DNA of 64,000 nucleotides from positions 310,001 through 374,000 of the forward strand of contig NZ_RKLQ01000002.1 in the NCBI RefSeq assembly GCF_019599405.1, in the 5' to 3' direction. A model generated the notes under the pieces. The model did no database searches. It worked only from the letters and a program-made list of their open reading frames with translations, and had not been told where the DNA came from. Shown here piece after piece: positions 1 through 64,000 of the stretch (position 1 is its first letter; the number at the start of each line of letters is the position of its first letter). Source of the DNA: Haloarcula salinisoli (GTDB lineage: Archaea > Halobacteriota > Halobacteria > Halobacteriales > Haloarculaceae). The position numbers were made by a program, and so were the translations under genes.

Positions 1-2584
1 GGTAGTTCGGCTCGCCGCCGGGACCGTCGACGGGGAACCGTTCCTCCCCGGCCCGCCGGCGGTCGAGTTCGGCCAGCCGCTCCTCGATAAACTCCTCGAA
101 GCGGTCGAGGTCTTCCCGGAAGTACGCCCGCTTTCGGACGCCGTTGAGGGCGCGAATCGCCTGGTCGCTGCCCTTCTCCGCGTCGACGTCGTCGGGGGTG
201 CCTGCGACGACGGCCTCGGTGAACTGCTCGGCGAACTCGGACGCTCGGAGTTCGGCCCTGTCGGTCGTCTCTGGGAACGACAGCCCATCGACGATATCGG
301 CGTACGCCTCGAAGCCCAGCGCTTCGAACGTCGCGACGCAGTCGCTGTAGCCGTCCAGTAACTCGTCGTACGCGTCTCGCGACCCCACGTACTCGTCGAA
401 CGTCGTCGGGTGGTACGAGACGGTGGTGAGTGTGTCGTCGAGATTCGCCTCGCCAGCGACGACGTCGTCCAGATTGTCGAGGAAGTAAAAGAAGGTGAAC
501 TCCAGTCGCTCGTCCGGCCGGACGGTGCGATAGTGCGTGAGATACAGGAGCGCCTGGTAGTCGACGGTGTCACTCGGCGGGTCGATTGCGGACTGTTTAA
601 CCACGTCGTAGGCCGACTTCTTCGACCCGCTCTTGTAATCCAGCAGGTGGTCGGGCGCGTACACGAGGTCGATGAGCCCCTTGATGCCCAGTTCGGCGTT
701 CTCGAACCACCGCTCGGTTATCGGCGCGTCGACCGGTCTGTCGAACCGCTCTGCGAACGTGTTGGTCCCGAAGCCCGAGGCCGCGGTGAGAAAGTCACCG
801 GCCTCTGGTCGGTTCGCATCGAGGAACGCCATAATCGTCTCCAGTCCGATTCGATAGCGCCGCGCACGGAGCGTCCGGTCGTGTTCGGGGTAGAACGGCC
901 GCACCTCCGAGCACATCAGTTCGACCACCTCGTCGACGACCGACTCGTCGACGCTCTCGGGGTGGTTCACGTAGAACTCCGCGAAGTCGTGAAACAGCTG
1001 CCCTTCCTCGAAGTAATCGGCGTCCGGGCTGTCGAGCAACCGGCTGAACAGATAGTCCCGCGGCGAGTTGACGTAGGTGTTGAGGCTGGACTGACTGATG
1101 GTCTCGACCGATTCGGACTCGACCGGCGGGTCGAGGGGTTCTCGCTCGAAGCCACCGCCGTCTCCGTTCCGTGGTCGACTGTAGCTGACCGAGTCGAGGT
1201 CGCTGAACTGGCTGCACTCCGCGTCCAGGAGCTCGTTGAAGTACAGACACGGAGTCACCGGCTGCCCGCCGGCCGTATCCTGGACGAGGTAGTACTGTTC
1301 GCGCCCGCTCTGGAGGAGCAACTGGAACCGTCGGATGTACCGTTCGAACTGTTCGGCCGTGTCGACCCACGGTCGCTGTGGGGCCGAGTGGGTCCACCCC
1401 TCGTCGAGGCCGAGATAGAAGACGACCGGTCGGCCGACGTAGCCCGAGGACTTCGCGTCGGCGAGCAGGACACCGCTGTTCTCGCGGTCGACCGGCACCT
1501 CGTAGGTGTCGAGGTAGTACTCCAGTCGCCCGAGCGCGTCGGCCGTGACTGGCGTCTCCAGCAGGCCCAGCGTCTCCAGTTCTGTCCGGAGCCGGTCGAG
1601 TGTCGCGCCCGATTTCGACTCGTAGGTTTCCAGTACGTCTCGAAACGTCCGTGACGCTATCTCCGCACAGCACGCCTGTAGCCACTCGAGGTCGGGATGG
1701 CTGACTGCCGAGAGTCGCTTTTCGTCGTGGGCGACACCGAGGTCGACGCCGCAGTGAGACAGGATGGGTTTGACGTCCGCGACGGTGGTGTCGCTCCCGC
1801 GATGTGCGACCCGGAGCAAGCGCACCAGCGCCCGGTGGTCGGGGTCGTCCACGAAGCCGGGCCCGCCGTAGTAGGGAATATCCGCAGATTCGAACGCCGA
1901 TTCGACCAGCGAGGAGTACTGACTGCCGTTCTCGAGGACGACCGCGACGTCGTCTGCACGCTCCTCGTCGATGGAGTCGAGCAGCGCGTCGACGATGTGG
2001 CCGGGCGAGTCGAAGATATTGACGGCTGGCAGCTCGAAGGACTCCTCGGCGAACAGCGAATAGCTGTCGTACGCCTCCGGAAGAATCGACTGTTCGAGTT
2101 CGGTGAACTGCGTCTCGCCGACGACGGCGACGTCCTGGGACGCCGAAACCGTGTACTCGGTCAGCTGCTGTGAGGTCGTCTGGCGGGTCGAGAGCTGTTC
2201 GACCACCGCTTCGGTCGTCGAATCCGCAAATTCGTCGTAGTCCAGTATCGCGTCAGCCGCTCCGTGGTGCTCCCAGCACTGCAGGACGTTCCCGATGGCG
2301 TAGGCGAGCGTTTTCCAGTTGTCGACGGCCCCGGTGTCGCCGTCTGTCCGTGGGGTCGACGACCGCACGCTGTCGACGACGTCGAGGAAGGCGACGCGGT
2401 CCTCGGCCTGTTCACGACGGCCGGCAGCCAGCCGACGTGGCGTGGTCGCGAAGGTCCCGAAGTGTGGCCGGTCGAGCCGTCGGTTGAGAGCGCTGGCCAG
2501 TGGTGCATCCGGAACGAGAACGAGGTCGTAGTCCGCGATGTCCGCATAGAGTTGGGTGAGAGGTTTCGCACGTTGAATCGGCAC
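1..2584 (-). CDS. PD-(D/E)XK nuclease, AddB/RecB-like (3' end outside window)
   Basis: Open on the minus strand from a GTG at 2584 to the left edge, about 861 residues visible. An in-frame TAG at 2615-2617 lies upstream, so the start must be close to this GTG. The N-terminal part resembles a degenerate helicase-like module. Near residue 500 begins the Ser-rich lead-in typical of RecB-family nuclease domains, followed by Asp639 in a GLIDLVY strand and the DYKSG motif at 649-653, which are metal-binding and catalytic residues of PD-(D/E)XK enzymes. By family it should process DNA ends in recombinational repair, probably with a UvrD-type helicase partner encoded beyond the edge. An AddB-type iron-sulfur cluster cannot be judged because the C-terminus is missing. 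Confidence 0.8.
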   Translation of the reverse strand, partial: MPIQRAKPLTQLYADIADYDLVLVPDAPLASALNRRLDRPHFGTFATTPRRLAAGRREQAEDRVAFLDVVDSVRSSTPRTDGDTGAVDNWKTLAYAIGNVLQCWEHHGAADAILDYDEFADSTTEAVVEQLSTRQTTSQQLTEYTVSASQDVAVVGETQFTELEQSILPEAYDSYSLFAEESFELPAVNIFDSPGHIVDALLDSIDEERADDVAVVLENGSQYSSLVESAFESADIPYYGGPGFVDDPDHRALVRLLRVAHRGSDTTVADVKPILSHCGVDLGVAHDEKRLSAVSHPDLEWLQACCAEIASRTFRDVLETYESKSGATLDRLRTELETLGLLETPVTADALGRLEYYLDTYEVPVDRENSGVLLADAKSSGYVGRPVVFYLGLDEGWTHSAPQRPWVDTAEQFERYIRRFQLLLQSGREQYYLVQDTAGGQPVTPCLYFNELLDAECSQFSDLDSVSYSRPRNGDGGGFEREPLDPPVESESVETISQSSLNTYVNSPRDYLFSRLLDSPDADYFEEGQLFHDFAEFYVNHPESVDESVVDEVVELMCSEVRPFYPEHDRTLRARRYRIGLETIMAFLDANRPEAGDFLTAASGFGTNTFAERFDRPVDAPITERWFENAELGIKGLIDLVYAPDHLLDYKSGSKKSAYDVVKQSAIDPPSDTVDYQALLYLTHYRTVRPDERLEFTFFYFLDNLDDVVAGEANLDDTLTTVSYHPTTFDEYVGSRDAYDELLDGYSDCVATFEALGFEAYADIVDGLSFPETTDRAELRASEFAEQFTEAVVAGTPDDVDAEKGSDQAIRALNGVRKRAYFREDLDRFEEFIEERLAELDRRRAGEERFPVDGPGGEPNY

Positions 2585-2668
2585 ACAGTATACAGTGAAA
2601 CGGTATGCAAAAAGCTACCTCCGGTGGCGCGAGGCGGCGAATCCAGCTGCAACGCTCCCCGGCGGGGG

Positions 2669-2962
2669 TCACTCCGACTCGAACATCTCGTGGTCGGTGA
2701 CGAGGCTGACGACCTGGAGGGCCTTCCGGGCGGCGTCGCCGTCGCCGTCGACCCGGTCGGCTGGCACGCGGACGCTCTGGATGCGCCACTCGTCGGTCTC
2801 CTCTCGTCCCATCTGTACGTCGCTGCCCGGTAGTTCCGACTCGGCGAGTTCCCGCGCCCAGTCGGGCGTCGTCAGGTCGTCGAAGTCGTCGGTCTCGCGG
2901 AACTGCACCTGGTAGTGGTCGTCGTCGCGGTCGACCGCCTTCACGGTCAGCTGTGAGCTCAT
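2669..2962 (-). CDS. Uncharacterised haloarchaeal protein, 97 aa
   Basis: Small acidic protein starting MSSQLTVKAVDR. I chose this ATG over an upstream in-frame one because the upstream extension is basic and unlike a haloarchaeal protein. It alternates predicted strands and helices, contains a WARELAESELPGSD stretch, and has no membrane segment or metal motif. It lies upstream of and in the same direction as the nuclease gene, about 85 bases away, so the two may be cotranscribed. I do not recognise a function. Confidence 0.6.
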   Translation of the reverse strand: MSSQLTVKAVDRDDDHYQVQFRETDDFDDLTTPDWARELAESELPGSDVQMGREETDEWRIQSVRVPADRVDGDGDAARKALQVVSLVTDHEMFESE

Positions 2963-3074
2963 GCGTACGTGGTGACGCTCCGTGCTGATAGCCAGTCGAC
3001 TTGCGAGTGCAACCACGACGCGTGGGCTGTCCTACCCCAAACTGCTTCACTGCTGTCGCCGTAGCGGGGGACAG

Positions 3075-3485
3075 ATGTCTGGTCGCCTGGCGCCACTCAA
3101 ACGCCCGCTGCTGTACGTGATGGGTCCCGGCTACGTCGTCGCTGGACTCCTGCATTTCGTCGTCCCGGAACTGTACGCACAGATTATCCCGCCGGTCCTG
3201 CCCGCGCCGCTCGCGCTGGTCTACCTCTCGGGCGTCGCCGAGGTCGCCGTGGGACTCGGACTCCTGTGGCCACGGACGCGACAGTACGCGGCGTGGGCGA
3301 CTATCGCCCTCCTCGTCGCCATCTTCCCCGCGAACGTCTACATGGCGACCAGCGCGGTCGTCGTCACGGGGATGCCCGGCGGGGGTGACCCGTCCGCGGT
3401 CGTTCGATGGGGACGGCTGCCGCTCCAGGGCGTGTTGATTCTGTGGGCGTACTGGTATACGGACCCCGAGCTGGCGACAACGTAA
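3075..3485 (+). CDS. DoxX-like small membrane protein
   Basis: 136 residues with four hydrophobic segments and the DoxX-like layout: an N-terminal helix followed by a conserved LHFVVPELYAQIIPP loop and a GVAEVAVGLGLL helix. DoxX-family proteins are small integral membrane proteins associated with quinone or thiol redox chemistry; the exact role of this subgroup is unknown. The ATG at 3075 was preferred over an upstream start because the extra residues are not hydrophobic and look non-coding. It is divergent from the gene at 2669-2962 and convergent with the small gene at 3499-3735. Confidence 0.75.
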   Translation: MSGRLAPLKRPLLYVMGPGYVVAGLLHFVVPELYAQIIPPVLPAPLALVYLSGVAEVAVGLGLLWPRTRQYAAWATIALLVAIFPANVYMATSAVVVTGMPGGGDPSAVVRWGRLPLQGVLILWAYWYTDPELATT

Positions 3486-3498
3486 CGCCCGAACCACG

Positions 3499-3735
3499 CT
3501 ACTCGGTCTCGAACTCCTCCTTGAGCGTTTCGAGCCTTGCCTGCACGTCCCAGACCTCCTGTGTCAGTTCCTCTATGGGTTCGCTGACGTCGTCAGCAGC
3601 GCTCTCCGTGGCGGCGGCCCACAGAAGGTCTTCGGCCTCGTCGAGATACCCGTCCGCGAGTTCGAGGGCTCGGAGCACGTCCTGGTCGGGCGATGGCGGG
3701 TCCCCCATGAATAGTCCAGTGGGCTCCGGCGTCAT
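3499..3735 (-). CDS. Small acidic helical protein, unknown function
   Basis: 78 residues, or 69 if the in-frame ATG at 3708 is the true start. After a Pro-rich N-terminus it is almost entirely predicted helix, with heptad-like spacing in the last 35 residues that suggests a short coiled coil. Strongly acidic composition supports real coding. It is convergent with the DoxX-like gene and divergent from the methyltransferase at 3890. No family recognised. Confidence 0.5.
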   Translation of the reverse strand: MTPEPTGLFMGDPPSPDQDVLRALELADGYLDEAEDLLWAAATESAADDVSEPIEELTQEVWDVQARLETLKEEFETE

Positions 3736-3889
3736 GGGCGTTCAGGTAGGCTCGATATTTGTCGCTGCAGCGGGAGCGCCCCACGTCCCGTCGACCCGGC
3801 GTCGAGTCCCGGCCACGTCGTCTCCGACAGTGCACACGTGGACAGCCTATTTGTCGCCAGTGGACGGAGATACCGATACGCCCACGCAG

Positions 3890-4561
3890 ATGTCCACAGA
3901 CAGTTCCGCGACCGACAGCCACACGGACGGTGCTCGTGACCGCCCCATGTCCAGTTCAGACATCGCCGGCCTCTACGACGACATGGCCGCCCAGTACGAA
4001 CGCTGGGACTGGGCCAACCGGCTGTTCAGCGGCCCGCTCCGGAAGCGAGCGTTCGGCGAGGCCCGCGGCCGGGTGCTCGATGTCGCCTGTGGGGCCGGGA
4101 CGAACTTCCGGTATCTGCCCGGCAGTGCCCAGCTGGTCGGTGTCGACGTCAGCGCCGAGATGGTCGAGGCGGCACGGGCCGAACTCGACGAGCTCCGCCG
4201 GGGTGGGACGGTGTATCGGATGGACGCCCAGGACCTCCAGTTTCCCGACGACAGCTTCGATACGGTCATCTCCGCGCTCTCTACCTGTACCTTCCCCGAC
4301 CCGGTCGCGGCGCTGTCGGAGATGGCGCGGGTCTGCCGGCCCGACGGCCGTGTCCTACTGTTCGAACACGGTCGCAGCGACGTGGAACTCCTCGGCCGGT
4401 TCCAGGACTGGCGCGCCGACGCCCACTACGAGCAACACGGCTGTCGGTGGACCCAGGAGCCACTCGCACACTTCGAGGGGACGGAGCTGACCGTCCTCGA
4501 GAGCGAGACGCTGTTTGCTGGGATGGTCACCATCATCGAGGCACGGCCGGCAGCGGACTGA
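3890..4561 (+). CDS. Class I SAM-dependent methyltransferase
   Basis: 223 residues. The Rossmann motif I VLDVACGAGTN spans about residues 62-72, followed by the acidic end of strand 2 (LVGVDVS), the DAQDLQFPDDSFDTV motif II/III region and a GRVLLFEHG strand, the order seen in UbiE/COQ5-like methyltransferases. An alternative start MSSSDIAGLYDD at 3947 would remove a low-complexity acidic leader. The substrate cannot be inferred; the nearest relatives by pattern methylate quinones, lipids or small molecules. Monocistronic by layout. Confidence 0.8.
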   Translation: MSTDSSATDSHTDGARDRPMSSSDIAGLYDDMAAQYERWDWANRLFSGPLRKRAFGEARGRVLDVACGAGTNFRYLPGSAQLVGVDVSAEMVEAARAELDELRRGGTVYRMDAQDLQFPDDSFDTVISALSTCTFPDPVAALSEMARVCRPDGRVLLFEHGRSDVELLGRFQDWRADAHYEQHGCRWTQEPLAHFEGTELTVLESETLFAGMVTIIEARPAAD

Positions 4562-4726
4562 CGGCCGCAGTACAGCGCCGCCGTCCCGCGCTCACGAACC
4601 GTCGTCGACCACTGCGCCAGAAATATTGACTTTCAAGCATTAGATATGTAACATGTGTGGCCTGAGCGACGGTGCCGTGGTTCGCTCGTCAGTCCCGGAC
4701 GGAACGCGTGGACGCAGCGAGGTGCT

Positions 4727-5467
4727 ATGACCTGGTTCGTAGCTGGGGCGGGCTGGCTGCTCCAGACCGGCGGCCTGCGCTCGAACCCGTGGTTCTACGC
4801 GGTGTTCTCGGCGAGTGCGCTCATCGTGGGTGCGGCTATCGGCATCTGGATACGTCCGGAGCGGCGCTGGCAGGCGGCGCTACTTGCCGTCGGTGGCGGC
4901 TCGCTCGTTGTCTCGCTAGCCTTCGAGCTGTACGAACCGGCGGTCCAGAACATCGGGAAGTGGCCCGCCTCGGGCTACTTTCTCGTCGGTGTGGCCGTCT
5001 TCGGCGCGCTCGATATCCTCATCGACATCCTCGCGAGCGACCAGTCCGAGGAGAACGGCTGGGGGCTGTGGGCGAGCGTGACGACCGACGGGATTCCCGA
5101 GAACGCCGCCATGGGGTCGCTGCTGGTCGGGACGGCTCCGGGCCCGCTCCCCTTCCTGTTCGCGCTCGTCGTCACCAACGGCTCCCAGTCGATGATGTCC
5201 GGGACGAACATGACCGAGAACCGGGGCGAGTGGCAGACGATGGGCGCGTGGGTCGTCACCGCTCTCGTCGTCGGTGCCGCTGTCTTGCTCGGGTACTGGT
5301 TGCTGCCGCCCCTGCCGGACTACTGGATCGGCGCCGTCCGGTCCTTCGCCGGCGGGGCCGTCCTCGCGTCGCTCGCCGCCGAGATATACCCCGACGCCTA
5401 CGCGGAGGCCGGACCGTACATCACGCTGGCGACGGCCGTCGGCTTCCTCGGGACCTTCCTGCTGTGA
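4727..5467 (+). CDS. ZIP-family metal transporter
   Basis: 246 residues with seven to eight hydrophobic segments. The fourth segment carries TDGIPENAAMG, corresponding to the metal-binding His/Asp-Gly-Pro-Glu motif of ZIP proteins, and a later LAAEIYPDAYAEAG segment aligns with the TM5-like HEIP motif, though the histidines are replaced by acidic or polar residues. ZIP proteins move divalent metals into the cytoplasm. The ATG at 4727 places the first membrane helix directly at the N-terminus. An AT-rich promoter-like stretch lies at 4618-4650. Confidence 0.72.
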   Translation: MTWFVAGAGWLLQTGGLRSNPWFYAVFSASALIVGAAIGIWIRPERRWQAALLAVGGGSLVVSLAFELYEPAVQNIGKWPASGYFLVGVAVFGALDILIDILASDQSEENGWGLWASVTTDGIPENAAMGSLLVGTAPGPLPFLFALVVTNGSQSMMSGTNMTENRGEWQTMGAWVVTALVVGAAVLLGYWLLPPLPDYWIGAVRSFAGGAVLASLAAEIYPDAYAEAGPYITLATAVGFLGTFLL

Positions 5468-5591
5468 CCGCTGTCTTGGCGCTGGTGTGTCCCTTGCCGC
5501 GCTTCGATACGCCGCCCGTCGGGTAAACACTACTCGCCGGAATAGTAACAAATCCAATATATACAGGACAGTCGGTGCCCTATCGAATCGC

Positions 5592-6350
5592 ATGGCATCT
5601 GGGAGTACGACCGTCTCTCGCCGGGCGTTCATGCTGGGCGCTGCTGGCGTGACGGCGACTGCGGCCACTGGTAGCGCGACTGCACAGGAGGGAACGCCCG
5701 CTGAAGACGGCACCCCGACGGGCACAGCAGGCGGGACACCGGCCGGGACGGAGGGCGGTAACGAGACGGGAACCGAGGCGGGCTCACCGGCCGAGGGTGG
5801 CGAAGGCGGTGGCGGCGGCCCGCCGGACTTCGGCGGCTTCCTCGACGACGTGGGGAACTTCGACGGCAGCGTCACCGACGCACAGGGGCAGGACCAGGTG
5901 TCGGTGGCGGTCGGCGCCCAGGGCAACGGCGGGGCCTTCGCCTTCGACCCGCCGGCGGTCCACGTCGACAACGGGGCCACGGTCGTCTGGGAGTGGACCG
6001 GCCAGGGCGGCGGCCACAACGTCGTCGAGGAGGGCGGCGACACTATCGATTCGGGCGAACCCGTCGCGACCGAGGGGGAGACCTACGAGGTAACCTTCGA
6101 CACGGACGGCATCTACAACTACGTCTGTGAACCCCACGTGAGCCTGGGGATGAAAGGGTCCGTCGTCGTCGGGACCGACTATCCGACGGCCAGTGGCGGT
6201 GGCGGCGGTGGCGGCGGCAGCGACGTGGTTCAGGTGCCAAACAGCGCGAAGACGCTGGGTATCGCCACCACGCTCGTGGCGGCCGCGACGCTCGGGCTGA
6301 CGTACGTGTTCATGCGCTACGGTGGCGACTACGAGATGGGCGAGCAGTAG
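5592..6350 (+). CDS. Halocyanin-like blue copper protein, Tat-exported, membrane anchored
   Basis: 252 residues. The N-terminus has a twin-arginine signal (SRRAFMLGAAG) ending near ATAQEG, then a 50-residue Gly/Thr/Glu linker, then a plastocyanin-fold domain (about 95-195). Type-1 copper ligands are visible: His142 in GGGHNVV, Cys179, His182 and Met187 in CEPHVSLGM. A Gly-rich spacer and a C-terminal membrane helix follow (about 222-240). It should carry electrons on the outer membrane face. The convergent neighbour is a Rieske protein, consistent with a bc1-like electron-transfer pair, though no cytochrome b gene is in the window. Confidence 0.9.
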   Translation: MASGSTTVSRRAFMLGAAGVTATAATGSATAQEGTPAEDGTPTGTAGGTPAGTEGGNETGTEAGSPAEGGEGGGGGPPDFGGFLDDVGNFDGSVTDAQGQDQVSVAVGAQGNGGAFAFDPPAVHVDNGATVVWEWTGQGGGHNVVEEGGDTIDSGEPVATEGETYEVTFDTDGIYNYVCEPHVSLGMKGSVVVGTDYPTASGGGGGGGGSDVVQVPNSAKTLGIATTLVAAATLGLTYVFMRYGGDYEMGEQ

Positions 6351-6379
6351 CGAGGTCACGAACGGAGTGAGTGACCTCG
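6351..6379. terminator. Hairpin abutting the halocyanin stop codon
   Basis: A perfect 9-bp inverted repeat, CGAGGTCAC (6351-6359) and GTGACCTCG (6371-6379), starts at the first base after the stop codon. No T-run follows. The position fits a 3'-end processing or termination element. The stretch 6380-6545 between the two convergent genes holds no gene. Confidence 0.45.
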
Positions 6380-6545
6380 TTACGGGCGAGCGGGGAACGT
6401 AGTGACCCGCGAGCCAGCGACGCGACTCGTTCCGTCGAGGCGATTCACTTCGCTCACGCCTCGGGCTCCCCGTTCCGTCGAGACATCTCCCTGTGGTCGA
6501 TGTCTCGCTACTGCTCTCCGGCTCGTTCCACTCGCCGTTCCGCTT

Positions 6546-6572
6546 CGAGGTCGGCACACTGTGCCGACCTCG
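6546..6572 (-). terminator. Hairpin abutting the Rieske gene stop codon
   Basis: A perfect 12-bp inverted repeat, CGAGGTCGGCAC (6546-6557) and GTGCCGACCTCG (6561-6572), with a 3-base loop. It lies immediately 3' of the Rieske stop codon (6573-6575, minus strand). The arm begins with the same CGAGGTC as the hairpin at the halocyanin 3' end. Confidence 0.5.
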
Positions 6573-7451
6573 CTACTCCGACGATTCGCTCTCGCTCGCC
6601 GGCGGACGCGGCAGCGCGACGAACTGCGTCAGCACGGGGTTGAACGGGTCGTAGACGGACTGGTGGCACTGGCAGTAGATATCGTTCTCGGCGTTGAACG
6701 CGGCGCTGCCCGCCTGGGTCTTCCACCCGGGGACACAGCAGAAGTGCGTGCACTTGTTGAGCCAGGCGATGAAGCCCTCGGGGGCCGCTTCCGCGATGAA
6801 CTGTCGAACGCTCCCCGGCAGGTCGCTGAACTCCCCCTCGCCCGCGGCCATCTGCCTGACACGGTTCGAGCGGATGAGCTGGACCGGGATGGACTGGACG
6901 TCCCCCTCCGAGCGCCACGTCGCGCTGGCTGGTTTACCCAGTCCCGACTGGCCGATACCGTTCCCCCAGGATTCGTACTCCTCGAACATGTCGACGGTCA
7001 GGGGCTCGCCCTGTTCGACGTCGCTCTGCCAGTCGTAGCTCCCCGGGCTGTTCCGCAGGACGTTGTCCTGGTCGGCCTGCGGACGGACGCCCGGCGCCGT
7101 CTGGGTGCCACAGTACTGGAACCACGCCGAGGAGTAGTCGATACCGCTCCCGCCGAAGTCCCGGGCGATGGCGACGCGTGCCTCGGGGTCGTACTCCGGC
7201 CAGACGCCGACGAGCTGGCCATCCTGTATCTCGATGGGGATGATTGGCATCCCGCGCGGGGCGGGCCCGTCGATGTTCTCGACGCCGAGGAACTCCGTCG
7301 TCCCGCCGCCCTCGCCCGAGGGGTCGGTGAGCGTATCGACCGCGGCCGCGCCGCCGGCCCCGACGGTCGCCAGGGCGGCGCTCCCGACGACGCCCGCGAC
7401 GAAGCGCCGCCGGCCCGACTCCTCGGGATACTTGTCCTCGTCTAGTGGCAT
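6573..7451 (-). CDS. Rieske 2Fe-2S protein, Tat-signal anchored
   Basis: 292 residues starting MPLDEDKYPEESGRRRFVAG, a twin-arginine-like signal anchor followed by a hydrophobic segment. The C-terminal domain carries both Rieske boxes, Cys234-Thr-His236 and Cys260-Gln-Cys-His263, within the CTHFCCVPG and CQCHQSVYDP motifs that bind a 2Fe-2S cluster. Cys238-239 and Cys262 could form the stabilising disulfide. The central region is longer than in bacterial Rieske proteins, as in other haloarchaea. It presumably works with the convergent halocyanin in respiratory electron transfer. A later ATG was preferred to an upstream in-frame start because it puts the RRR motif near the N-terminus. Confidence 0.9.
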   Translation of the reverse strand: MPLDEDKYPEESGRRRFVAGVVGSAALATVGAGGAAAVDTLTDPSGEGGGTTEFLGVENIDGPAPRGMPIIPIEIQDGQLVGVWPEYDPEARVAIARDFGGSGIDYSSAWFQYCGTQTAPGVRPQADQDNVLRNSPGSYDWQSDVEQGEPLTVDMFEEYESWGNGIGQSGLGKPASATWRSEGDVQSIPVQLIRSNRVRQMAAGEGEFSDLPGSVRQFIAEAAPEGFIAWLNKCTHFCCVPGWKTQAGSAAFNAENDIYCQCHQSVYDPFNPVLTQFVALPRPPASESESSE

Positions 7452-7705
7452 GGCGAGTCTCCTGCGAGGCCCCGACGGCCACCGTGGTCGCACACACCGC
7501 CAGCCATCCGCCGGGCGACGGCCTCTCGCCCACTGACCGGTCCCGCGCTGGCTGTTTCACTGGTCACTGTCGTCCGCCTGCGTTCCGGTCGAGACATTGG
7601 GGCAGTTACTACGTGCCGTGTGCGTATAGTCTCAACGAACTAACAATATGGCCGCACCGTGGCGTGGCCGCGTCCCGACACAGACGGGGCGACCGACAGC
7701 CGACC

Positions 7706-8455
7706 TCACCGCCGCTCGCCGAACCACGCCGCCGCGCGGTCGGCGCTGTCGCACAGGAGTGCCGCGTCGTCGGTGAACACCTCGACGGCGACGGTGCCGT
7801 CGAAGTCGTCGAGATACTGCCCGACTATGTCGCCGTCGACCTCGCCCGCGCCCAGTGGCATGTGGGTGTCGCCGCGCCCGCGCACGTCGTGGACGTGCAG
7901 GTGCGAGACGAGGTCGCCGTGGTACTTACAGAAGCGCTGGATGCCGTCGTTGCCGGCTTCCATATACGCGTGGCCCACGTCGAAACAGACCGAGGCGCCC
8001 ACCTCCTCGGCGATATCGCCCAGTACGGAGAGCTGGAGTCCATGGCGCTGGTGGCCGACGTTCTCGACGACGACCTCCACGCCGCGGGCCTCGCCGGCCG
8101 CGACGATTCTGGCGAGCTGCTCGGCGGCCGTCTCACGCAGCCCGGTGTCGTACGGGTCCCGGACGGTCGCGTGCAGGACTGCCTTCCGAGCCCCGCGCTC
8201 GCTCGCCCAGTCGAGCAGGCGCTTCTGGTAGCCGACGATGGCGTCGTTTATCTCGGGCACCGGCGTCGCCACGTCCTGTTTGAACGGGAGGTGGACGACG
8301 AGCGACTGGTCGGCCAGTGCCGCGTCGAGGGTGGCGTCGTCGATAGATTCCGGGATGTCGATGGCCTCGCCCAGCCCGAACTCCACGAAATCGAAGCCCT
8401 CGGCGGTCGCTTCGAGCCGGTCGAGCGAGTCGCCGACGGTCACGCCGAACTCCAT
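7706..8455 (-). CDS. Sugar phosphate isomerase/epimerase-like TIM-barrel protein
   Basis: 249 residues with the xylose-isomerase-like (AP endonuclease family 2) TIM-barrel pattern. Conserved metal-binding positions include the Glu of VVVENVGHQ, the Asp/His of CFDVGHAY, the His pair of HLHVHDVRG and a C-terminal Glu in VAVEVF. These proteins bind divalent metal and act on sugars or phosphosugars; the substrate is not identifiable here. The 254 bases between it and the Rieske gene hold no gene that I can see, only an AT-richer patch near 7620-7650. Confidence 0.8.
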   Translation of the reverse strand: MEFGVTVGDSLDRLEATAEGFDFVEFGLGEAIDIPESIDDATLDAALADQSLVVHLPFKQDVATPVPEINDAIVGYQKRLLDWASERGARKAVLHATVRDPYDTGLRETAAEQLARIVAAGEARGVEVVVENVGHQRHGLQLSVLGDIAEEVGASVCFDVGHAYMEAGNDGIQRFCKYHGDLVSHLHVHDVRGRGDTHMPLGAGEVDGDIVGQYLDDFDGTVAVEVFTDDAALLCDSADRAAAWFGERR

Positions 8456-8536
8456 GGCTGTCGTTCGTACGCCGGGGATATGAGCGGTTCGTCAGCGTAG
8501 CGAGTAGTGCTTAGTTTAGCAGAAAGCAACTCAGAG

Positions 8537-8551
8537 AGCCAGAAAGCCCCC
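8537..8551 (+). repeat. Orphan copy of the structured-repeat outer arm
   Basis: AGCCAGAAAGCCCCC matches the outer-arm sequence of the two nested palindromes at 14290-14564 and 53997-54258. It stands alone in the divergent spacer between the isomerase and the methyltransferase. No second arm is present nearby, so it is either a remnant or an independent protein-binding site. Confidence 0.4.
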
Positions 8552-8611
8552 TGATCAAACACTGGCGACGCGACCGCCAGCTTATTTATCGGCAGCGGCC
8601 TCCCCGACAGT

Positions 8612-9229
8612 ATGGACCCCGAGGACGTGCGTCGGGACTGGGCCGAGCGGTCGGGCAAGTACTCCCCGGAGTATTACGCCGATATCGGGCCCAACGAGGT
8701 CAGCGAGACGCTCCGTGACGTGCTGGGTCACTACGTCACCGACGACGCCGCTATCCTGGAGGTCGGCTGTGGCTCCGGCCGGCACCTCGAACAGCTCCGG
8801 CGCCAGGGCTACGAGAACCTCACCGGCATCGACATCAACGCCGACGCCTTCGACGTGCTGGCCGAGCAGTACCCCCGGCTCGACGCGACCGGGACGTTCC
8901 ACGCCGGGGCGATAGAGGACCTCGTCGGGGAGTTCGACGACGGTGCGTTCGACGTGGTCTACACCGTCGAGACGCTCCAGCATATCCACCCCGAGGACAC
9001 GTGGGTGTTCGAGGAACTGGCACGGATAACGGGCGACCTGCTGATAACCGCCGAGAACGAGGGCAACAGCCCACAGCGGGGCCGGGGCGAGACCGCGGTG
9101 AGTTACGTCGACGACGAGTTCCCGCTCTATCACCGCAACTGGAAGGACGTCTTCTCCGAACTGGGACTGGCGCAACTCATCCGCGAGCCGACCGACCGGG
9201 ACACGATTCGCGTCTTTCGGACGCTGTGA
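8612..9229 (+). CDS. Class I SAM-dependent methyltransferase
   Basis: 205 residues. Motif I is ILEVGCGSGRHLEQL (about 48-62), followed by LTGIDINADAFDVL (end of strand 2) and a FDVVYTVETLQHIHPEDTW segment (strand 4), a canonical class I methyltransferase order. The C-terminal part contains a small YHRNWKDVFSELGL lid-like segment. A TATA-like CTTATTTATC at 8580-8589 sits about 25-30 bases before the ATG, fitting a leaderless transcript. Substrate unknown. Monocistronic and convergent with the HxlR gene. Confidence 0.85.
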   Translation: MDPEDVRRDWAERSGKYSPEYYADIGPNEVSETLRDVLGHYVTDDAAILEVGCGSGRHLEQLRRQGYENLTGIDINADAFDVLAEQYPRLDATGTFHAGAIEDLVGEFDDGAFDVVYTVETLQHIHPEDTWVFEELARITGDLLITAENEGNSPQRGRGETAVSYVDDEFPLYHRNWKDVFSELGLAQLIREPTDRDTIRVFRTL

Positions 9230-9268
9230 CAGTCCCAGCGGACAGATAAAACTGGACCGCTGACGGAG

Positions 9269-9661
9269 CTACGACGGCGACGCGTCTTCCCGGAGCCGAC
9301 CGCCTGCGGGCGGCGACACGTCGTCCCACCGTCGTGCCCAGTCGTCCAGCTCGTCCAGCACGTCGAGCAGTTCCCGCCCCTTCGGGGTGAGCCTATAGAA
9401 CACCGCCACCGGCGCCGCCTCCTCCATGCGACGGTCGACGATGTCGTCTTCGACGAGGGGCTCCAGCGCGTCCGAGAGCGTCTTCGAGCGGGCGTCGGTC
9501 GACTCTTTGAGTTCGTTGAACCGCTTCTCGCCGTCCCGGAGCGCGTAGACGACGTTGAGCCGCCACGGGGTCCCGATGCTGTCGACGGCCTGCACGACCG
9601 GGCAGGCCGACTCGTTGTGTCGCTCGACGGACGCCTGTCGCTCGCTGGTCTCGGCCGCCAT
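9269..9661 (-). CDS. HxlR-family winged-helix transcriptional regulator
   Basis: 130 residues with the HxlR (MarR-like, DUF24) core. A conserved cysteine near the N-terminus (ESACPVVQAVDSIGTPW) precedes the GEKRFNELKES and SKTLSDALEPLVEDDIV recognition-helix region and the YRLTPKGREL wing. Family members sense quinones, aldehydes or electrophiles through this cysteine. It is the last gene of a minus-strand run containing a hydrolase, DoxX, glutathionyl-hydroquinone reductase and DsbA-like genes, and is a natural candidate regulator for them. It has its own 152-base upstream spacer. Confidence 0.88.
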   Translation of the reverse strand: MAAETSERQASVERHNESACPVVQAVDSIGTPWRLNVVYALRDGEKRFNELKESTDARSKTLSDALEPLVEDDIVDRRMEEAAPVAVFYRLTPKGRELLDVLDELDDWARRWDDVSPPAGGRLREDASPS

Positions 9662-9813
9662 CAGGTGCCCTCCCGCTGTCGAGCACCGGGCCGGTGGGTC
9701 GGTCGATTCGCCTCGGTGGTCGTCCGCGTTCGGTGTGCGTGCATACGTAGGGAAATCACACGACCGACAGGTGCATAAGGACTCGCAGGAACGCGATTCT
9801 GTTCGAAAAGTGA

Positions 9814-10602
9814 CTATTCGGCCCGGCCGCGGAGCCACTCGACGGTCACGCGGTCCTGAACGCGCTCGCCGTCGCTGTAGACGGGGTCGCCGCCGGGCGT
9901 CTGGAACGCGTGGCCCGTGTCCTCGATGGTGTGGACGTCGGCGCCGCTCTCCGTCGCGACCCGCATCGTCGGCCCGTACGGGACGACATCGTCGTCGTCG
10001 CCGTGGACGACGAGTGCGGGCATCGACCGCTCGGCAAACTGCGACCCGGGGTCGAATCGGTGGAGTTCCTCGTACAGCACCCGCCCGAACTCGAACTCGC
10101 CGTCGAGCTGCAGTGACCCGGACGCTTCGAGTTCGGTCAGCTGTTCGCCGGTGAACTGCTCGCGGCCCCACGGCGCCTGTGGCTCCAGGAACGTGCTCTC
10201 GATATCGAGCACCGGGTTCCATAGCACGACCCCGCTGATGTCGTCGCGATACCGCTCCAGCGAGAGGCTGGTCGACACCGCGCCGAAGCTCTTGGCCACG
10301 ACGAAGTACGGCCCATCGAAGCACGTCCGCATATGCTCGAACGCGGCCTCGAAGTCGAGGAGTTCGCCGCCGATGGTGACCCCTCGCGACAGCCCGTCGC
10401 TGTCTCCGTGGCCCCGGTAGCTGAACCGAACGGCGTCGAAGCCGGCCGCCGCGAGCCCCTCGGCGAGTCGCGTAAACATCCCACCCTCGTCCATGTCCTG
10501 TGTGATGCCGTGGGCCAGCAACACCGTGCCTCGAGCGTCACCCTCGGCCGGCCGGTGGGCTGTGGCGAGTTCCAGTCCGTCCGCCGTCTGGATTGCTGTC
10601 AT
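9814..10602 (-). CDS. Alpha/beta hydrolase
   Basis: 262 residues with an alpha/beta-hydrolase fold. The HG oxyanion motif is LLAHGITQD. The nucleophile elbow is Ser105 in VAKSFGAVS, an Ala-x-Ser-x-Gly variant of the usual Gly-x-Ser-x-Gly. The acid is in VVHGDDDDVVPYG and the histidine in EDTGHAF. It resembles serine aminopeptidase or S33-like small-molecule hydrolases. It starts 6 bases after the stop of the DoxX gene, so the two are almost certainly cotranscribed. Confidence 0.85.
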   Translation of the reverse strand: MTAIQTADGLELATAHRPAEGDARGTVLLAHGITQDMDEGGMFTRLAEGLAAAGFDAVRFSYRGHGDSDGLSRGVTIGGELLDFEAAFEHMRTCFDGPYFVVAKSFGAVSTSLSLERYRDDISGVVLWNPVLDIESTFLEPQAPWGREQFTGEQLTELEASGSLQLDGEFEFGRVLYEELHRFDPGSQFAERSMPALVVHGDDDDVVPYGPTMRVATESGADVHTIEDTGHAFQTPGGDPVYSDGERVQDRVTVEWLRGRAE

Positions 10603-10608
10603 CGGTGA

Positions 10609-11025
10609 TTAGAGCCCGACTCCGACCGCCAGCGGCCACGAAAGCGACGACAGCGCCAGGAAGACCAGCGCGCCGCCCAGCAGTCCGACGTTCTTGAGGA
10701 AGTGGAACTCCTCGTTCTGTCGGTCCTGGCCCTCCATCGTCCAGAAGTCGTGCATGACCACGGTGATGGGCCCGAGGAAGACGAGTATCGCCGCCGCGCC
10801 GACGGCCGGGTAGACGCCCGCAAGCACCGACAGCGACCCCGCTATCAGCCCGACACTCCCCAGCGGCACCGTCACCGACGCCAGCGGTGCGCCCTTGCTC
10901 TTTGCGTACCCGACCGACGCTTCGAGGTCCAGCAAGTTCCCCACCGCGAGGTAGCTGACCACGAGCGCGAACAGCGCCCGGCCGACGAGGAACGCGGCCT
11001 CGGCCAGCGGCGACGTAAACGCCAT
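10609..11025 (-). CDS. DoxX-family membrane protein
   Basis: 138 residues, four hydrophobic helices, with the GRALFALVVSYLAVGN N-terminal helix and the HDFWTMEG and EEFHFLKNVGLLGGAL segments characteristic of DoxX/DoxD-like proteins. The ATG at 11025 is preferred over the GTG at 11031 because a strong Shine-Dalgarno AGGAGGTGA ends 6 bases before the ATG and would directly abut the GTG. The promoter is far upstream (11137-11168), giving an unusually long leader of about 85-90 bases. It is the first gene of a pair with the hydrolase. Confidence 0.85.
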   Translation of the reverse strand: MAFTSPLAEAAFLVGRALFALVVSYLAVGNLLDLEASVGYAKSKGAPLASVTVPLGSVGLIAGSLSVLAGVYPAVGAAAILVFLGPITVVMHDFWTMEGQDRQNEEFHFLKNVGLLGGALVFLALSSLSWPLAVGVGL

Positions 11026-11136
11026 CAGCACTCACCTCCTTCGTGAGCGGGGGCGGTTTGGGTCCGGTTCGAATCGACTGCGTGTCGAATATGGCTTCGT
11101 ACCATCGTTGCAAATAGTGCAAGGGACCCCCGCATC

Positions 11137-11168
11137 ATATATTTCAGGCAGCTTACACTAAATCAGGT
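11137..11168 (-). promoter_or_regulatory. Promoter of the DoxX-hydrolase pair with shared redox-cluster motif
   Basis: On the plus strand this reads ATATATTTCAGGCAG (11137-11151), TAC (11154-11156), AAA (11160-11162) and CAGGT (11164-11168). The identical 15-mer and the same spaced triplets occur at 13147-13178 before the DsbA-like gene. Read on the minus strand, the ATATAT is the TATA box and the CTGCCTGAAA just upstream would cover BRE and an operator. An additional imperfect inverted repeat, CAGGT/ACCTG, spans 11164-11185. Confidence 0.55.
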
Positions 11169-11265
11169 TTCCCGCGATACACCTGGTTTTCTGCGAGCTA
11201 TTCGATGGGTTGAAATGGGTTCTGAGGGCTCAAAAAGGGAGAAACGGCCAGGCTGCCGCGAACTG

Positions 11266-11288
11266 GTCAAAAATATAAAGCTTTTGAC
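11266..11288 (-). terminator. Hairpin downstream of the glutathionyl-hydroquinone reductase gene
   Basis: GTCAAAA (11266-11272) and TTTTGAC (11282-11288) form a 7-bp stem with a 9-base AT-rich loop, 17 bases 3' of the stop codon. AT-richness suggests a transcript end. Confidence 0.4.
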
Positions 11289-11304
11289 TTCTATTCCGAT
11301 TCAC

Positions 11305-12285
11305 TCACGACGAGGAGTCGCTGTCAGCGGCCAGAGCGGCCCGGCCGTGCGTGGCCGTCCAGTCGGCCTCCGGGCCGACCGGGACGAATCCGGTCGGGTT
11401 GATATCGGTGTGGCTCCGGTAGTAGTGGGCTTTCGCGTGGTCCATGTTGCAGGTCGCCGCGACCGTCGTGGACTCTGCATCGCCCGTCTGGTAGATGTCC
11501 CGCGCGTAATCCCAGAGATGGTCGAAATCGACGAGCGGCCGAACGTTGCATTTGAAGTGGGTGTGATAGACTGCGTCGAACCGGTACAGCGTCGGGAACA
11601 GGAACACGTCCGCGAGGGTCAGCTGGTCGCCGACGGCGTACCGCTGGTCGGCCAGCCGGTCGTCCCACCGCTCCATCGCCGTGAACAGGTCCTCGACGGC
11701 GGCCTCGTACTCGGCCTGTGAGTCGGCGAACCCGGCATCGTAGACGCCCGTGTTCACGCCAGCGTGGACGTCGTCGATGGCGTCGTCTATCTCCCCGCGC
11801 AGTGATTCAGGGTAGAGGTCCCGGTCGGCCGACTGGAACTCGGTGAACTCGGTCGCGAGCATCCGGGAGATGTCGGCGGACTCCTCGTGGACGATGGTTC
11901 CCGTCTCCCGGTCGACGAGCACGGGGACGGTGACCGGCCCGGTGTACTCCGGGTCGGCGGTCTGAAACACCTCGTACAGCCGCTCGGCACCGTGGACCGA
12001 GTCGGCCGTGCAGCCGTCTCTTGCGGGCGTAAACTCCCAGCCCGCGTCCCGGCGAACGGGGTCGACAACGTCCATCGACACGACGCCGTCCAGCCCAAGC
12101 AGCCGCCGGGTCAGCGCCGCGCGGTGAGCCCAGGGGCAGGCCCGTGAGATGTACAGGTGGTACCGGTCGGCCTCGGCGGGGAACGTCGCGTCCGTGGCGG
12201 CCCGAACGCGGCTGTCGAAGCTGTCGTGGTCGTACTCGTCACGGGTCGCGTCGGGCTTCCACTCGCCGTTGTCGAGGACCCCCAT
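11305..12285 (-). CDS. Glutathionyl-hydroquinone reductase-like (Xi-class GST)
   Basis: 326 residues. The thioredoxin-fold motif SRACPWAHRAAL places the catalytic Cys at residue 50, exactly as in Xi-class glutathione transferases (YqjG/EcfG). The NTGVYDAGFADSQAEYE segment and the C-terminal HYYRSHTDINPTGFVPVGP signature are also diagnostic. The bacterial enzymes reduce glutathionyl-hydroquinones; haloarchaea use gamma-glutamylcysteine rather than glutathione, so the thiol may differ. Its ATG overlaps the stop of the DsbA-like gene (TGATG), showing translational coupling. Confidence 0.9.
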   Translation of the reverse strand: MGVLDNGEWKPDATRDEYDHDSFDSRVRAATDATFPAEADRYHLYISRACPWAHRAALTRRLLGLDGVVSMDVVDPVRRDAGWEFTPARDGCTADSVHGAERLYEVFQTADPEYTGPVTVPVLVDRETGTIVHEESADISRMLATEFTEFQSADRDLYPESLRGEIDDAIDDVHAGVNTGVYDAGFADSQAEYEAAVEDLFTAMERWDDRLADQRYAVGDQLTLADVFLFPTLYRFDAVYHTHFKCNVRPLVDFDHLWDYARDIYQTGDAESTTVAATCNMDHAKAHYYRSHTDINPTGFVPVGPEADWTATHGRAALAADSDSSS

Positions 12286-13121
12286 CAGCGGTCACCGCCG
12301 TCCCAGAATACGCCGTTTCCGCGCGGGTCGCGACGTACCGCCCCCTCGCCGTGGAGCGACTGGAGGACCTGCCTGGCCTTGCCGCGGTCGAGTTCGCAGC
12401 TCTCGGCTACCTCCTGGGTCGCGACGGGCCCGAACTCGCGGACGAACGCCCGGACCGACGGCGGCGCCGACCGGTCGAGTTCGGGGGCGACCTCACCAAG
12501 CGCGGCTTGCAGCTGGTCGTAGGACTGAAACCCGGCGGCGACGCGTTCGCCCTCGGGGCCGCTGACCCGGTAGGTCGGGAACGCCCGGACGCCGGCCTCG
12601 CGTGTCCGGGCGAGGTCCGTCTCGAACTGCTCCCGAGCCGTTCCATCCTCCAGCGCCCGTTCGAACGCGGCCACGTCCAGCCCCACGCGCTCGGCCAGCG
12701 CGACCTGCTCCCCACGCCGGCTGACGTTGCGGGCCTGCGTGGTGTAGGCCTCGCGGAGCGCCCTGAGGTATCGCTGTCCGTCGCGGCGGTCCTGCTGGCG
12801 CGCGGCGACGAACGCGATGCTCGCGGGATACGTCGACTCCGCGGGGTCGGTCTCGAAGACGGACGTATCGACCGGCATCCCGTGACGCTCCGACGCTTCC
12901 TCCCAGTGTGGGGCGACGTCGCTCGGCTTCGAGATGTCGTTGGCCGCGTCGTAGAAGCTGTCGAAGTCCTCGACGAGCCCGCCCATGACGTACTCGACCC
13001 CTATCTGGTCTCCGTACGTCGCCCGGAGATGCCGGACGACTGGTACCGAGCCCCAGCACCAGGTGCACATCGGGTCGGTGTACTGCGTTATCGTGACGCC
13101 GTCGGTGTCTGTGACAGACAT
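12285..13121 (-). CDS. DsbA-family (FrnE-like) thiol oxidoreductase
   Basis: 278 residues. A CxxC active site, Cys19-Thr-Trp-Cys22 in YTDPMCTWCWGS, opens a thioredoxin-like fold with an inserted helical domain, and the VRAFPTYRV segment carries the cis-proline. There is no signal peptide, so it acts in the cytoplasm like FrnE/HCCA-type proteins. The C-terminal 60 residues (VRAFVREFGPVATQEVAESCELDRGKAR) look like an added winged-helix-like module. First gene of a two-gene operon with the hydroquinone reductase. The TATA box lies about 30 bases upstream, giving a leaderless mRNA. Confidence 0.87.
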   Translation of the reverse strand: MSVTDTDGVTITQYTDPMCTWCWGSVPVVRHLRATYGDQIGVEYVMGGLVEDFDSFYDAANDISKPSDVAPHWEEASERHGMPVDTSVFETDPAESTYPASIAFVAARQQDRRDGQRYLRALREAYTTQARNVSRRGEQVALAERVGLDVAAFERALEDGTAREQFETDLARTREAGVRAFPTYRVSGPEGERVAAGFQSYDQLQAALGEVAPELDRSAPPSVRAFVREFGPVATQEVAESCELDRGKARQVLQSLHGEGAVRRDPRGNGVFWDGGDR

Positions 13122-13146
13122 GCCTCTCGCTTCCGGTCACGTGGGG

Positions 13147-13178
13147 ATATATTTCAGGCAGACTACGGGAAAGCAGGT
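13147..13178 (-). promoter_or_regulatory. Promoter of the DsbA-GST operon with shared redox-cluster motif
   Basis: Plus-strand reading gives ATATATTTCAGGCAG (13147-13161), TAC (13164-13166), AAA (13170-13172) and CAGGT (13174-13178), with the same internal spacing as the DoxX promoter at 11137-11168. The TATA box is about 26-34 bases before the ATG at 13121. Confidence 0.55.
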
Positions 13179-13194
13179 GTCGCAGACCGTTCGG

Positions 13195-13211
13195 GGTTAC
13201 GTAGTGTAACC
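13195..13211 (-). terminator. Small inverted repeat after the eIF2B-like gene
   Basis: GGTTAC (13195-13200) and GTAACC (13206-13211) flank GTAGT, 12 bases 3' of the eIF2B-like stop. It could be a 3'-end hairpin or an operator for the DsbA promoter just downstream. Confidence 0.3.
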
Positions 13212-13223
13212 GATGTACCGCCC

Positions 13224-14075
13224 TCAGAACTCCATGACGGCGTTCTCGGTGACGACCGAATCGATGAGCCGCGTCGGCGTCGCGTCGTAGCCCGGGTTCG
13301 CGACCTCGAACCCCTCGGCGGGTTCGAGCATGACTTCGCTGGCCGGGCGGAAGGTGTTCTCGAAGGTAAAGCCGCTGCCGATGAACTTCGAGGACGACCC
13401 CACGACGGTGACCGGGACGCCGTGGCTGGCCGCCGAGGCGACGACCGAGTGGGTGCCGATGCGGTTGTACACCACGTCGTCGATGACGCAGTTCATCCCG
13501 ACGAGGACGCGGTCGACTTCTTCCAGGTAGTGGCCCGCGGCGCCGTCGGTGATGAGCGTCGTCGCCACGCCGTCGCGCTCGGCGAGCTGTCGGGCGGTCT
13601 TCCGGCCCAGAAAGCGGGGTCGGGACTCGGTGACGAACGTCTCGACCTCCTTGCCCGCACCCACCACCTCGTCGAAGGTCGCCATAACGGTCGAGGAGTT
13701 CTCGTGGGTCAGCAAGACGTCGCCGTCGTCGACGAGTTCGGCGGCACGCTCGGCGGCGCGCTGCTTGCTCGATTCGACCTCCTCGACGACCGCCTCGATG
13801 GCCTCGACCAGCGCCGTTTTCGCTTCCTCGACGCTGTCGGCGTCGGACTCCTTTACGGCCTCGACGATGCGCTGCTGGGTCGTATAGAGGGGGGCATGCG
13901 AGCGGTTGGCCCGCTGGAGCGCCGAGGAGTTGCGCTCGACGACGCGATTGAAGTCCTCGACAGTGTGGCACTCCCGCTCTGTCAGCTCACGCAGCGCCTT
14001 GGCGGCCTTGACGGCCACGATAGAGGAGCTCTGGGTCTGCATCTCCTCTATCTCCCGGACTGTTTCGTCTATCAT
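13224..14075 (-). CDS. eIF2B/ribose-1,5-bisphosphate isomerase-family protein
   Basis: 283 residues. The N-terminal helical region (MIDETVREIEEMQTQSSS) leads to the Rossmann-like IF-2B domain with LLTHENSSTVMATF, FVTESRPRFLGRKTA, VLVGMNCVIDD and a Gly-rich VPVTVVGSSSKF segment. This superfamily includes eIF2B subunits, methylthioribose-1-phosphate isomerase and the archaeal ribose-1,5-bisphosphate isomerase of AMP degradation. It is shorter than the characterised archaeal isomerase, so the specific function is not settled. The start was chosen at the ATG beginning the conserved helix. Confidence 0.82.
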   Translation of the reverse strand: MIDETVREIEEMQTQSSSIVAVKAAKALRELTERECHTVEDFNRVVERNSSALQRANRSHAPLYTTQQRIVEAVKESDADSVEEAKTALVEAIEAVVEEVESSKQRAAERAAELVDDGDVLLTHENSSTVMATFDEVVGAGKEVETFVTESRPRFLGRKTARQLAERDGVATTLITDGAAGHYLEEVDRVLVGMNCVIDDVVYNRIGTHSVVASAASHGVPVTVVGSSSKFIGSGFTFENTFRPASEVMLEPAEGFEVANPGYDATPTRLIDSVVTENAVMEF

Positions 14076-14200
14076 GTACGTACATGCGGCCGACGGGAAT
14101 AAGGACCTTCCCCCATCCAGTCGCCGTTCTAGAGGTAGCTGGTTCGGGTGTTTCGAGCCTTGAAAGCCACAACGCACCGCTAGCTCCAACTGATCACGAC

Positions 14201-14313
14201 ACCGCGAACCGCCAGAAAGCCCCGCTAGTAGTCGTCGTCAGAGACACCGCGAACCGCCAGAAAGCCCCGCTAGTAGTCGTAGTCAGAGACACCGCGAACC
14301 GCCAGAAAGCCCC
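14201..14313 (+). repeat. 45-bp tandem repeats, left array (three arms)
   Basis: The arm sequence ACCGCGAACCGCCAGAAAGC and its continuation begin at 14201, 14246 and 14291, an exact 45-base period. The last copy is the left outer arm of the nested palindrome at 14290-14564. Spacers of about 20 bases between arms (GTAGTCGTCGTCAGAGA-like) are nearly identical to one another but differ from those of the right array. No coding potential is evident. Confidence 0.85.
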
Positions 14314-14564
14314 GAGCGGCTACGGTCCCGCGGCTCGCTGCGCGCTTCACTCGCTTCGCTCGCTCCAGTGCTTGCGTCGCCGAGGTTCCCGTAGCCGCTC
14401 GCCCCTTTCAGCCCCACCCATGCCGGTTGGCCAAATAGCGTTGGGTGGGGCTGAAAGGGGCGCTTGGCTAAACGACGGCGGCTGACGCAAGCACCGCAAC
14501 GTAGTGAGGAGCGCAGCGAAGCCCCCGAGTTTAGCCAAGCGGGGCTTTCTGGCGGTTCGCGGTG
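14290..14564. repeat. Nested-palindrome (cloverleaf-like) element, copy 1
   Basis: A 275-base element. Outer arms: perfect 24-bp inverted repeat (14290-14313 with 14541-14564). Left side hairpin: 13-bp stem CGAGCGGCTACGG (14313-14325) with 14389-14401. Central hairpin: perfect 21-bp inverted repeat with core CCCCTTTCAGCCCCACCC (14400-14420 with 14442-14462). Right side hairpin: 13-bp stem CGCTTGGCTAAAC (14461-14473) with 14529-14541. Both side loops contain CGCTGCGC-like and GTGCTTGCGTC boxes in inverted orientation. Together the four helices make a cruciform or cloverleaf. Copy 2 is at 53997-54258. Confidence 0.85.
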
Positions 14565-14744
14565 CCATGCTCAATCGTTGCTAGCGGGGCTTTCTGGCGG
14601 TTCGCAGTGCCATGCTCAATCGTTGCTAGCGGGGCTTTCTGGCGGTTCGCAGTGCCATGCTCAATCGTTGCTAGCGGGGCTTTCTGGCGGTTCGCGGTGC
14701 CATGCTCAATCGTTGCTAGCGGGGCTTTCTGGCGGTTCGCGGTG
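14541..14744 (-). repeat. 45-bp tandem repeats, right array (five arms)
   Basis: The complementary arm GGGGCTTTCTGGCGGTTCGC begins at 14541, 14586, 14631, 14676 and 14721, an exact 45-base period, with near-identical spacers containing CATGCTCAATCGTTGCTAGC. A further degenerate copy follows near 14765-14785. This array is inverted relative to the left one, so the locus is an inverted pair of direct-repeat arrays around the palindrome. The spacers are constant, so it is not a CRISPR array. Confidence 0.85.
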
Positions 14745-14827
14745 CGGGTAACACTCTCCACTGCTAGCGCGGTATTCGGGCGGTTCGAGACAGCGTTCAC
14801 CGAGCGGAAATCGGTCCTCACTGCGTG

Positions 14828-16021
14828 CTAGGACTCCATGCGTCGGAACTGGTTCGCGCCGAGCCCACTTTCCTCGCTGGAGCGCAGGATGGAGAGTGCG
14901 GTCATGATGTCCGAGCGGGTCAGCAGCCCCCGGAACTCGCCGTCGGCGTCGGTGACGACCAGCCGCCCGACGGAGTTGTCCTGCAGTTCGTTCAGCGCGT
15001 CCATCACGTCCAGTTCGGGCGTGACAGTGACGAGTTCCGTGGTCATCACGTCGCGGACGGTGTAGGCGTCGCGTTCGACTTCCTTGACGGCGCGGGCGTC
15101 TTCCAGCGTGACGAGCCCGACGACCTCACCGTTGACCTCGACGGGGTAGCCGGTGTGGCGTTCGCGGAACATCGTCCCGATGAGCTCGCGGACCGACACG
15201 TCGGGCGTGACCGTGGTGACGCGGTCCGCCGGCGTCATCACGTCCCGGACCTGGACCCCCTCCAGGTCGGCCCGCATCGACGTCTCGCGGGCCTCCCCCG
15301 CGGCGCCGATGTAGATGAAGAAGGCCAGCCCGGCGAGGAAGATGTTGCCCGCGACGAAGAGGCCGAAGAGGCCCAGCATGATGGCGAATATCTTGCCGAC
15401 CTCCGCGGCAATCTTCGTCGCTCGCGCGTACGGCCGAGTGCGGGCCAGCAGCGCCCGTAGCACGCGCCCGCCGTCCATGGGGAACCCCGGTAGCATGTTG
15501 AATATCGCCAGCGCGATGTTCATGAGCGCGAGATAGGCAAAGACGAAGCGGGCGGACTCGACGATGGTCGACTCCGTGCCCGGCAGGACGAAGAAGGCAC
15601 CGTACGACAGCACGCCGAGCCCGACGCTGACGATGGGGCCGGCGACAGCGATAGCGAGTTCCTGCTTCCAGTCTTCGGGCATCTCGGTCAGCTGGGCGAC
15701 GCCGCCGAAGAGCCACAGCGTGATCGACTCGATTGGGAAGCCGTAGCGTATCGCCACCACCGAGTGGCCCAGTTCGTGGAGGACGACGCCGGTGAAGAGG
15801 CCGACGGCGGCGACGACACCCAGGACCCAGACGAGGTTCCCGTCGGTCAGGAGGACGGGGTCGAGCCCGGCACCCAGCGACCGGTTCAGGAGGTCGGCCG
15901 TCTGCTCTATCTGTGTCCCGATTATCCACGCGAACAGCGGGAGGACGAGCAGGAAGGTCAGGTCGAGCTGGATGGGGATGCCGAAGACGCTCCCGATGCG
16001 GAACCGTCGCATACCCGCCAT
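14828..16021 (-). CDS. Site-2 protease-like M50 metalloprotease with CBS domains
   Basis: 397 residues. Multiple membrane helices carry the zinc site HELGHS (His82, Glu83, His86) and the second motif NMLPGFPMDGGRVLR with Asp183. The C-terminal third (about 245-397) holds two CBS domains (VRDVMTPADRV and VRDVMTTELVTV repeats), which bind adenine nucleotides and would tune activity to energy state. Site-2 proteases cut membrane-embedded substrates in regulated intramembrane proteolysis. A second ATG at 16012 is possible. Confidence 0.92.
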   Translation of the reverse strand: MAGMRRFRIGSVFGIPIQLDLTFLLVLPLFAWIIGTQIEQTADLLNRSLGAGLDPVLLTDGNLVWVLGVVAAVGLFTGVVLHELGHSVVAIRYGFPIESITLWLFGGVAQLTEMPEDWKQELAIAVAGPIVSVGLGVLSYGAFFVLPGTESTIVESARFVFAYLALMNIALAIFNMLPGFPMDGGRVLRALLARTRPYARATKIAAEVGKIFAIMLGLFGLFVAGNIFLAGLAFFIYIGAAGEARETSMRADLEGVQVRDVMTPADRVTTVTPDVSVRELIGTMFRERHTGYPVEVNGEVVGLVTLEDARAVKEVERDAYTVRDVMTTELVTVTPELDVMDALNELQDNSVGRLVVTDADGEFRGLLTRSDIMTALSILRSSEESGLGANQFRRMES

Positions 16022-16059
16022 ACGCGGGCGACGGTGATAAGGCCGGTGTGCCAGCCCGG

Positions 16060-16764
16060 CTACGAGCGGCGCTGCGGGCTGCTGGTCGTGAGCGGAGTGA
16101 CGGAATCCCACTCGTCCAGCTCGGCTCCGGGAGCGCCGGTACGCACTTGCACCTCGCCCTCCTCGGTCCGTCGGACCTCGACGCGCAGGTCACAGAAGTG
16201 CTCGAAGACGTCGACCGCGACGTCCGGGTGCAGCGAGCTATCGATGTGAAACACCCCCAGGTCGCCGGTCGCGATGACTCGCCCCGTCAGCATGTGGACG
16301 AACCGGGAGACGGTCTGGAGGTCCGAGTGGGAAAGCAGCGACGAGATAGAGAAGACGCCGATTCTGACCCGCGCGTAGCCGCTCTGGCGGAGCTTCTCGT
16401 AGAGCGTTCCGAACTCGGTCTCGATGGCGATGAGGTCGCCGGGGCCGTCGATTGGTGCGGCGAGCTGGTCGAACCGGTGGTCCTCGTCTGCCGTCCCCGA
16501 ACAGTCGATGACGGCGGTCCGGCTCGGGTCCAGGGTATCGGTCACAGCGTCGGCCTCGTCGAGCAGTTCACGGCCGCAGACGTCCGCCGACAGCAGGAGC
16601 TGGCTCTCGTTGCGGTAGCTCTCGACAGCCGTCAGTCCCAGGGCGACCGACCGGGCGCCCGAGTCCGTCGCCCCCGACACGAGGATGTTGGTGCCGGGCG
16701 CGACGCCGTCCGGGAGCAGGGGCGCCGGGAACCCGAACCGTATCCCGGGCCGGTTCGCTGTCAC
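16060..16764 (-). CDS. RecA/KaiC-like haloarchaeal protein, degenerate ATPase
   Basis: 234 residues. The fold order resembles RecA-superfamily proteins: NILVSGATDSGARSVALGL in the P-loop position (no canonical GKT/S), TAVIDCSGT in the Walker B position and a SSLLSHSDLQTVSRFVHML segment. The ATP site therefore looks degenerate. Its GTG start shares bases with the TGA of the upstream REC-GAF gene (GTGA), so the two are translationally coupled and probably act together in signalling. A distant paralogue is at 30912-31481. Cellular role unknown. Confidence 0.7.
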   Translation of the reverse strand: MTANRPGIRFGFPAPLLPDGVAPGTNILVSGATDSGARSVALGLTAVESYRNESQLLLSADVCGRELLDEADAVTDTLDPSRTAVIDCSGTADEDHRFDQLAAPIDGPGDLIAIETEFGTLYEKLRQSGYARVRIGVFSISSLLSHSDLQTVSRFVHMLTGRVIATGDLGVFHIDSSLHPDVAVDVFEHFCDLRVEVRRTEEGEVQVRTGAPGAELDEWDSVTPLTTSSPQRRS

Positions 16765-17663
16765 GTCACACCTCCGCTGGGAGCTTCGACCTCCCTGGGG
16801 TGGCGAACCACCTCCAGCCAGTCCATCACCTCGGCCGCCAGCAGCGAGAGAAATTCGCGGTCGGACTCGGTGAACGGGCGGGGCTCCTCGTCGTAGATAC
16901 ACACCGTCCCGACGGGGTACCCCTCGCTGGTGTTGATGGTCGCCCCCGCGTAGAAGCGGATATCACCGTCGTCGGAATCGATTGTCGCCTCGAACCGCGG
17001 GTCGGCCAGTGTGTCTTCGACGACAGAGACGCCGTCGTGCAAAATCGTGTAGGTACACACCGACCCCTCGCGCGGGGTCCTGTCCCAGGAGGTGCCAGTA
17101 CAGGCCAGAATTTCCTGGGTCCGCTCGGTGAGGATGGCCACGGAACTGTACGGGGCCTCGAAGTGGTCGGCCGCGAGGTCGCTGATGCGTCCGACCGCCC
17201 TGACAAACCGCTCGTCGTTCAGGTTGTAGGACTCCAGCACTTCGAGTCGCTCCGTTTCGCTGGGCGGAACGGGATAGGAGGTCTGGCTCCGGTTTTCCGC
17301 CGTGCTCTTGACCAGCTGGACCACTCGGGCGCCCGTCGCCGGCTGGTTTCCGGGAACGAACTCCAGCACCAGCCCGGGGCTGGCCTCCTCGGTGACCTGG
17401 TCCAGGGACACATCGGTCACGAGAATCGCCCCGGTGTCGGGCGACGTCTCCCGGAGGTGGGTGATAACGTCGATGCCCGTTCCGTCGGGGAGGTCGTAGG
17501 CCGTGACCACGCAGTCGACGAGGGTGTCCGCGATGAACGCCTTGGCCTCCTCGACAGTCGTCTTCCAGTAGACACTGATGTCGGGGTCGCTGATGAGCTC
17601 CCGGAGTGGCGACGTGTCGGCGGTGGCCTCCGGTGAGATGAAGACTGTCGTTATCTCGTCCAT
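16761..17663 (-). CDS. Response-regulator-like receiver fused to a GAF domain
   Basis: 300 residues. Residues 1-120 form a receiver-like domain with Asp in VVTAYDLPDGTGIDVI and a TDVSLDQV segment replacing the usual Thr/Ser-Lys switch. Residues about 130-285 form a GAF domain (ERLEVLESYNLNDERF, GSVCTYTILHDGVSVVEDTLADPRF, GYPVGTVCIYDEEPRPF). There is no kinase or DNA-binding domain. The output may be the overlapping downstream RecA-like protein. On the minus strand a TATA-like CTTTTATTGG lies near 17738-17747. Confidence 0.8.
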   Translation of the reverse strand: MDEITTVFISPEATADTSPLRELISDPDISVYWKTTVEEAKAFIADTLVDCVVTAYDLPDGTGIDVITHLRETSPDTGAILVTDVSLDQVTEEASPGLVLEFVPGNQPATGARVVQLVKSTAENRSQTSYPVPPSETERLEVLESYNLNDERFVRAVGRISDLAADHFEAPYSSVAILTERTQEILACTGTSWDRTPREGSVCTYTILHDGVSVVEDTLADPRFEATIDSDDGDIRFYAGATINTSEGYPVGTVCIYDEEPRPFTESDREFLSLLAAEVMDWLEVVRHPREVEAPSGGVT

Positions 17664-17811
17664 CGACCCGCCTCCTCGGATGTCTCTCCCCTCATAGCTA
17701 GCTGTACAGAACTACGCATAGCTACCCTTCTCGCCCGACCAATAAAAGTTGGAGGTATGACACGTATCTGGGTGGCCGATGCCGAGCCAGTAAAGTAGCT
17801 CCCCGAGCGTA

Positions 17812-19854
17812 GTGACGCCCGTGTCGAAGCAGGCTGCGAAGGTCGAGACGCTGTTCCTCCACGAACACGGCGAGGACGTCCGCGTCGTCGGCCAGCGCGA
17901 CGGCGGGCGGCTCTTTCGTGGGGTCCTCGAACTGAAGGAGACGGACGCGGGACCACGCCCCCGCCGGCTCCGCATCGAGGACGGCTCCGGCGAGCAGCTG
18001 CGCTCGCCCGACCAGTTCGTCGAACTGGCCCGGCGTGCGACCCGCATCCGCATCTCCCAGCAGACGTCTGCGAGGGCCCGCGACCGCATCAAAGAGATGC
18101 TCGACGGCTATCAGCTGGAGGCGAAGGTCGTCCGGACCTGCCGCTTCTGTGCCTCGGCGGGGCGATACTCGCCCATCACGAGCGAAACGGCCATCGAGGC
18201 CGACGGCGAGTCCATCTGCCCCGAGTGTGCGAGCCAGGAGCTGGACCGCCAGCTCGCCTTCGACGGCGCCATCACGGGCGACGCACGCGAGCGGCTGGAG
18301 GAACTCCTGCTCGAGGTCCAGGACCTGGACCGCATCACGAACTTGCTTTCGGGCCAGCTGGACCCCGACCTCACGAAGTTCGACGAGATATCGGCCACGA
18401 CCGAGGACGTCGACCCCGTCCGGGTGGACTCGCTGGGACTCCATCCGGGCATCCAGCAACACCTCGAATCGCGGTTCGAGACGCTGCTGCCCGTCCAGAG
18501 TCTCGCCGTCGAACACGGCGCGACCTACGGCGAGGACCAGCTCGTCGTCTCCGCCACCGCGACCGGGAAGACGCTCGTCGGCGAGATGGCCGGGCTGGAC
18601 AGGGTGCTCAACGGGGAGGGGAAGATGCTCTTTCTCGTGCCGCTGGTCGCCCTGGCCAACCAGAAGTACAACGATTTCAAGGACCGCTACGGCGATATGG
18701 TCGAGGTCTCACTGCGCGTGGGCGCGAGTCGCATCGCCGACGAGGGCGGCCGCTTTGACCCCGGCGCGGACATCATCGTCGGCACCTACGAAGGTATCGA
18801 CCACGCGCTCCGGACCGGCAAGGACCTGGGTAACGTCGGTACCGTGGTCATCGACGAGGTCCACACGCTGGGCGAGGACGAGCGTGGGCATCGACTGGAC
18901 GGCCTGATTTCCCGACTGAAATACTACTGTGAGGAAGCCGACTCCGACACCCAGTGGATATACCTCTCGGCGACGGTCGGCAACCCGAGCCAGCTGGCGA
19001 AGAAGCTGCGGGCGAAACTCATCGAGTTCGAGGAGCGTCCGGTCCCCATCGAGCGCCACGTCACCTTCGCCGACGGCCGCGAGAAGATAGAGACCGAGAA
19101 GAAACTCGTCAAGCGGGCCTTCGACTCGAAATCGAGCAAGGGGTATCGGGGCCAGACCATCATCTTCACCAACTCCCGGCGGCGCTGTCACCAGATATCC
19201 CGGAAGCTGAACTACTCCTCGGCGCCGTATCACGCCGGGCTCGACAACCGCAAGCGCAAGCGCGTCGAGAAGCAGTTCGCCGACCAGGAGCTCGCGGCGG
19301 TGGTCACCACGGCCGCCCTGGCTGCCGGGGTCGACTTCCCTGCCTCGCAGGTCATCTTCGACTCGCTGGCGATGGGTATCGAGTGGCTCACCGTCCAGGA
19401 GTTCAGTCAGATGCTGGGCCGGGCCGGTCGGCCCGACTACCACGACAAGGGGACGGTGTACGTCCTCGTCGAACCCGACTGCACCTACCACAACAGCATG
19501 GAGATGACCGAGGACGAGGTGGCGTTCAAGCTCCTCAAGGGGGAGATGGAGCCCGTCATCACCCGCTACGACGAGGGCGCGGCCGTCGAGGAGACGCTCG
19601 CGAACGTCACCGTCGCCGGCAAGCAGGCAAAGCGGCTCAACGACCGCATGGTCGGCGAAGTGCCGACGAAACACGCGCTGGGCAAGCTGCTCGAGTACGA
19701 GTTCATCGACGGCCTGGAACCGACGCCGCTGGGTCGCGCAGTGACGAGGCACTTTCTCGCGCCCGACGAGTCGTTCCAGCTGCTGGACGGCATCCGCAAA
19801 GGCCGGGACCCCTACGACATCGTCGCCGAGATGGAGCTACGCGACGAACACTGA
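17812..19854 (+). CDS. Ski2-like DEAD/DEAH-box helicase with zinc finger
   Basis: 680 residues. The N-terminal 200 residues include a four-cysteine zinc finger (Cys110, Cys113, Cys136, Cys139). The helicase core follows: Walker A SATATGKT (247-254), DEVH box in VVIDEVHTLGEDERGHRLDG, motif III YLSATVGNP, and motif VI QMLGRAGRPDY. It ends with a winged-helix-like C-terminus. It resembles haloarchaeal Ski2-family helicases with an unusual N-terminal domain; the substrate (RNA or repair DNA) is unknown. The start is a GTG at 17812; a second GTG at 17821 is equally plausible. Confidence 0.85.
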   Translation: MTPVSKQAAKVETLFLHEHGEDVRVVGQRDGGRLFRGVLELKETDAGPRPRRLRIEDGSGEQLRSPDQFVELARRATRIRISQQTSARARDRIKEMLDGYQLEAKVVRTCRFCASAGRYSPITSETAIEADGESICPECASQELDRQLAFDGAITGDARERLEELLLEVQDLDRITNLLSGQLDPDLTKFDEISATTEDVDPVRVDSLGLHPGIQQHLESRFETLLPVQSLAVEHGATYGEDQLVVSATATGKTLVGEMAGLDRVLNGEGKMLFLVPLVALANQKYNDFKDRYGDMVEVSLRVGASRIADEGGRFDPGADIIVGTYEGIDHALRTGKDLGNVGTVVIDEVHTLGEDERGHRLDGLISRLKYYCEEADSDTQWIYLSATVGNPSQLAKKLRAKLIEFEERPVPIERHVTFADGREKIETEKKLVKRAFDSKSSKGYRGQTIIFTNSRRRCHQISRKLNYSSAPYHAGLDNRKRKRVEKQFADQELAAVVTTAALAAGVDFPASQVIFDSLAMGIEWLTVQEFSQMLGRAGRPDYHDKGTVYVLVEPDCTYHNSMEMTEDEVAFKLLKGEMEPVITRYDEGAAVEETLANVTVAGKQAKRLNDRMVGEVPTKHALGKLLEYEFIDGLEPTPLGRAVTRHFLAPDESFQLLDGIRKGRDPYDIVAEMELRDEH

Positions 19855-19900
19855 TACTCGGGCCCCTAACTTCTTGTAGCCACACAGTCTTGCGGTGTGC

Positions 19901-21580
19901 ATGGGGCTGTTCGATAGTATTCGGCGCGTGGTCGGCGGCGGCGACGCCAGCGACGCCGACGACACCGACGACGATGCGGCGACACAGCCTGACGTAATCG
20001 ACACCCGCGACCTCGACGAGGCCGCGCTCCGCGAGCGGGCAGCGGGCGTCGCCGACGAGGTCTCGGTACTCGACTTCTCGCTTTCCTCGCTGGAACAGTT
20101 CGACGACGCTATCGACGCTGGTTACGACGAGGACCTCGCCACCTCGGACACACCGGGGGCCTACGCCACCGACACTGTTCGCTTTGGCTGTTACCTCGGC
20201 GAGGTGCTCATCCGCGTCTACGGCGGCGAGTGGACACAGAATCCGGACTGGGGCGTCACCATCTCCGGCCCAGACGGCACCACCACCGTCGCCGTCTTCG
20301 ACGTGGCGGAACGCTCGATAACCTCGGGCGCGGTGTTCGCCGCCGTCGCCGACCGGGCCGCAGACGAGGTCGGCCTCGACGGTACCGAGCCAGCCGCCGA
20401 CGACCCGGACGCGGGGACGGACCAGCAGGCAGACGCCGGGGCGGCTGCCGAGGACGAACCGACGACCACGGACCCGGGCGAAGACGAGCCGCCGACAGAC
20501 GAACCAGCTGCCGAGGCATCGAGTGACGAACCGACTTTCGAGAATCTGAGCGACGAGTCGACTGCCGAGCCAGCGGACGACGAACCGGCTTTCGAGAATC
20601 TGGGCGACGAGTCGACCGTCGAGACAGCGGACGACGGACCGAGCGTTGCGGAACCGGGCGACGACGCGACCGTCGAGACAGCGGACGACGGACCGAGCGT
20701 TGCGGAACCGGGCGACGACGCGACCGTCGAGACAGCGGACGACGAATCGGACGGTGAGGCGGCGGACACGGGGACCGACGTTCCCGACCCGGCGTCGGCC
20801 GACCCGTCCCTGAGCGAGGCTGCCCGCGAGGCCGTCGAGCGCGTCATGGCGGAGGAAGGCACTGACTCGCTCATCGAGGAAGCGGAGCCGGGGACAGCGG
20901 CGGACGCCACTGGTGCCGACGCGACGCCAGCGGACGAGTCTGCCGACCCGGCGTCGGCCGACCCGTCCGAGTCACAGACCGTCGACGCACCCGACCCCTC
21001 GGAGTCGCTGTTCGACGACGAGACGGCCGGAACGGGGCCGACGGTGGCCGACGCCCCCTCGGCGGCGGACGGTCCCCCAGCGGGCTCGTCCGAACCCGCA
21101 GACCCCGACAGCGCCGACGCGCCGTCCGACGACCAGGACGACGAGCGAACCGACGGCCCGGACCCGACGGACGGGGATGGGCTCCGTGCGACCTACGCGG
21201 AAGCGGCCGAGGAACTCGTCTCGTTCTGGACGGAGTACGACCTCGACTACTCCCCCGACTCGCTGGAGCGACTCGACGCGCTGGTCAGCGCGGAGTGGGA
21301 CGACGACCGGTTCGACGACGCCGACTTTGGCAACGACGCCTCCTTCGACGACCGCGTGTTCACCAGCGTCTCCACGGAGCTGGGCGGCTACTTCGGCGAG
21401 GTGCTCGTCCGGGAGCTCGACGCCGAGTGGAGCGACGAGGCGTCCACCGACGGCGTCGTCGTCGAGGGCGCCGACGGCCCGCTGGCCATTCCGGTGTTCA
21501 AGGTCGCTGGCACATCCATCAAGCAACAGCCGGTGTTCGCCCGGAGCTACGACTCGCTGCTCTCTGACCTGGATAGGTAG
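19901..21580 (+). CDS. Acidic protein with duplicated domain flanking a repeat linker
   Basis: 559 residues starting MGLFDSIRRVVGGG. Two related alpha/beta domains lie at about 45-160 and 430-559: both contain an aspartate-rich helix, an LGEVLIR or FGEVLVR strand, then WTQNP or WSDEAS and a VAVFDV or IPVFKV strand. The 270-residue linker between them is almost pure Asp/Glu/Pro/Ser/Ala/Thr and contains four 18-residue tandem repeats. No signal peptide. I do not recognise the domain function; the linker suggests two modules tethered by a disordered chain. Confidence 0.75.
   Translation: MGLFDSIRRVVGGGDASDADDTDDDAATQPDVIDTRDLDEAALRERAAGVADEVSVLDFSLSSLEQFDDAIDAGYDEDLATSDTPGAYATDTVRFGCYLGEVLIRVYGGEWTQNPDWGVTISGPDGTTTVAVFDVAERSITSGAVFAAVADRAADEVGLDGTEPAADDPDAGTDQQADAGAAAEDEPTTTDPGEDEPPTDEPAAEASSDEPTFENLSDESTAEPADDEPAFENLGDESTVETADDGPSVAEPGDDATVETADDGPSVAEPGDDATVETADDESDGEAADTGTDVPDPASADPSLSEAAREAVERVMAEEGTDSLIEEAEPGTAADATGADATPADESADPASADPSESQTVDAPDPSESLFDDETAGTGPTVADAPSAADGPPAGSSEPADPDSADAPSDDQDDERTDGPDPTDGDGLRATYAEAAEELVSFWTEYDLDYSPDSLERLDALVSAEWDDDRFDDADFGNDASFDDRVFTSVSTELGGYFGEVLVRELDAEWSDEASTDGVVVEGADGPLAIPVFKVAGTSIKQQPVFARSYDSLLSDLDR
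20525..20740 (+). repeat. 54-bp in-frame tandem repeat, four units
   Basis: Units start at 20525, 20579, 20633 and 20687 with a period of exactly 54 bases (18 codons). Units 1 and 2 encode a FENLxDES variant, and units 3 and 4 are near identical and encode SVAEPGDDATVETAD. The pattern indicates recent expansion by slippage or unequal exchange within the disordered linker of the host protein. Confidence 0.85.
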
Positions 21581-21628
21581 ACACCGTCAATCCCCACGCT
21601 TTTGCTCCCCCCTGTCTACCAGGGTACT

Positions 21629-23515
21629 GTGTCGCTGCCTCCGATTACGCCCGCGATGGCGTTCGTCTTTTGCCTGATACTCGCAGCGCTCGTGCTCTTT
21701 GCGACCGAGCTCGTCCCCGTCGACGTGACGGCCATCGCCGTCATGGTGGCGCTGCTCGCCGTCGAGCCGGTGACGGCCACCTTCGTCGACCTGAACCTGT
21801 TGGCGGAACCGCTGTACGTCCTCCACCAGCCGGGCGACGACATCTCACCACTGGCCCAGGGACTGTCCGGCTTTGCCTCGACGGCGACGATTACCGTGCT
21901 CGCGATGTTCATCCTCTCGGACGGCGTCCAGCGGACCGGCATCATCCAGTTGCTCGGCGCGAAACTCACCTCACTGACCGGCGACAGCGAGACGAAGCAA
22001 CTGGGGGCGACGGTCGGGCTGGTGGGTCCCATCTCCGGGTTCATCAACAACACCGCCGCGGTCGCCATCCTGCTGCCGATGGTGACAGACATCGCACACG
22101 AGGGCAACACGTCGCCGTCGAAGCTGCTCCTCCCACTGTCCTATGCCTCGATGTTCGGCGGGATGCTCACCCTCATCGGAACCTCGACGAACATCCTCGC
22201 CTCGCAGCTGTCGGCCGAACTGCTGGGCCGTCCGTTCAGTATGTTCGAGTTCACCCAGCTCGGCATCGTCGTCACCATCGTCGGCACCGTCTACCTGCTG
22301 ACGGTCGGCCGGTGGCTCGTCCCCGGGCGTATCCAGCCCCGCGAGGACCTCACCGACGAGTTCGAGATGGCCGACTACCTCACCGAGGTGGTCGTCCGCG
22401 AGGACTCGCCCATCGTCGGCCAGACGGTTCGAGAGGCCATCGCGGCGACCGAACTCGACGTCGACGTCGTCCAGCTGGTCCGGGACAAGCGGACGTTCCT
22501 CGAACCGCTCGACCAGAAGACGATACGCGCCGGCGACGTCTTCGCCGTCCGGACCGACCGCGATACGCTGGTCGAACTGTTAGACCTCGACGGGCTAGAT
22601 ATGGTCCCGGACGTGACCGTCGACGACGCCGAACTCGAACGGGCCAGCGACCAGCAGAACCTCATCGAGCTCGTCGTCTCGCCCGGCTCCTCGCTCGTCG
22701 GCGAGACGCTGGCCTCCTCGAACTTCCGTCAGCGCTACGACGCGACGGTACTGGCGCTCCGGCGCGGCCGCGAGCTGTTCCGCCAGCGGATGGACCGCAT
22801 CCGGCTGAAGGTCGGGGACACGCTGCTGGTCCAGGCCACCGTCGACTCCATCGACCGCCTCGACGTCAACCGCGATTTCATCGTCGCCAAGGAGGTCGAA
22901 CGCCCCGACTACCGCAAGTCGAAGGTTCCCGTCGCCGTCGGTATCGTCGCCGCCGTCGTCGGCGTCGCCGCGCTCACCCAGGTTCACATCGTCGTCGCCG
23001 CGCTCGGCGGCTCGCTGGCGATGGTCCTGACTGGCTGTCTCCGTCCGGGCGAGCTGTACGACGCTGTCCAGTGGGACGTCATTTTCCTTCTGGCCGGCGT
23101 CATCCCGCTCGGTATCGCCCTGCAGGAGACCGGCGGGGCCGACCTCATCGCCGACCTGTTCGTGCTCGCTGCGCCCGGCCTGCCCGCGATTCTGGTGCTC
23201 GGACTGATGTACGTCGTCACCGCCGTGCTCACCAACATCATCTCGAACAACGCCTCCGTCGTGCTGATGATTCCCGTCGCCGTCGAGGCCGCCGGGCAAC
23301 TGGGCGCCAACGCCTTCGCGTTCGTGCTCGCCGTCACCTTCGCCGCCTCGACGGCCTTCATGACGCCTGTGGGGTATCAGACCAACCTGCTCGTCTACGG
23401 GCCCGGCGGCTACCGCTTTACCGACTACCTGAAGGTCGGCGCGCCGCTACAGGCCGTTTTCGCCGTCGTGACGACGCTCGGCATCGCCTATTTCTGGGGC
23501 CTTGCGCCGGCGTGA
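21629..23515 (+). CDS. DASS/SLC13-family ion transporter with TrkA-C (RCK) domains
   Basis: 628 residues. An N-terminal half-membrane domain contains GFINNTAAVAILLPM, a central soluble insert (about 240-420) has two TrkA-C/RCK-C domains (ADYLTEVVVREDSPIVGQTV and QNLIELVVSPGSSLVGETL), and a second membrane half contains NIISNNASVVLMIPVA and ASTAFMTPVGYQTN. The SNT and SNN motifs are the substrate and sodium-binding repeats of divalent anion/sodium symporters. Likely substrate is sulfate or a dicarboxylate. GTG at 21629 was chosen over an upstream TTG. Confidence 0.87.
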   Translation: MSLPPITPAMAFVFCLILAALVLFATELVPVDVTAIAVMVALLAVEPVTATFVDLNLLAEPLYVLHQPGDDISPLAQGLSGFASTATITVLAMFILSDGVQRTGIIQLLGAKLTSLTGDSETKQLGATVGLVGPISGFINNTAAVAILLPMVTDIAHEGNTSPSKLLLPLSYASMFGGMLTLIGTSTNILASQLSAELLGRPFSMFEFTQLGIVVTIVGTVYLLTVGRWLVPGRIQPREDLTDEFEMADYLTEVVVREDSPIVGQTVREAIAATELDVDVVQLVRDKRTFLEPLDQKTIRAGDVFAVRTDRDTLVELLDLDGLDMVPDVTVDDAELERASDQQNLIELVVSPGSSLVGETLASSNFRQRYDATVLALRRGRELFRQRMDRIRLKVGDTLLVQATVDSIDRLDVNRDFIVAKEVERPDYRKSKVPVAVGIVAAVVGVAALTQVHIVVAALGGSLAMVLTGCLRPGELYDAVQWDVIFLLAGVIPLGIALQETGGADLIADLFVLAAPGLPAILVLGLMYVVTAVLTNIISNNASVVLMIPVAVEAAGQLGANAFAFVLAVTFAASTAFMTPVGYQTNLLVYGPGGYRFTDYLKVGAPLQAVFAVVTTLGIAYFWGLAPA

Positions 23516-23571
23516 CACGGTCCCGGGCGCAACGAAACCCTTTACTCGGTGACGGGCCGATTGAGATGCGC

Positions 23572-23642
23572 GGGACCATGGGTTAGTGGTATACTCCAAG
23601 CCTTGGGTGCTTGTGACCCCGGTTCGAATCCGGGTGGTCCCA
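23572..23642 (+). tRNA. tRNA-Pro (anticodon UGG)
   Basis: Acceptor GGGACCA pairs with TGGTCCC. The anticodon stem-loop is CAAGC-CTTGGGT-GCTTG, with T33 followed by anticodon TGG. The T arm is CCCGG-TTCGAAT-CCGGG, and the discriminator base is A at 23642. The CCA end is not encoded. The 3' 24 bases are repeated at 23760-23783. Confidence 0.95.
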
Positions 23643-23759
23643 TTTCTACCCGACCGCACCGCCGAGCACCGCAAAGCGTGTGCGGGTTCATCTCCGGTCG
23701 CGATGCGTGGGTCACGACGCGGATTCGAACCCTGGAAGACGAGCGAAGCGAGTCTTCAT

Positions 23760-23783
23760 CCGGTTCGAATCCGGGTGGTCCCA
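23760..23783 (+). repeat. Duplicated tRNA-Pro 3' end, putative attachment-site remnant
   Basis: An exact 24-base copy of the tRNA-Pro 3' end (23619-23642), covering the T arm and acceptor strand, lies 118 bases downstream. Such partial duplications are left by tyrosine-recombinase elements that integrate into tRNA genes. No integrase remains here. An inverted copy of the CGGATTCGAACC segment sits at about 23720-23731, able to pair with the duplicated T arm. Confidence 0.6.
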
Positions 23784-23797
23784 CTCCGCTTCCCGTT

Positions 23798-24001
23798 CTA
23801 CTCCTCGTCACTGTCACAGACCACCGACACGAGTTCGTCATAGAGTGTTGGGTGGTGTCGTTCGAGCAGTTCGAGGTCGTCCGGTAGCTCTTCGTGAATT
23901 CGACGACGCGCTCGTGACACCGCCTCGTGCCGCCGCTGTTCGTTTGCTGAATCACCAGCTATTCGCTCCCGCTCTTTCTCGGTCAACAGCGCTCTGGACA
24001 T
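23798..24001 (-). CDS. Small helical haloarchaeal protein, unknown function
   Basis: 67 residues from the ATG at 24001 (MSRALLTEKERERIAGD); an upstream in-frame start at 24031 is less likely. It is rich in Glu and Arg and predicted all helical, with the C-terminal pattern EELPDDLELLERHHPTLYDEL resembling small haloarchaeal proteins often found beside mobile or regulatory genes. It lies in the patch after the tRNA-derived repeat. Function not recognised. Confidence 0.65.
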   Translation of the reverse strand: MSRALLTEKERERIAGDSANEQRRHEAVSRARRRIHEELPDDLELLERHHPTLYDELVSVVCDSDEE

Positions 24002-24043
24002 TTCGTGCCAGACCGTTCTGACTCCGGACACTAAGCACAGAAG

Positions 24044-24061
24044 GTTGCGTATTTACGCAAC
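24044..24061 (+). promoter_or_regulatory. Palindromic operator upstream of the PD-(D/E)XK gene
   Basis: GTTGCGTA-TT-TACGCAAC is an 18-bp near-perfect palindrome immediately 5' of the TATA box CTTTATATAC (24061-24070). A second dyad, TACGT (24076-24080) with ACGTA (24088-24092), lies between the TATA box and the ATG at 24100. Both look like repressor sites. Confidence 0.55.
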
Positions 24062-24099
24062 TTTATATACTAATATACGTAAAATCCACGTAGAATATC

Positions 24100-24531
24100 A
24101 TGAAATCACACGAGCGGGGCGACGCAACAGAGGCACGGGTCATTGCAGAGTTGAAAGAGCGAGGGATACCAGTCGCTATCCCATTTAGCGATAACCAGCG
24201 GTACGACATCGTCGTCGAAACGCCGGCAGCCGAATTACTCCGAATTCAAATCAAAACTGGGCGGTTACATGATGGGAAAATCGACTTTCACGGCAAATCT
24301 CAGCACACGAACTCGGCCGGAAACACCTACCAGACGTACGACGGTGACGTCGATTACTTCCTCGTTTATACGCCGACACTCGACAGTCTTCACGCGATTG
24401 GCGAGCACGAGTTCGAGACACGAATTCGCCTGCGGGTCGACGAGCCGGAACAGGCCGATTCGAGCATCAACTGGGCCGACGAGTACGAGTTCGACGACCG
24501 CTGGCCGTTGCAGCCGACGCGACAATCGTAG
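24100..24531 (+). CDS. PD-(D/E)XK endonuclease-like protein of the tRNA-adjacent patch
   Basis: 143 residues. The catalytic pattern is Gly-Asp-x-x-Glu-Ala-Arg near the N-terminus (Glu12), Asp36 in the RYDIVVE strand, and Gln-x-Lys in RIQIKTG (about 50), the order of Holliday-junction-resolvase-like and group I intron-associated PD-(D/E)XK enzymes. Lower GC content and less biased codons than neighbouring genes suggest transfer. It lies behind an operator-rich promoter. It could be an orphan restriction, homing or defence nuclease; no methylase or other partner is adjacent. Confidence 0.72.
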   Translation: MKSHERGDATEARVIAELKERGIPVAIPFSDNQRYDIVVETPAAELLRIQIKTGRLHDGKIDFHGKSQHTNSAGNTYQTYDGDVDYFLVYTPTLDSLHAIGEHEFETRIRLRVDEPEQADSSINWADEYEFDDRWPLQPTRQS

Positions 24532-24607
24532 CCCGGCGCTAGCGGTCAAGACCGCCTAACATATTTTAGAGCTAACATGTTTCCGACTGAAGCCCCTCGT
24601 CGCTACC

Positions 24608-25177
24608 ATGGTAGACGTCCTCGGCCACCTCGGGATGGCGCTGCTCTGGCTCGCGCCCGTCTGGTACTTCGTCGACCACCGGCGGACCGCGGCGCTGGTC
24701 GTCGGCGGCGGGTTCTGGTTCGGGATGCTCCCGGACGTCGACCTGCTGCTTTCGAACTGGTTCGCGGGGATTCACCACCACGGGGTCCTTCACACGGTGC
24801 TGGCCGCCACGGCATTCGCGGTGGTCCTCGGGCCGCTGGTCGGGCTGGTGTTTCGTCGTATCGGGGAGCGCACGGACGCGACGTGGTTTTCCGCGCGGGC
24901 CCGAGAGCGCCCGACGGTCATCGGCGCCATCACCGTCTTCGTCACGGGCGTCGCGCACGTCTTCGCCGATATGCTGTCGGCGCCGGACGTCTCAACGCGA
25001 ATCGAACCGCTCTGGCCGGTGGTGAAAGGCCCCGTCGTCATGATGGACCTGCTCTGGTACCAGTCGTGGTGGGCGACCTGGGGGCTGTTCGTCCTCGGCG
25101 TCACGGTCAACGCGGCGGCGTGGTATCTGACCGACGGGCCGGAGGCATCGGCGGCGGCGGGGACGGCCGCCGAGTGA
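24608..25177 (+). CDS. YdjM/DUF457-like membrane-bound hydrolase
   Basis: 189 residues with about five hydrophobic segments. The LGHLGMALLWLAP start, FWFGMLPDVDLLLSNW and the histidine-rich HHHGVLHTVLAAT and HVFADML motifs match the membrane-bound metal-dependent hydrolase family (YdjM/DUF457), whose reaction is not firmly known. It belongs to the flank of the accessory patch. It is followed by the decayed mcm fragment rather than a cotranscribed gene. Confidence 0.8.
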   Translation: MVDVLGHLGMALLWLAPVWYFVDHRRTAALVVGGGFWFGMLPDVDLLLSNWFAGIHHHGVLHTVLAATAFAVVLGPLVGLVFRRIGERTDATWFSARARERPTVIGAITVFVTGVAHVFADMLSAPDVSTRIEPLWPVVKGPVVMMDLLWYQSWWATWGLFVLGVTVNAAAWYLTDGPEASAAAGTAAE

Positions 25178-25248
25178 CCTTCGGCCTGGCTCGTCCGGTA
25201 CGCCAACACAGTGTCGGCCCCGGCCCCCACGCTATACGAACCGTCTCC

Positions 25249-25447
25249 GGCCAGCCCGCACCAACCTGGGACACGCAGCTGGCGATTGCCGAGAACACCG
25301 AGCTTATCGACCACTTCGAGGAGTTCTACTGCAACGAGGTCGGTGCGTTCGCCCAGAAGTCGCTGTACATCGACTGGGACGACCTCTACCGCTTCGACCA
25401 GAACCTGCCCGTCGACGTCTCGCTCGGGCAGGCCCAGGTCCGCATCA
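25249..25447 (+). pseudogene. Decayed partial copy of the mcm 5' end
   Basis: Homology to mcm begins upstream of its start (GGCCAGCCCGCAC, compare 26804 onward) and runs through the first 90 or so codons. The start codon equivalent is CTG (25279-25281) instead of ATG. Three in-frame deletions remove about 12, 18 and 50-60 bases, each between short direct repeats such as CAGAAGT and GACCTG. The conserved block SLYIDWDDLYRFDQ is intact. After 25447 similarity is lost. With the true gene this forms a direct repeat flanking the AGE-family gene. The rest of 25178-25533 shows no other gene. Confidence 0.85.
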
Positions 25448-25533
25448 GCAGCCGCGCGATCCCACTTCTCCGTCCCCGACAGTGGCCCGATCACCCGAAC
25501 GTTCATGCGACGACGGCCAGTCACCTCTCTACT

Positions 25534-26706
25534 ATGTCCGACTACAGCGACCCGGACTGGCTCCGAAGTCGGATACGGGCGATACTGGCGTTCTACCATC
25601 CGACGTGTCTCGACGACCACCACGGGGGATTCATCCCGCAACTCGACACCGAGACGGGCGCGGTGTACGACCGCGAGAGCAAGCACCTCGTTGCCACGGC
25701 GCGGTTCACTCGGAACTTCGCCCTTGCGTACGACCGCTTCGGTGAGGAGCGGTGGGCCGAGGCCGCGACCCGCGGCGTGCGGTTCCTCCACGACCAGTTC
25801 CGTGACGCCGACCGGGGCGGCTATCACTGGCTGCTGGAGGGGACGACGGCCGTCGACAGCCGGCGGTTCTGTTACGGGCATGCGTTCGTCGTCCTCGCCT
25901 ACGCCCGGGCGGCGGCCGCCGGGATACCGAACGCCGCGGCCCATCTCGCCGACGCGTGGTCGCTCGTCGACGACCGGTTCTACGACCCCGGACAGGGGCT
26001 CTATCGGAGCGTCTACGACCCCGACTGGGCCCACGCAAGTAGCTATCGCGGGCAGAACGCGAACATGCACCTCTGCGAGGCGGCACTGGTCGCGGCCGAG
26101 GCGACCGGCGACCGGCAGTACAGCGACCGCGCGGCGACGGTCGCAGAACGCCTCTGTGTCGACCTCGCCGACGACGGCCGCATCTGGGAGCACTACGACA
26201 GCGACTGGACGCCGGACTACGACTACAACCGCGACGAGCCGACCCACCAGTTCCGGCCGTGGGGCTACCAGCCTGGCCACCACGCCGAGTGGGCGAAACT
26301 GCTCGCAGTTCTGGACAGTTACGTCGACGACGACTGGCCTGCAGCCCGGGCGACTGACCTGTTCGAGACGGCGCTGATGGGTTGGGACGACGACCGCGGC
26401 GGCTTCTACTACACGCTCGATACGGACGGTGACCCTCTGGTTGACGACAAGTACGGGTGGGCGGTCGCTGAGGCAATCGGTGCGGCAGCGGCCCTGGCCG
26501 CCCACACCGGGGAGGACAGGTATCGGGACTGGTACGACCGCCTGTGGACGTACGCGATAGATAATCTGACTGCCCCATCCGGTAACTGGTATGAACGGGT
26601 CGACGCGGCAAACGAACCATATCAGACCGGGGACGGCCCCGCTGTTGAGCCCGGCTACCACCCTATCGGCGCGTGTGACGAGGCGCTTCGGAGTCTCTGC
26701 GAGTGA
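25534..26706 (+). CDS. N-acylglucosamine 2-epimerase (AGE)-family protein
   Basis: 390 residues forming an alpha6/alpha6-barrel pattern: HGGFIPQLD, SKHLVATARFTRNFALAYD, RGGYHWLLEG, YGHAFVVLAYARA, QNANMHLCEAAL, and the C-terminal QPGHHAEWAKLLAVLD and DDRGGFYYTLD. Histidines in these helices (YGHAF, MHLCEA, PGHHAEW) are the usual catalytic residues. The family isomerises or epimerises sugars such as N-acyl hexosamines, mannose or cellobiose; the substrate is unknown. It is wedged between the decayed and intact mcm copies and so may be a later arrival. Confidence 0.85.
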   Translation: MSDYSDPDWLRSRIRAILAFYHPTCLDDHHGGFIPQLDTETGAVYDRESKHLVATARFTRNFALAYDRFGEERWAEAATRGVRFLHDQFRDADRGGYHWLLEGTTAVDSRRFCYGHAFVVLAYARAAAAGIPNAAAHLADAWSLVDDRFYDPGQGLYRSVYDPDWAHASSYRGQNANMHLCEAALVAAEATGDRQYSDRAATVAERLCVDLADDGRIWEHYDSDWTPDYDYNRDEPTHQFRPWGYQPGHHAEWAKLLAVLDSYVDDDWPAARATDLFETALMGWDDDRGGFYYTLDTDGDPLVDDKYGWAVAEAIGAAAALAAHTGEDRYRDWYDRLWTYAIDNLTAPSGNWYERVDAANEPYQTGDGPAVEPGYHPIGACDEALRSLCE

Positions 26707-26833
26707 CCCGGACTCACCCCTTCGTTTCACAGCCGAACCAACTGCAGTCACCCACTCCACCGGCCACCGGATACACTTCCACCCCGCCATACCAACCTTC
26801 TTAGGCCAGCCCGCACAAACCCTGTACACTCAG

Positions 26834-29800
26834 ATGGCGACTGCCGAGAACACCGAGCTCATCGACCGCTTCGAGGAGTTCTATCGCAACTACTACCGCA
26901 ACGAGATCGGTGAGCTCGCCCAGAAGTACCCCAACGACCAGAAGTCGCTGTACATCGACTGGGACGACCTCTACCGCTTCGACCAGGACCTGGCCGACGA
27001 CTACCGCACGAAACCCAGCCAGCTCCAGGAGTTCGCCGAGGAGGCCCTTAGACTGTACGACCTGCCGGTCGACGTCTCGCTGGGCCAGGCCCACGTCCGG
27101 GTGCGCAATCTCCCCGAATCGGAGGACATCCGTGACATCCGCCACGAACACCACGGCAACCTCATCTCCGTACAGGGTATCGTCCGCAAGGCGACGGACG
27201 TCCGCCCGAAGGTCACCGAGGCGGCCTTCGAGTGCCAGCGCTGTGGCACCCTCTCGCGCATCCCCCAGACAGCCGGCGACTTCCAGGAGCCCCACGAGTG
27301 CCAGGGCTGTGAGCGCCAGGGCCCCTTCCGGCTCAACACCGACCAGTCGCAGTTCATCGACGCCCAGAAGATTCGTGTCCAGGAGTCACCCGAGGGCCTG
27401 CGGGGTGGCGAGACGCCACAGTCCATCGACATCAACGTCGAGGACGACATCACCGGCACGGTGACTGCGGGCGACCACGTCCGCGCGACCGGCATCCTCA
27501 AGCTAGACCAGCAGGGCTCGGACCAGGACAAGTCCCCGATGTTCGACATCTACATGGACGGTGTCAGCATCGTCATCGAGGACGAGCAGTTCGAGGACAT
27601 GGACATCACCGACGCCGACAAGAAGGAAATCGTCGAGCTCTCGAACGAGGCCGACATCTACGACCAGATGGTCGGGGCCATCGCGCCCTCCATCTACGGC
27701 TACGAGAAGGAGAAGCTCGCGATGATGCTCCAGCTGTTCTCCGGGGTGACCAAGGAGCTTCCTGACGGGTCTCGGATACGTGGGGACCTCCATATGCTCC
27801 TGATAGGGGACCCAGGGACGGGTAAGTGCCAAAAATTTGACACAAAGGTGATGATGGCGGATGGGACAGAGCGCCAGTTAGGCGAGCTTGTCGAGTCACA
27901 TCTGGATGACCCCAAGGAGATAGACGACGGCGTGTATCAGGAGACGAACTTCGAGGTACAGACCGTCGGCGACGACGGGTCAGTCACGACCGGATCGGCC
28001 ACGAAAGTTTGGAAGCGGGAGGCCCCGGAAACGCTATACGAAATTCAGACACAGAGCGGCCGTAGCGTGACTGTTACACCATCTCACCCACTGTTTGTAC
28101 AGTCGGATCTCTCGCTTTCGGCGAGACGGGCCGATGAGCTTTCCCAGGGAGATTTCCTTGCTGTCCCCGGCTGGCTGCGTGGTGACTGGGACAACACGCT
28201 GAACGTGGACCACAGATGCGTTGACCAACCGAACGCCAACTCGCTGAATACCCCTGAAAGGGTGACCCCTCCCCTATCTCGCTTACTCGGGTACGTCATC
28301 GCAGAGGGACACATCACGGACGGTGAATCGAACGGCAGCGTCACAGTGACCAATGCTGACGAAGAGATAATCGAAGAGACGATAGCTGCTATCGAGTCGT
28401 TGGGCCTGCGTGCGACGAGGCGAACCCACCATACTAACGATGCTGTCGAACTCGCTTGCTGTTCGTCTGTTGAGCTGGTTGAGTTCTTCCGCGAACTCGA
28501 ACCGGCAATGCTGGACGCGTCCGCTGAACAGCGGGTTCCGGAGTGTCTGTTCCGTGCGACACCGGCGAACAAACGCGCGTTCCTCCGAGCCTACGTCGAC
28601 AGCGAGGGGACGGTGTCACCGAAAGAACGCGAAATTGCGATCGGTTCGGTGAGTCGGGACCTACTTGAGGGTGTCCAGACGTTACTCCTGACATTCGGGA
28701 TTACGAGCCATCTTGAAGCCAGGAGCGGGGGTAGCTACCGGCTGCGAATCAGTGGTGAAGACTTTGTCACCTATCTCGACCAGATTGGCTTCGTGACGGC
28801 CCGCAAAACAAACGCATCAGCAGCCTTTGACGGGACCTCACGGAACACTAATACCGAAATCGTTCCTAACCTCTCGACAGATCTCAAACGGATACGGGAG
28901 GCACTTGCCCTCTCACAGTTCGACTGCGGTGTCCCACGGACGACGTACCAGCACTACGAGCGCGGTGACAGAAACCCCGGATGTGATAGTCTACTGAACG
29001 TCATCGAGACGTTCGAACAGCGACTGCAATGGTTCCGAGACGCCAGAGAGCGAGTTGAAAACGGTGAATGGAACGATGTAGAAGACCTACGTACGGAACT
29101 GAACATCTCTCAAGCCGATCTCGCAACGGGAATGGACGTTACACAGACCGCAGTTAGTTACTACGAGCGAAACGACGCGATACCGGACGGAGGTGTGGTC
29201 TCGGACGCTAAAGAGGCTGTCTTGCAACGGATAGACCGTGGACTTTCGGTTTCGACTGATGTACAGCGGCTCCGCACGCTCGCAACTGGTGATATCGAGT
29301 GGGACCCGATCACATCGATCGAGGAGATAGAGACTGCTGAGGAGTGGGTTTACGACCTCGAAATAGAGGGAACCCACAACTACGTCTCGAACGGTGTCGT
29401 CTCGCACAACTCCCAGATGTTGTCGTATATCGAACAAATCGCGCCCCGCTCTGTCTACACCTCGGGCAAAGGTTCCTCCAGCGCGGGTCTCACCGCTGCG
29501 GCGGTTCGGGACGACTTCGGGGACGGCCAGCAGTGGACGCTCGAAGCGGGGGCCCTGGTGCTCGCGGACCAGGGCATCGCGGCGGTCGACGAGCTGGACA
29601 AGATGAGCCCGGAGGACCGCTCGGCGATGCACGAGGCCCTCGAACAGCAGCGCATCAGCGTCTCCAAAGCGGGTATCAACGCCACGCTCAAGTCCCGATG
29701 TTCGCTGCTCGGCGCGGCGAACCCCAAGTACGGCCGCTTCGACCAGTACGAACCCATCGGCGAGCAGATAGACCTCGAACCCGCCCTCATCTCCCGATTC

Positions 29801-30514
29801 GACCTTATCTTCACGGTCACCGACAAGCCCGACGAGGAGAAAGACCGGGACCTCGCCGAGCACATCGTCCAGACCAACTACGCGGGGGAACTCCACACCC
29901 ACCGGACGAACAACCCGACCTCGAACTACACCGAGGAGGAGGTCGACACCGTCACCGACGAGGTGGCCCCGACCATCGAACCCGAGCTCCTGCGGAAGTA
30001 CATCGCCTACTCGAAGCGAAACTGCTTCCCGACGATGACCGAGGAGGCCAAAACCCGCATCGAGGACTTCTACGTCGACCTGCGGATGAAAGGCCAGGAC
30101 GAGGACGCGCCGGTGCCGGTCACGGCCCGGAAGCTAGAGGCGCTCGTCCGGCTGGCGGAGGCCTCTGCTCGCATCCGTCTCTCCGACACCGTCGAGGAGT
30201 CAGACGCCGACCGCGCGGTCGAGATTGCCCACTACTGCCTGAAAGAGATCGGTGTCGACCCCGAGACGGGCGAGTTCGACGCCGACGTGGTCGAGACGGG
30301 CACCTCCAAGACCCAGCGCGACCGCATCCAGAACATCCGCGGCATCATCAACGACATCGAGGACGAGTACGACGAGGGCGCACCCATCGACGTCGTCGTC
30401 GAGCGCGCCGAGGAGGTCGGCATCGACGAGTCCAAGGCCGAACACGAGATCGAGAAGCTCAAACAGCGCGGCGAGGTGTACGAACCCCGCACCGACCACC
30501 TCCGAACCACCTGA
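26834..30514 (+). CDS. mcm: MCM replicative helicase containing an intein
   Basis: 1226 residues precursor, about 698 after splicing, a normal haloarchaeal MCM length. N-terminal zinc finger: Cys134, Cys137, Cys156, Cys159. The Walker A GDPGTGK (325-331) is interrupted directly after the Lys by a 528-residue intein; the extein resumes at Ser860. Downstream are Walker B (ADQGIAAVDELDKM), sensor 1 (LGAANPKYGRF), the arginine finger region (LISRFDLIF) and a C-terminal winged helix. It unwinds DNA at replication forks as a hexamer. The TGA overlaps the ATG of the next gene (TGATG). The start was fixed by the conserved MATAENTELIDRF. Confidence 0.96.
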   Translation: MATAENTELIDRFEEFYRNYYRNEIGELAQKYPNDQKSLYIDWDDLYRFDQDLADDYRTKPSQLQEFAEEALRLYDLPVDVSLGQAHVRVRNLPESEDIRDIRHEHHGNLISVQGIVRKATDVRPKVTEAAFECQRCGTLSRIPQTAGDFQEPHECQGCERQGPFRLNTDQSQFIDAQKIRVQESPEGLRGGETPQSIDINVEDDITGTVTAGDHVRATGILKLDQQGSDQDKSPMFDIYMDGVSIVIEDEQFEDMDITDADKKEIVELSNEADIYDQMVGAIAPSIYGYEKEKLAMMLQLFSGVTKELPDGSRIRGDLHMLLIGDPGTGKCQKFDTKVMMADGTERQLGELVESHLDDPKEIDDGVYQETNFEVQTVGDDGSVTTGSATKVWKREAPETLYEIQTQSGRSVTVTPSHPLFVQSDLSLSARRADELSQGDFLAVPGWLRGDWDNTLNVDHRCVDQPNANSLNTPERVTPPLSRLLGYVIAEGHITDGESNGSVTVTNADEEIIEETIAAIESLGLRATRRTHHTNDAVELACCSSVELVEFFRELEPAMLDASAEQRVPECLFRATPANKRAFLRAYVDSEGTVSPKEREIAIGSVSRDLLEGVQTLLLTFGITSHLEARSGGSYRLRISGEDFVTYLDQIGFVTARKTNASAAFDGTSRNTNTEIVPNLSTDLKRIREALALSQFDCGVPRTTYQHYERGDRNPGCDSLLNVIETFEQRLQWFRDARERVENGEWNDVEDLRTELNISQADLATGMDVTQTAVSYYERNDAIPDGGVVSDAKEAVLQRIDRGLSVSTDVQRLRTLATGDIEWDPITSIEEIETAEEWVYDLEIEGTHNYVSNGVVSHNSQMLSYIEQIAPRSVYTSGKGSSSAGLTAAAVRDDFGDGQQWTLEAGALVLADQGIAAVDELDKMSPEDRSAMHEALEQQRISVSKAGINATLKSRCSLLGAANPKYGRFDQYEPIGEQIDLEPALISRFDLIFTVTDKPDEEKDRDLAEHIVQTNYAGELHTHRTNNPTSNYTEEEVDTVTDEVAPTIEPELLRKYIAYSKRNCFPTMTEEAKTRIEDFYVDLRMKGQDEDAPVPVTARKLEALVRLAEASARIRLSDTVEESDADRAVEIAHYCLKEIGVDPETGEFDADVVETGTSKTQRDRIQNIRGIINDIEDEYDEGAPIDVVVERAEEVGIDESKAEHEIEKLKQRGEVYEPRTDHLRTT
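27827..29410 (+). other. Intein with LAGLIDADG homing endonuclease and extra HTH domains, inside mcm
   Basis: 528 residues (332-859 of the precursor). Block A starts at Cys (CQKFDTKVMMADGT), block B is SVTVTPSHPLF with its Thr-x-x-His, the two endonuclease motifs are LLGYVIAEGHI and FLRAYVDSEGTVS, block F is VYDLEIEGTHNYVSNGVVSH and block G ends His-Asn, followed by Ser+1. All splicing residues are present. Between the endonuclease and block F lie two helix-turn-helix modules (LALSQFDCGVPRTTYQHYERG and LNISQADLATGMDVTQTAV). Its GC content is lower than the flanking extein, fitting horizontal spread. Confidence 0.94.
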
Positions 30515-30786
30515 TGGACCGAATCAGCGCTCTCAGGAACGTCGAGGACGCCCTGGCGACCTTCGAGGCCGGCGACTGTTCGCTGTCGGAGCTAGAGTCG
30601 GACGTGCGCGGAATTCTCAGAACGTACGCGGCCGATTTCGAAGGCGAGATGCAGGCCTACCGGGCGAACGGCGCCGGGGCGACTGACGGGCTGGTCGTCC
30701 TCGCGGCCTCGGCACCGGAGGCCCGCGACCGGGTCGCCGCGCTGGTCGAGGAGGCCGGCGACTTCACCGTCTCCCCGGTCGAGTGA
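30514..30786 (+). CDS. Uncharacterised haloarchaeal protein coupled to mcm
   Basis: 90 residues, start overlapping the mcm stop. The N-terminal half is a predicted helical hairpin (ISALRNVEDALATFEAGDCSLSELESDVRGILRTYAADFE) and the C-terminal half an alpha/beta segment (GLVVLAASAPEARDRVAALVEEAGDF). Translational coupling suggests it is made with MCM, but I recognise no domain. An inverted repeat begins one base after its stop. Confidence 0.75.
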   Translation: MDRISALRNVEDALATFEAGDCSLSELESDVRGILRTYAADFEGEMQAYRANGAGATDGLVVLAASAPEARDRVAALVEEAGDFTVSPVE

Positions 30787-30787
30787 G

Positions 30788-30855
30788 ACTGGTGGCTGTA
30801 ACAAACTGAAGGAGTTTGCCACCGCGATTTTCTTTACGAACTTACAGCCACCAGT
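30788..30855 (+). promoter_or_regulatory. Bistable inverted-repeat element between mcm operon and RecA-like gene
   Basis: A perfect 14-bp inverted repeat (30788-30801 with 30842-30855; arm ACTGGTGGCTGTAA) encloses 40 bases. Inside, CAAACT (30802-30807) pairs with AGTTTG (30813-30818), and the neighbouring GGTGG (30791-30795) can pair with CCACC (30819-30823) to extend that hairpin. The local hairpin and the long stem compete for GGTGG. It could end the mcm transcript or act as a leader of the gene at 30912. Confidence 0.55.
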
Positions 30856-30911
30856 ACGAACCGCCCGTGCGAGGGAAGCTGTTTTAGTGACAGCCGCTGA
30901 GACACTACCCG

Positions 30912-31481
30912 ATGCGCACGCTCCGCGAAGCTGTCGGCGACGCCACGTCGGTGCTGGTGTGTACGTCGTCGATGGGACCCGAGAACAGCTGCGTGGAACT
31001 GCTCTCGACGACGACTCCCGAGACGACGGTCCTCTGGGTCACCTACAGCCGTCCACCGTCGGCCTGTATCGAGACCTTCCGGGAGGCCGACGCGTCGGGG
31101 TCGTTGTCGGTCATCGCCGTCGGCGATATGCCGACCGAGACCGACGGGGCCGACGACGTGACCGTCAAGTCGGTGTCGACACCGGACGACCTCACCGGGC
31201 TGGGAATCACCCTCAGCCAGGCGCTCTCGACCCACGAGGACGCGGTCGTCTGCTTCGACTCGCTGACCGTGTTGCTCCAGTACGTGGAGACTGAGACGGC
31301 CTACGAGTTCCTCAACGCCCTCACCGGGCACCTCTATGCGGCCGACGCCCGGGCACACTTCCATCTCGACCCCGCTGCCCACGACACCCAGACCATCGAC
31401 GCGCTCGCGTCGCTGTTCGACGCTATCGTCGAGCGCGAGGACGGCGAGTGGTCGGTCCGGCGGCGACAATTGTTGCAGTAG
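30912..31481 (+). CDS. RecA/KaiC-like haloarchaeal protein, degenerate ATPase
   Basis: 189 residues. SVLVCTSSMGPENSCVELL sits where a P-loop would be, and TVLWVTYSRPPSACIETF and AVVCFDSLTVLLQYVE correspond to later RecA-fold strands with a Walker B-like FDS. No GKT/S is present. It resembles the protein at 16060-16764 in layout and is probably a distant paralogue. Separate promoter region from mcm. Function unknown; its relatives often occur with sensory modules. Confidence 0.7.
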   Translation: MRTLREAVGDATSVLVCTSSMGPENSCVELLSTTTPETTVLWVTYSRPPSACIETFREADASGSLSVIAVGDMPTETDGADDVTVKSVSTPDDLTGLGITLSQALSTHEDAVVCFDSLTVLLQYVETETAYEFLNALTGHLYAADARAHFHLDPAAHDTQTIDALASLFDAIVEREDGEWSVRRRQLLQ

Positions 31482-31524
31482 CGAGAACTAAAATTTAACT
31501 GCCAGTGAGGCGACAGTTCGGCCC

Positions 31525-31860
31525 GTGCTGCTGGTCGTCACCTACACGCGGGCGGCGCGTCGCGACCTGCGGAACGTCTGTCGAGCCCACGAGGAGACGG
31601 TCGTCCGACAATTCGGTCGGGCGGCGTTGCTCTCGGCGACGGAGTTCGGGGCGTTCCAGGCGCTCAGACTCCGTGAGAAACACGGCCTCGACGTCCAGCT
31701 AGAGCGGGTTCGCCCGTTCGAGCCCGAGGATGTCCCCGACCGCGTTCGCGAGGCCGCACGGGCCTACGAAGCCCGCGAGACCCCCTCGATACCGTACCGA
31801 CAGTTCGCCAGCGGGCGTGACCTTCCCGGGGCCGACCAGCTGCGGGGTGAGGAGCTGTGA
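31525..31860 (+). CDS. Uncharacterised haloarchaeal protein, 111 aa
   Basis: GTG start (codons for MLLVVTYTRAARRDLRNVCRAHEETVV). Arg-rich helices and a YEARETPSIPYRQFASGRDLP C-terminus; Arg content is high for a halophile, suggesting nucleic-acid contact, but that is inference. Its stop overlaps the GTG of the next gene (GTGA), starting a tightly coupled run of genes to 34198. No family function recognised. Confidence 0.7.
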   Translation: MLLVVTYTRAARRDLRNVCRAHEETVVRQFGRAALLSATEFGAFQALRLREKHGLDVQLERVRPFEPEDVPDRVREAARAYEARETPSIPYRQFASGRDLPGADQLRGEEL

Positions 31861-32678
31861 AACTCCACGTCTGCGGGACGGCCTACGAGGGGCGGGTCGT
31901 CGATTTGCGGTGCCAGCCAGTCGACGGTGCGACCGTGGCCGCGGCGATTCGAGGTACCTGGCCGCTGCCGGCCGTCGACGCCCCGGCGGCGGGTCCGGTG
32001 TACGACTACTGCGGGCACGTCCACCCGTCGATGGGGCTCCGGACGAAGACGGCGCTGGCCGCCGCCGCCCGCTCTAGGGGACACGAGACGGCCCACGACG
32101 ACACCATCGCCGAGCTTCGCGAGCGGCTGGCCGACCTCGACCGGGCCGAACCCACCCTCCCGAGCGCGCGGGAGTCGGTCGACGACGCTACCGTCGCCGA
32201 GCTGCGGGAGTCGGCCGCAACGGCCCGTGGTCGGCTCGAAGCCCGCGAGACGCTCGGAGCCGAGACGGCCGAGATACGGGCAGAGGTGCGCGAGACCACC
32301 CGAACACTCGCAAAGCGGGAGACCGAACGCACCGCCGCCCGGCAGAGCCGACAGCAGCGACGCGACCGCGCTCGGGAGTACCGGGACCGACAGGCCAGGC
32401 GTCGCCGGCTGGCCGACCGGCTGGCGAACCGTCGGCGCGACGCCCGCCGCGACCTCGTCGACGCGGTCGCCGAGAACTTCGTGGCTGCCCTCGAGGCCGT
32501 CCCCGGCCCGCCGGCGGCGGACCGACCCGACGACCCAGGCGACGTCCCGCCAGTCCCGGCCGCGCTGGCCGTCCTCAGGCTCGCCCGAACCGACGCCCCG
32601 GTGGTCGTAGCGACCGACCGTTTCGCCACCCCGACGGCCGCCGCCGACTGGCTCTCGGCCCCGGTCGTCCGGTGCTGA
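31857..32678 (+). CDS. Uncharacterised haloarchaeal coiled-coil protein with Cys/His N-terminus
   Basis: 273 residues, GTG start overlapping the upstream stop. Residues 1-60 contain CGTAYEGRVVDLRCQP and YDYCGHVHPSMGLRTKTAL, with Cys and His spacing that could bind a metal. Residues 75-210 are a long Arg/Glu-rich coiled coil with few breaks. The C-terminal 45 residues form a small alpha/beta unit (PVVVATDRFATPTAAADWL). Such an architecture suggests a scaffold or DNA-associated protein, but there is no recognised function. Confidence 0.7.
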   Translation: MKLHVCGTAYEGRVVDLRCQPVDGATVAAAIRGTWPLPAVDAPAAGPVYDYCGHVHPSMGLRTKTALAAAARSRGHETAHDDTIAELRERLADLDRAEPTLPSARESVDDATVAELRESAATARGRLEARETLGAETAEIRAEVRETTRTLAKRETERTAARQSRQQRRDRAREYRDRQARRRRLADRLANRRRDARRDLVDAVAENFVAALEAVPGPPAADRPDDPGDVPPVPAALAVLRLARTDAPVVVATDRFATPTAAADWLSAPVVRC

Positions 32679-32711
32679 GATTTAAATCCGAGTGGGGGTG
32701 CACCACGCCCT

Positions 32712-33536
32712 ATGGTTACGTTCGACTGTTCGGCCAGCCACCACGACGGGGTGACGCTGGTCACCGTCCACCTGCGGGATATCGCCGAGCCCACGCGGGT
32801 GACCGTTCGGAACTGCCTCGACGGCCCGGTGTGGCCCCCGCGCAGCGAGGGCCTCCCGGAGGCCGGCTGGACGGCGAGTGGGTTCTCGGGCGTCCTCACG
32901 CCGGGCTCGCACGCGCTGGGCTATGCGACGCCGGCCCGGCCCGAGGCGCCGCCGGCCGAACTCGCCGACGTCACGGCCGCTCCGGAGACAGACACTGGGG
33001 AGACGCGCTCGACCAGTCCTGCCGACGTGGTCCGTGAGCTGGGTGACCCGTCGCCGCCGGCTGACGCTGTGCCGGCGGCCCAACTGTCGCCGCCGGCTGA
33101 CGCTGTGCCGGCGGCCGAATCGTCGCCGGAGCCCACAGCGCCCGGTGAGGACGGCGATACACAGCCCACAGCGGAACGTGCTGAGTCTCCGACCACGGCA
33201 GCGACGCCCGTCGCGGACGAAGACGGTGCTCCTGGCGACCGCTCACCCGATAGCGACGCCGAGGGCGACCACACCGCGGGACTCCCCCCGGAACTCGGCC
33301 CGTGGCTGGCCGAGATGGAACGGCGGACCGACACTGCCGAGGCGCTCGCGGTCGCCGAGACACTCCCCGAGGCGACGAGAGCGGTCAACGAGGCCGGTGG
33401 CCTCGACGGGGTCCGGGCGCTCGCCGACGCCGGGGACGAGGCACAGCTCAGACGCCTCGCCCGGCGGGCGCGCCGGCTCGCCGACCGGCGCGCGCGGGCG
33501 ACGATACCGGTGGAGACGCTGGCCGCGCTCGCATGA
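32712..33536 (+). CDS. Uncharacterised haloarchaeal protein with beta-sandwich-like start and disordered middle
   Basis: 274 residues. The N-terminal 75 residues are strand-rich (VTFDCSASHHDGVTLVTVHLRDIAEPTRVTVRN). The middle 120 residues are disordered and include the repeated segment SPPADAVPAA. The C-terminal 75 residues are helical and charged (RRLARRARRLADRRARATIPVETLAAL). Its TGA overlaps the ATG of the MinD-like gene (ATGA), so the two products are likely made in proportion. Function unknown. Confidence 0.72.
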   Translation: MVTFDCSASHHDGVTLVTVHLRDIAEPTRVTVRNCLDGPVWPPRSEGLPEAGWTASGFSGVLTPGSHALGYATPARPEAPPAELADVTAAPETDTGETRSTSPADVVRELGDPSPPADAVPAAQLSPPADAVPAAESSPEPTAPGEDGDTQPTAERAESPTTAATPVADEDGAPGDRSPDSDAEGDHTAGLPPELGPWLAEMERRTDTAEALAVAETLPEATRAVNEAGGLDGVRALADAGDEAQLRRLARRARRLADRRARATIPVETLAALA

Positions 33537-34198
33537 TTCTGGCCGTCACCGGGGGGAAGGGCGGCGTCGGCAAGTCGACGGTCGCGTACAACCTGGCGGC
33601 CCAGTTAGACGGCGTCGTCGTCGACGGCGACCTCGCCATGGCGGACCTGCCGGCGGGCCACGGCCCGGACCTCCACGACGTGCTGGCGGGGCGGGCGACA
33701 CCTGCCGAAGCCGTCCGCGAGGACGGGCCGGTGACGATGGTCCCCTGTGGTCGGACCCTCGCCGGCGCCCGGGCGGTCGACCCGACGCAACTGGCCGACA
33801 CGCTCGAGACGCTCGACCGCACCCACCGCTGGGTCGTGGTGGACTCGCCCGCCGGGCTGCGCGCCGACGTGGGCCTCCCGCTCGCGGTCGCCGACGCGGC
33901 GGTGCTGGTGACGACCGACTCGACCGCCGCGCTGGCCGACGCGCTCCGGGTGCGTGAACTCGCCAGAGAACTGGACGCCGGGCTCTGTCGGGTGGTGCTC
34001 AACCGGGTCGGGGCCGACCCGTCGACTGCCACCGTCGCCGACCGATTCGGGGCCCCCGTCGTTACGGTTCCGGACAGTGACGCCCTGGCGACGGCCCAGC
34101 GCCACGGCCACCCCGTCGACCGGACCGCGCCCGACTCCGCGGCGGCGACGGCCTTCGAGAACCTCGCGGCCGCCGTCTATTCCTGTAGCGCCGTGTAG
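33533..34198 (+). CDS. MinD/ParA-like P-loop ATPase
   Basis: 221 residues. Deviant Walker A KGGVGKST at about 8-15 with the signature Lys at the start, a shortened switch I region (VVDGDLAMADLP) and Walker B-like WVVVDSPAGLRADV. It is somewhat short for MinD (usually about 240-270) and has no visible amphipathic membrane-targeting tail. MinD/ParA proteins position cellular structures or cargo by ATP-dependent dimerisation. Its coupling to three unknown genes upstream suggests that they are its cargo or partners. The 3' end overlaps the convergent TFB gene by 22 bases. Confidence 0.87.
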   Translation: MILAVTGGKGGVGKSTVAYNLAAQLDGVVVDGDLAMADLPAGHGPDLHDVLAGRATPAEAVREDGPVTMVPCGRTLAGARAVDPTQLADTLETLDRTHRWVVVDSPAGLRADVGLPLAVADAAVLVTTDSTAALADALRVRELARELDAGLCRVVLNRVGADPSTATVADRFGAPVVTVPDSDALATAQRHGHPVDRTAPDSAAATAFENLAAAVYSCSAV

Positions 34199-35037
34199 GT
34201 CGTCCGCAGCGTCACCGGCGTCACGTCGGCCACGTCAGCGGCCTCGGCCTGCGTGAGTTCGACGTCTTGCTCCTGTGCTGCAGTGTAGAGACAGGCCGCG
34301 GCGACGCCCGCGGGATTGCGGCCGCCGATGAGGCCCCGTTCGCGCGCCTCGTCGACGAGTTGCTCTGCTCGGTTCCGGAGTTCATCAGGCAGCTCCAGCG
34401 CGGTCGCAAAGCGGGGGACGTACTCCCGCGGGTCGATGGGCCCGGTCGGCAAGCCCAGCTCGCGGTTCAGGGCGTCGTAGGCCGCCCGAAGTTCGTCGGG
34501 GTCCGCGCGAGCGGCCCGACACAGCTCCTCGACGGTCCGGGCGACCCCCTCGGTCCGGCAGGTGGCATACACCGTCGCCGCGGCGAAGCCCTCCAGCGAG
34601 CGCCCCTGGAGCAGGTCCTCTTTTTGAGCCGACTCGAAGAGCACACAGGCCCGGTCGCGGATGGCCGCCGAGAGCCCCAGGGAGCCGACGATACGGCGTA
34701 TCTCCGTGAAGGCGTACACCTGGTTGCGCTCGCGCTTGGAGCTGACCTGCGCCCGGCGGTGTTGCCGGCGGAGTCGCGCCATCTGTCTGCGCTTGCGCCC
34801 CTTGAGTCGCGTCGACCGACCGATCTCCGTCGAGAGCCCGCGGTCGTGACGGGACCGGGTCAGCGGCGCCCCGGTCCGCGCGCTGTCGGTCTCGTCGTCC
34901 TCGAAGCTGCGCCACTCGGGGCCCCGGTCAATGCTGTCCTCGCCGACGACCAGCCCGCAGTGGGCACAGACGGTCTCACAGCCGTCCTGTTTCAGCGACC
35001 CGTCGCACTCTGGACAACCAGCGGTTGTCGTAGACAT
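34177..35037 (-). CDS. tfb: Transcription initiation factor TFB
   Basis: 286 residues. Zinc ribbon Cys8-Cys11-Cys24-Cys27, then the B-finger/linker with the conserved RTGAPLTRSRHDRGLSTEIG and two cyclin-like repeats (about 100-190 and 200-286; NQVYAFTEIRRIVGSLGL and YVPRFATALELPDELR). TFB bridges the TATA-bound TBP and RNA polymerase. Haloarchaea encode several TFBs with partly distinct promoter sets; this one has a B-finger variation (GRSTRLKGRKRRQMARLRR) that looks canonical. The convergent 3' overlap with the MinD-like gene makes antisense effects possible. Confidence 0.95.
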   Translation of the reverse strand: MSTTTAGCPECDGSLKQDGCETVCAHCGLVVGEDSIDRGPEWRSFEDDETDSARTGAPLTRSRHDRGLSTEIGRSTRLKGRKRRQMARLRRQHRRAQVSSKRERNQVYAFTEIRRIVGSLGLSAAIRDRACVLFESAQKEDLLQGRSLEGFAAATVYATCRTEGVARTVEELCRAARADPDELRAAYDALNRELGLPTGPIDPREYVPRFATALELPDELRNRAEQLVDEARERGLIGGRNPAGVAAACLYTAAQEQDVELTQAEAADVADVTPVTLRTTYTALQE

Positions 35038-35207
35038 ACTCGAAGCTACGGCTGCCAGGGTGGTTAAAAAACCGGCGGGAGCAGGGCTGTATGGCGACTC
35101 TGACGATATTTCACCAACCGGTTACCGGTAGGTAGATACTCCGCCCTCCCGACGACGCACCCGCGAGAACCCCACTCTTAAATTCGAAGCTGCCGAACCC
35201 GGAACCA

Positions 35208-35702
35208 ATGGGCCTTGCCGACATCGCCGCCGGCATCGAGGTGACCGACCGCCAGCGCGAGCGCGGCGTCGCGGCCGTCGACGACACCGACGACTCACTC
35301 GCCGAGCGACTGGCTCCTTTCGCCGACGAGCTCCCCTGTGACCCCGAGGCGGCGGCGACGGTCGTGGACGCGTACGCGAGCGGCCGCGCCGTCGACGATT
35401 GCGGCCACGTCGCCGACGTGCCGCCGGTCACGGCCGCCAAGACGCTTCACTTGCTGGGCGAGCAGGTCTCGCCGGTCGGCCCGACTGGACGCGAGGTCGT
35501 CGCCGACTGGCTCGACGGACGGCTCTCCCGCAGCGACGCGATGGCACTCGCTGGTGTCGGCGAGCGCACCTTCGCGCTTGCGGCCTACGTCGAGAGCACG
35601 GACCCGCTGCCCGAGGCTCGCGACGCGGTGGAGGGCGCACTCGTGACCGAGGACGCCGACCCGCTGGGGGAAGCTCGGAGTGATGTGGACGAGCTGCTGT
35701 GA
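35208..35702 (+). CDS. Uncharacterised haloarchaeal helical protein, 164 aa
   Basis: Begins MGLADIAAGIEVTDRQRERGVAAVDD. It is mostly helical, with a Cys pair (LPCDPEAA and VDDCGHVADVPPVTAAKTLHLLG) and a DxLSRSDAMALAGVGERTFALAAYVES segment resembling a helix-turn-helix or helix-hairpin-helix. It could be a DNA-binding protein, but the evidence is weak. It has its own promoter region (35038-35207), which contains an ACCGGTTACCGGT repeat near 35116-35130. Confidence 0.7.
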   Translation: MGLADIAAGIEVTDRQRERGVAAVDDTDDSLAERLAPFADELPCDPEAAATVVDAYASGRAVDDCGHVADVPPVTAAKTLHLLGEQVSPVGPTGREVVADWLDGRLSRSDAMALAGVGERTFALAAYVESTDPLPEARDAVEGALVTEDADPLGEARSDVDELL

Positions 35703-35796
35703 GTCTCTGTGCGAACGAACTCTCGGCTCCGTCCCTGGTTCTGAAACACCCGTCCGCTGGACCACGCTTTTCACTCCTCGCCGAGAACCCGGGGAT

Positions 35797-37320
35797 ATGT
35801 CGGCATCCGAACTGGCGGCGGCGGTGGGTCGGGCCCTCGACGTGGATGGGGAGGCGTTCCACGAGCGGGCACGCGAAGAGGCGACACAGCTCAAAGAGGA
35901 GATTCGCTCGGGGACCTTCGACAACACCGAGGCCATCGTCGGGATGGAGCTGGAGCTGTACGCCGTCGACGACCAGACCGACGCCCTGCGCCGGGTGCCA
36001 CGCCAGCTGCTGGAGCTCATCGGCTTCGAGAAGGAACTGGGACTTCACAACGCGGAGATGCAGACCAGTCCCCAACCCCTCAATTCCCACGGGCTGGCCG
36101 CCCAGCGCGACGAGCTGAAGGCGTCGCTGCTCCCGGCCCAGCAGCGGGTTCGCAGTGAGGGGATTCGGCTGGTCTCGGACGGGATGTGGACGGTCCCGCC
36201 CAACGGCGAGACCGCTCGGGACTACCTCTGTGACTGCGTCGAGGAGGGCGGGGTGCGTATCGGGACGAACATGACCGACGCGGTGCGGTACCACACGATG
36301 GCCAACACGGAGTACCCGTCGGCGTTCGAACTCGACGCCCCACACGTCTCCCTCACGGCCGAGACGGTGATGCCAGAGGCGCTCATCACCTCCATCCAGC
36401 CCCACTACCAGATCCCACACGCCCCCGACCTCCCCGAGTACTTCAGCTACGCGCTGCGCATCGCCGCGCCGGTGCTGGCACTGGGTGTCAACTCACCCTT
36501 CTTCCCGCCCGACCTCTACGACGACGCGCCCGAGGAGGAAATCGTCGCCGACGCCCACATGGAGAACCGCATCGGCGTCTTCGAGTCCGTGCTCAACCCG
36601 CCCGAGGGCGATTCGACGCCGCCGAAGGTGTGTTTCCCGCCCGACTTCGACAGCGTGGAGGACGCCATCGACGACATCGTCGAGGACGACACCATCGTCC
36701 CCCGACAGCTCCAGTCGGGCACCCGCTTCGACGACGACTTCGTCCACTTCCGGCACAAACACGGCTCGTACTGGCGGTGGGTCCGCCCGGTTTTCGAGGG
36801 CCCCACTCGGTCGGCCGCCAACGCCCGCATCGAGTTCCGGCCGCTGCCCGCCCAGCCGACCGTCGACGACGCCATCGCTTTCGAGGCGCTCGTGGCCGGG
36901 CTGATGGAGAGCCTGGTCCGCTTCGAACACCCGATACAGTCACAGGACTGGGAGACAGCGAAGGCAAACTTCTACGCGGCCACCCGTGACGGGCTCGAGG
37001 CCGACATCGAGTGGGTCACCGCCGACGGTGCGACGACGACGGCGACCGACGAGATATACGGCGAGCTGTTCGAACACGCTCGCGAAGGACTCGAAGGGCG
37101 CGGGCTCTCGACGGAGGCCGCCCACGAGTATCTCCGACCGCTGCGCGAGCGGGTCGACCGCCGGATGACGCCTGCCCGCTGGAAACACGACTACGTCCGA
37201 AAGCGCGTCGCGGAGAACGTCCCGCTGGCCGAGGCTATCTGGGGGATGCAAAACGCCTACATCAGTCAGCAGGAGGAGACCCTGCTCGAAGGGACGTTCC
37301 TCGACTGGCTCGACAAATGA
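35797..37320 (+). CDS. Glutamate-cysteine-ligase-family (GCS2-like) enzyme
   Basis: 507 residues. The GCS2/YbdK-like catalytic core shows VGMELELYAVDD (acidic metal ligands), LGLHNAEMQTSPQPLNSHG, LDAPHVSLTAETVMPEALI, and RIEFRPLPAQPTVDDA. Family members ligate glutamate to an amine with ATP, making gamma-glutamylcysteine in haloarchaea or related compounds elsewhere. It is longer than typical haloarchaeal GshA, so it may act on another amine. The stop overlaps the ATG of the small membrane protein that follows (ATGA). Confidence 0.82.
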   Translation: MSASELAAAVGRALDVDGEAFHERAREEATQLKEEIRSGTFDNTEAIVGMELELYAVDDQTDALRRVPRQLLELIGFEKELGLHNAEMQTSPQPLNSHGLAAQRDELKASLLPAQQRVRSEGIRLVSDGMWTVPPNGETARDYLCDCVEEGGVRIGTNMTDAVRYHTMANTEYPSAFELDAPHVSLTAETVMPEALITSIQPHYQIPHAPDLPEYFSYALRIAAPVLALGVNSPFFPPDLYDDAPEEEIVADAHMENRIGVFESVLNPPEGDSTPPKVCFPPDFDSVEDAIDDIVEDDTIVPRQLQSGTRFDDDFVHFRHKHGSYWRWVRPVFEGPTRSAANARIEFRPLPAQPTVDDAIAFEALVAGLMESLVRFEHPIQSQDWETAKANFYAATRDGLEADIEWVTADGATTTATDEIYGELFEHAREGLEGRGLSTEAAHEYLRPLRERVDRRMTPARWKHDYVRKRVAENVPLAEAIWGMQNAYISQQEETLLEGTFLDWLDK

Positions 37321-37544
37321 AGCTCTCCGACACAGAGCGAACGTTGCTGTGGGTGGGCAGCGCGCTCGCCGGTGTCGTCCACCTCGCCATCCCTGGCTTC
37401 CTCCTGTGGCTCGGTGGGCTGTCGTACCGGTGGTTCCTGCGGGTCGAGTTCGACCCGAAACCGGGGGCACGAGGCCGGGTTCGCCTCGTCGGGCTGGGCT
37501 TTCTGGCGGTCGCCGCCGCCCTCCGCCGGCTACTGGACCGCTGA
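37317..37544 (+). CDS. Small membrane protein coupled to the ligase-like gene
   Basis: 75 residues, start overlapping the upstream stop. Two hydrophobic segments (LLWVGSALAGVVHLAIPGFLLWLGG and a shorter C-terminal one) are joined by a basic loop (RWFLRVEFDPKPGARGRVR). No family recognised. Its 3' end overlaps the convergent TIGR00725-like gene by about 15 bases. Confidence 0.65.
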   Translation: MKLSDTERTLLWVGSALAGVVHLAIPGFLLWLGGLSYRWFLRVEFDPKPGARGRVRLVGLGFLAVAAALRRLLDR

Positions 37545-37979
37545 TGCGGATTCGACGTAGTCGACGGCCGCCTCGGCGGTCTCGACGTGTTCGATTCCTT
37601 CGAGGGAATGCGCTCCGATACCGGCCAGCGGACGGTCCATGTCGAGCGCGTGACCGAGCTCCGAGAGCGTCCCGGTACTGCCGTCGACAGCGATGACCGC
37701 GTCGCCGTTCATGACCACGAGGACGTTCCGAGCGTTGCCCATCCCCGTCGCGATAGCGGTCTCGACGTAGTCGTTGGCGCTCTTGCGGTCCTCGTTTGGC
37801 AAGATACCGATGGTGTGACCACCCGTCTCGCGGGCGCCCGCACAGACCGCTTCCATCACGCCGCCGAGGCCACCACAGACGACCTCGTGGCCGCGCTCGC
37901 CGAGTAACCGGCCCACGTCGCGGGCCTGTTCGTACTCCCTGTCCGTGACTGTCGAGCCGCCGATGACGGCAACGCGCAT
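37530..37979 (-). CDS. TIGR00725/LOG-like Rossmann-fold protein
   Basis: 149 residues. The N-terminal VAVIGGSTV motif, VVCGGLGGVMEAVCAGA, GILPNEDRKSAND and VVMNGDAVIAVDGSTGTLSELGHAL match the SLOG/lysine-decarboxylase-like fold. Related LOG enzymes hydrolyse nucleoside monophosphates, but the PGGxGTxxE motif of LOG is replaced by DGSTGTLSE, so activity may differ. Single gene facing the PHA cluster in the same direction. Confidence 0.85.
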   Translation of the reverse strand: MRVAVIGGSTVTDREYEQARDVGRLLGERGHEVVCGGLGGVMEAVCAGARETGGHTIGILPNEDRKSANDYVETAIATGMGNARNVLVVMNGDAVIAVDGSTGTLSELGHALDMDRPLAGIGAHSLEGIEHVETAEAAVDYVESASAVQ

Positions 37980-38019
37980 GTCCCGGCTACCACCCGAGAG
38001 ACAGAAAAGAAACCGCTTC

Positions 38020-39480
38020 TCAGAGCTGGTCGAGCCAGTCCTGGGCCTGCGAGGGGGAGGCGTTGGTTATCTCGGCCAGTTCGGCGGCGTCGTGTGCTGC
38101 CAGGTCCTCGACTGTCTCGACGCCGGCGTCGTGGAGCCGGTCGGCGTAGGTCGGGCCGATACCCGAGACGGTGTCGACGCCTGCGGCGCCTTCCTCGACA
38201 TCGTCTTCGGCGGTCGCCACGTCGGCTTCCGCGTCGTCGCTCTCGTCGTTCGATTCCGCGTCCGCTTCGGCGCCCTCGACGGCGTCACTGGCGGCGTCGG
38301 CGACCTCTTCGACGGCCGCCTGGGCGTTCTCTTCGGGGGACTCGACCTCGATGTCGACCTCGTCGTGGTTGCGCTCGCTGTACCACTCGGCCACGTCGGG
38401 CCAGAGGTCAGCGTGCGTCGACGAGGAGACCGAGAGCCCGATGTGGCCCGTCGAGAACTCCATTATCTCCGTGTCGTCGCTCGGGATGACCTCGTTGAAC
38501 GGTTTCGAGGCCGCCGCGGGAACGAGGTGGTCGTACTCGCCCATCAGCTGGAGGACGGGCATGTCGATGTTCTGGATGTCGACGTGCTCGCCTTCCAGTT
38601 CGAGCTCGTTCTTGTAGAGCTTGTTCTCCTGGTAGATGTCCTCCAGGAACTGGACGTAGGTCTCGCCGGCGACGTCGATGCCGTCACCGAGCCACTTCTC
38701 CATCCGGCCGAAGTTCTCGACGAACGACTCGTTTTCCATGTTCTCGGCGAACCGGATGTACTTCGAGACGTAGTTCTCGACGGGGTCCATCAGCGCAAAG
38801 CCCACGTCAAGCATCTCGGCGGGGACGTTGCCGAAGGTGTCGGTCACGTCCGAGGGCGAGTAGTACTCGCCAGCGCCCCACTCTTCGAGGACGCCGCCGG
38901 TCTGGTCGAAACAGAGGCCGGCGGCCATGAGGCCGAGCGTGTTGACCTTCTCACTGTGGAGGGCGGTGTACATCACCGACATCGTCCCGCCCATGCAGTA
39001 ACCGAGCAGGTTGATAGCGTCCTCGCCGGAGCGGTCTCGGACCACGTCGACGCAGTTGTCGATGTAGCGGTTGACGTAGTCGTCGAGGGTGAGATGCTGG
39101 TCGAGCCGCGAGGGCTCGTTCCAGTCGATGAGGTAGACGTCGTGGCCCGCTTCGAGCAGGCGCCGCACGACGGAGCGTTCCTCCTGCAGGTCGAGGATGT
39201 ACGGGCGGTTGATGAGCGCGTAGACGATGAGGATGGGGACCGACTCCTTGTCCGCCTCGTCGACCTCGATGCCGGCGGCCTCGGCGTCGTAGTGGAGGAG
39301 TTCGAGCTTGTTCTCCTCGTAGACGACCTCGGAGGGCGTCTGGCCCACTTCGACGGACTCCATCAGTTCGAGGCGCTCGTCGGCGACCGACGACATCTCG
39401 ACGGCTTCGGTCATCGAGTCCAGCGTCTGGCGCTGGAAGTCGAGCGCGGCCGCAAAGGGGTTGAGGGGGTTGGATGACAT
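38020..39480 (-). CDS. phaC: Class III-type polyhydroxyalkanoate synthase subunit PhaC with HhH tail
   Basis: 486 residues. The lipase-like box is GYCMGG with catalytic Cys162, Asp317 in MGEYDHLVP and His346 in STGHIGLS. After residue 375 an acidic disordered linker leads to a C-terminal helix-hairpin-helix ([20 protein letters not shown]). It polymerises (R)-3-hydroxyacyl-CoA on PHA granules together with PhaE, whose gene lies 4 bases upstream. Haloarchaeal PhaC proteins carry C-terminal extensions; the HhH module here is an additional domain and normally binds DNA or protein. Confidence 0.95.
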
Positions 39481-39484
39481 GATG

Positions 39485-40027
39485 TTACTCCAGCTTCTCG
39501 AGGATGCGGTCGAGCTTCTCTTCGACCGCGTGCTGACGGCGCTCCAGTTCGACGAGTCGCTCGGCGACCTCGTCCATGTTCTCCTGGGTCGGGAACCCCA
39601 TCTGGGCGATGGCGTCCTGGCTCATCTCCTCGGCCTCCTGTTGCATCTCCATCATCGACTCGACGAGCTGGCCGTTGGCGGCCGCGAAGGCCGACGTGCC
39701 CATCACCTGCTTGAACGCTTCGTTGGCGGACTTGAGCCAGATGTCACGGAACTCGGCGGGGTCGACGTCTTCGCCCTGGGCGGCGGCTGTCGAGCGCTCG
39801 ACCATCTGTTCGGCGGCGTCGACCCACTCTTCGTAGGCTCGGTTGTACCCCTGGAACCCCTCAGAGAGTTCGTCCTCCTTGGGAATCGAGTCCTCGACTG
39901 CGTCGGCCCACGACTCGACGAAGGCGGCCTGGGCCTTCATGTTCTGCTCCATGGAGTCGGCGACCGCCGTGTTCATCTCCTCGACCATCTCCGTCCACTC
40001 GTCTTGCATCTGGTTTGTATCGCTCAT
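39485..40027 (-). CDS. phaE: PHA synthase subunit PhaE
   Basis: 180 residues, almost entirely helical with a C-terminal coiled coil ([25 protein letters not shown]). The haloarchaeal PhaE signature region [31 protein letters not shown] is present in the first third. It is the obligatory non-catalytic partner of class III PhaC. It lies between phaP and phaC in an operon. Confidence 0.93.
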
Positions 40028-40070
40028 TGGTGTACTATCGTCCTGTGACGCACAAAAAACGGCTGGTTAG

Positions 40071-40622
40071 TTACGCCTCGACAGCTTCGGCGGCCTGGGC
40101 CTGCACTTCTTCGACCTGCGACTGGATCTCCTCGACCTGCTCCTGAACCTCTTCGAGCTGGTCACCGAACTGCTCGGCGACCTCGACGGACTGGGACTCC
40201 AGTTCCTCGTGGGCCTCGACGAGCATGCCGACCTGCTCGTCGACGGCGGCGACGTAGTCCTCGGTCATCTCGTCGTAGGCCTCGACGCCCTCGAGCATCT
40301 CGCTCTCGACGTTGTCGAAGACTTCGGCGTGGTTCTCGAGCAGGAAGTCGTACTGCTCGTCGACGGTGGCGCGGAGCTCGTCGACGGTGCCGGCCATGCC
40401 GGGGACGGTGGCCTCGACGGCGTCGAGGTAGCTGTGGAAGGCGGTCTTCGAGAGCTCGACACTGCGGCGCTGGGCCGACTCCTGCGTGTCGAGGCTGTCG
40501 ATGAGCGCCTCGTTGACGTTCTGCTGGAAGCTGACGGTCTGCTCCAGGGCCTTCTGGCTCTGCTCGATCGTTGCGCGCTGCATCTCGAAAGCGGTCGTGA
40601 CGGGGGTGGTGTAGTCTACCAT
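40071..40622 (-). CDS. phaP: Phasin PhaP
   Basis: 183 residues, all-helical amphipathic protein (MVDYTTPVTTAFEMQRATIEQ start; long C-terminal Glu/Gln/Val coiled coil EVQEQVEEIQSQVEEVQAQ). This matches haloarchaeal PHA-granule-associated phasins, which coat the granule surface. It starts 8 bases after the phaR stop, in the phaR-phaP-phaE-phaC order. Confidence 0.9.
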   Translation of the reverse strand: MVDYTTPVTTAFEMQRATIEQSQKALEQTVSFQQNVNEALIDSLDTQESAQRRSVELSKTAFHSYLDAVEATVPGMAGTVDELRATVDEQYDFLLENHAEVFDNVESEMLEGVEAYDEMTEDYVAAVDEQVGMLVEAHEELESQSVEVAEQFGDQLEEVQEQVEEIQSQVEEVQAQAAEAVEA

Positions 40623-40629
40623 TGGTGTA

Positions 40630-40926
40630 TTACTCCGTGTTGTTTGTGACCGGGAGGACGACTGTCTGGACGATGTCGCCTTCCTCGATGCCGAGCGCCT
40701 CTCGCTCCGCATCGGGGATGCTGATTCGTCCGCCGCTCTGGACGCGGGTCTTGAACGTCGCCATCTGGCTCATCGCACCCAGCTGATTCATATCGAAGCT
40801 GGGCATCCCGCCGCTCGCGAACAACTGTTTCATCATCTGTTGCTGCTGTTCCATCGCGTTCTCGCTCGCCTGCTGCATCCCCTTGAACATCGGGGGCCAC
40901 ATCAGACCATCGTCCTCATCGGCCAT
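40630..40926 (-). CDS. phaR: AbrB/SpoVT-type PHA regulator (PhaR-like)
   Basis: 98 residues. The N-terminal 55 residues are Met/Gln-rich and helical (GMQQASENAMEQQQQMMKQL). The C-terminal half is an AbrB-like swapped-hairpin domain (TRVQSGGRISIPDAEREALG, IEEGDIVQTVVLPV). In Haloferax mediterranei an AbrB-type PhaR next to phaP controls granule protein expression. The Met/Gln stretch may bind the granule. It heads the operon, behind operator-like direct repeats. Confidence 0.85.
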   Translation of the reverse strand: MADEDDGLMWPPMFKGMQQASENAMEQQQQMMKQLFASGGMPSFDMNQLGAMSQMATFKTRVQSGGRISIPDAEREALGIEEGDIVQTVVLPVTNNTE

Positions 40927-40956
40927 CGGTACCTCCCACTACACCAGTCAACCACT

Positions 40957-41007
40957 TAAAACTTCCCGTCCTATACCATCTGATGCCATTGAGTGGTATT
41001 GAGTGGT
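40957..41007 (-). promoter_or_regulatory. phaR promoter with tandem operator repeats
   Basis: On the minus strand a TATA-like TTTTAA sits at about 40957-40964, some 31-38 bases before the phaR start. Immediately upstream are two exact 10-bp tandem copies, ATTGAGTGGT (40988-40997 and 40998-41007), and a dyad ATACCA (40973-40978) with TGGTAT (40994-40999). The layout fits an autoregulatory PhaR site. Confidence 0.5.
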
Positions 41008-41111
41008 ATGGAGGCGAGAGCGGCGCCGAACGCTCCGCTCGCCCTCGCTGCGTGCGTTAACTAAAATCAATATTGCCGTTGACGGGGGATAGAAGCCGTC
41101 TCCTGCCTATC

Positions 41112-41138
41112 GAGTGGAATTTAACACCAAGGTTTAAT
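41112..41138 (+). promoter_or_regulatory. phaJ promoter region
   Basis: GAGTGGAAT (41112-41120) repeats the GAGTGGTAT core seen upstream of phaR, followed by TTTAATAG (41133-41140) as TATA box about 26-33 bases before the ATG at 41166. Shared control with the phaR operon is plausible. Confidence 0.45.
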
Positions 41139-41165
41139 AGCCCGACCCCTAAACACGATTTATCA

Positions 41166-41774
41166 ATGAGTTCTGAATCATTGCGCAACCCGCTGCTCGA
41201 CACGTGGACCGAGACATCTTCTCACATGTTCAACAGCGTCGTCGCTGCCAACCGGGCGGCATTTGCGGCCTTCGGCGTCAACCCCGACGACGAGCTCCCG
41301 GCGCCCGCAGAACGCATCGAGCCCGACGAGGACCTCCCGGAGTGGCACGTAACCATCTCGGAGGACCACCCCGGCGAGATGGGCGTCGGCGACCGCATCG
41401 AGTTCACCAAGACCATCTCCGAGAACGACGTCAGGCAGTTCGCCGCTGCCAGCGGTGACACGAACCCGCTGCACCTGGACGACGAGTTCGCCGAGCAGAC
41501 CCGCTTCCGTGGCCGCATCGCCCACGGCACGCTCGTCGGCAGCCTCATCAGCGCCGCGCTCGCGCGCCTGCCCGGACTGACCATCTATCTCTCCCAGGAC
41601 CTGGAGTTCCACAACCCCGTCCGCATCGGGGACCGCCTCACAGCGGAGTGTGAGATCGTCGAGGACCTGGGCGACGAACAGTACCGCCTCACCACCCGGG
41701 TCAAGGAAGACGACACGGTCGTCATCGACGGCGAGGCCGTGGTCCTCATCGACGAGCTGCCCGAGGACAGCTAG
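41166..41774 (+). CDS. phaJ: MaoC-domain (R)-specific enoyl-CoA hydratase, PhaJ-like
   Basis: 202 residues. The N-terminal 60 residues resemble phasin-like helical sequence (NPLLDTWTETSSHMFNSVVAANRAA). The C-terminal MaoC hot-dog domain contains the hydratase-2 motif FAAASGDTNPLHLDDEFAEQTRFRGRIAHG with catalytic Asp and His. It converts trans-enoyl-CoA to (R)-3-hydroxyacyl-CoA, feeding PhaC. Divergent from the phaR operon with a 239-base regulatory spacer. Confidence 0.9.
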   Translation: MSSESLRNPLLDTWTETSSHMFNSVVAANRAAFAAFGVNPDDELPAPAERIEPDEDLPEWHVTISEDHPGEMGVGDRIEFTKTISENDVRQFAAASGDTNPLHLDDEFAEQTRFRGRIAHGTLVGSLISAALARLPGLTIYLSQDLEFHNPVRIGDRLTAECEIVEDLGDEQYRLTTRVKEDDTVVIDGEAVVLIDELPEDS

Positions 41775-41789
41775 CGCTTCCGATTCGCC

Positions 41790-42641
41790 TCACTCCGACG
41801 CACAGAACGACCGCACCGCGCTGTTGAACCACTCCGGACGTTCCCGGGGCGGGTTGTGACCGCAGTTTTTCACCAGTTTCAGTTCGCTCTCGGCCAGTTT
41901 CGTCGCCGCCTGCTGGGACCATGTCGGCGGAAAGAGAGGGTCTTCGCTCCCGTGGATCAACAGCGTCGGCACCGACAGCTCGTCCAGTCTGTCGGCGTAG
42001 TTGGTCCGGAAGCCGCGCTGGCGGAACTCGCTGCGCTGCCAGCGCCGCATCGCCCGCACGGTCTGGCGGTCGACGACACTGTCGACGTCGTCGACGAGCT
42101 CCTGTGGGGGTTCGGTCGCGCCCATGCTCCGCAGCCCGGTCCTGATGGCCGGTTTCGACGTGCTCACGCCCTGCCAGACCATGTTCCCCAGCAACGGTGT
42201 CTGAAACATCCCGCTCGCGGCCGTTCGCCAGTAGGCGTCCCCGCCCAGCCCGTAGCTGTTGACCAGCACCAGCCGCTCGACGCTGCCCCCATCGAGTGCG
42301 TGGCCAAGCGCCAGCGCCCCGCCCATCGAGAGGCCCGCAATCGCGGGCTCGTCCACGTCAACGGCGTCAAGAAACGCCTCCACGGCCTCGAGGTAAAACT
42401 CGGTCGTGTACGCGCGGTCCGGTTTGTCGCTCTCGCCGTGGCCCGGCAGGTCCGGCGCGTAGACGGTCCGCTCCTCGGCCAGCGCGGGGAGCGCGTGGCG
42501 CCACGACACCGTCGCGGCGTCCAGCCCGATACCGTGCAAGAACACAAGTGGCGGCCCGCTACCACCGGTTTTGTAGTGGAGGCCCACGTCGTCACCGTCG
42601 ATGGATAGCTCGACGCGTTCGGACGCAATCTGGGGAGTCAT
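41790..42641 (-). CDS. Alpha/beta hydrolase
   Basis: 283 residues. Oxyanion HG in VFLHGIGLD, PGHGESDKP, nucleophile elbow GLSMGG with Ser105, acid in LLIHGSEDPLFPP and histidine in VKNCGHNPPRERPEWF, an intact catalytic triad. It resembles BioH/haloperoxidase-like hydrolases. Position beside the PHA locus makes a role in PHA depolymerisation or acyl-CoA metabolism possible but unproved. Convergent with phaJ. Confidence 0.87.
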   Translation of the reverse strand: MTPQIASERVELSIDGDDVGLHYKTGGSGPPLVFLHGIGLDAATVSWRHALPALAEERTVYAPDLPGHGESDKPDRAYTTEFYLEAVEAFLDAVDVDEPAIAGLSMGGALALGHALDGGSVERLVLVNSYGLGGDAYWRTAASGMFQTPLLGNMVWQGVSTSKPAIRTGLRSMGATEPPQELVDDVDSVVDRQTVRAMRRWQRSEFRQRGFRTNYADRLDELSVPTLLIHGSEDPLFPPTWSQQAATKLAESELKLVKNCGHNPPRERPEWFNSAVRSFCASE

Positions 42642-42775
42642 TGGCTGGAGTCGGGGCGCACGTCAGATGAGGCTTTCTCCACACTGGCTAGCACGTGGTA
42701 CCGACGCGGCCCCGTTCAGCGAGAATTCAGGGCGATTCTGCTACCGGTCCATGTCCCACTGCCCGTGCGCTCGAC

Positions 42776-44098
42776 TCACTCGCCGTCGGAAGAATTTCTT
42801 TCGTAGGCACCATTCTGTTCGAGGCGCCCTTTCGCCCGGACGACCGACGGCGTCCGACAGCGGCCGGGCTCGCCAGTCACCTGCGGAATCGTGCAGTTGT
42901 TACAGCTTGCACAGAGGGCGTCCTCGCCGGTCAGCAGCCTGGCACCGAGTCGGGGTTCGGCGTAGAAGGGCCGGGCCATCCCGACCATGTCTGCCGCCGG
43001 TTCCCCGTCCCCCGAATCCCCGCCCAGACACCGGTCACAGTCGGCCCGCGTCCGCAGGCCGCCTTCCAGCAACACCGGCACGTCAACCCGGTCACGGACT
43101 CGCCGACAGAAGGCGGCGTTCCAGCCGGGCTCGCGGTCGAACCGGCGGGCCTGCAGTCGGTTGAGAAGCGCCACCGCCCGCGCTCGCCAGCGGCCCCCGA
43201 ACGCCGCCGCGTAGCCGTCCTGCAACTCCGTGGCAGCCCACGCCCGGTCGGGATACGCCCCGCGGACGATGCTCATGTCCCAGAACGTCGAGACTTCGAC
43301 CGGGACCACGGCGTCGTAGCCGATACCGACCAGTCGTTCAGCCAAGTCGACGGCCTCGGCCATCGAAATATTCCTTCGAACGAAACTGGGCGCGACGGTC
43401 TCGGCTGGCACCTTGGTCACCAGCGGCACGTCGCCCGCGTGCTCGCGGACGGCGTCGTGGATGGCTTCGAGAAACCGAACCCCGTCGGCGAACTCGTCGT
43501 CTCGACGGTTGTAGAACGGCGACAGGAACTGCTGGACGAGGCTCATGTTCGCCGCCGAGAGGTGGATACCGTCGTAGCCGGCGTCGACGGCGTAGCCCGC
43601 CGAGCGGCCGAACTGCTCGGCGAGCTCCCGTACTTCTGCCGTCGAGAGCACACGGGGCCGCAGCGAAATTAGCCCCAGTCGGTCCAGCGCCCGAAGCTGC
43701 CACGGCGGCTGGGAGACGGCCAGCTGTCGCTCGTCGGGATTGTGCGCCCGGTAGCCGGCGTGCCACGTCGCCATGCTTCGGAGGCCGCCGTGGGCGAGCT
43801 GGAGGAATATCTTGCCTTCGTGTGCATGAATCGCGTCGGTGAGCTGTTCGAGCCGGGCGACGAAGTCGGGGTCGTGGACACGGGTCATGTTCGGCGCGGC
43901 ACAGCCCCCCTCGGGCGTGACGATGCTCGCACCCTGGAAGACGAGGCCGACGCCGCTCTCGGCCGTGGGTTCCAGCTCGGAGATGAGGGTCTCGACCGCA
44001 TCCTCGCCGTTGCCGGCACACTCCAGCACCGGCGCGCGATAGAGGCGGTTCGGCAGCCGGCAGCCGCCGATATCGAGCGGGTCGGTGAGCTCGGTCAC
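42776..44098 (-). CDS. Old-yellow-enzyme-family flavin oxidoreductase
   Basis: 440 residues from the GTG at 44098 (VTELTDPLDIGGCRLPNRLY); an upstream ATG at 44209 would add a non-conserved Arg-rich leader. FMN-binding TIM barrel with HDPDFVARLEQLTDAIHAHEG and LQLAHGG, catalytic region AGYDGIHLSAANMSLVQQFLSPFYNRRDD, and a C-terminal cysteine cluster CASCNNCTIPQVTGEPGRC like the 4Fe-4S site of 2,4-dienoyl-CoA reductase. It lacks the C-terminal FAD/NAD domains of those long enzymes. It probably reduces activated double bonds. Confidence 0.85.
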   Translation of the reverse strand: MTELTDPLDIGGCRLPNRLYRAPVLECAGNGEDAVETLISELEPTAESGVGLVFQGASIVTPEGGCAAPNMTRVHDPDFVARLEQLTDAIHAHEGKIFLQLAHGGLRSMATWHAGYRAHNPDERQLAVSQPPWQLRALDRLGLISLRPRVLSTAEVRELAEQFGRSAGYAVDAGYDGIHLSAANMSLVQQFLSPFYNRRDDEFADGVRFLEAIHDAVREHAGDVPLVTKVPAETVAPSFVRRNISMAEAVDLAERLVGIGYDAVVPVEVSTFWDMSIVRGAYPDRAWAATELQDGYAAAFGGRWRARAVALLNRLQARRFDREPGWNAAFCRRVRDRVDVPVLLEGGLRTRADCDRCLGGDSGDGEPAADMVGMARPFYAEPRLGARLLTGEDALCASCNNCTIPQVTGEPGRCRTPSVVRAKGRLEQNGAYERNSSDGE

Positions 44099-44276
44099 GT
44101 GTTCCCGGCTGGGCGCCACCCGTCGCTGTGCTGTCTGACCATGTGTGTCACTGGCACGGCGTGGACAAAACGGCGTCGCTCGATTCCTGGCTACCGCTCT
44201 GCGGGTCACTCCGTTCCCCGTTACACATCGAGGTGCGTGCTACGCACGCCCCTCGCTTCGTTCCCCGCTTCGCCTT

Positions 44277-44305
44277 CGAGAGTCTTCGACAAGCTCAGAC
44301 TCTCG
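44277..44305 (-). terminator. Hairpin abutting the cgi121 stop codon
   Basis: CGAGAGTCT (44277-44285) and AGACTCTCG (44297-44305) form a perfect 9-bp stem with an 11-base loop. The next base is the first of the cgi121 stop codon (44306-44308, minus strand). Confidence 0.5.
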
Positions 44306-44896
44306 CTATTTTTCTACGACGAGCAGCGCCACCCGCTCGCGGATGGCGTCGGCCAGCGCCCCCTCGGTCGCGGCCAGTTCGGTGTCGGTCACGTCGAAGA
44401 AGTCCCTGACGCGCTCCTCGTCGTAGTTGCCGAGCGTCTCGGCGGGGGTGAGTCGCTCGCGGAGGTCGGCCGCGGCGGCCGCTTCGTCGCTCGCGGTTCC
44501 ACCGCTCGCGCTGACCGAGGCCCCCTCGCCCTCGCCGCGCACGGCTCCAGCGTCGCCGTTCACGTGGTCCGAGGTCGCCTGCTGGGCGACCTCACCGACC
44601 ACGACCGCGACAATCGGACACTCGCCCTCGCACACGCCCATCGCCAGCGCCCGATTTATCTGGCGGCGACCGGCGGCGTACAGCAGTATCTCGACGCCGA
44701 AATCCTCGGCGATGGTATCACCGCGTTCCCGGGCGCGAGCGGCGAGGTCGACGGCCCGTACCAGATGCTCGCGGTCGACCACGTAGCGGGCGTCGAAGGC
44801 CTGTATCGTCACGCCGTGAGTCTCCCCGATGGCGTCCAGTTCGGCGACGAACGCGCCCACGTCGTCGATGTCGGCGTGTCCCTCGACGACGTCCAT
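44306..44896 (-). CDS. cgi121: KEOPS complex subunit Cgi121 homologue
   Basis: 196 residues. Cgi121 signature: FDARYVVDREHLVRAVDLAARA and EILLYAAGRRQINRALAMGV. An acidic low-complexity insert (about 110-150) follows. Cgi121 is the tRNA-delivering subunit of KEOPS, which makes the universal t6A37 modification. Its ATG overlaps the hel308 stop (TGATG), so it is the second gene of a coupled pair; the reason for pairing with a repair helicase is not obvious from function. Confidence 0.87.
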   Translation of the reverse strand: MDVVEGHADIDDVGAFVAELDAIGETHGVTIQAFDARYVVDREHLVRAVDLAARARERGDTIAEDFGVEILLYAAGRRQINRALAMGVCEGECPIVAVVVGEVAQQATSDHVNGDAGAVRGEGEGASVSASGGTASDEAAAAADLRERLTPAETLGNYDEERVRDFFDVTDTELAATEGALADAIRERVALLVVEK

Positions 44897-47319
44897 CAGA
44901 AGTCCCCCAGGCTGGACTGGTCTTCACCGATCTCGCTGTCCTCGTCCTCCTCGCTGTCCCGAGGCGACTCCTCGCTCACCTCGACGTCGGGGTCGGGCTC
45001 GACACCGTCCATCGAGGGGTCCCGGTGGCCGGCGTTCTCCAGGACGTTCTCGGCGGTCTTCCGGCGCCCACGCAGGGCGGCCAGCACGACCGGTTTCGCC
45101 GCGTCGCGGAGTTGTGCGCGGTCGCCGATGCCGGCCTCGAACAGGCGGCGGGCGCGTTTCCGACCGACACCTCGCACCCCGGCGAGGTCGACCAGCTCCT
45201 CCCGGACCCCGTGTTCGACGCGGATGCGGGCCTCGCTGATGGCGCGGGCGGCGTCCGAATCCACCTCGCCGGCCAGGGACTCGGCGGCCCCGAGCAGCCA
45301 CTGGGCCGTCTCGACCTTCCCGCGGACGTCGCCCGGGCCGACGCCGTAGCGCTCGGTGATGGTCTCCTCGTCGACCTCGCTGGCCCAGTCTTCGAGCAGC
45401 CGGGCGGTCTTGAGCGCGGAGAGCCAGTCCTCGAAGCGCTCGTCCTCGAACTCCGAGGGCGTGGGGCCAAGAAGTTCGTCCTCGCGCTCGTACAGTTCCA
45501 TCTCGTACTCCTCACGGTCGCCCGACCGGAGGTAGAGCTGGTACATGTCGGGGGTGCGCGAGACGAGGTGGTAGAGCCCCAGCGCCGAGATGTCGTCGGG
45601 GTCGACGTCGGCGCTCGCTTCGGCCTCCTCGGCCAGTTCGCTCGCCGTGCTGAACGCGCCGTCGGCGGTCGCGTCCTCGGGCCCGTCGGGTTCGTCGCCC
45701 GTGTCGGGCTCCCCCGCGTGACGCGCCCAGTACTCCAGCCCGTCGACGATTTCGGCGGCGCTCATCGGGTCCAGGTAGAGCCGCGAGACGGTGTGGCCGA
45801 GCGACGTCGCATCCAGCTCACCCCCGTCCACTTCTAGGAAGCCGTTCCGCTCCAGATACGTCAGTACGTCGTCGACGACACGTTCGAGCCGGCCGCTCTC
45901 GTCGGTCTGGCTGGCATAGAGGGTCTGTTCGAGGAACTCCAGCAGGCCAGTCCGCGAGCGGGCAAAGCCCGAGGAGACGGTCGCCAGAATGTGGGTCCGC
46001 AGGGCCGGTTCGGCTGCGAGTTTCGAGCGCACGGGTTCGGGGTCGGCCCAGACGTACCGCTCGAACAGCTCGTCCAGTTCGTCGTGGCTGCTGGCCACCA
46101 GCACCGCTTCGCCGTATGGGTCCAGCCCGGGGCGGCCGGCCCGCCCCATCATCTGATGTACCTCCAGCACGGAGAGCGGGGCCATCCCGCCCGCCGACCC
46201 GTCGTAGCGGCGCCAGTCCCGGACGACCACGCGGCGCGATGGCGTGTTGACGCCGGCCGCGAGCGTCGGGGTGGCACAGACCACCTTCACCAGCCGGTCC
46301 TGGAACGCCTGCTCGACGAGTTCCCGATGCCCGCGAGCCAGTCCCGCGTGGTGGAAGGCGGCACCGTCTTCGACGGCGTCGGCCAGGTCGTCGCTGGTCT
46401 CCGTGTCGCTCACGTCCCGGATTTCGGCGGCGATACCTTCGAGCTGGGCCTGCTCGTCGGCGCTGAGGTGCGGTCGGACGGTACTCCCCAGCCGCCCGGC
46501 GGCGGCCTCGGCGTTGCGACGGGAGTTGACGAACACGAGCGTCGAGCCGCCCTCCTCCGTGACCTCGCCGTCCTCGTCGTGGTCGTCCTGCAGCGTGTCC
46601 CGGACGATGGCGGCCGTAGGCTTCTCGTTGTTCTGTACGGCGAGGCGGTGCTGGCTCCCGTCTTCCAGATGGAGGGCCTGCCCGTAGTGGACCCCCTTCT
46701 GGAGTTCGATAGGCCGCCAGTCCGAGTCGACGAGTTCGGCGTCGAGCCAGTCGGCGAGTTCGCCGGCGTTGCCGATGGTTGCCGACAGCGCCACCGTCTG
46801 CAGGTCGGGGTTGAGCCGCCGGAGTTTGGCCAGCGTCACTTCCAGGGTCGGGCCGCGCTGGCCGTCGTCGACCAGGTGCACCTCGTCGCTGACGACGCAG
46901 GTCAGGTCCTCCAGCCACGGGGCGTCGTTTCGCACGAGCGAGTCGACCTTCTCGCTGGTGGCGACGACGATGTCCTTGTCGCCCAGCCAGCCGCCGTCGG
47001 ACTCGTAGTTGCCCGTCGAAACGCCTACCGAGAGCCCGTACTGCTCGAACTGTTCGAATTCGGCTTGCTTCTCGCTGGCCAGCGCTCTGAGGGGCACGAT
47101 GTAGAGGGCCTTGCCACCGCGAGCGACGGCCGACAGCATCGCCAGTTCGGCCACGAGGGTCTTCCCGCTCGCCGTGGGGATGGCCGCGACGATGTTCTGC
47201 CCCTCGGTCACACCCGCCTCGACGGCCTCGCCCTGTGGGGGGTACAGCTGCTCGATGCCGTCCTCGCGTAAGTGGTCGGGGAGCCAGTCGGGCACGCCCG
47301 GCAGGTCCGCAACGTCCAT
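44896..47319 (-). CDS. hel308: Hel308 superfamily 2 DNA helicase
   Basis: 807 residues. Q-motif-like [11 protein letters not shown], Walker A PTASGKT (48-54), DEVH box [32 protein letters not shown] and [17 protein letters not shown] motifs of the Hel308/Ski2 class. Domain 4 helical bundle and C-terminal helix-hairpin-helix ([22 protein letters not shown]) follow. It unwinds stalled replication forks 3' to 5'. The long acidic C-terminal tail and an insert with [15 protein letters not shown] are halophile features. First gene of the hel308-cgi121 pair. Confidence 0.95.
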
Positions 47320-47414
47320 TACCGCGTCGTTCGACCGGCCACGGATTTAAACGTTCGTTCGCGGCCGTGTCGGGGCAAAGAATACACCTGTGGCTGGACG
47401 AAACAAACTAGTAA

Positions 47415-49454
47415 ATGACGGACACGCTGCTGGCGATAACAGCACGGGTGGCCGGAACCTGGGACACGGATGGGGTGACCGTCACCGTCGACGAGCCGGC
47501 AGCCGAGACGCTCACCTTCGGTCGTCTGCACGGCGTCTTCGAGTCGCAGCTGGACGCTGCCGAGGCGCTGTCACTGTCCTCGGCGGAGCTATCCGGGGTG
47601 CTCGCGAACGCCGGCAGGCCAGCGACCGACATCCAAGATGTCGTCAGGAAAGCCCACGCGGCCGTGACCGACGCTGCGCCGGAGGCCGAGCCACTGGCCC
47701 GGCGGGCCGCGGTCATCCGGGCGCTCGGGGCGGTCTGTGAGACGATGGCCCGGACGGCCGACGACGCGTTTCTCGAAGAGGTGGCGACGCTGACCCACAC
47801 CGACCCCCTCGACCCGGCGGGGTTCCGGGAGTCGGCCGCGTTTCTGGCCGCCTGCCTCGACGCCGCCGTCACCGAGCCGGGGCTGTCGCTCCCACACGAG
47901 CGTGACACCTCACAGCGGTTCCACGGAGCGTACCACGCCGACCGCGGCGACGACGAACGCGCCCGCGAGGCGTTCGAGGACGCTATCGAGGAACTCGGTT
48001 CCGACCCGCTCGCACACCTCTGGTACGCCCGGTTCCACGACCGCCGCGGTTCGCCGGGACTCGCGCAAGCCTACTTCGAGTCGGGGTTCGAACTGCACGC
48101 AGAGGGGTTCGGCTTCTCGACACTCGACCCGCTGGTCCCCGCGCTCGTTCGGTTCGTCGAGCTGCTGGACGCGGCCGGCGAGGACGCCGCCGCAGTCCGC
48201 TGGTGTGAGTACGCGCTGGACCGCACGGACGCCGTCTCGGCGCACACGGCGGCGCTCGACCGACTGGCGACGCGCGTCGAGACGGGGACGCTCCCGCCGG
48301 CCAGTGACGACGACGGGCCGTTCGACGCACCCGATGCGGCACCGCCCACCGTCGACGCGGACGACTGGGCTGGGTTGTTCGAGCGGCGGGTAGTGGCGGC
48401 GCTCGAACGTGACGCCGGCGACGTCACCGACTCCGACGAACTCGCCGCGGTGGGTGACCAGTACCGAACAGTCGGGCTCCGTGCGATGGCCCGGGCGTAC
48501 TACGAGCGCGCGCTGGAGCTGGCGCCCGACCACGCCGGCGCCCACTTCGGCCTGGGAATGCTGGCCTACAGGGCCGACGACCCCGACGAGGCGACGGCGC
48601 TGGACCGCTTCGAGCGGGCCATCGACGCCGCGCCCTCGTCGGTACAGTACCGGCGCCGCTACGCCGCTGCGCTCGCCTACTTCGGGGACAGCGAGGCCGC
48701 ACAGCGGGCCTTCGGGGCCGCACTGGCGCCGGCGCCCCGGGACGCGTTGACGAACTGCTGGCTCGGAAACTACTGCGCCGACTGGGGCGCAGACGCGGCC
48801 GCTCGCCGACATCTGGAAACAGGTCTGCCCGCCGCCGCCGACAGACCCGACGAGTTCGGGCGCGGCTGGCTCCTCGACTGTACCGCCACGCTGGTCGACA
48901 TCTGTGAACGCGACGGCGACACCGACGCGGTCCGGGAGTGGTGTCGCCGCGGTCTCGACCTGTGTGACAGCGACTCGTTGCCGATCACCGACGCCCAGGA
49001 GAGCATCGAGGAGACGCTCGACCGGTACGCCGACTCGGTCCCGACGGCGGGGAACCGCCGCGACGGGTCGAAGTACGACCACTACTGGCTGCTCAGCGTC
49101 ACCGGACGGGACGCGAACGTCATCGTCAGCGTCGACGGCGACGAGCTGAACGCTACCACGAACGGAGCGTCCTTCTCGATGAGTCTGCCGCTGAACGACG
49201 CCGTCGGCGAGCCGCCCTACGACATCGAGGTGACGGTGTTGCGGGCCGAAGTCGAGGACGCCGACGGGACGCGTACACTGAGCGGGCCGGACGAGGCCAG
49301 TGTCGACGTTCGCCTCAAACGCTACGCCGCCGGTGAGATAGCGAGCACTCACGCCGCCGACGTCGATGCTTCGGCGTCCTACGAGAGCGGCGAGGAGCTG
49401 CCGGCGACGGTCCGGCTCGAGTTCGACCCCGAGCGCTGCGACGGACCGGCGTAA
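47415..49454 (+). CDS. TPR-repeat protein with C-terminal beta domain
   Basis: 679 residues. Helical repeats dominate residues about 140-540, with TPR-like units such as FHGAYHADRGDDERAREAFEDAIEEL and AMARAYYERALELAPDHAGAHFGLGMLAYRA. The C-terminal 140 residues are strand-rich (YDHYWLLSVTGRDANVIVSVDGDELNAT) and may form a beta-sandwich. No signal or membrane segment. TPR proteins are protein-interaction scaffolds; partner unknown. Divergent from hel308 across a 95-base spacer. Confidence 0.8.
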   Translation: MTDTLLAITARVAGTWDTDGVTVTVDEPAAETLTFGRLHGVFESQLDAAEALSLSSAELSGVLANAGRPATDIQDVVRKAHAAVTDAAPEAEPLARRAAVIRALGAVCETMARTADDAFLEEVATLTHTDPLDPAGFRESAAFLAACLDAAVTEPGLSLPHERDTSQRFHGAYHADRGDDERAREAFEDAIEELGSDPLAHLWYARFHDRRGSPGLAQAYFESGFELHAEGFGFSTLDPLVPALVRFVELLDAAGEDAAAVRWCEYALDRTDAVSAHTAALDRLATRVETGTLPPASDDDGPFDAPDAAPPTVDADDWAGLFERRVVAALERDAGDVTDSDELAAVGDQYRTVGLRAMARAYYERALELAPDHAGAHFGLGMLAYRADDPDEATALDRFERAIDAAPSSVQYRRRYAAALAYFGDSEAAQRAFGAALAPAPRDALTNCWLGNYCADWGADAAARRHLETGLPAAADRPDEFGRGWLLDCTATLVDICERDGDTDAVREWCRRGLDLCDSDSLPITDAQESIEETLDRYADSVPTAGNRRDGSKYDHYWLLSVTGRDANVIVSVDGDELNATTNGASFSMSLPLNDAVGEPPYDIEVTVLRAEVEDADGTRTLSGPDEASVDVRLKRYAAGEIASTHAADVDASASYESGEELPATVRLEFDPERCDGPA

Positions 49455-49535
49455 CCACTGCCCGGTCCGCGTCGGCGAGTGGCGGCACCACTGTATGCCC
49501 GAATCGTTTTTATGTTTGCTTGGTCTCCCGGAGAT

Positions 49536-50777
49536 ATGGATACCACCGCCGGCGATACGGATTCGTCGTCGGGTTCGACCCGCGTCCTCCTCGTCGACGA
49601 CCAGGCCGACCTCGCGGAGGTCACCGGGCTCCACCTCGAGAACCGGCGCGAGGACTTCGACGTGACACTGGCCAGCGACGGCGAGACAGCACTCGCCGCC
49701 CTCGCGGAGACGGCCGTCGACTGTGTCGTCAGCGACTACGAGATGCCCGAGATGGACGGACTGGAGTTGCTGCGTGCGGTCAAAGACCGCGAACCGTCGC
49801 TCCCCTTCATCCTCTATACCGGCCGCGGGAGCGAGGAGATAGCCAGCGAGGCCATCAGCGCCGGCGTCACCGACTACCTCCAGAAGCGGACGACCAGCGA
49901 CCAGTACGACGTGCTGGCAAACCGCATCGAGAACGCCGTCGCCCGCCGGCGCTCAGAGCTGGCCCGCGAGGAGTCGGAAGGGCGCTACCGAACGCTGGTC
50001 GAGGCCTCGCCCCACGCCATCCTCGTCCACTACGGCGAAGAGATCGTCTACGTCAACGACACCATGGTCCGGATGTTCGGCTTCGAGAGCCACTCACAGG
50101 CCCACGGCACCGAGGCCATGTCGTACGTCCACCCGGACGACCGCGACGCCGTCCGTGAGCGGATGCATCGGGTGCTCGACGGCCGCGAGGAGTCCGACTG
50201 GATCGCCTGGCGACTCCTGCGGGACGACGGCCAGATACGCGAGGTCGAGAGCCGCGGGACGCCAGTGGTCTACGACGGCCAGAACGCCGTCCAGGTCGTC
50301 GTTCGGGACCTGACCGAGCAACGTCGCCGCGAGCGCCAGCTCGCCGCGCTCAACGGCGCCATCCGCGAGCTCGCCGCGGCGGACACCCGGCCCGCCGTCG
50401 CCGAGACGGCCGTCGATAGCGTGGTCACGCTGCTTTCGGACCCGACGGTCGCCGTCTTCGAGGACGTCGCGGGGTCCCTGCTCGAACTCGCCGCGGCGGG
50501 GGTCGACGACGGTGTCGACTTCTCATCCGACGGCCGGGGACTCCCCGCGGACAGCGTCGAGGTGGCCGCCTACCGGGCCGGCTCCGCCCGGACCGTCGAG
50601 TCCTACGACGTCGACGCGGACCGGCTCATCGACGGCGTCGCGTCGGTGTTCCTGTTTCCACTTGGCGACTACGGGCTCCTGTGGGTCGGTTCAGCGGGGT
50701 TCGCCTCGGCGGACCGCGACGCCCTGGAGATTCTGGGTCGCTCGGTCGTGGCCGCCTTCGACCGGCTTGCCGATTGA
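49536..50777 (+). CDS. Receiver-PAS-GAF-like sensory protein without kinase domain
   Basis: 413 residues. Receiver domain (RVLLVDDQADLAEVTGLHLE; phosphoacceptor Asp in CVVSDYEMPEMDG; Lys in YLQKRTT), then a PAS domain (GRYRTLVEASPHAILVHYGEEIVYVNDTMVRMFGF, about 150-270), then a GAF-like domain (AVAETAVDSVVTLLSDPTVAVFEDVAG). No HisKA/HATPase or HTH follows, although haloarchaeal relatives usually have one. It may hand its signal to a separate protein. Start chosen at the ATG preceding the acidic leader. Confidence 0.85.
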   Translation: MDTTAGDTDSSSGSTRVLLVDDQADLAEVTGLHLENRREDFDVTLASDGETALAALAETAVDCVVSDYEMPEMDGLELLRAVKDREPSLPFILYTGRGSEEIASEAISAGVTDYLQKRTTSDQYDVLANRIENAVARRRSELAREESEGRYRTLVEASPHAILVHYGEEIVYVNDTMVRMFGFESHSQAHGTEAMSYVHPDDRDAVRERMHRVLDGREESDWIAWRLLRDDGQIREVESRGTPVVYDGQNAVQVVVRDLTEQRRRERQLAALNGAIRELAAADTRPAVAETAVDSVVTLLSDPTVAVFEDVAGSLLELAAAGVDDGVDFSSDGRGLPADSVEVAAYRAGSARTVESYDVDADRLIDGVASVFLFPLGDYGLLWVGSAGFASADRDALEILGRSVVAAFDRLAD

Positions 50778-50796
50778 GGAACCACGCGGCTGTCCT

Positions 50797-50927
50797 GCCG
50801 GGAGTTAGCGACGCACAGTTGCCGGGAGTTAGCGACGCACAGTCGCGGCTGTATTGCCTCGGATTGACGGTGTCCCGCCGCGGCTGTATTGCCTCGGATT
50901 GACGGTGTCCCGCCGCGGCTGTATTGC
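50797..50927 (+). repeat. Two adjacent tandem-repeat types in the spacer before the ferredoxin gene
   Basis: First, GCCGGGAGTTAGCGACGCAC occurs at 50797 and 50821, a 24-base period. Second, CGCGGCTGTATTGCC occurs at 50844, 50879 and 50914 with a 35-base period and constant spacers (CTCGGATTGACGGTGTCC). The two types abut each other. The repeats end about 50 bases before the ferredoxin ATG, so they could affect its expression. Confidence 0.8.
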
Positions 50928-50977
50928 CGCGGCGATACGGGGACAACGCCTTTGACTATCACTACCGAAACCCGTGT

Positions 50978-51223
50978 ATGAAAATCGAATACGACCGGGA
51001 CACCTGCATCGGGATGTTCCAGTGTGTCGCGGAGTGGGACGGGTTCGAACGCGACGAGGACGCCGGCAAGGCAGTCCTCGTCGACGGTGAGGAGACCGAC
51101 GAGGACATCTTCGTCCAGGAGGTGCCCGAGGACGCCGAGTTCGACGCGAAATTCGCCGCCCGGGTCTGTCCGGTCGACGCCATCGCGGTGTACGACGACG
51201 ACGGCGAGCAACTGATTCCATAG
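50978..51223 (+). CDS. Ferredoxin with a three-cysteine cluster site
   Basis: 81 residues. Cysteines at 10 and 16 (DTCIGMFQCVAEW) and 64 (RVCPVDAIAVYD) give a C-x5-C ... C-P pattern, expected to hold a 3Fe-4S cluster as in cytochrome P450-type ferredoxins. It is a soluble single-cluster electron carrier. The redox partner is not in the window. Strong acidic composition is typical of halophilic ferredoxins. Confidence 0.88.
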   Translation: MKIEYDRDTCIGMFQCVAEWDGFERDEDAGKAVLVDGEETDEDIFVQEVPEDAEFDAKFAARVCPVDAIAVYDDDGEQLIP

Positions 51224-51320
51224 GGCTACGCGCCGTCGGCTCGCCGGTTACAGCCGGCGGTCTGTGACACACTCACACACGCTCACAAAGGCTTTGCTGG
51301 TCCTGTCTGAACGCTGTCGT

Positions 51321-52418
51321 ATGACCAGGGGTAGTGGCGGCACCGAGCAGTGGCGCTTCGAGACTGGCGACTGGGTGAAGTCGTCGCCGACAGTCGTGGA
51401 CGGGACGGTGTACGTCGGTAGCTACGACGACTGCGTCTACGCGCTTTCCGCGAGCGACGGGACCGAGCAGTGGCGCGTCGAGACGGGCGACTCGGTCCGG
51501 TCGTCGCCGGCCGTCGCCGACGGAACAGTGTACGTCGGGAGTCAGGACGGGTACGTCTACGCGCTTTCCGCGAGCGACGGGACCGAGCAGTGGCGCTTCG
51601 AGACGGGCGGCCAGGTCGTCTCGTCCCCGACTGTGGCCGACGGGACGGTATACGTCGGGAGTCAGGACGGGAACGTCTACGCGCTCGATGTGACTGACGG
51701 GGCCGAGCGGTGGCGTTTCGAGGCGAGCCACGACGTCACGGCGTCGCCGGCGGTCGTCGACGGGACGGTGTACGTCGGGAGTCAGGACATGGTCGGCGAC
51801 CCGGCGAACTCTCTCGTGGATTTCTACGCGCTCGACGCGGCCGACGGCCACCAGCGCTGGAGTCACGGGACCCGATTCACCAGCCCGGGCTCGGCGACAG
51901 TCGCGGACGACACCGTACTTGTCGCGACGGACAGCGGCATCCTGTACGGGCTGGCTGTCGGGGACGGCGCGGTGCGCTGGCCGGTCCGTGCGACCGACTC
52001 GGCGGAACCGACGGTCGTCAGGGGCCAGTCGATACCGGCCGTCGCCGACGACACCGTCTTCGTCGCCGCCGGCTCGGAACTGCACGCGCTCTCGCTGTCG
52101 GCGCTGGGAACGGACCGCTCGGCGCTCAGATGGCGCTACGAGGCCGACCTGACCATCTCCTCGTCGGCTACGGTCGCCGGCGACGCCGTCTTCGTCGGGA
52201 GTTCGGATGGGCGGGTCTACGGCCTCGACGCCGCCGACGGCACGGAGCGATGGCGGTTCCGGACCGACGACATGGTGTACTCGGCGCCGACGGTGGTCGA
52301 CGGGACGCTGTACGTCGGGAGCACGGATGGCCGCGTCTACGCGCTGGGCGCGGGTGTCCTGGGGTCGAGCCGCGACACGCGGGTCCGCCAGCGGATACTC
52401 GGTCACCACGACCGGTGA
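51321..52418 (+). CDS. PQQ-like beta-propeller repeat protein, no signal peptide
   Basis: 365 residues made of eight propeller blades of about 40 residues, each with the pattern EQWRFETG...SSPTVxDGTVYVGSxDGxVYAL. The first three blades are nearly identical at DNA level, indicating recent amplification. The protein starts inside blade one with no Tat or Sec signal, so it is probably cytoplasmic or has lost an exported N-terminus. Most relatives are exported. No PQQ-enzyme catalytic residues are evident; likely a binding or scaffold protein. Confidence 0.85.
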   Translation: MTRGSGGTEQWRFETGDWVKSSPTVVDGTVYVGSYDDCVYALSASDGTEQWRVETGDSVRSSPAVADGTVYVGSQDGYVYALSASDGTEQWRFETGGQVVSSPTVADGTVYVGSQDGNVYALDVTDGAERWRFEASHDVTASPAVVDGTVYVGSQDMVGDPANSLVDFYALDAADGHQRWSHGTRFTSPGSATVADDTVLVATDSGILYGLAVGDGAVRWPVRATDSAEPTVVRGQSIPAVADDTVFVAAGSELHALSLSALGTDRSALRWRYEADLTISSSATVAGDAVFVGSSDGRVYGLDAADGTERWRFRTDDMVYSAPTVVDGTLYVGSTDGRVYALGAGVLGSSRDTRVRQRILGHHDR

Positions 52419-52465
52419 CCGCTCCATCGAAACCCACTCGGTCCTCACGCCCGCAGTACGCGTAG

Positions 52466-53944
52466 ATGGACCGCCGTTCGCTCGGCTCGCTCCTGAGCCG
52501 ACTCGTCCGCGCCGTCCCGGCGCTGCTTTCCCGTGCCGGCTTCGTCGACCGGCAGAAGGCCACGGAGGCGACAGACCTGGCCGCACCGGTGATGGTCACC
52601 GGCGGCCTGCGCATCCTGCTGCGGCTCGCGGACTTCCTGATGGTCGGTATCGCGCTCGGTGACGCGGCCATCGCCGGCCTGGAACTGGGCTTTCAGTACT
52701 ACTTCGTCGGCTTCGGGCTCTCGCTTGCGATATCCTCGGGGACCATCAGCGTCGTCTCGCGGCTCCAGGGGGGCGACCGGCCCGACCGGGCGGACCTGGC
52801 GGTCAAGCAGTCGCTGTGGCTGGCGCTCCTACTCTCGGCGCCGCTGACGCTGGTCTCGTGGCTCTACCCCGAGGCCCTCGTGGGCGTGCTCTCGAGTGAC
52901 CCGACGACGATAGAGTACGGGGCGACCTACCTCTCTATCGTGATGCTGTCGATGGCCCCGCGGTTCTGGAGCATGGTCGCCTCGCGGGCGCTGGCCGGCA
53001 GCGCGGACACCCGCACACCCATGTACGTCCGCCTGCTGACCCTGCCGACGAACGTCGCGCTCAATGGGCTCCTCATCTTCGGGGTCGGCCCGTTTCCGGA
53101 ACTCGGTATCGCCGGCGCGGCCTGGGGCACCGCCATCGCCAACACGCTCGCGGCGGCCATCTTCCTCGGCCTGCTGGCCTCGAGTCGCTACGCGGTCCAG
53201 TTGCCCCTTCGGGGACCCCAGTTCGACCTCGGCCTGCTCCGTGAAATCGTTCGGGTGGCCCTGCCGCTGACGGGGATGCGCCTCCTCCAGACGTTCGCCC
53301 GCTTTCCCTTCCTGTTCATCCTTGGCGTGCTCGGGACGCCGACGCTCGCGGCCTACGCCATCGGCCGCCGCGTGATGTTGCTCGCGCTCATGCCCGCGTG
53401 GGGGTACGCCACGGCCGCGTCGACGCTCGTCGGGCAGCAGCTGGGCTCCGGCGACGAGGAGTCGGCCAGCGACTACGGCTGGCAGACGCTCAGAGTGGCC
53501 CTCGCCGTTCAGCTCGCCGTCGCCGCCGTCCTCGTCGCCTTCGCCCGCCCCATCGTCTCGCTGTTCGGTACGGCGTACCCCGCCCTTGCCGCCCAGTTCG
53601 TCCGCGTCTTTGGCCTGCTCGTCGCTGGCTTCTCCGTCTCCCGGACGATGCGGGGGAGCTTGCGTGGCGCCGGCGACACCCGCTGGCCGCTCTACGGCAC
53701 GATACTTGGGGGCTACTGCTTCCGGCTGCCGGTCGCGATGCTCGCGCTCCCGGCGTCGTTCGTCGTCACCGTGCCGCTGGTGGGGCTTTCCGTCTCGCCA
53801 GGTCTGGGGCTCGGGCTGCCCGCCATCTTCGTCGCCCTCGTCGGGGACTTCTACCTGAAGGCGGCGGTGAACACGGGTCGCTTCTGGACCGGAAAGTGGC
53901 GTGCTGTTGCGAGGGAATCGGCCGTTGGGACGGGTGACGATTAG
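52466..53944 (+). CDS. MATE-family efflux transporter
   Basis: 492 residues with about twelve hydrophobic segments in two homologous halves: LAAPVMVTGGLRILLRLADFLMVG begins the first, and REIVRVALPLTGMRLLQTFARFP the second. The repeated SMVASRALAGSADTRTPM and SRTMRGSLRGAGDTRWPLYG motifs (RGxGDT) are diagnostic of MATE proteins, which export cationic compounds in exchange for sodium or protons. Single gene, ending just before the structured repeat copy 2. Confidence 0.93.
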   Translation: MDRRSLGSLLSRLVRAVPALLSRAGFVDRQKATEATDLAAPVMVTGGLRILLRLADFLMVGIALGDAAIAGLELGFQYYFVGFGLSLAISSGTISVVSRLQGGDRPDRADLAVKQSLWLALLLSAPLTLVSWLYPEALVGVLSSDPTTIEYGATYLSIVMLSMAPRFWSMVASRALAGSADTRTPMYVRLLTLPTNVALNGLLIFGVGPFPELGIAGAAWGTAIANTLAAAIFLGLLASSRYAVQLPLRGPQFDLGLLREIVRVALPLTGMRLLQTFARFPFLFILGVLGTPTLAAYAIGRRVMLLALMPAWGYATAASTLVGQQLGSGDEESASDYGWQTLRVALAVQLAVAAVLVAFARPIVSLFGTAYPALAAQFVRVFGLLVAGFSVSRTMRGSLRGAGDTRWPLYGTILGGYCFRLPVAMLALPASFVVTVPLVGLSVSPGLGLGLPAIFVALVGDFYLKAAVNTGRFWTGKWRAVARESAVGTGDD

Positions 53945-53996
53945 AATTATTCTGCTTCGTATCTCCTCGCAGTTTCATCGCTGACGGCAGTTCCCA

Positions 53997-54258
53997 ACAG
54001 CCAGAAAGCCCCCGGAGGCTCAGGGGCTGCGACTCGCTGCGCTCCTCGGCCTTCGGCCTGCGGTGCTTACGTCGTCTCGCTCCCTGAGCCTCCGGCCCCT
54101 TTCAGTCCCACCCCGTGGACCAGCCGACCGGGCGGGACTGAAAGGGGCCGGTCGCTCGACGTACGAGACGACGCAAGCACTGCACTGAGCGAACGGAGTG
54201 AGCGAAGGAAGCGCACAGCGAGTCGCAGTAGTCGAGCGACCGGGGGCTTTCTGGCTGT
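53997..54258. repeat. Nested-palindrome (cloverleaf-like) element, copy 2
   Basis: A 262-base element. Outer arms: perfect 19-bp inverted repeat (53997-54015 with 54240-54258). Left side hairpin: 14-bp stem CCGGAGGCTCAGGG (54012-54025) with 54082-54095. Central hairpin: 22-bp stem with one mismatch, core CCCCTTTCAGTCCCACCC (54092-54113 with 54130-54151). Right side hairpin: 13-bp stem CCGGTCGCTCGAC (54148-54160) with 54231-54243. The loops hold the same boxes as copy 1 (CGCTGCGC and GTGCTTACGTC, inverted in the other half). No flanking 45-bp arrays. The rest of 53945-54377 has no gene. Confidence 0.85.
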
Positions 54259-54377
54259 ACTGAACCCGGTTCACCCTGACTACGATGTCCGTCACACCCA
54301 TACAGACACTCACAAACAATACCGTACCTAGCGCCGAAGTCTTAAACAGGCAGAACCCCGTAAGCGCAACTATACTT

Positions 54378-54926
54378 ATGAAACACGTGAAGATACCGCA
54401 GGACCGGATCGGTGTGCTGATCGGCGAGGGCGGTGAGACGATGCGCGAGATAGAGGAGCGTGCGGAAGTGCGTCTCGACATCGATTCCGAGGACGGCTCC
54501 GTCAAGATAGACTCCGTCGGCGACCCCGTGACCGGGCTGAAGGGGCCGGACATCGTGAAGGCCATCGGCCGCGGGTTCAAGCCAGAGGACGCCCTGGCGC
54601 TGCTGGACGACGACATGATGATGTTCGAGATGATCGACATCGAGGCGGCCGCCCGGAACAAGAACGACCTCCGCCGGCAGAAGGGGCGACTCATCGGCGA
54701 GGGCGGCCGGACTCGCGAGCTGATGCAGGAGCTGACCGGCGCCGCCGTCGTCATCTACGGCTCGACGCTTGGCATCATCGGCGGGCCCGAACAGGTCGAT
54801 GCGGTGCGGGAGGCCGCCGAGATGCTACTCGACGGGGCGCCCCACGGCTCGGTCTACTCCTTCCTCGAACGCAAGCACAACGAGATGAAACACAAGGGTC
54901 TGGAGTACCACCAGTTCACCGGCTGA
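54378..54926 (+). CDS. KH-domain ribosome-biogenesis protein, Dim2/Pno1-like
   Basis: 182 residues with two KH domains. KH1 has the GxxG-type loop GVLIGEGGETMREI (about 12-25), and KH2 has GRLIGEGGRTRELM (about 103-116) and ends HGSVYSFLERKHNEMKHKGL. This matches archaeal Dim2/Pno1 (KRR1-like), which binds the 3' end of 16S rRNA precursor during small-subunit maturation. The ATG at 54378 was chosen because conserved sequence starts there. A TATA-like CTTAAAC lies near 54341. Confidence 0.9.
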   Translation: MKHVKIPQDRIGVLIGEGGETMREIEERAEVRLDIDSEDGSVKIDSVGDPVTGLKGPDIVKAIGRGFKPEDALALLDDDMMMFEMIDIEAAARNKNDLRRQKGRLIGEGGRTRELMQELTGAAVVIYGSTLGIIGGPEQVDAVREAAEMLLDGAPHGSVYSFLERKHNEMKHKGLEYHQFTG

Positions 54927-55058
54927 GTCAGTAGCGACCGCCGGATATCGCGGCCGAGAGCGTGGCCGAACTGACAGTGTACCGTCTCGTCGGCGTTTTT
55001 TCATGCTCTGGGCGTAACATATAACCCTGCGAGCGGTCAATAACTCCGGAGGACAACC

Positions 55059-56123
55059 GTGCCGGACAACATCGACGGCCAGGGCGGGACCACCGAGACG
55101 GAGAGTGGCCAGACCGTCACCGAGGTCATGAACCAGCTCGAAGAGCTCCGTGCCGAGGACGAGGGCCGGTCGGCGTCGACGGACGAAGGCATCCTGCTCG
55201 ACCAGCTCGAAGAGGTCGAGAGCCGGCTGCTGGCCTTCGGCGAGGGGCTGGGCGGGAACCCCGACGACGTGACCGACCTGCCCTTCACCGAGGAGGCGGG
55301 GCTCGACCATATGCCCGAGCCGCTCTATGTCCGTCACGACACGGAGATGCTGAACCAGGTGACGTCGTGGCTGTTGCAGGACCAGCACATCGGTCTCGTG
55401 AGCCCCTACGGGACCGGGAAATCCGCCTTCCGGGAGATCGTCCTGCGCGACCTCGACAAGCACGACGACTTCGTCGTCACGCATCTGGACAACCCCCGGG
55501 AGACGACGGCTCGGTCGCTGTACCAGACGATACTGGAGGCGGCCTACGCGGCGGGCTACTCGGTCAATCCGGGCCGGTACTCGCAGGTCCGGAACGGCAT
55601 CCCGTGGGCGACGGTGGAGGCGAAAGAGGCGGTCCACGAGATAGTCGGGCGCGTACGAGAAGACGGGAAGACCCTGTTGTTGGTCGTCGACGAGATAGAG
55701 GTGCTCACCGCCGACCTGCTGTCGCCGCTGCAGGTGGCCGGCGACGCCGGCGTCCGGCTGTTCCTGACCGGCACCCCCGAAGGCAAGCGCCGCGTCGCCG
55801 AGATTCGGGGGACGCTGGACTCGCGGCTTCGCTACTACGAACACATCGACCCCTTCTCGCCCGACGACATCGCCGAGTACATCGCCCGCTCGCTGGCGTA
55901 CTTCCGCGACGAGGCCTACAACGGCCAGGCGCCGGACCTCTTTACCCGCGAGGCCATCGAGGACATCCACGAACGGACCGAGGGCAACCCCCGCGAGGTC
56001 CGCATCGAGTGTCGCGAACTCTTCACGCGAGCGGCCTTTGTCTGGTACCGCACCGGCCAGGACATCGACCGGATTCAGGTCACCCCCGAACTTCGCCACC
56101 GCCGCTTCGGGATGGGCTACTAG
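55059..56123 (+). CDS. AAA-family ATPase of unknown role
   Basis: 354 residues. The GTG start is supported by a strong Shine-Dalgarno CCGGAGGAC 5-10 bases upstream. The first 75 residues are acidic and helical. The AAA module has Walker A SPYGTGKSAFRE (about 110-121), Walker B LLLVVDEIEVLTAD, sensor 1 LFLTGTP and RVEIRGTLDSRLRYYE. It resembles Orc1/Cdc6-like or STAND-like AAA ATPases, but there is no clear C-terminal winged helix. Sitting beside KH and thermosome genes gives no functional clue. Confidence 0.75.
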   Translation: MPDNIDGQGGTTETESGQTVTEVMNQLEELRAEDEGRSASTDEGILLDQLEEVESRLLAFGEGLGGNPDDVTDLPFTEEAGLDHMPEPLYVRHDTEMLNQVTSWLLQDQHIGLVSPYGTGKSAFREIVLRDLDKHDDFVVTHLDNPRETTARSLYQTILEAAYAAGYSVNPGRYSQVRNGIPWATVEAKEAVHEIVGRVREDGKTLLLVVDEIEVLTADLLSPLQVAGDAGVRLFLTGTPEGKRRVAEIRGTLDSRLRYYEHIDPFSPDDIAEYIARSLAYFRDEAYNGQAPDLFTREAIEDIHERTEGNPREVRIECRELFTRAAFVWYRTGQDIDRIQVTPELRHRRFGMGY

Positions 56124-56245
56124 TTTTCGCCCGTCGAAGTCGGTTCTGACGGCGTCTCGGAGGTCTATATAAAGGGGCCACGACAACACATCTCACACCA
56201 TCTAGCGGGGCCGCAGTGTGGCGGTCGAACGTCCGCCACCACAAC

Positions 56246-56254
56246 TTTTATATA
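56246..56254 (+). promoter_or_regulatory. Thermosome promoter TATA box
   Basis: TTTTATATA ends 26 bases before the thermosome ATG, predicting a leaderless transcript. A second TATA-like CTATATAAA at 56165-56173 could drive a longer transcript. Confidence 0.7.
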
Positions 56255-56280
56255 GAATCACTTTCAATCATCGTGTGACT

Positions 56281-57975
56281 ATGGCTCAACAGCAGATGGG
56301 CAACCAGCCCATGATCGTACTCTCCGAGGAGTCCCAGCGGACATCCGGGAAGGACGCCCAGTCGATGAACATCACGGCGGGCACAGCCGTCGCCGAGGCC
56401 GTTCGGACCACACTCGGTCCGAAGGGCATGGACAAGATGCTCGTCGACAACTCCGGGTCCGTCGTCGTCACGAACGACGGCGTCACCATCCTCGACGAGA
56501 TGGACATCGAGCACCCGGCCGCCAACATGATCGTCGAAGTCGCCCAGACCCAGGAGGACGAGGTCGGGGACGGCACGACGACGGCGGTCGTCATCGCGGG
56601 TGAACTGCTGTCGAAGGCCGAGGAGCTTCTCGACCAGGACATCCACGCCACCATCCTGGCCCAGGGGTACCGCCAGGCCGCCGAGAAGGCAAAGGAGATT
56701 CTCGAAGAGAACGCCATCGACGTCGACGCCGACGACACCGAGACCTTAGAGAAGGTCGCCGGCACGGCGATGACCGGCAAGGGCGCCGAGTCCTCGAAGG
56801 ACCTGCTGGGCGAGCTCGTCGTCCGCGCGGTCCAGTCCGTCGCCGACGACGACGGCACGGTCGACACCGACAACATCCAGATCGAGACCGTGGTCGGCGG
56901 CGCCACCGACGAGTCCGAACTCGTCGAGGGCGTCATCATCGACAAAGAGCGCGTCCACGACAACATGCCCTTCGCCGTCGAGGACGCCGACATCGCGCTC
57001 CTGGATACGGCTATCGAGGTCCCCGAGACCGAACTCGACACCGAGGTCTCGGTCACGGACCCCGACCAGCTCCAGGAGTTCCTCGACCAGGAAGAGAAAC
57101 AGCTCAAGGAGTACGTCGACCAGATTGCTGCCACTGGCGCCGACGTCGTCATCTGCCAGAAGGGCATCGACGACATGGCCCAGCACTACCTCGCACAGGA
57201 GGGCATCCTCGCAGTGCGCCGCGCCAAGAAGTCCGACATCGAGGCCCTCTCGCGCTCGACGGGCGCCCGCATCGTCTCGAACATCAACGACATCGAGGCC
57301 GACGACCTCGGCTTCGCCGGCTCCGTCGCCCAGAAGGACATCGCTGGCGACGAGCGAATCTTCGTCGAGGACGTCGAGGACGCTCGCGCTGTCACGATGA
57401 TTCTCCGCGGCGGCACCGAACACGTCGTCGACGAAGTCGAGCGCGCCATCGAGGACTCCCTCGGCGTCGTCGCCGCCACGCTGGAGGACGGCAAGGTCCT
57501 CCCCGGCGGCGGTGCTCCCGAGACCCAGCTCGCGCTCGGCCTGCGTGACTACGCCGACTCCGTCGGTGGGCGCGAACAGCTCGCCGTCGAGGCCTTCGCC
57601 GACGCCATCGACGTCATCCCGCGCACCCTCGCCGAGAACGCGGGTCACGACCCCATCGACTCCCTCGTGGACCTGCGCAGCAAGCACGACGCCGGCAACC
57701 AGACCTTCGGGCTGGACGCGTACTCCGGCGAGGTCGTCGACATGGAGGAAGACGGCGTTGTTGAGCCGCTCCGTGTCAAGACCCAGGCCATCGAATCCGC
57801 CACCGAGGCGGCCGTGATGATCCTGCGCATCGACGACGTCATCGCCGCGGGCGACCTCAAGGGTGGCCAGGGCGACGACGACGAAGACGAAGGGCCTGGC
57901 GGGCCCGGCGGCGCAGGCGGCATGCCCGGCGGCGGCATGGGCGGCATGGGCGGCGGCATGGGCGGCATGATGTAA
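56281..57975 (+). CDS. Thermosome (group II chaperonin) subunit
   Basis: 564 residues. Group II chaperonin motifs: [50 protein letters not shown] (catalytic Asp region), [12 protein letters not shown] and [11 protein letters not shown]. The C-terminal tail is a Gly/Met repeat ([14 protein letters not shown]). It assembles into double-ring folding chambers. The Asp/Glu excess is halophilic. Strong TATA box suggests heat-inducible, high expression. Confidence 0.97.
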
Positions 57976-57981
57976 GACCAC

Positions 57982-58029
57982 TTTTTGCAACTCCCTCGGG
58001 CGGCTTCGCCGCCCTCGGTCGTGCAAAAA
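57982..58029 (+). terminator. Nested hairpin after the thermosome gene
   Basis: TTTTTGCA (57982-57989) pairs with TGCAAAAA (58022-58029), enclosing GGGCGGC (57998-58004) with GCCGCCC (58008-58014). It lies 7 bases after the stop. Further GC-rich hairpins fill 58040-58130; no gene is visible between 57976 and 58263. Confidence 0.6.
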
Positions 58030-58263
58030 CGTGGGGCAAAATCGCGACTTCGCCTCCCGTCGCGCGCCTTCGGCGCGCGGTGGTCGGCTCGCCGCGGTTG
58101 AACCGGCGCGCTGCGCGCGCCGGATGCTCGTCCCTACCGCAGTCCGCACCGCTCGCTAACTGATTTCTCTCTTTGCGGTTCGACACTGACCCGATAGCCG
58201 CTGCGTTCGTCTTCCAGTCGATTCACCGACACCAATTTCAATATGCCGGTCGAACCACGCCGT

Positions 58264-58683
58264 ATGAGCCCGGTCTTCGACGTGGGGACGTACTTCCCCG
58301 AGCGACCGCCGACGTGGGCCGAAGTCGTGACGACGCTGCTCGTCACGGCGACCGTCGTCCCCGAATTTCTGGACGACACGGTGTCGCTGCCCATCGCTGT
58401 CGCTGGCTTCGTGCTGTTCGCCCTCGCAGTCGGTCCGGGAGCGAACAGCAGCATCGGGCAGCGAGTCGGGCAGTGGTTCCGCGACATCGGCAAGCACGAT
58501 CGCGCACTGGCTATCTTCGTTTTTCTGGTCACGATGGCTGTCCTCTCCCTGGTCGCCGAAGCCCTCGTGGTGGTGCTCGCGGATGCGGCGGCCGGGGGGA
58601 TGATGGCCGTCGCCCTGTACGTCTTCGTCCACGCTGTGCGAGCAGGTGGCGTCGAGGGCTGGATGAGCGACGAGACCGGCTGA
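58264..58683 (+). CDS. Small integral membrane protein, unknown function
   Basis: 139 residues from the ATG MSPVFDVGTYFP, or 146 from an ATG at 58243; the later start is favoured because a TATA-like TTTCAATAT lies about 25-30 bases upstream. Four hydrophobic segments (VVTTLLVTATVVPEF, LPIAVAGFVLFALAVG, ALAIFVFLVTMAVLSLV, MMAVALYVFVHAV). Convergent with the pentapeptide protein gene. No recognised family. Confidence 0.7.
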   Translation: MSPVFDVGTYFPERPPTWAEVVTTLLVTATVVPEFLDDTVSLPIAVAGFVLFALAVGPGANSSIGQRVGQWFRDIGKHDRALAIFVFLVTMAVLSLVAEALVVVLADAAAGGMMAVALYVFVHAVRAGGVEGWMSDETG

Positions 58684-58687
58684 ACTC

Positions 58688-60523
58688 TCAGAACCGCTCG
58701 CGATTCCCGAGGATATAGCCAAGCAACACGATGAGCAGTGTCCCGCCGAAGGTCTCGATGAGGGCGATGGCGTCGACGAGTGGTATCGTCGGCTCGCTGT
58801 CCACCGGCGGCGCCGTCGTAAAGGTCACCACGCTGTAGTAGATGGGCTCGGTGATGCCGGGGTCCAGTTCGTAAGCCACCGCTGCGACGGCAAAGAGCAC
58901 CAGCATCCACACGGTGAGACGGAACGGGCGCACGCCGAAGCCGGTCGTCACGCGGGACGCCCACGAGCCCAGATAGGCCCCGTAGGCAGCGAGATTGCCC
59001 TGTCCGGGGGTCACGCTCGGCCGTCCGTCGCGCAGCTGCACGTAGCCGGTCACCGACCCGTTCGCGCGGGCTTCGTACCCCCTGGCACGGCGTTCGAGGA
59101 CGTGCTGTCGGCGGGCCTTTCCCACCAGCCCGGCCTCGCTGTAGGCACCTTTCAGGTCGTTGTAGGCCCGGGCGATAGCGTCCCACGCGCCGGCGTCGTC
59201 GGCCGCAGCTTCGGCGCTCGTCTGTTCCCCACACCGGGTCCCCTGGCTCACGGTGATGTCCGTCAGGACGCTGTCGCGGAGGTCGCCACCGCCCAGCCGC
59301 GCGCCGCGACAGTCCGCATCAGTCAGGTCCGTGCCCCAGCAGTCTACCGCGGGGAGGTCGGCCTCGGCCAGCGTCGCACCGGACAGGTCGGCCTCCCGGA
59401 GTGTCAGTCGGGCGCCGTGGGTGGCTTCGAGACTGGCGTCGGCCATGTCGGCGTTCCGGAACGTCGCGCCGTGCAGCGTCGCGCCGTCGAGCTGGACGCC
59501 CTCGAGTTTGGCGTCCCGGCAGATGGCCCCGCCCAGGCTCGCCCTGTCGAGCACGCTGTCGCTGAGCGTCGCCTCCCGCAGGTTCGCCCCGGTCAGGTCG
59601 ACGTTGCGGAGGTTCGCCCCGCTCACCTCAGCTCGGCCGAGGTTCACGCCGGCGCAGTTTGCGTCTCTGAGGTTCGCTCCCCCGAGGTCGACCTGTGCGA
59701 GGTTCGCACCGTCGAGCTCGGCGCTGTTGCAGTTCGCGCCCCGCAGGTCCGTCCGGCCGAGATACGCGTCGGTCAGGACAGCCTTGTAGAGCGTCGTCCG
59801 CCGCAGTGTCGCCCGCCCGATAGAGGCGTCGGTGAGGTCCGCGCCCTGCAGGCTCGCCCGCGTCAGCGTGGCCCGACCCAGCACCGCCCCGGTCAGCTCC
59901 GCCCGGCCCAGATAGGCTTTCGTCAGGTCGGCGCTCTCGACGTTCGCGTCGGTCAGGTCCGCCCGGCCGAGGTAGGCCTTGTGCATATCGGCCCGGTACA
60001 GTTTCACCTCGACCATCGTCGCTCGCCTGAGGTTCGCGTCGCGTGCATCTGTCGCCCGCAGGTTCGCGTCGGTGAGGTCTGCACCTTCCAGGTTCGCCCC
60101 CCGTAGGTCGGCATCGCGGAGCGTGGCGTCGGTCAGGTCCGCGCCCGCCAGGTTCGCCTCCCGCAGGTCGCTCTCGCGGAGCGAGGCCCCGCGGAGGTCG
60201 GCCTCGGTGAGCGTCGCACCGCGGAGGTCGGCCCCTCTAAGGGCGACCCCAGCGAGGGCCGCCCCGCGCAGTGTGCAGCCGGCAAGCGTCGCCCCGTCGA
60301 ACAGCTCGGTAAAGGGCCCACGCCGTCCTCTCGATGGCCCACGGTCGCCCGGGGCCGCCGCTATGGCGCTGTCCTCGGCCGCTATTTCGGGCGCGTGCAG
60401 GCTGCAGCGGTCGGCCCCGTCCGCGACCGGGCGCGCACAACAGGCGGCCTGGGCGGTCTCCTCTGCCCGCCGCTCGACCCGCAGGCACTCGGCCGGCCAC
60501 TCGTACCTGCACCGGTCGACCAT
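58688..60523 (-). CDS. Pentapeptide-repeat protein fused to a two-helix pore domain
   Basis: 611 residues. A Cys-containing N-terminus (about 1-70) is followed by some 320 residues of A(D/N)Lxx pentapeptide repeats, predicted to form a right-handed quadrilateral beta-helix. After a linker (VARAYNDLKGAYSEAGLVGKARRQHVLERRARG) come two membrane helices flanking a pore-helix-like segment, VVTFTTAPPVDSEPTIPL. This is the layout of ion-channel family 2, but the TVGYGD potassium filter is absent. Likely a membrane channel-like or sensor protein; ion selectivity unknown. Confidence 0.85.
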   Translation of the reverse strand: MVDRCRYEWPAECLRVERRAEETAQAACCARPVADGADRCSLHAPEIAAEDSAIAAAPGDRGPSRGRRGPFTELFDGATLAGCTLRGAALAGVALRGADLRGATLTEADLRGASLRESDLREANLAGADLTDATLRDADLRGANLEGADLTDANLRATDARDANLRRATMVEVKLYRADMHKAYLGRADLTDANVESADLTKAYLGRAELTGAVLGRATLTRASLQGADLTDASIGRATLRRTTLYKAVLTDAYLGRTDLRGANCNSAELDGANLAQVDLGGANLRDANCAGVNLGRAEVSGANLRNVDLTGANLREATLSDSVLDRASLGGAICRDAKLEGVQLDGATLHGATFRNADMADASLEATHGARLTLREADLSGATLAEADLPAVDCWGTDLTDADCRGARLGGGDLRDSVLTDITVSQGTRCGEQTSAEAAADDAGAWDAIARAYNDLKGAYSEAGLVGKARRQHVLERRARGYEARANGSVTGYVQLRDGRPSVTPGQGNLAAYGAYLGSWASRVTTGFGVRPFRLTVWMLVLFAVAAVAYELDPGITEPIYYSVVTFTTAPPVDSEPTIPLVDAIALIETFGGTLLIVLLGYILGNRERF

Positions 60524-60585
60524 ATGTCGTTTTCACAACCAGTCGGTTTCAAAGCCCCGGCGCTCGCCGGGCGCCGGTAGCGGGC

Positions 60586-61128
60586 CTACTCCAGCCGACC
60601 CGACGAGTCGGGCGCTCTGAGTTCCGGCGGCAGTTCGAGCTGTTTGATACCGGCCCGGTCGTCGATATCGAACCGATAGATGGCCGTCGTCGCTCCTCCG
60701 CGGTTCGCTTCGCTCTCCGCTTCGGTTCGAGGCGCGTCGCGCCTCGCTTCGGCGGCTCGTTCGAACAGCTCTGGTTGCCAGGCAACGTCCATCCGCTCTT
60801 CGAGCGCCTCCCGCTCTGGGGCCGAGACTGCTCCGATGGTCCCAGTCAGCAGCACGCTGCGCCAGTTGAACTGGGCCTCGACGTTGTAGACGAGGAACCG
60901 CGCGGCGCCAGCCTGGTCGGACAACGCCTGCTTCTCGCTCTCCCCGCCGAGCACGTAGACGAAGTACAGCGCGTCCTCGCCGTCGAACCAGTAGGAAAGC
61001 GGCCTGAGCATGGGCGCGCCGTCGGTCGGGACGCCCAGCACGCCGACACTCTCGCTCGAGAGCGTTCGCTCGATGTCGTCGCCGTCCATCCGCCGCATCC
61101 CGAAGGCTTCGAGACTGTCGACTGTCAT
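60586..61128 (-). CDS. Pyridoxamine 5'-phosphate oxidase-like flavin-binding protein
   Basis: 180 residues. Split-barrel flavin-binding features: GMRRMDGDDIERTLSSESVGVLGVPTDGAPMLRPLSYWFDGE and SVLLTGTIGAV. The family contains F420- or FMN-binding nitroreductases and heme oxygenase-like proteins; substrate unknown. The start was set at the ATG preceding conserved sequence since the upstream in-frame extension is Arg/Ser-rich. Divergent from the AEC transporter gene. Confidence 0.78.
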   Translation of the reverse strand: MTVDSLEAFGMRRMDGDDIERTLSSESVGVLGVPTDGAPMLRPLSYWFDGEDALYFVYVLGGESEKQALSDQAGAARFLVYNVEAQFNWRSVLLTGTIGAVSAPEREALEERMDVAWQPELFERAAEARRDAPRTEAESEANRGGATTAIYRFDIDDRAGIKQLELPPELRAPDSSGRLE

Positions 61129-61247
61129 GTCTCCTCGTTCGTCGCTGTCGAATATAAAAACACCAGCCGACTGACCAGTCACACAGCCCTCGTCCGTCTG
61201 TCTCCGAGCCGAAACTGTTCTGCCTCTCGCCGCGTGACACACCACCA

Positions 61248-62198
61248 GTGTCGCTGCTCGGAATCTTCGCGACGGCCATCCTCCCGATCGTCGCCGTCGC
61301 GGCTGTGGGCTACGCGCTGGGTCGGTACCGCGACGTCGAGGCCGACGCCCTGAACACCATCACCGTCTACGTCCTCGCGCCGGCACTCGTCGTCCACAGC
61401 CTGGCCACCTCACAGCTGGGCGGCGGGACCATCCTCGCCGTCGTGGGTAGCGTCGGGCTCTTTACCGCCGTGATGCTCGCCGTCGGCGAGGCGGTGGGCC
61501 GACTCTCGGGCCAGCGCGAACCGATGCTGGGCGCGTTCGTCCTCGTCGCCGTCTTCCCCAACACCGGCAACTACGGCATCCCGCTCGCGGACTTCGTCTT
61601 CGGACCCACTGGCCGCAGCGTCGCGGTGCTGGTCACCGCCCTCGAAGCCGTCATGATGTACACCGTCGGTATCTACATCGCGGCCCGGGGCGGCGAGAGC
61701 GACCCGCTCGCGGACATGCGGCGGGTGTTCGGCGTCCCGTTCGTCTACGCCGTCGTCGTCGCGCTTTCGGCCCGCTACGCCGGCGTCGTGCCGCCGGTCG
61801 AGTCGACGCTGATGCAGACCCTGGAACTCGTGGGCAACGCCTCGATTCCCGTCATGTTGCTCATCCTGGGCATCCAGCTGGCCGGCGTCGACATCGAGGG
61901 GACGCTCCGACCCGTAGGGGCGGCGGGCGCACTGCGACTCCTCCTCGCTCCGCTGGTCGCGAGCGCGGCGGTGCTACTCGTCGGCGTCGGCGACCAGACC
62001 GTGGCTCGTGCGGTCGTCCTCCTGCTTGCGACGCCGACCGGCGTAACCACTATCATCCTCGTCGGCGCGTTCAGCGGCGTCGGCGACGGGCTGGCGCCCG
62101 GCGAGTTCACGAGCGCGACCGTCTTCGTCACGACGGTCGCGAGCGTCCTCACTGTGACCGCCCTCGTCGCGGCACTGGAGGCGGGCTGGCTCGTCTAG
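61248..62198 (+). CDS. AEC (auxin efflux carrier)-family transporter
   Basis: 316 residues, GTG start, ten hydrophobic segments in two inverted five-helix halves. Motifs VFPNTGNYGIPLADFVFG and the C-terminal ATPTGVTTIILVGAFSG match the AEC family, which moves small carboxylates such as malate or malonate. It overlaps the convergent HalOD1 gene by four bases. Confidence 0.88.
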   Translation: MSLLGIFATAILPIVAVAAVGYALGRYRDVEADALNTITVYVLAPALVVHSLATSQLGGGTILAVVGSVGLFTAVMLAVGEAVGRLSGQREPMLGAFVLVAVFPNTGNYGIPLADFVFGPTGRSVAVLVTALEAVMMYTVGIYIAARGGESDPLADMRRVFGVPFVYAVVVALSARYAGVVPPVESTLMQTLELVGNASIPVMLLILGIQLAGVDIEGTLRPVGAAGALRLLLAPLVASAAVLLVGVGDQTVARAVVLLLATPTGVTTIILVGAFSGVGDGLAPGEFTSATVFVTTVASVLTVTALVAALEAGWLV

Positions 62199-62458
62199 TC
62201 GCCGGCGGCGTCGAGCGGGGTGAGTTCGACGCGACTGCCGTCACGGACGGTCACCCGATAGCCGGCGAACTCGAACGCGACGGTGACGTCGCTGTCCCCA
62301 CAGAGTCGGTCGAGCGCGTCCGGGTCGACGGCGTCGAAAAGCGGTGGCGAGATATCGAGCGGTGAAATCCCGTCGCGGTCCGCGATAGTATGGATAACTC
62401 GCTCACTGACGGTGGGGGTGGTCTCTGGAGCGAACTCCAGTGTGTTGGCGTGTCTCAT
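62195..62458 (-). CDS. HalOD1-domain protein
   Basis: 87 residues. HalOD1 pattern: VSERVIHTIADRDGISPLDISPPLFDAVDPDALDRL, then a two-strand unit VTVAFEFAGYRVTVRDG. HalOD1 is a haloarchaeal output domain usually linked to sensory proteins; here it stands alone. Function of the domain is not established. Confidence 0.85.
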   Translation of the reverse strand: MRHANTLEFAPETTPTVSERVIHTIADRDGISPLDISPPLFDAVDPDALDRLCGDSDVTVAFEFAGYRVTVRDGSRVELTPLDAAGD

Positions 62459-62577
62459 CTCGTGACCGTTGTCTGGCAGTGAGAATATACTTATCGGACG
62501 ATATATGAACGCTGTAGATTTCGAACTCTCGCCTAGGTGTGGTGTCCATCTCCGAAACGCGGTTACCGACGGTCGAA

Positions 62578-63048
62578 CTACGGTCCCATTTCGAGTTCGA
62601 ATCCGCTGAACGGCTGGCGGTCGTGACGCCAGATGAGGTGTTCGCGTTCGATTTCGAGCCCGAGTTTGTCGAGGCGCCGAGCGAGGTCGCTGACGGCTTC
62701 TTTTCTGCTCGCTGCTGCGACGACGTAGACGTTGTGCGTGCCGGTCATGAGCGTGAGGACCTCCGTCACGGAGGGCTGCTCTCGGGCCTTCTCGGCGAGT
62801 TGTTCGCGCTCGCTGACGCGGACCGAACAGACGAACAGGTAGTAGTGCTGGACGCCGGCCGTGTCGTAGTCCACGGTCGCCTGATAGCCGGTGATGACAC
62901 CGCGCTCCTCGAGCGACCGGATGCGGTTGCGGACCGTGTTGTCGGAGACGTTCACCGCGTCGGCGATCTCCGTTATGGGCTTTCGGGCGTCCGTCTGGAG
63001 GTGGTGGATGATGGCCCGGCCGAGCCTGTCAGTTCTATTACATCCCAT
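62578..63048 (-). CDS. Lrp/AsnC-family transcriptional regulator
   Basis: 156 residues. N-terminal helix-turn-helix (ITEIADAVNVSDNTVRNRIRSLEERGVITGYQATVDY, about 25-62) and C-terminal RAM-like domain (YYLFVCSVRVSEREQLAEKAREQPSVTEVLTLMTGTHNVYVVAAAS). Such regulators respond to amino acids or nucleobases. A palindrome overlaps the region just upstream of its start, suggesting autoregulation. Confidence 0.9.
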   Translation of the reverse strand: MGCNRTDRLGRAIIHHLQTDARKPITEIADAVNVSDNTVRNRIRSLEERGVITGYQATVDYDTAGVQHYYLFVCSVRVSEREQLAEKAREQPSVTEVLTLMTGTHNVYVVAAASRKEAVSDLARRLDKLGLEIEREHLIWRHDRQPFSGFELEMGP

Positions 63049-63063
63049 GGGGATATATCTCCC
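63049..63063 (-). promoter_or_regulatory. Palindrome at the Lrp gene start, possible autoregulatory site
   Basis: GGGGATATATCTCCC is a near-perfect dyad beginning right before the ATG (63048). The TATA-like TTAAGA for this gene is at about 63071-63076, so protein bound here would block transcription start. Confidence 0.4.
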
Positions 63064-63293
63064 GTCGGCTTCTTAACGGTCAGGTCGGTTACCGGACCCC
63101 GCTAGTGACCTGGTTCGCAGGGACTGCTTGGGACCTACGACCCCGTGTCGGAAATCGCTACGACAGTCCTCTCAGTCGTCCGCAACGGTCCCATCAGGGC
63201 CGGCCCGCGTTGGCGACGCGCTCGCGCCCGGCGAGCGCAGGTTTAGGCAATACGAAACTTGATAGAAGGCGTGTATATTTGAAGTTAGCACTA

Positions 63294-63334
63294 CCTAAAA
63301 AGGGCTCTCAGAGCCCTTCTAGGCGTTTTTTAGG
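63294..63334 (+). ncRNA. Double hairpin in the 337-base spacer before the NifU gene
   Basis: CCTAAAAA (63294-63301) pairs with TTTTTAGG (63327-63334), enclosing AAGGGCTCT (63300-63308) with AGAGCCCTT (63310-63318). T-rich sequence closes it, like an intrinsic terminator. The upstream 100 bases are AT-richer than average with a TATA-like GTATATTT at about 63272-63279, so a small RNA of about 60 bases ending here is possible. No protein-coding frame is seen in 63064-63385. The NifU TATA box CTTTATTAC is at about 63352-63360. Confidence 0.35.
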
Positions 63335-63385
63335 CACTACTAACAGCTAATCTTTATTACATATGTGGCCCAACACTCTGTTACA

Positions 63386-63712
63386 ATGAGCACAGAAAGC
63401 CTTGCACGGCAGACGCGGAACTACATCAGCAACAACGTCCCCCAGATTCAGCAACACGGCGGCTCCTTCGAAGTCCGAGACGTCGACGAAGCGGCGGGGA
63501 CGGCGACCGTCGCTATCGGCGGCGCCTGCTCGGGCTGTGGCATCGCTCCGATGACGATGAAACTCATACGGCAGCGCCTCCCGGAGAGCGTCGACGGGCT
63601 GGAGAACGTGGAGGTCGTTCAGTCCGGTGGCCCCCGCGCCGCCGTGATGCCCTCCAAGACCAGCGAGATGGACGAGATGGACGAGTACGAAGACTACAGT
63701 CCGCCGTTCTAG
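63386..63712 (+). CDS. NifU C-terminal-domain iron-sulfur protein
   Basis: 108 residues, ending in an acidic tail. The NifU-like motif IGGACSGCGIAPMTMK carries the Cys-x-x-Cys that transiently binds an iron-sulfur cluster in NifU/Nfu proteins, which deliver clusters to target enzymes. The ATG is 26 bases after the TATA box, consistent with a leaderless mRNA. An upstream in-frame ATG (63365) would overlap the promoter. Confidence 0.9.
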   Translation: MSTESLARQTRNYISNNVPQIQQHGGSFEVRDVDEAAGTATVAIGGACSGCGIAPMTMKLIRQRLPESVDGLENVEVVQSGGPRAAVMPSKTSEMDEMDEYEDYSPPF

Positions 63713-63778
63713 GCGTGCCGGTCGAACTCGCAGCGCTCGTCACCTCGCTGCTCGCGGGTCGCTAGCGCTCCCCGTCGT

Positions 63779-63866
63779 CGGGCGGCATCGCCGCCCGACT
63801 GCCTGCGGGACCGTCGGTCCCGCTCCGCTCGCAATAACGAGGAATCTCACTCCGTTCGATTCCTCG
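63779..63866. terminator. Cluster of hairpins between convergent NifU and rightmost gene
   Basis: Three stems follow one another: GGGCGGC-ATC-GCCGCCC (near 63779-63796), GCGGGACC (63805-63812) with GGTCCCGC (63816-63823), and CGAGGAATC (63838-63846) with GATTCCTCG (63858-63866). The last one ends two bases before the stop codon of the rightmost gene. Confidence 0.5.
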
Positions 63867-63868
63867 CT

Positions 63869-64000
63869 TACTCCGCCAGCTCGGCCGGGTCGTCGTAGGG
63901 AAGCGTGGTCGCGAGTTTCTCGGCCACGTTCGGACTGACGTTGCCGGCGAGTCGCATCGCCTCGGTCTCGTAGTTCTCCAGGTCGAGGACGCTCCGGAAG
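63869..64000 (-). CDS. Uncharacterised protein, C-terminal 43 residues only
   Basis: Minus-strand frame open from the right edge to a TAA at 63869-63871. The visible end reads SVLDLENYETEAMRLAGN and then SPNVAEKLATTLPYDDPAELAE, helical and acidic, with typical haloarchaeal composition. The gene starts beyond the window, and no function can be assigned. Confidence 0.65.

Follow-up and report, generated by a model that had tools for sequence, protein, structure and literature searches.

Introduction

The closest described counterparts of the element studied here are the bacterial REP sequences with their REPIN dimers and RAYT enzymes, which share with it an intergenic, non-coding imperfect hairpin tagged at one end, and an occurrence both as single units and as inverted dimers in tens to hundreds of copies (PMC3116915, PMC3733652). 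REP hairpins measure 20–40 nt and carry the tag GTAG or CGTC, and REPIN dimers are regarded as the usual mobile form. CGTC-tagged REPs are of particular relevance, since they too are palindromes that bear a tag but could not be linked to a transposase of their own, although they are short, fall into only four sequence families and come from a study that does not mention haloarchaea (PMC3733652).

Short, transposase-free elements that cause no target duplication have also been reported from haloarchaea, namely SMR-A and the PATEs of Haloquadratum, and SMR-A insert inside palindromes (PMC3119063). SMRs are described as commonly >95% identical within a type, and the available part of that source makes no reference to covarying stems (PMC3119063). 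Palindromes inside palindromes, located in non-coding DNA and presumed selfish, are likewise known from Volvox organelles, but these are eukaryotic repeats with units of 11–79 nt, for which the available part of the account mentions neither fixed mismatches nor a tag; the same source cites work on double-hairpin elements of Allomyces organelle DNA (PMC2670323).

Two nested palindromes in a window of 64,000 nt from the genome of Haloarcula salinisoli (contig NZ_RKLQ01000002.1, positions 310,001 to 374,000 of the forward strand) are here compared with these systems. A more distant parallel is offered by integron attC sites, which are folded single-strand hairpins of variable sequence, conserved shape and unpaired landmarks that are recognised by structure. 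The likeness to these structure-conserved, variable hairpins is drawn from their description, and neither an integrase nor a cassette array was seen with the haloarchaeal hairpins.

The two palindromes are members of a family of haloarchaeal repeat DNA that is spread class-wide and apparently undescribed, no haloarchaeal description having been found in open-access papers, a scope that misses most subscription papers. The original prediction of a haloarchaeal family with genuine covariation, apparently a new one, has stood up. As in REPs, a tagged imperfect hairpin recurs between genes in high copy number, but the hairpins are ~105 nt long, the tag is AGTCCCRCCC, and the Y1 transposase content of the genomes does not follow copy number. 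Because of the different tag and the missing Y1 co-occurrence, the family is regarded as REP-like in its working yet is not filed as REP. Dimers are common in Haloarcula, whereas the copies in another genus (g25) are single. The archaeal host, the hypervariable paired stems and the nested extra hairpins are found on the haloarchaeal side only; large hairpins, invariant mismatches and layer-wise reshuffling are further features that are unusual against the background of REPs.

Anatomy of the two copies

The nested architecture initially proposed for positions 14290–14564 and 53997–54258, in which outer arms enclose a central stem between two side hairpins with conserved boxes, was confirmed, and the two copies have the same anatomy (Table 1). 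The left side hairpin of copy 1 contains the boxes CTCGCTGCGC and GTGCTTGCGTC together with the fixed mismatches described below. Folding energies of both copies lie 13–15 s.d. below those of dinucleotide shuffles, which is weak evidence by itself because any inverted repeat gives such a value.

Two features go beyond the original description, namely a truncated solo end at 8540 and tandem arrays of the outer ends that flank copy 1 on both sides, both of which arrays are missing at the orthologous site in a related genome (G002). The 45-bp spacing of such arrays was found again at many other loci, and G002 carries a six-unit 45-bp array at a different element. The solo end at 8540 is not the only one of its kind, several ends breaking off either ahead of the side stem or a few bases inside it.

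Table 1. Features of the element and its outer ends in the 64,000-nt window (R2, structure model)
Feature	Position	Strand	Remarks
Copy 1, outer stem, left arm	14290–14313	+	CACCGCGAACCGCCAGAAAGCCCC, with conserved CAGAAAGCCCC at its end
Copy 1, left side hairpin (88 nt)	14314–14401	+	Outer stem arms 14314–14325/14389–14400; R2 match G000:C2:324305-324409
Copy 1, central stem	14402–14460	.	Tag CCCCTTTCAGCCCCACCC 14402–14419, loop, inverse tag 14443–14460
Copy 1, right side hairpin (80 nt)	14461–14540	-	Stem arms 14462–14473/14529–14540; R2 match G000:C2:324453-324549
Copy 1, outer stem, right arm	14541–14564	-	
Copy 2, outer stem, left arm	53997–54012	+	ACAGCCAGAAAGCCCC
Copy 2, left side hairpin (83 nt)	54013–54095	+	R2 match C2:364004-364103
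Copy 2, central stem and loop	54096–54147	.	Tag CCCCTTTCAGTCCCACCC and its inverse
Copy 2, right side hairpin (95 nt)	54148–54242	-	R2 match C2:364140-364251
Copy 2, outer stem, right arm	54243–54258	-	GGGGCTTTCTGGCTGT
Tandem array, left outer end	14198–14287	+	Two additional 45-bp copies, with flank
Tandem array, right outer end	14565–14746	-	Four additional 45-bp copies
Degenerate further outer-end copy	14762–14787	-	Recognisable in G002 too
Solo truncated outer end, no hairpin	8540–8550 (window 8525–8551)	+	CAGAAAGCCCC; absent in G002

Covariation and fixed mismatches

The covariation originally noticed between the two copies is thin by itself, yet it is borne out by a set of 31 equal-length hairpins. 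In these, 97.2% of cells are paired, compared to 73.2% when the letters of the 3' arm were shuffled and at most 44% when the partners were slid, and 252 double-sided changes were counted as opposed to 82 (shuffled) and at most 35 (slid), with only 2 one-sided changes. RNAalifold independently arrived at the same helices, with 34 pairs, 23 of which had changed on both sides. Across the source genome and G002, the outer stem is 98% Watson-Crick over 1128 positions, compared to 52–53% when arms were shuffled between copies, and 57 different outer stems occur among 70 hairpins of the source genome. Normalised mutual information reaches 0.7–1.0 between stem partners, which lie tens of bases apart (at least 0.9 for 10 of the 12), and 0.05–0.48 between neighbours within one arm.

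Mismatches interrupt the stems at set positions. T.T and C.T lie below the inner stem and G.G within it; a box loop of TC/CT follows, and beyond this come C.T and T.T. These positions are the same in the source genome, in G002 and in a class-wide set whose members were chosen by tag only. The folded shape of the hairpins is preserved exactly, built-in mismatches included, although nearly all of the paired bases vary among copies.

Distribution of the family

By approximate count, the Haloarcula salinisoli genome holds about 70 dispersed elements, and 105 half elements were read in it. The structure model R2, built from the 31 equal-length hairpins on the register of RNAalifold, located 97 side hairpins. 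The end motif CAGAAAGCCCCS occurs 136 times compared to 0 in a reversed control, and the tag motif CCCCTTTCAGNCCCACC, with at most 2 mismatches, 101 times compared to 5 in the control. Within the genus, the hairpin was found in 31 of the 32 genomes with R2, with 1–88 copies in 30 of the other 31, and copy number across nearly complete genomes ranges from 1 to 97.

When the search was extended to other haloarchaeal genomes, the hairpin turned up class-wide. Among 197 genomes sampled from the phylum, R2 had matches in 29, haloarchaea without exception, and in none of the ~160 other genomes; strict filters were used, and absence from any single genome is accordingly not firm. Hosts recovered by a scan for the tag pattern, again all haloarchaea, include Haloarcula, Halobaculum, Haloparvum, Halorussus, Haladaptatus, Natrinema, Natronococcus, Halobellus, Halonotius and others. 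No match to a known IS or MITE emerged, and paired side stems are not missing from the copies.

The tagged hairpin as the basic unit

Each unit consists of a ~105-nt imperfect hairpin followed by the conserved tag AGTCCCRCCC, which lies 3' of the hairpin in Haloarcula as well as in other families. The hairpin comprises a 5-bp base, CCCC, a variable outer stem of ~12 bp and shorter stems between the fixed mismatches, with two conserved boxes. Among genera, the base varies in complementary pairs (GAAAG/CTTTC, CAAAG/CTTTG, CGAAG/CTTCG and GGAAG/CTTCC). In Haloarcula, two units usually stand head to head via their tags as an inverted dimer with outer arms of its own, and the palindrome is thus two facing units whose tags form the central stem. 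The description of the element as an inverted dimer therefore applies to Haloarcula, but not to the basic unit, which is a single tagged hairpin, because g25 has the hairpin and the same tag without the CAGAAAGCCCC ends (CRAAGCCCC - hairpin - CCCCTTYG - AGTCCCACCC). The g25 copies are single, with another conserved 3' domain after the tag, and single-hairpin elements occur in the source genome as well (e.g. C2:86908, C2:680490 and C1:599731). In g25, TTATAAA-like, promoter-like sequences were observed in repeats just upstream of the hairpins at L273–L275 and L279.

Hairpin size ranges from 0 to ~290 nt per side. In the longer halves, double-hairpin cassettes sit at recurrent points, for example after CTCGCTGT or after GTGCTTG, while some halves are without a whole hairpin, which was lost between flanking CCCC repeats. 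The idea that a basal hairpin was originally empty and received the side hairpins by recent insertion is weakened, since hairpinless halves resemble deletions between these repeats and the spacing from box to tag is nearly fixed class-wide.

Turnover between species and within the genome

Compared to G002, with flanks about 84–96% identical, most elements are found at the same sites. At four sites the element is lacking in G002, one of them that of a solo end; none of these was a cleanly empty site and no target duplication was observed, the element-less G002 sites having diverged intergenic flanks. Transposition would appear to be slow relative to hairpin turnover, since the elements mostly keep their sites in both species. 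Several orthologous pairs have their central loops in common, which argues for common descent of the orthologous elements. At the shared sites, the outer stems differ in all 17 comparable side hairpins, in one of which 8 of 12 bases are still in common. In two cases a stem in one species equals or nearly equals that on the opposite side of the element in the other species.

Within the source genome, the nearest other hairpin is a median of 84% and a maximum of 94% identical; there are consequently no very recent duplicates, which is odd for an actively spreading element. Distances between outer stems are almost unrelated to distances between tips (Spearman 0.06), and in only 4 of 70 hairpins is the nearest neighbour by stem also the nearest by tip. 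Judged from these comparisons, outer stems, inner stems and tips reassort among copies, both arms together. A tentative explanation, to which we give limited credence, is that the hairpins evolve by recombination on folded DNA, in which a crossover would swap everything past it on both arms and so keep the pairing. It is suggested by the almost unrelated stem and tip distances and by the changed stems in 17 of 17 orthologous hairpins whose sites were kept. A similar picture would be expected from symmetric gene conversion under selection.

Genomic context and candidate partners

With genes called by a simple codon-position heuristic, 65 of the 66 scored elements are intergenic. Of these 65, 10 lie between convergent gene pairs, and a role as transcription terminator is not supported, as such pairs are not enriched. 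Nor was support obtained for an IS200-type Y1 transposase as partner, since its content does not track copy number, a comparison that concerns co-occurrence and not linkage: PF01797 (Y1_Tnp) gave zero matches in four copy-rich genomes (G001, G007, G008 and G025) and 4–7 matches in four copy-poor ones (G020, G050, G066 and G067). An autonomous copy or a linked enzyme gene was not found at the widely split loci L138, L187, L209, L110, L152, L173 and L208, where the far-apart halves enclose ordinary genes, nested palindromes rich in GC or, at L138, two small membrane-protein ORFs. The tag stems of L138 (Halobacteriales archaeon QH_6_64_20, L138:343-1216) are ~860 bp apart, and the two membrane-protein-like ORFs between them are similar to each other and 76 and 118 aa long. 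A phage or virus origin was also considered and dismissed, with no match in phages and none to the tag pattern in viral contigs. Plasmids yielded few matches, and the neighbours of the plasmid copies are ordinary genes.

Interpretation of the folded hairpins

We favour, with moderate confidence, the reading that the hairpins belong to a REP/REPIN-like non-autonomous DNA family and are recognised in folded form by a trans-acting protein. The functional form of such non-autonomous DNA would be a folded single strand or a cruciform. Because the proposed protein would go by shape, boxes and tag and not by the sequence of the stems, many stem sequences would be tolerated, provided that their pairing is that of DNA and the mismatches are retained, and the same protein would move or exchange the hairpins. 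We infer mobility, a partner enzyme and an exchange mechanism from dispersal, covariation around fixed mismatches, scarce G.T pairs, stem turnover at orthologous sites and nested cassettes, all of them read from sequence. Among the options originally put forward, a single-stranded-DNA transposition substrate fits best, although no transposase is tied to the family.

It is probable that the elements spread and are reshuffled in the form of folded DNA, and that they do not act as RNA. A transcribed hairpin or dimer acting as a structured RNA, another of the options originally listed, would account for the very strong covariation, the intergenic position and the TTATAAA-like sequences upstream of some g25 copies. 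G.T nevertheless makes up only 4 of 1109 outer-stem pairs (0.4%), compared to 16 of 241 (6.6%) in tRNAs within 800 kb read from a related genome (p = 2e-9). A selected RNA helix should pass through G.U, so the near absence of G.T, which departs from ordinary G.U tolerance, speaks against RNA and makes the constraint look DNA-level. With almost no one-sided changes, no excess of convergent gene pairs, nested insertions and deletions, a size range of 0 to ~290 nt and stems replaced at orthologous sites, a role as RNA seems quite unlikely. Rfam gave no match to the element at gathering and E-value thresholds, the window yielding a tRNA only, and sub-threshold matches were nearly all generic microRNA hairpins. 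Paired changes in lockstep, rare one-sided changes and nearly absent G.T could also arise with no function at all, if replication template switching copied arm onto arm and the elements spread by chance recombination. Simple arm-to-arm copying is disfavoured because it should erase the fixed mismatches, whereas the T.T, C.T, G.G and box mismatches are kept in place class-wide; as tag and boxes are moreover conserved in sequence, we consider this explanation very improbable. Taken together, near-absent G.T and fixed mismatches suggest that it is folded DNA that is recognised. In the mismatches of the outer stem, A.C outnumbers G.T (23 versus 6, p = 0.002), a hint that the complementary (bottom) strand may be the one folding, though strand-biased deamination would do the same.

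It is also conceivable, if rather unlikely, that the cell keeps the hairpins as landmarks for a chromosome protein (gyrase, SMC or a nucleoid factor) and that their spread is incidental. Comparable chromosome-protein binding roles have been proposed for the BIMEs of E. coli, and it would suit such a role that sites are mostly kept between two species while the interior turns over, and that the shape is conserved class-wide and only one of the 32 genomes of the genus is without the hairpin. A copy number of 1 to 97 within the genus is, however, too uneven for a general housekeeping site, and hairpins of 0 to ~290 nt per side fit it poorly. Dispersed copies with outer inverted repeats, as in Haloarcula, might instead recall an ordinary MITE, an internal-deletion derivative of a DNA transposon moved via those repeats. 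This is hardly credible given that the g25 hairpin and tag exist without these outer ends; in addition, no parent transposon was found at the non-exhaustive set of loci examined, and no target duplication was seen, with diverged flanks at the element-less G002 sites.

If the favoured reading of a hairpin recognised as folded DNA is true, the family would represent an overlooked population of tagged hairpin elements spread class-wide through haloarchaea, an archaeal counterpart of REPs, carried by almost all species of the genus and by members of many further genera. The nearly 100 paired-stem hairpins with invariant mismatches in one genome would then show with unusual directness which features a protein needs in order to recognise folded DNA. 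Which enzyme handles folded DNA hairpins, and whether tips recombine as folded units, would become questions testable in laboratory archaea. As a caution, very strong covariation does not have to mean RNA.

Nested cassettes and enlarged elements

The nested cassettes are of several kinds, ~55–65 bp long, with variable self-complementary stems of their own and recurrent insertion points; examples in long halves are found at G000:C1:125420 and G000:C2:392768. On a smaller contig of the source genome, divergent half elements lie ~3 kb apart and enclose a different interior (L078, G000:C5:77350-83650). In Haloparvum, two elements (L110:6684-7317 and L152:6630-7200) have a GC-rich centre of several hundred bases that consists of further nested palindromes.

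Follow-up and report, generated by a model that had tools for sequence, protein, structure and literature searches.

The spacer between the MATE gene and dim2 of Haloarcula salinisoli contains a set of nested palindromes (53997-54258 of the window, by which we mean the whole 64,000-nt stretch of DNA analysed), and it raises the questions of what kind of element this is, whether it moves, and what keeps its stems paired. The first-pass annotation described the locus as the second copy of an element also present at 14.3 kb (copy 1), and proposed a dispersed family with one insertion at each of the two positions and none in genes.

All four stems listed there are present in the window sequence (Table 1), namely an outer stem of 19 bp (ACAGCCAGAAAGCCCCCGG / CCGGGGGCTTTCTGGCTGT), a left stem of 14 bp, a central stem of 22 bp with a single A/C mismatch, and a right stem of 13 bp. 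Relative to dinucleotide shuffles, the single-strand fold is lower by 14.9 standard deviations in this copy and by 13.3 in copy 1. The core CCCCTTTCAG[T/C]CCCACCC indeed differs by one base between the two copies. Left and right loops of the element are approximately reverse complements of each other, and outer and side stems have CCGG/CGG bases in common, so that branch migration of the junction is possible. By analogy with intact-end copies, which carry an 8-bp target site duplication (TSD) 36 bp outside the outer motif and the terminal inverted repeat (TIR) RGTASTGTTTAG, the real ends of the element probably lie about 35-45 bp beyond 53997-54258.

Table 1. Features of the two element copies and of a relic in the window.
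Feature	Position	Strand	Remark
Full mobile element including decayed TIRs (probable)	53964..54291		boundaries placed by analogy, +/-10 bp
Outer stem, left strand (ACAGCCAGAAAGCCCC)	53997..54012	+	
Left arm, structured module; minus strand folds (5'-CUGAAAGGGG..GGGGCUUUC-3')	54003..54105	-	covariance model R1, 97 bits, E 4e-19; covariation
Left hypervariable stem, 5' strand (CCGGAGGCTCAGGG)	54012..54025	+	pairs with 54082-54095
Left hypervariable stem, 3' strand (CCCTGAGCCTCCGG)	54082..54095	+	
Central stem, left strand (CCCCTTTCAGTCCCACCC)	54096..54113	+	
Central loop (CGTGGACCAGCCGACC)	54114..54129		inverted in G384 orthologue
Central stem, right strand (GGGCGGGACTGAAAGGGG)	54130..54147	+	
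Right arm, structured module; plus strand folds	54138..54252	+	covariance model R1, 101.7 bits, E 4e-20
Right hypervariable stem, 5' strand (CCGGTCGCTCGAC)	54148..54160	+	pairs with 54231-54243
Right hypervariable stem, 3' strand (GTCGAGCGACCGG)	54231..54243	+	
Outer stem, right strand (GGGGCTTTCTGGCTGT)	54243..54258	+	
Copy 1, left arm	14304..14411	-	R1, 118 bits, E 9e-24
Copy 1, right arm	14451..14550	+	R1, 100 bits, E 9e-20
Copy 1 plus flanking 45-bp tandem repeats of outer motif	14198..14744		
Relic: terminal-repeat-like GTGCTTAGTTTAG and solo outer motif CCAGAAAGCCCC (at 8539)	8506..8550	+	

Copy 1 has 45-bp tandem repeats (outer motif plus GCTAGC) on both sides, at 14198-14332 and 14538-14744, and intact ones are missing at 54.0 kb. 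These arrays lie outside the basic unit, as had been supposed, though degenerate relics of them flank many other copies. Similar arrays were also seen beside H. rara copies at two loci. As far as two-ended copies are concerned, the proposed count of a single insertion at 14.3 kb and another at 54.0 kb is right; the solo outer-motif relic has to be added to it.

The proposal of a dispersed family is strongly supported. Using the two window copies as queries, blastn gave 97 and 102 matches in the 4.03-Mb genome, and motif parsing yielded about 53 two-ended copies, which are intergenic according to an ORF heuristic, as are those of the window. The outer motif CCAGAAAGCCCC occurs in 71 + 70 copies genome-wide, compared with 0 for the reversed control. 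Motifs usually stand in the order O> I> <I <O (O, outer; I, inner), and one-armed, armless and solo forms occur besides. The full element is an inverted duplication, each half being an arm of about 110 nt between AGAAAGCCCC and CCCCTTTCAG. An arm has the layout AGAAAGCCCC - stem X - core - X' - CCCCTTTCAGTCCC, and two arms are opposed around a short palindromic centre. Armless copies, for example at C2:45640-45694, read ..CCAGAACGCCCCACCC..GGGTGGGGCTTTCTGG.., and some copies have small twin-hairpin inserts (..GTTCG, hairpin, GTGATGAC, hairpin, GAAC..) embedded within arms and stems. Two tnpB elements of this genome also carry twin-hairpin inserts of this kind at their 3' ends. A phage or viral origin was rejected, as neither viral contigs nor 50,697 phage records gave a match.

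What distinguishes the arms is that their stems vary while the pairing is kept. The 275 distinct arms whose stem could be recognised carry 196 different 12-nt X sequences, and 3137 of 3300 pairs are Watson-Crick pairs (95%) versus a mean of 1642 (50%) with partners shuffled; the 95% is somewhat inflated by the requirement of at least 8 pairs, which left out 26 candidates below 8, and these as all our stem statistics count related sequences as if independent. In an alignment of 44 arms, paired cells amount to 92.7% versus 71.4% after shuffling and at most 48.3% after sliding, 21 of 29 pairs have changed in both partners, and the covariation score reaches 0.526, compared with 0.140 after shuffling and 0.103 at most after sliding. 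The second and third helices are separated by an internal loop, GANGYAA opposite RCARCGA, that is nearly invariant. Free variation of a stem with pairing kept around a near-invariant loop usually signals function. A second arm type, B (..GCGGTCGCT..CATATC..GATAG..), occupies the equivalent slot in other haloarchaea. At one locus (G165, C1:1458500-1460500), one arm of type A and one of type B lie side by side with the outer motifs turned towards each other, an arrangement opposite to the usual one.

The remaining pairs are informative about the folding strand. Among the non-Watson-Crick pairs of 216 distinct stems, wobble fits the outward strand by 67:10 (82:10 for raw arms). Once the inner end of the stem is excluded, it is 30:9 (p = 0.001), and inside this genome alone the asymmetry is weak (7:5). 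By RNA folding, the outward strand is the stabler one in 205 of 237 arms of type A and in 20 of 22 of type B, a bias that could owe part to the conserved loop sequences. Since each element contains both orientations, neither replication-strand bias nor neighbouring transcription can cause the strand asymmetry. Together, the asymmetric wobble and the conserved internal loop suggest that folding is selected on a single strand, be it RNA or single-stranded DNA, read outward from the centre. The arms display what is expected of a new structured-RNA family, i.e. covariation above shuffled and slid controls, a conserved unpaired motif, and strand specificity, with which single-stranded DNA is also compatible. 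Rfam 15 gave no match to the element above the gathering score, the sole window match being a tRNA; matches below threshold at the element were mostly miRNA and were taken as chance.

These data also bear on a functionless, passive MITE, in which template-switching copies one half of the quasi-palindrome onto the other and ectopic gene conversion shuffles the arms. Template-switch correction of quasi-palindromes is established, and the near reverse complementarity of left and right loops as well as the common nested twin-hairpin inserts and stem-base deletions would suit such a process. It does not, however, predict the 67:10 asymmetry, a near-invariant internal loop between freely varying stems, or fixed outer and inner motifs beside them, and solo arms persist by the same genes on plasmids of several genera. 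A passive MITE of this kind is a rather improbable account of the arms.

Regarding the folded molecule, single-stranded DNA would yield the same sign of strand asymmetry, G.T wobble being tolerated in DNA hairpins too, so that the sign fits RNA and single-stranded DNA alike. The arms could accordingly be DNA hairpins bound by a recombinase or replication protein, comparable to integron attC sites or IS200/IS605 ends, with arm exchange being hairpin recombination. Arms, outer stem and central stem can make a four-way junction, the arms are exchanged as units (see below), and solo arms lie near genes of OB-fold, single-strand-binding-like proteins on plasmids of several genera. However, no recombinase or Y1 transposase gene was found beside those elements that were read, the internal loop is conserved across its full width, which is more like an RNA motif, and tnpB 3' ends of this genome are unlike the arms. 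Recombining DNA hairpins are an unlikely explanation, and RNA is the more probable folded molecule. IS605/TnpB ends as host of the arms were rejected, as the tnpB 3' ends differ at the loci read in this genome.

Mobility was most evident in another genome. G240, from the same order and another family, has five copies of about 377 bp with GTASTGTTTAGATWAG at both ends and the inverted termini RGTASTGTTTAGAT. Two of the five have exact 8-bp target duplications (TCAGCGAC, TCGAACCG), two more match at 6 of 8 positions, and one has none; two copies at separate loci are 99.7% identical across 377 bp. A 62-bp copy in G240 (C7:1459889-1459950) consists of scarcely more than two terminal repeats. In the genome studied here (G000), termini like GTGTTTAGTTTAG occur in some copies and are decayed at the window copy. 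The armless copy at C2:45640 has an exact 8-bp duplication (AGGGCGGC) and a clean empty site in H. rara, a genome with another six empty sites. In the genome studied here, exact target duplications are rare, and the idea that direct repeats around all copies are TSDs was rejected, as there is no overall excess over chance and only two symmetric cases. The element at C2:774435-774685 lies symmetrically between the two copies of a 13-bp direct repeat (AGTACGCCCGCTG), which exceeds the 8 bp of the duplications at other sites. A terminal-repeat search for a transposase partner found no transposon-sized pair of the element's termini in G000 or G240.

Mobility of the family is thus established outside this genome, by near-identical copies with 8-bp TSDs in another genus, and is supported by the empty sites in H. 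rara; for the window copy, past transposition is suggested by its family. The checks proposed in the first-pass annotation divided in the same way, since TSDs are found at C2:45640 and in two G240 copies and none is left at 54.0 kb, and since clean empty sites exist in H. rara for other copies, whereas the 54.0-kb copy has counterparts in the same spacer of three other Haloarcula genomes.

Alternatively, each arm might be an independent mobile repeat of about 110 bp that targets palindromes of host elements, like the SMR-A reported in Haloquadratum. Length and inverted ends of the arms agree with this, as do the unrelated arm types A and B between identical flanking motifs, the insertion-like placement within a GAAAG/CTTTC palindrome, and the existence of armless and one-armed copies. 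But the uninserted hairpin CTGAAAGGGGCTTTC had to be rejected as ancestral target, there being no exact copy of this palindrome anywhere in the genome, arms without AGAAAGCCCC/CCCCTTTC flanks were not seen, and armless forms can be explained as deletion footprints between C runs. Moreover, the whole two-armed element moves as a single unit in G240. Independent mobility of the arms therefore seems doubtful to us, and we retain the two-armed element as the moving unit.

Comparison with relatives showed that the site persists while the arms do not. In G394 (taken to be H. rara SHR3) and G395, the MATE-dim2 spacer holds full elements with different stems, and in G384 a remnant that lacks arms and has its centre inverted. 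Neither MATE nor the element is present there in most other Haloarcula genomes, and G396 and G299 have arm remnants by dim2. The closest relative of the window's left arm is the right arm of G394 (89%). From the orthologues at the same site and this relationship it follows that the window copy is old and that arms have switched sides. At about 30 orthologous sites the element stays and arms are replaced or flipped. Comparison of this genome with H. rara at 39 orthologous arm positions gave identities of mostly 0.4-0.7, with flanks about 90% identical, and nearly every arm has a closer relative elsewhere within its own genome. Stem matches at 11 or 12 of 12 positions were obtained for 4 of 35 same-side and 4 of 34 opposite-side comparisons, and for 2.5% of unrelated sites. 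Low identity at the same site, closer relatives within the genome and side swaps show that arms are replaced or flipped while the frame is kept. The route may be gene conversion through the shared motifs. The picture thereby goes beyond that of the first-pass annotation, in that the side stems form hypervariable cassettes, which turn over at a site that persists, and in that the arm is also found alone.

Constancy of position at most orthologous sites, together with strong hairpins, would also be expected of a bidirectional transcription terminator or another regulatory repeat kept by the host at fixed positions. Yet empty sites exist by intact flanks, and neighbouring genes are without orientation bias (20 co-directional, 9 divergent, 6 convergent, rest undetermined in the heuristic ORF map), for which reason a terminator role was rejected; a host-kept repeat of this kind is very improbable.

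For the taxonomic spread, a covariance model (R1) was built from the arms, which recovers the window's four arms at E 1e-18 or better. With E <= 1e-5, R1 had matches in 64 of 77 haloarchaeal genera (232 of 292 genomes), copy counts per genome being lower bounds. When 148 genomes from across the phylum were searched, 18 had matches, all 18 of them haloarchaea of the window's own order, and none outside the haloarchaea was found in this sample. Arm-like matches were present on 21 haloarchaeal plasmids. On plasmids of several genera, solo arms have an OB-fold DNA-binding protein gene nearby and often a PQQ beta-propeller gene as well (six loci). The element family is real, widespread and unusual, and folding of the arms is supported by covariation. 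Apart from the work on SMRs and PATEs, no description of the family was found in the papers searched.

Taking the evidence together, we consider it probable that this is a MITE-like element with paired, fast-turnover folding cassettes, whose arm fold is selected on one strand, most likely as RNA. According to this model, the element would be a non-autonomous DNA transposon of the MITE kind with termini RGTASTGTTTAGAT.., an 8-bp target duplication and a gene-free length of about 330-390 bp with both arms. A putative transposase encoded elsewhere, presumably of DDE type and acting in trans, would recognise the termini. The interior would consist of two modules of about 110 nt in opposite orientation, each folding on one strand to a long hairpin with, in order, a GAAAG/CUUUC base, GGGG, the 12-bp hypervariable stem, a second stem, the GANGYAA/RCARCGA loop, a third stem and a variable tip. 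Selection would maintain the fold of one strand, most likely RNA read outward from the element centre, and the stem sequence would drift through compensatory change while the fold is kept. After insertion, whole arms would be replaced or swapped from other copies, the simplest route being ectopic gene conversion via AGAAAGCCCC and CCCCTTTCAGTCCCACCC. Because such swaps use the conserved flanks, site and frame would persist and arms turn over.

In a broader sense, chances seem about even that the arm represents a class of structured nucleic acid, either RNA or single-stranded DNA with strand specificity, that is new and extends across the haloarchaea. Such a class would combine a near-invariant internal loop with freely varying stems, and would be present both by itself on plasmids and as pairs of exchangeable cassettes, set back to back in a mobile palindrome, where it would turn over far faster than neighbouring sequence. 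Arms are found in about four fifths of the sampled haloarchaeal genomes, with up to dozens of copies each. Their turnover at fixed sites provides a natural record of how cassettes are exchanged in polyploid archaea, and the intact ends of the MITE frame offer a handle on how haloarchaeal small mobile repeats move.

Several known systems resemble parts of this element. Integron attC sites are strand-specific palindromes with variable sequence and conserved structure, and the arms are likewise sequence-variable, structure-conserved and strand-specific; they differ in that there are no gene cassettes between element copies and that the conserved feet are unlike those of attC. REPINs and BIMEs, inverted REP pairs moved by RAYT, share the inverted hairpin pair, the high copy number in spacers and a conserved motif at the hairpin foot, whereas the arms are several times larger and multi-helix, with a conserved internal loop, and the element has TIR and TSD. 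PATEs and IS200/IS605 elements have near-terminal palindromes without terminal inverted repeats or target duplication, so the presence of both shows that the element is not a PATE. SMR-A of Haloquadratum walsbyi are about 110 bp long with prominent inverted ends and no target duplication, form families without sequence similarity that share one target type, and sit within palindromes of other elements, i.e. IS605-type ends and PATEs, their mobilisation being described as enigmatic (PMC3119063). The arms, compared with SMR-A by description only, are also haloarchaeal, about 110 bp long and placed with inverted ends within palindromes. Unlike SMR-A, they covary and lie within a MITE frame having its own TIR and 8-bp TSD, the TSD belonging to the moving unit, and the tnpB 3' ends of this genome are without arms. 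MITEs share the frame of the element, although no parent transposon with its termini was found in G000 or G240. A terminal inverted repeat is present in the five G240 copies and a fixed duplication of 8 bp in G240 and at C2:45640, with the window copy lacking it and C2:774435 departing with 13 bp. Like MITEs, the element is short, gene-free and dispersed in spacers, with terminal inverted repeats and an 8-bp target duplication; it differs from them in its contents, two inverted structured modules whose stems are hypervariable and covary, and which turn over where the site stays fixed.
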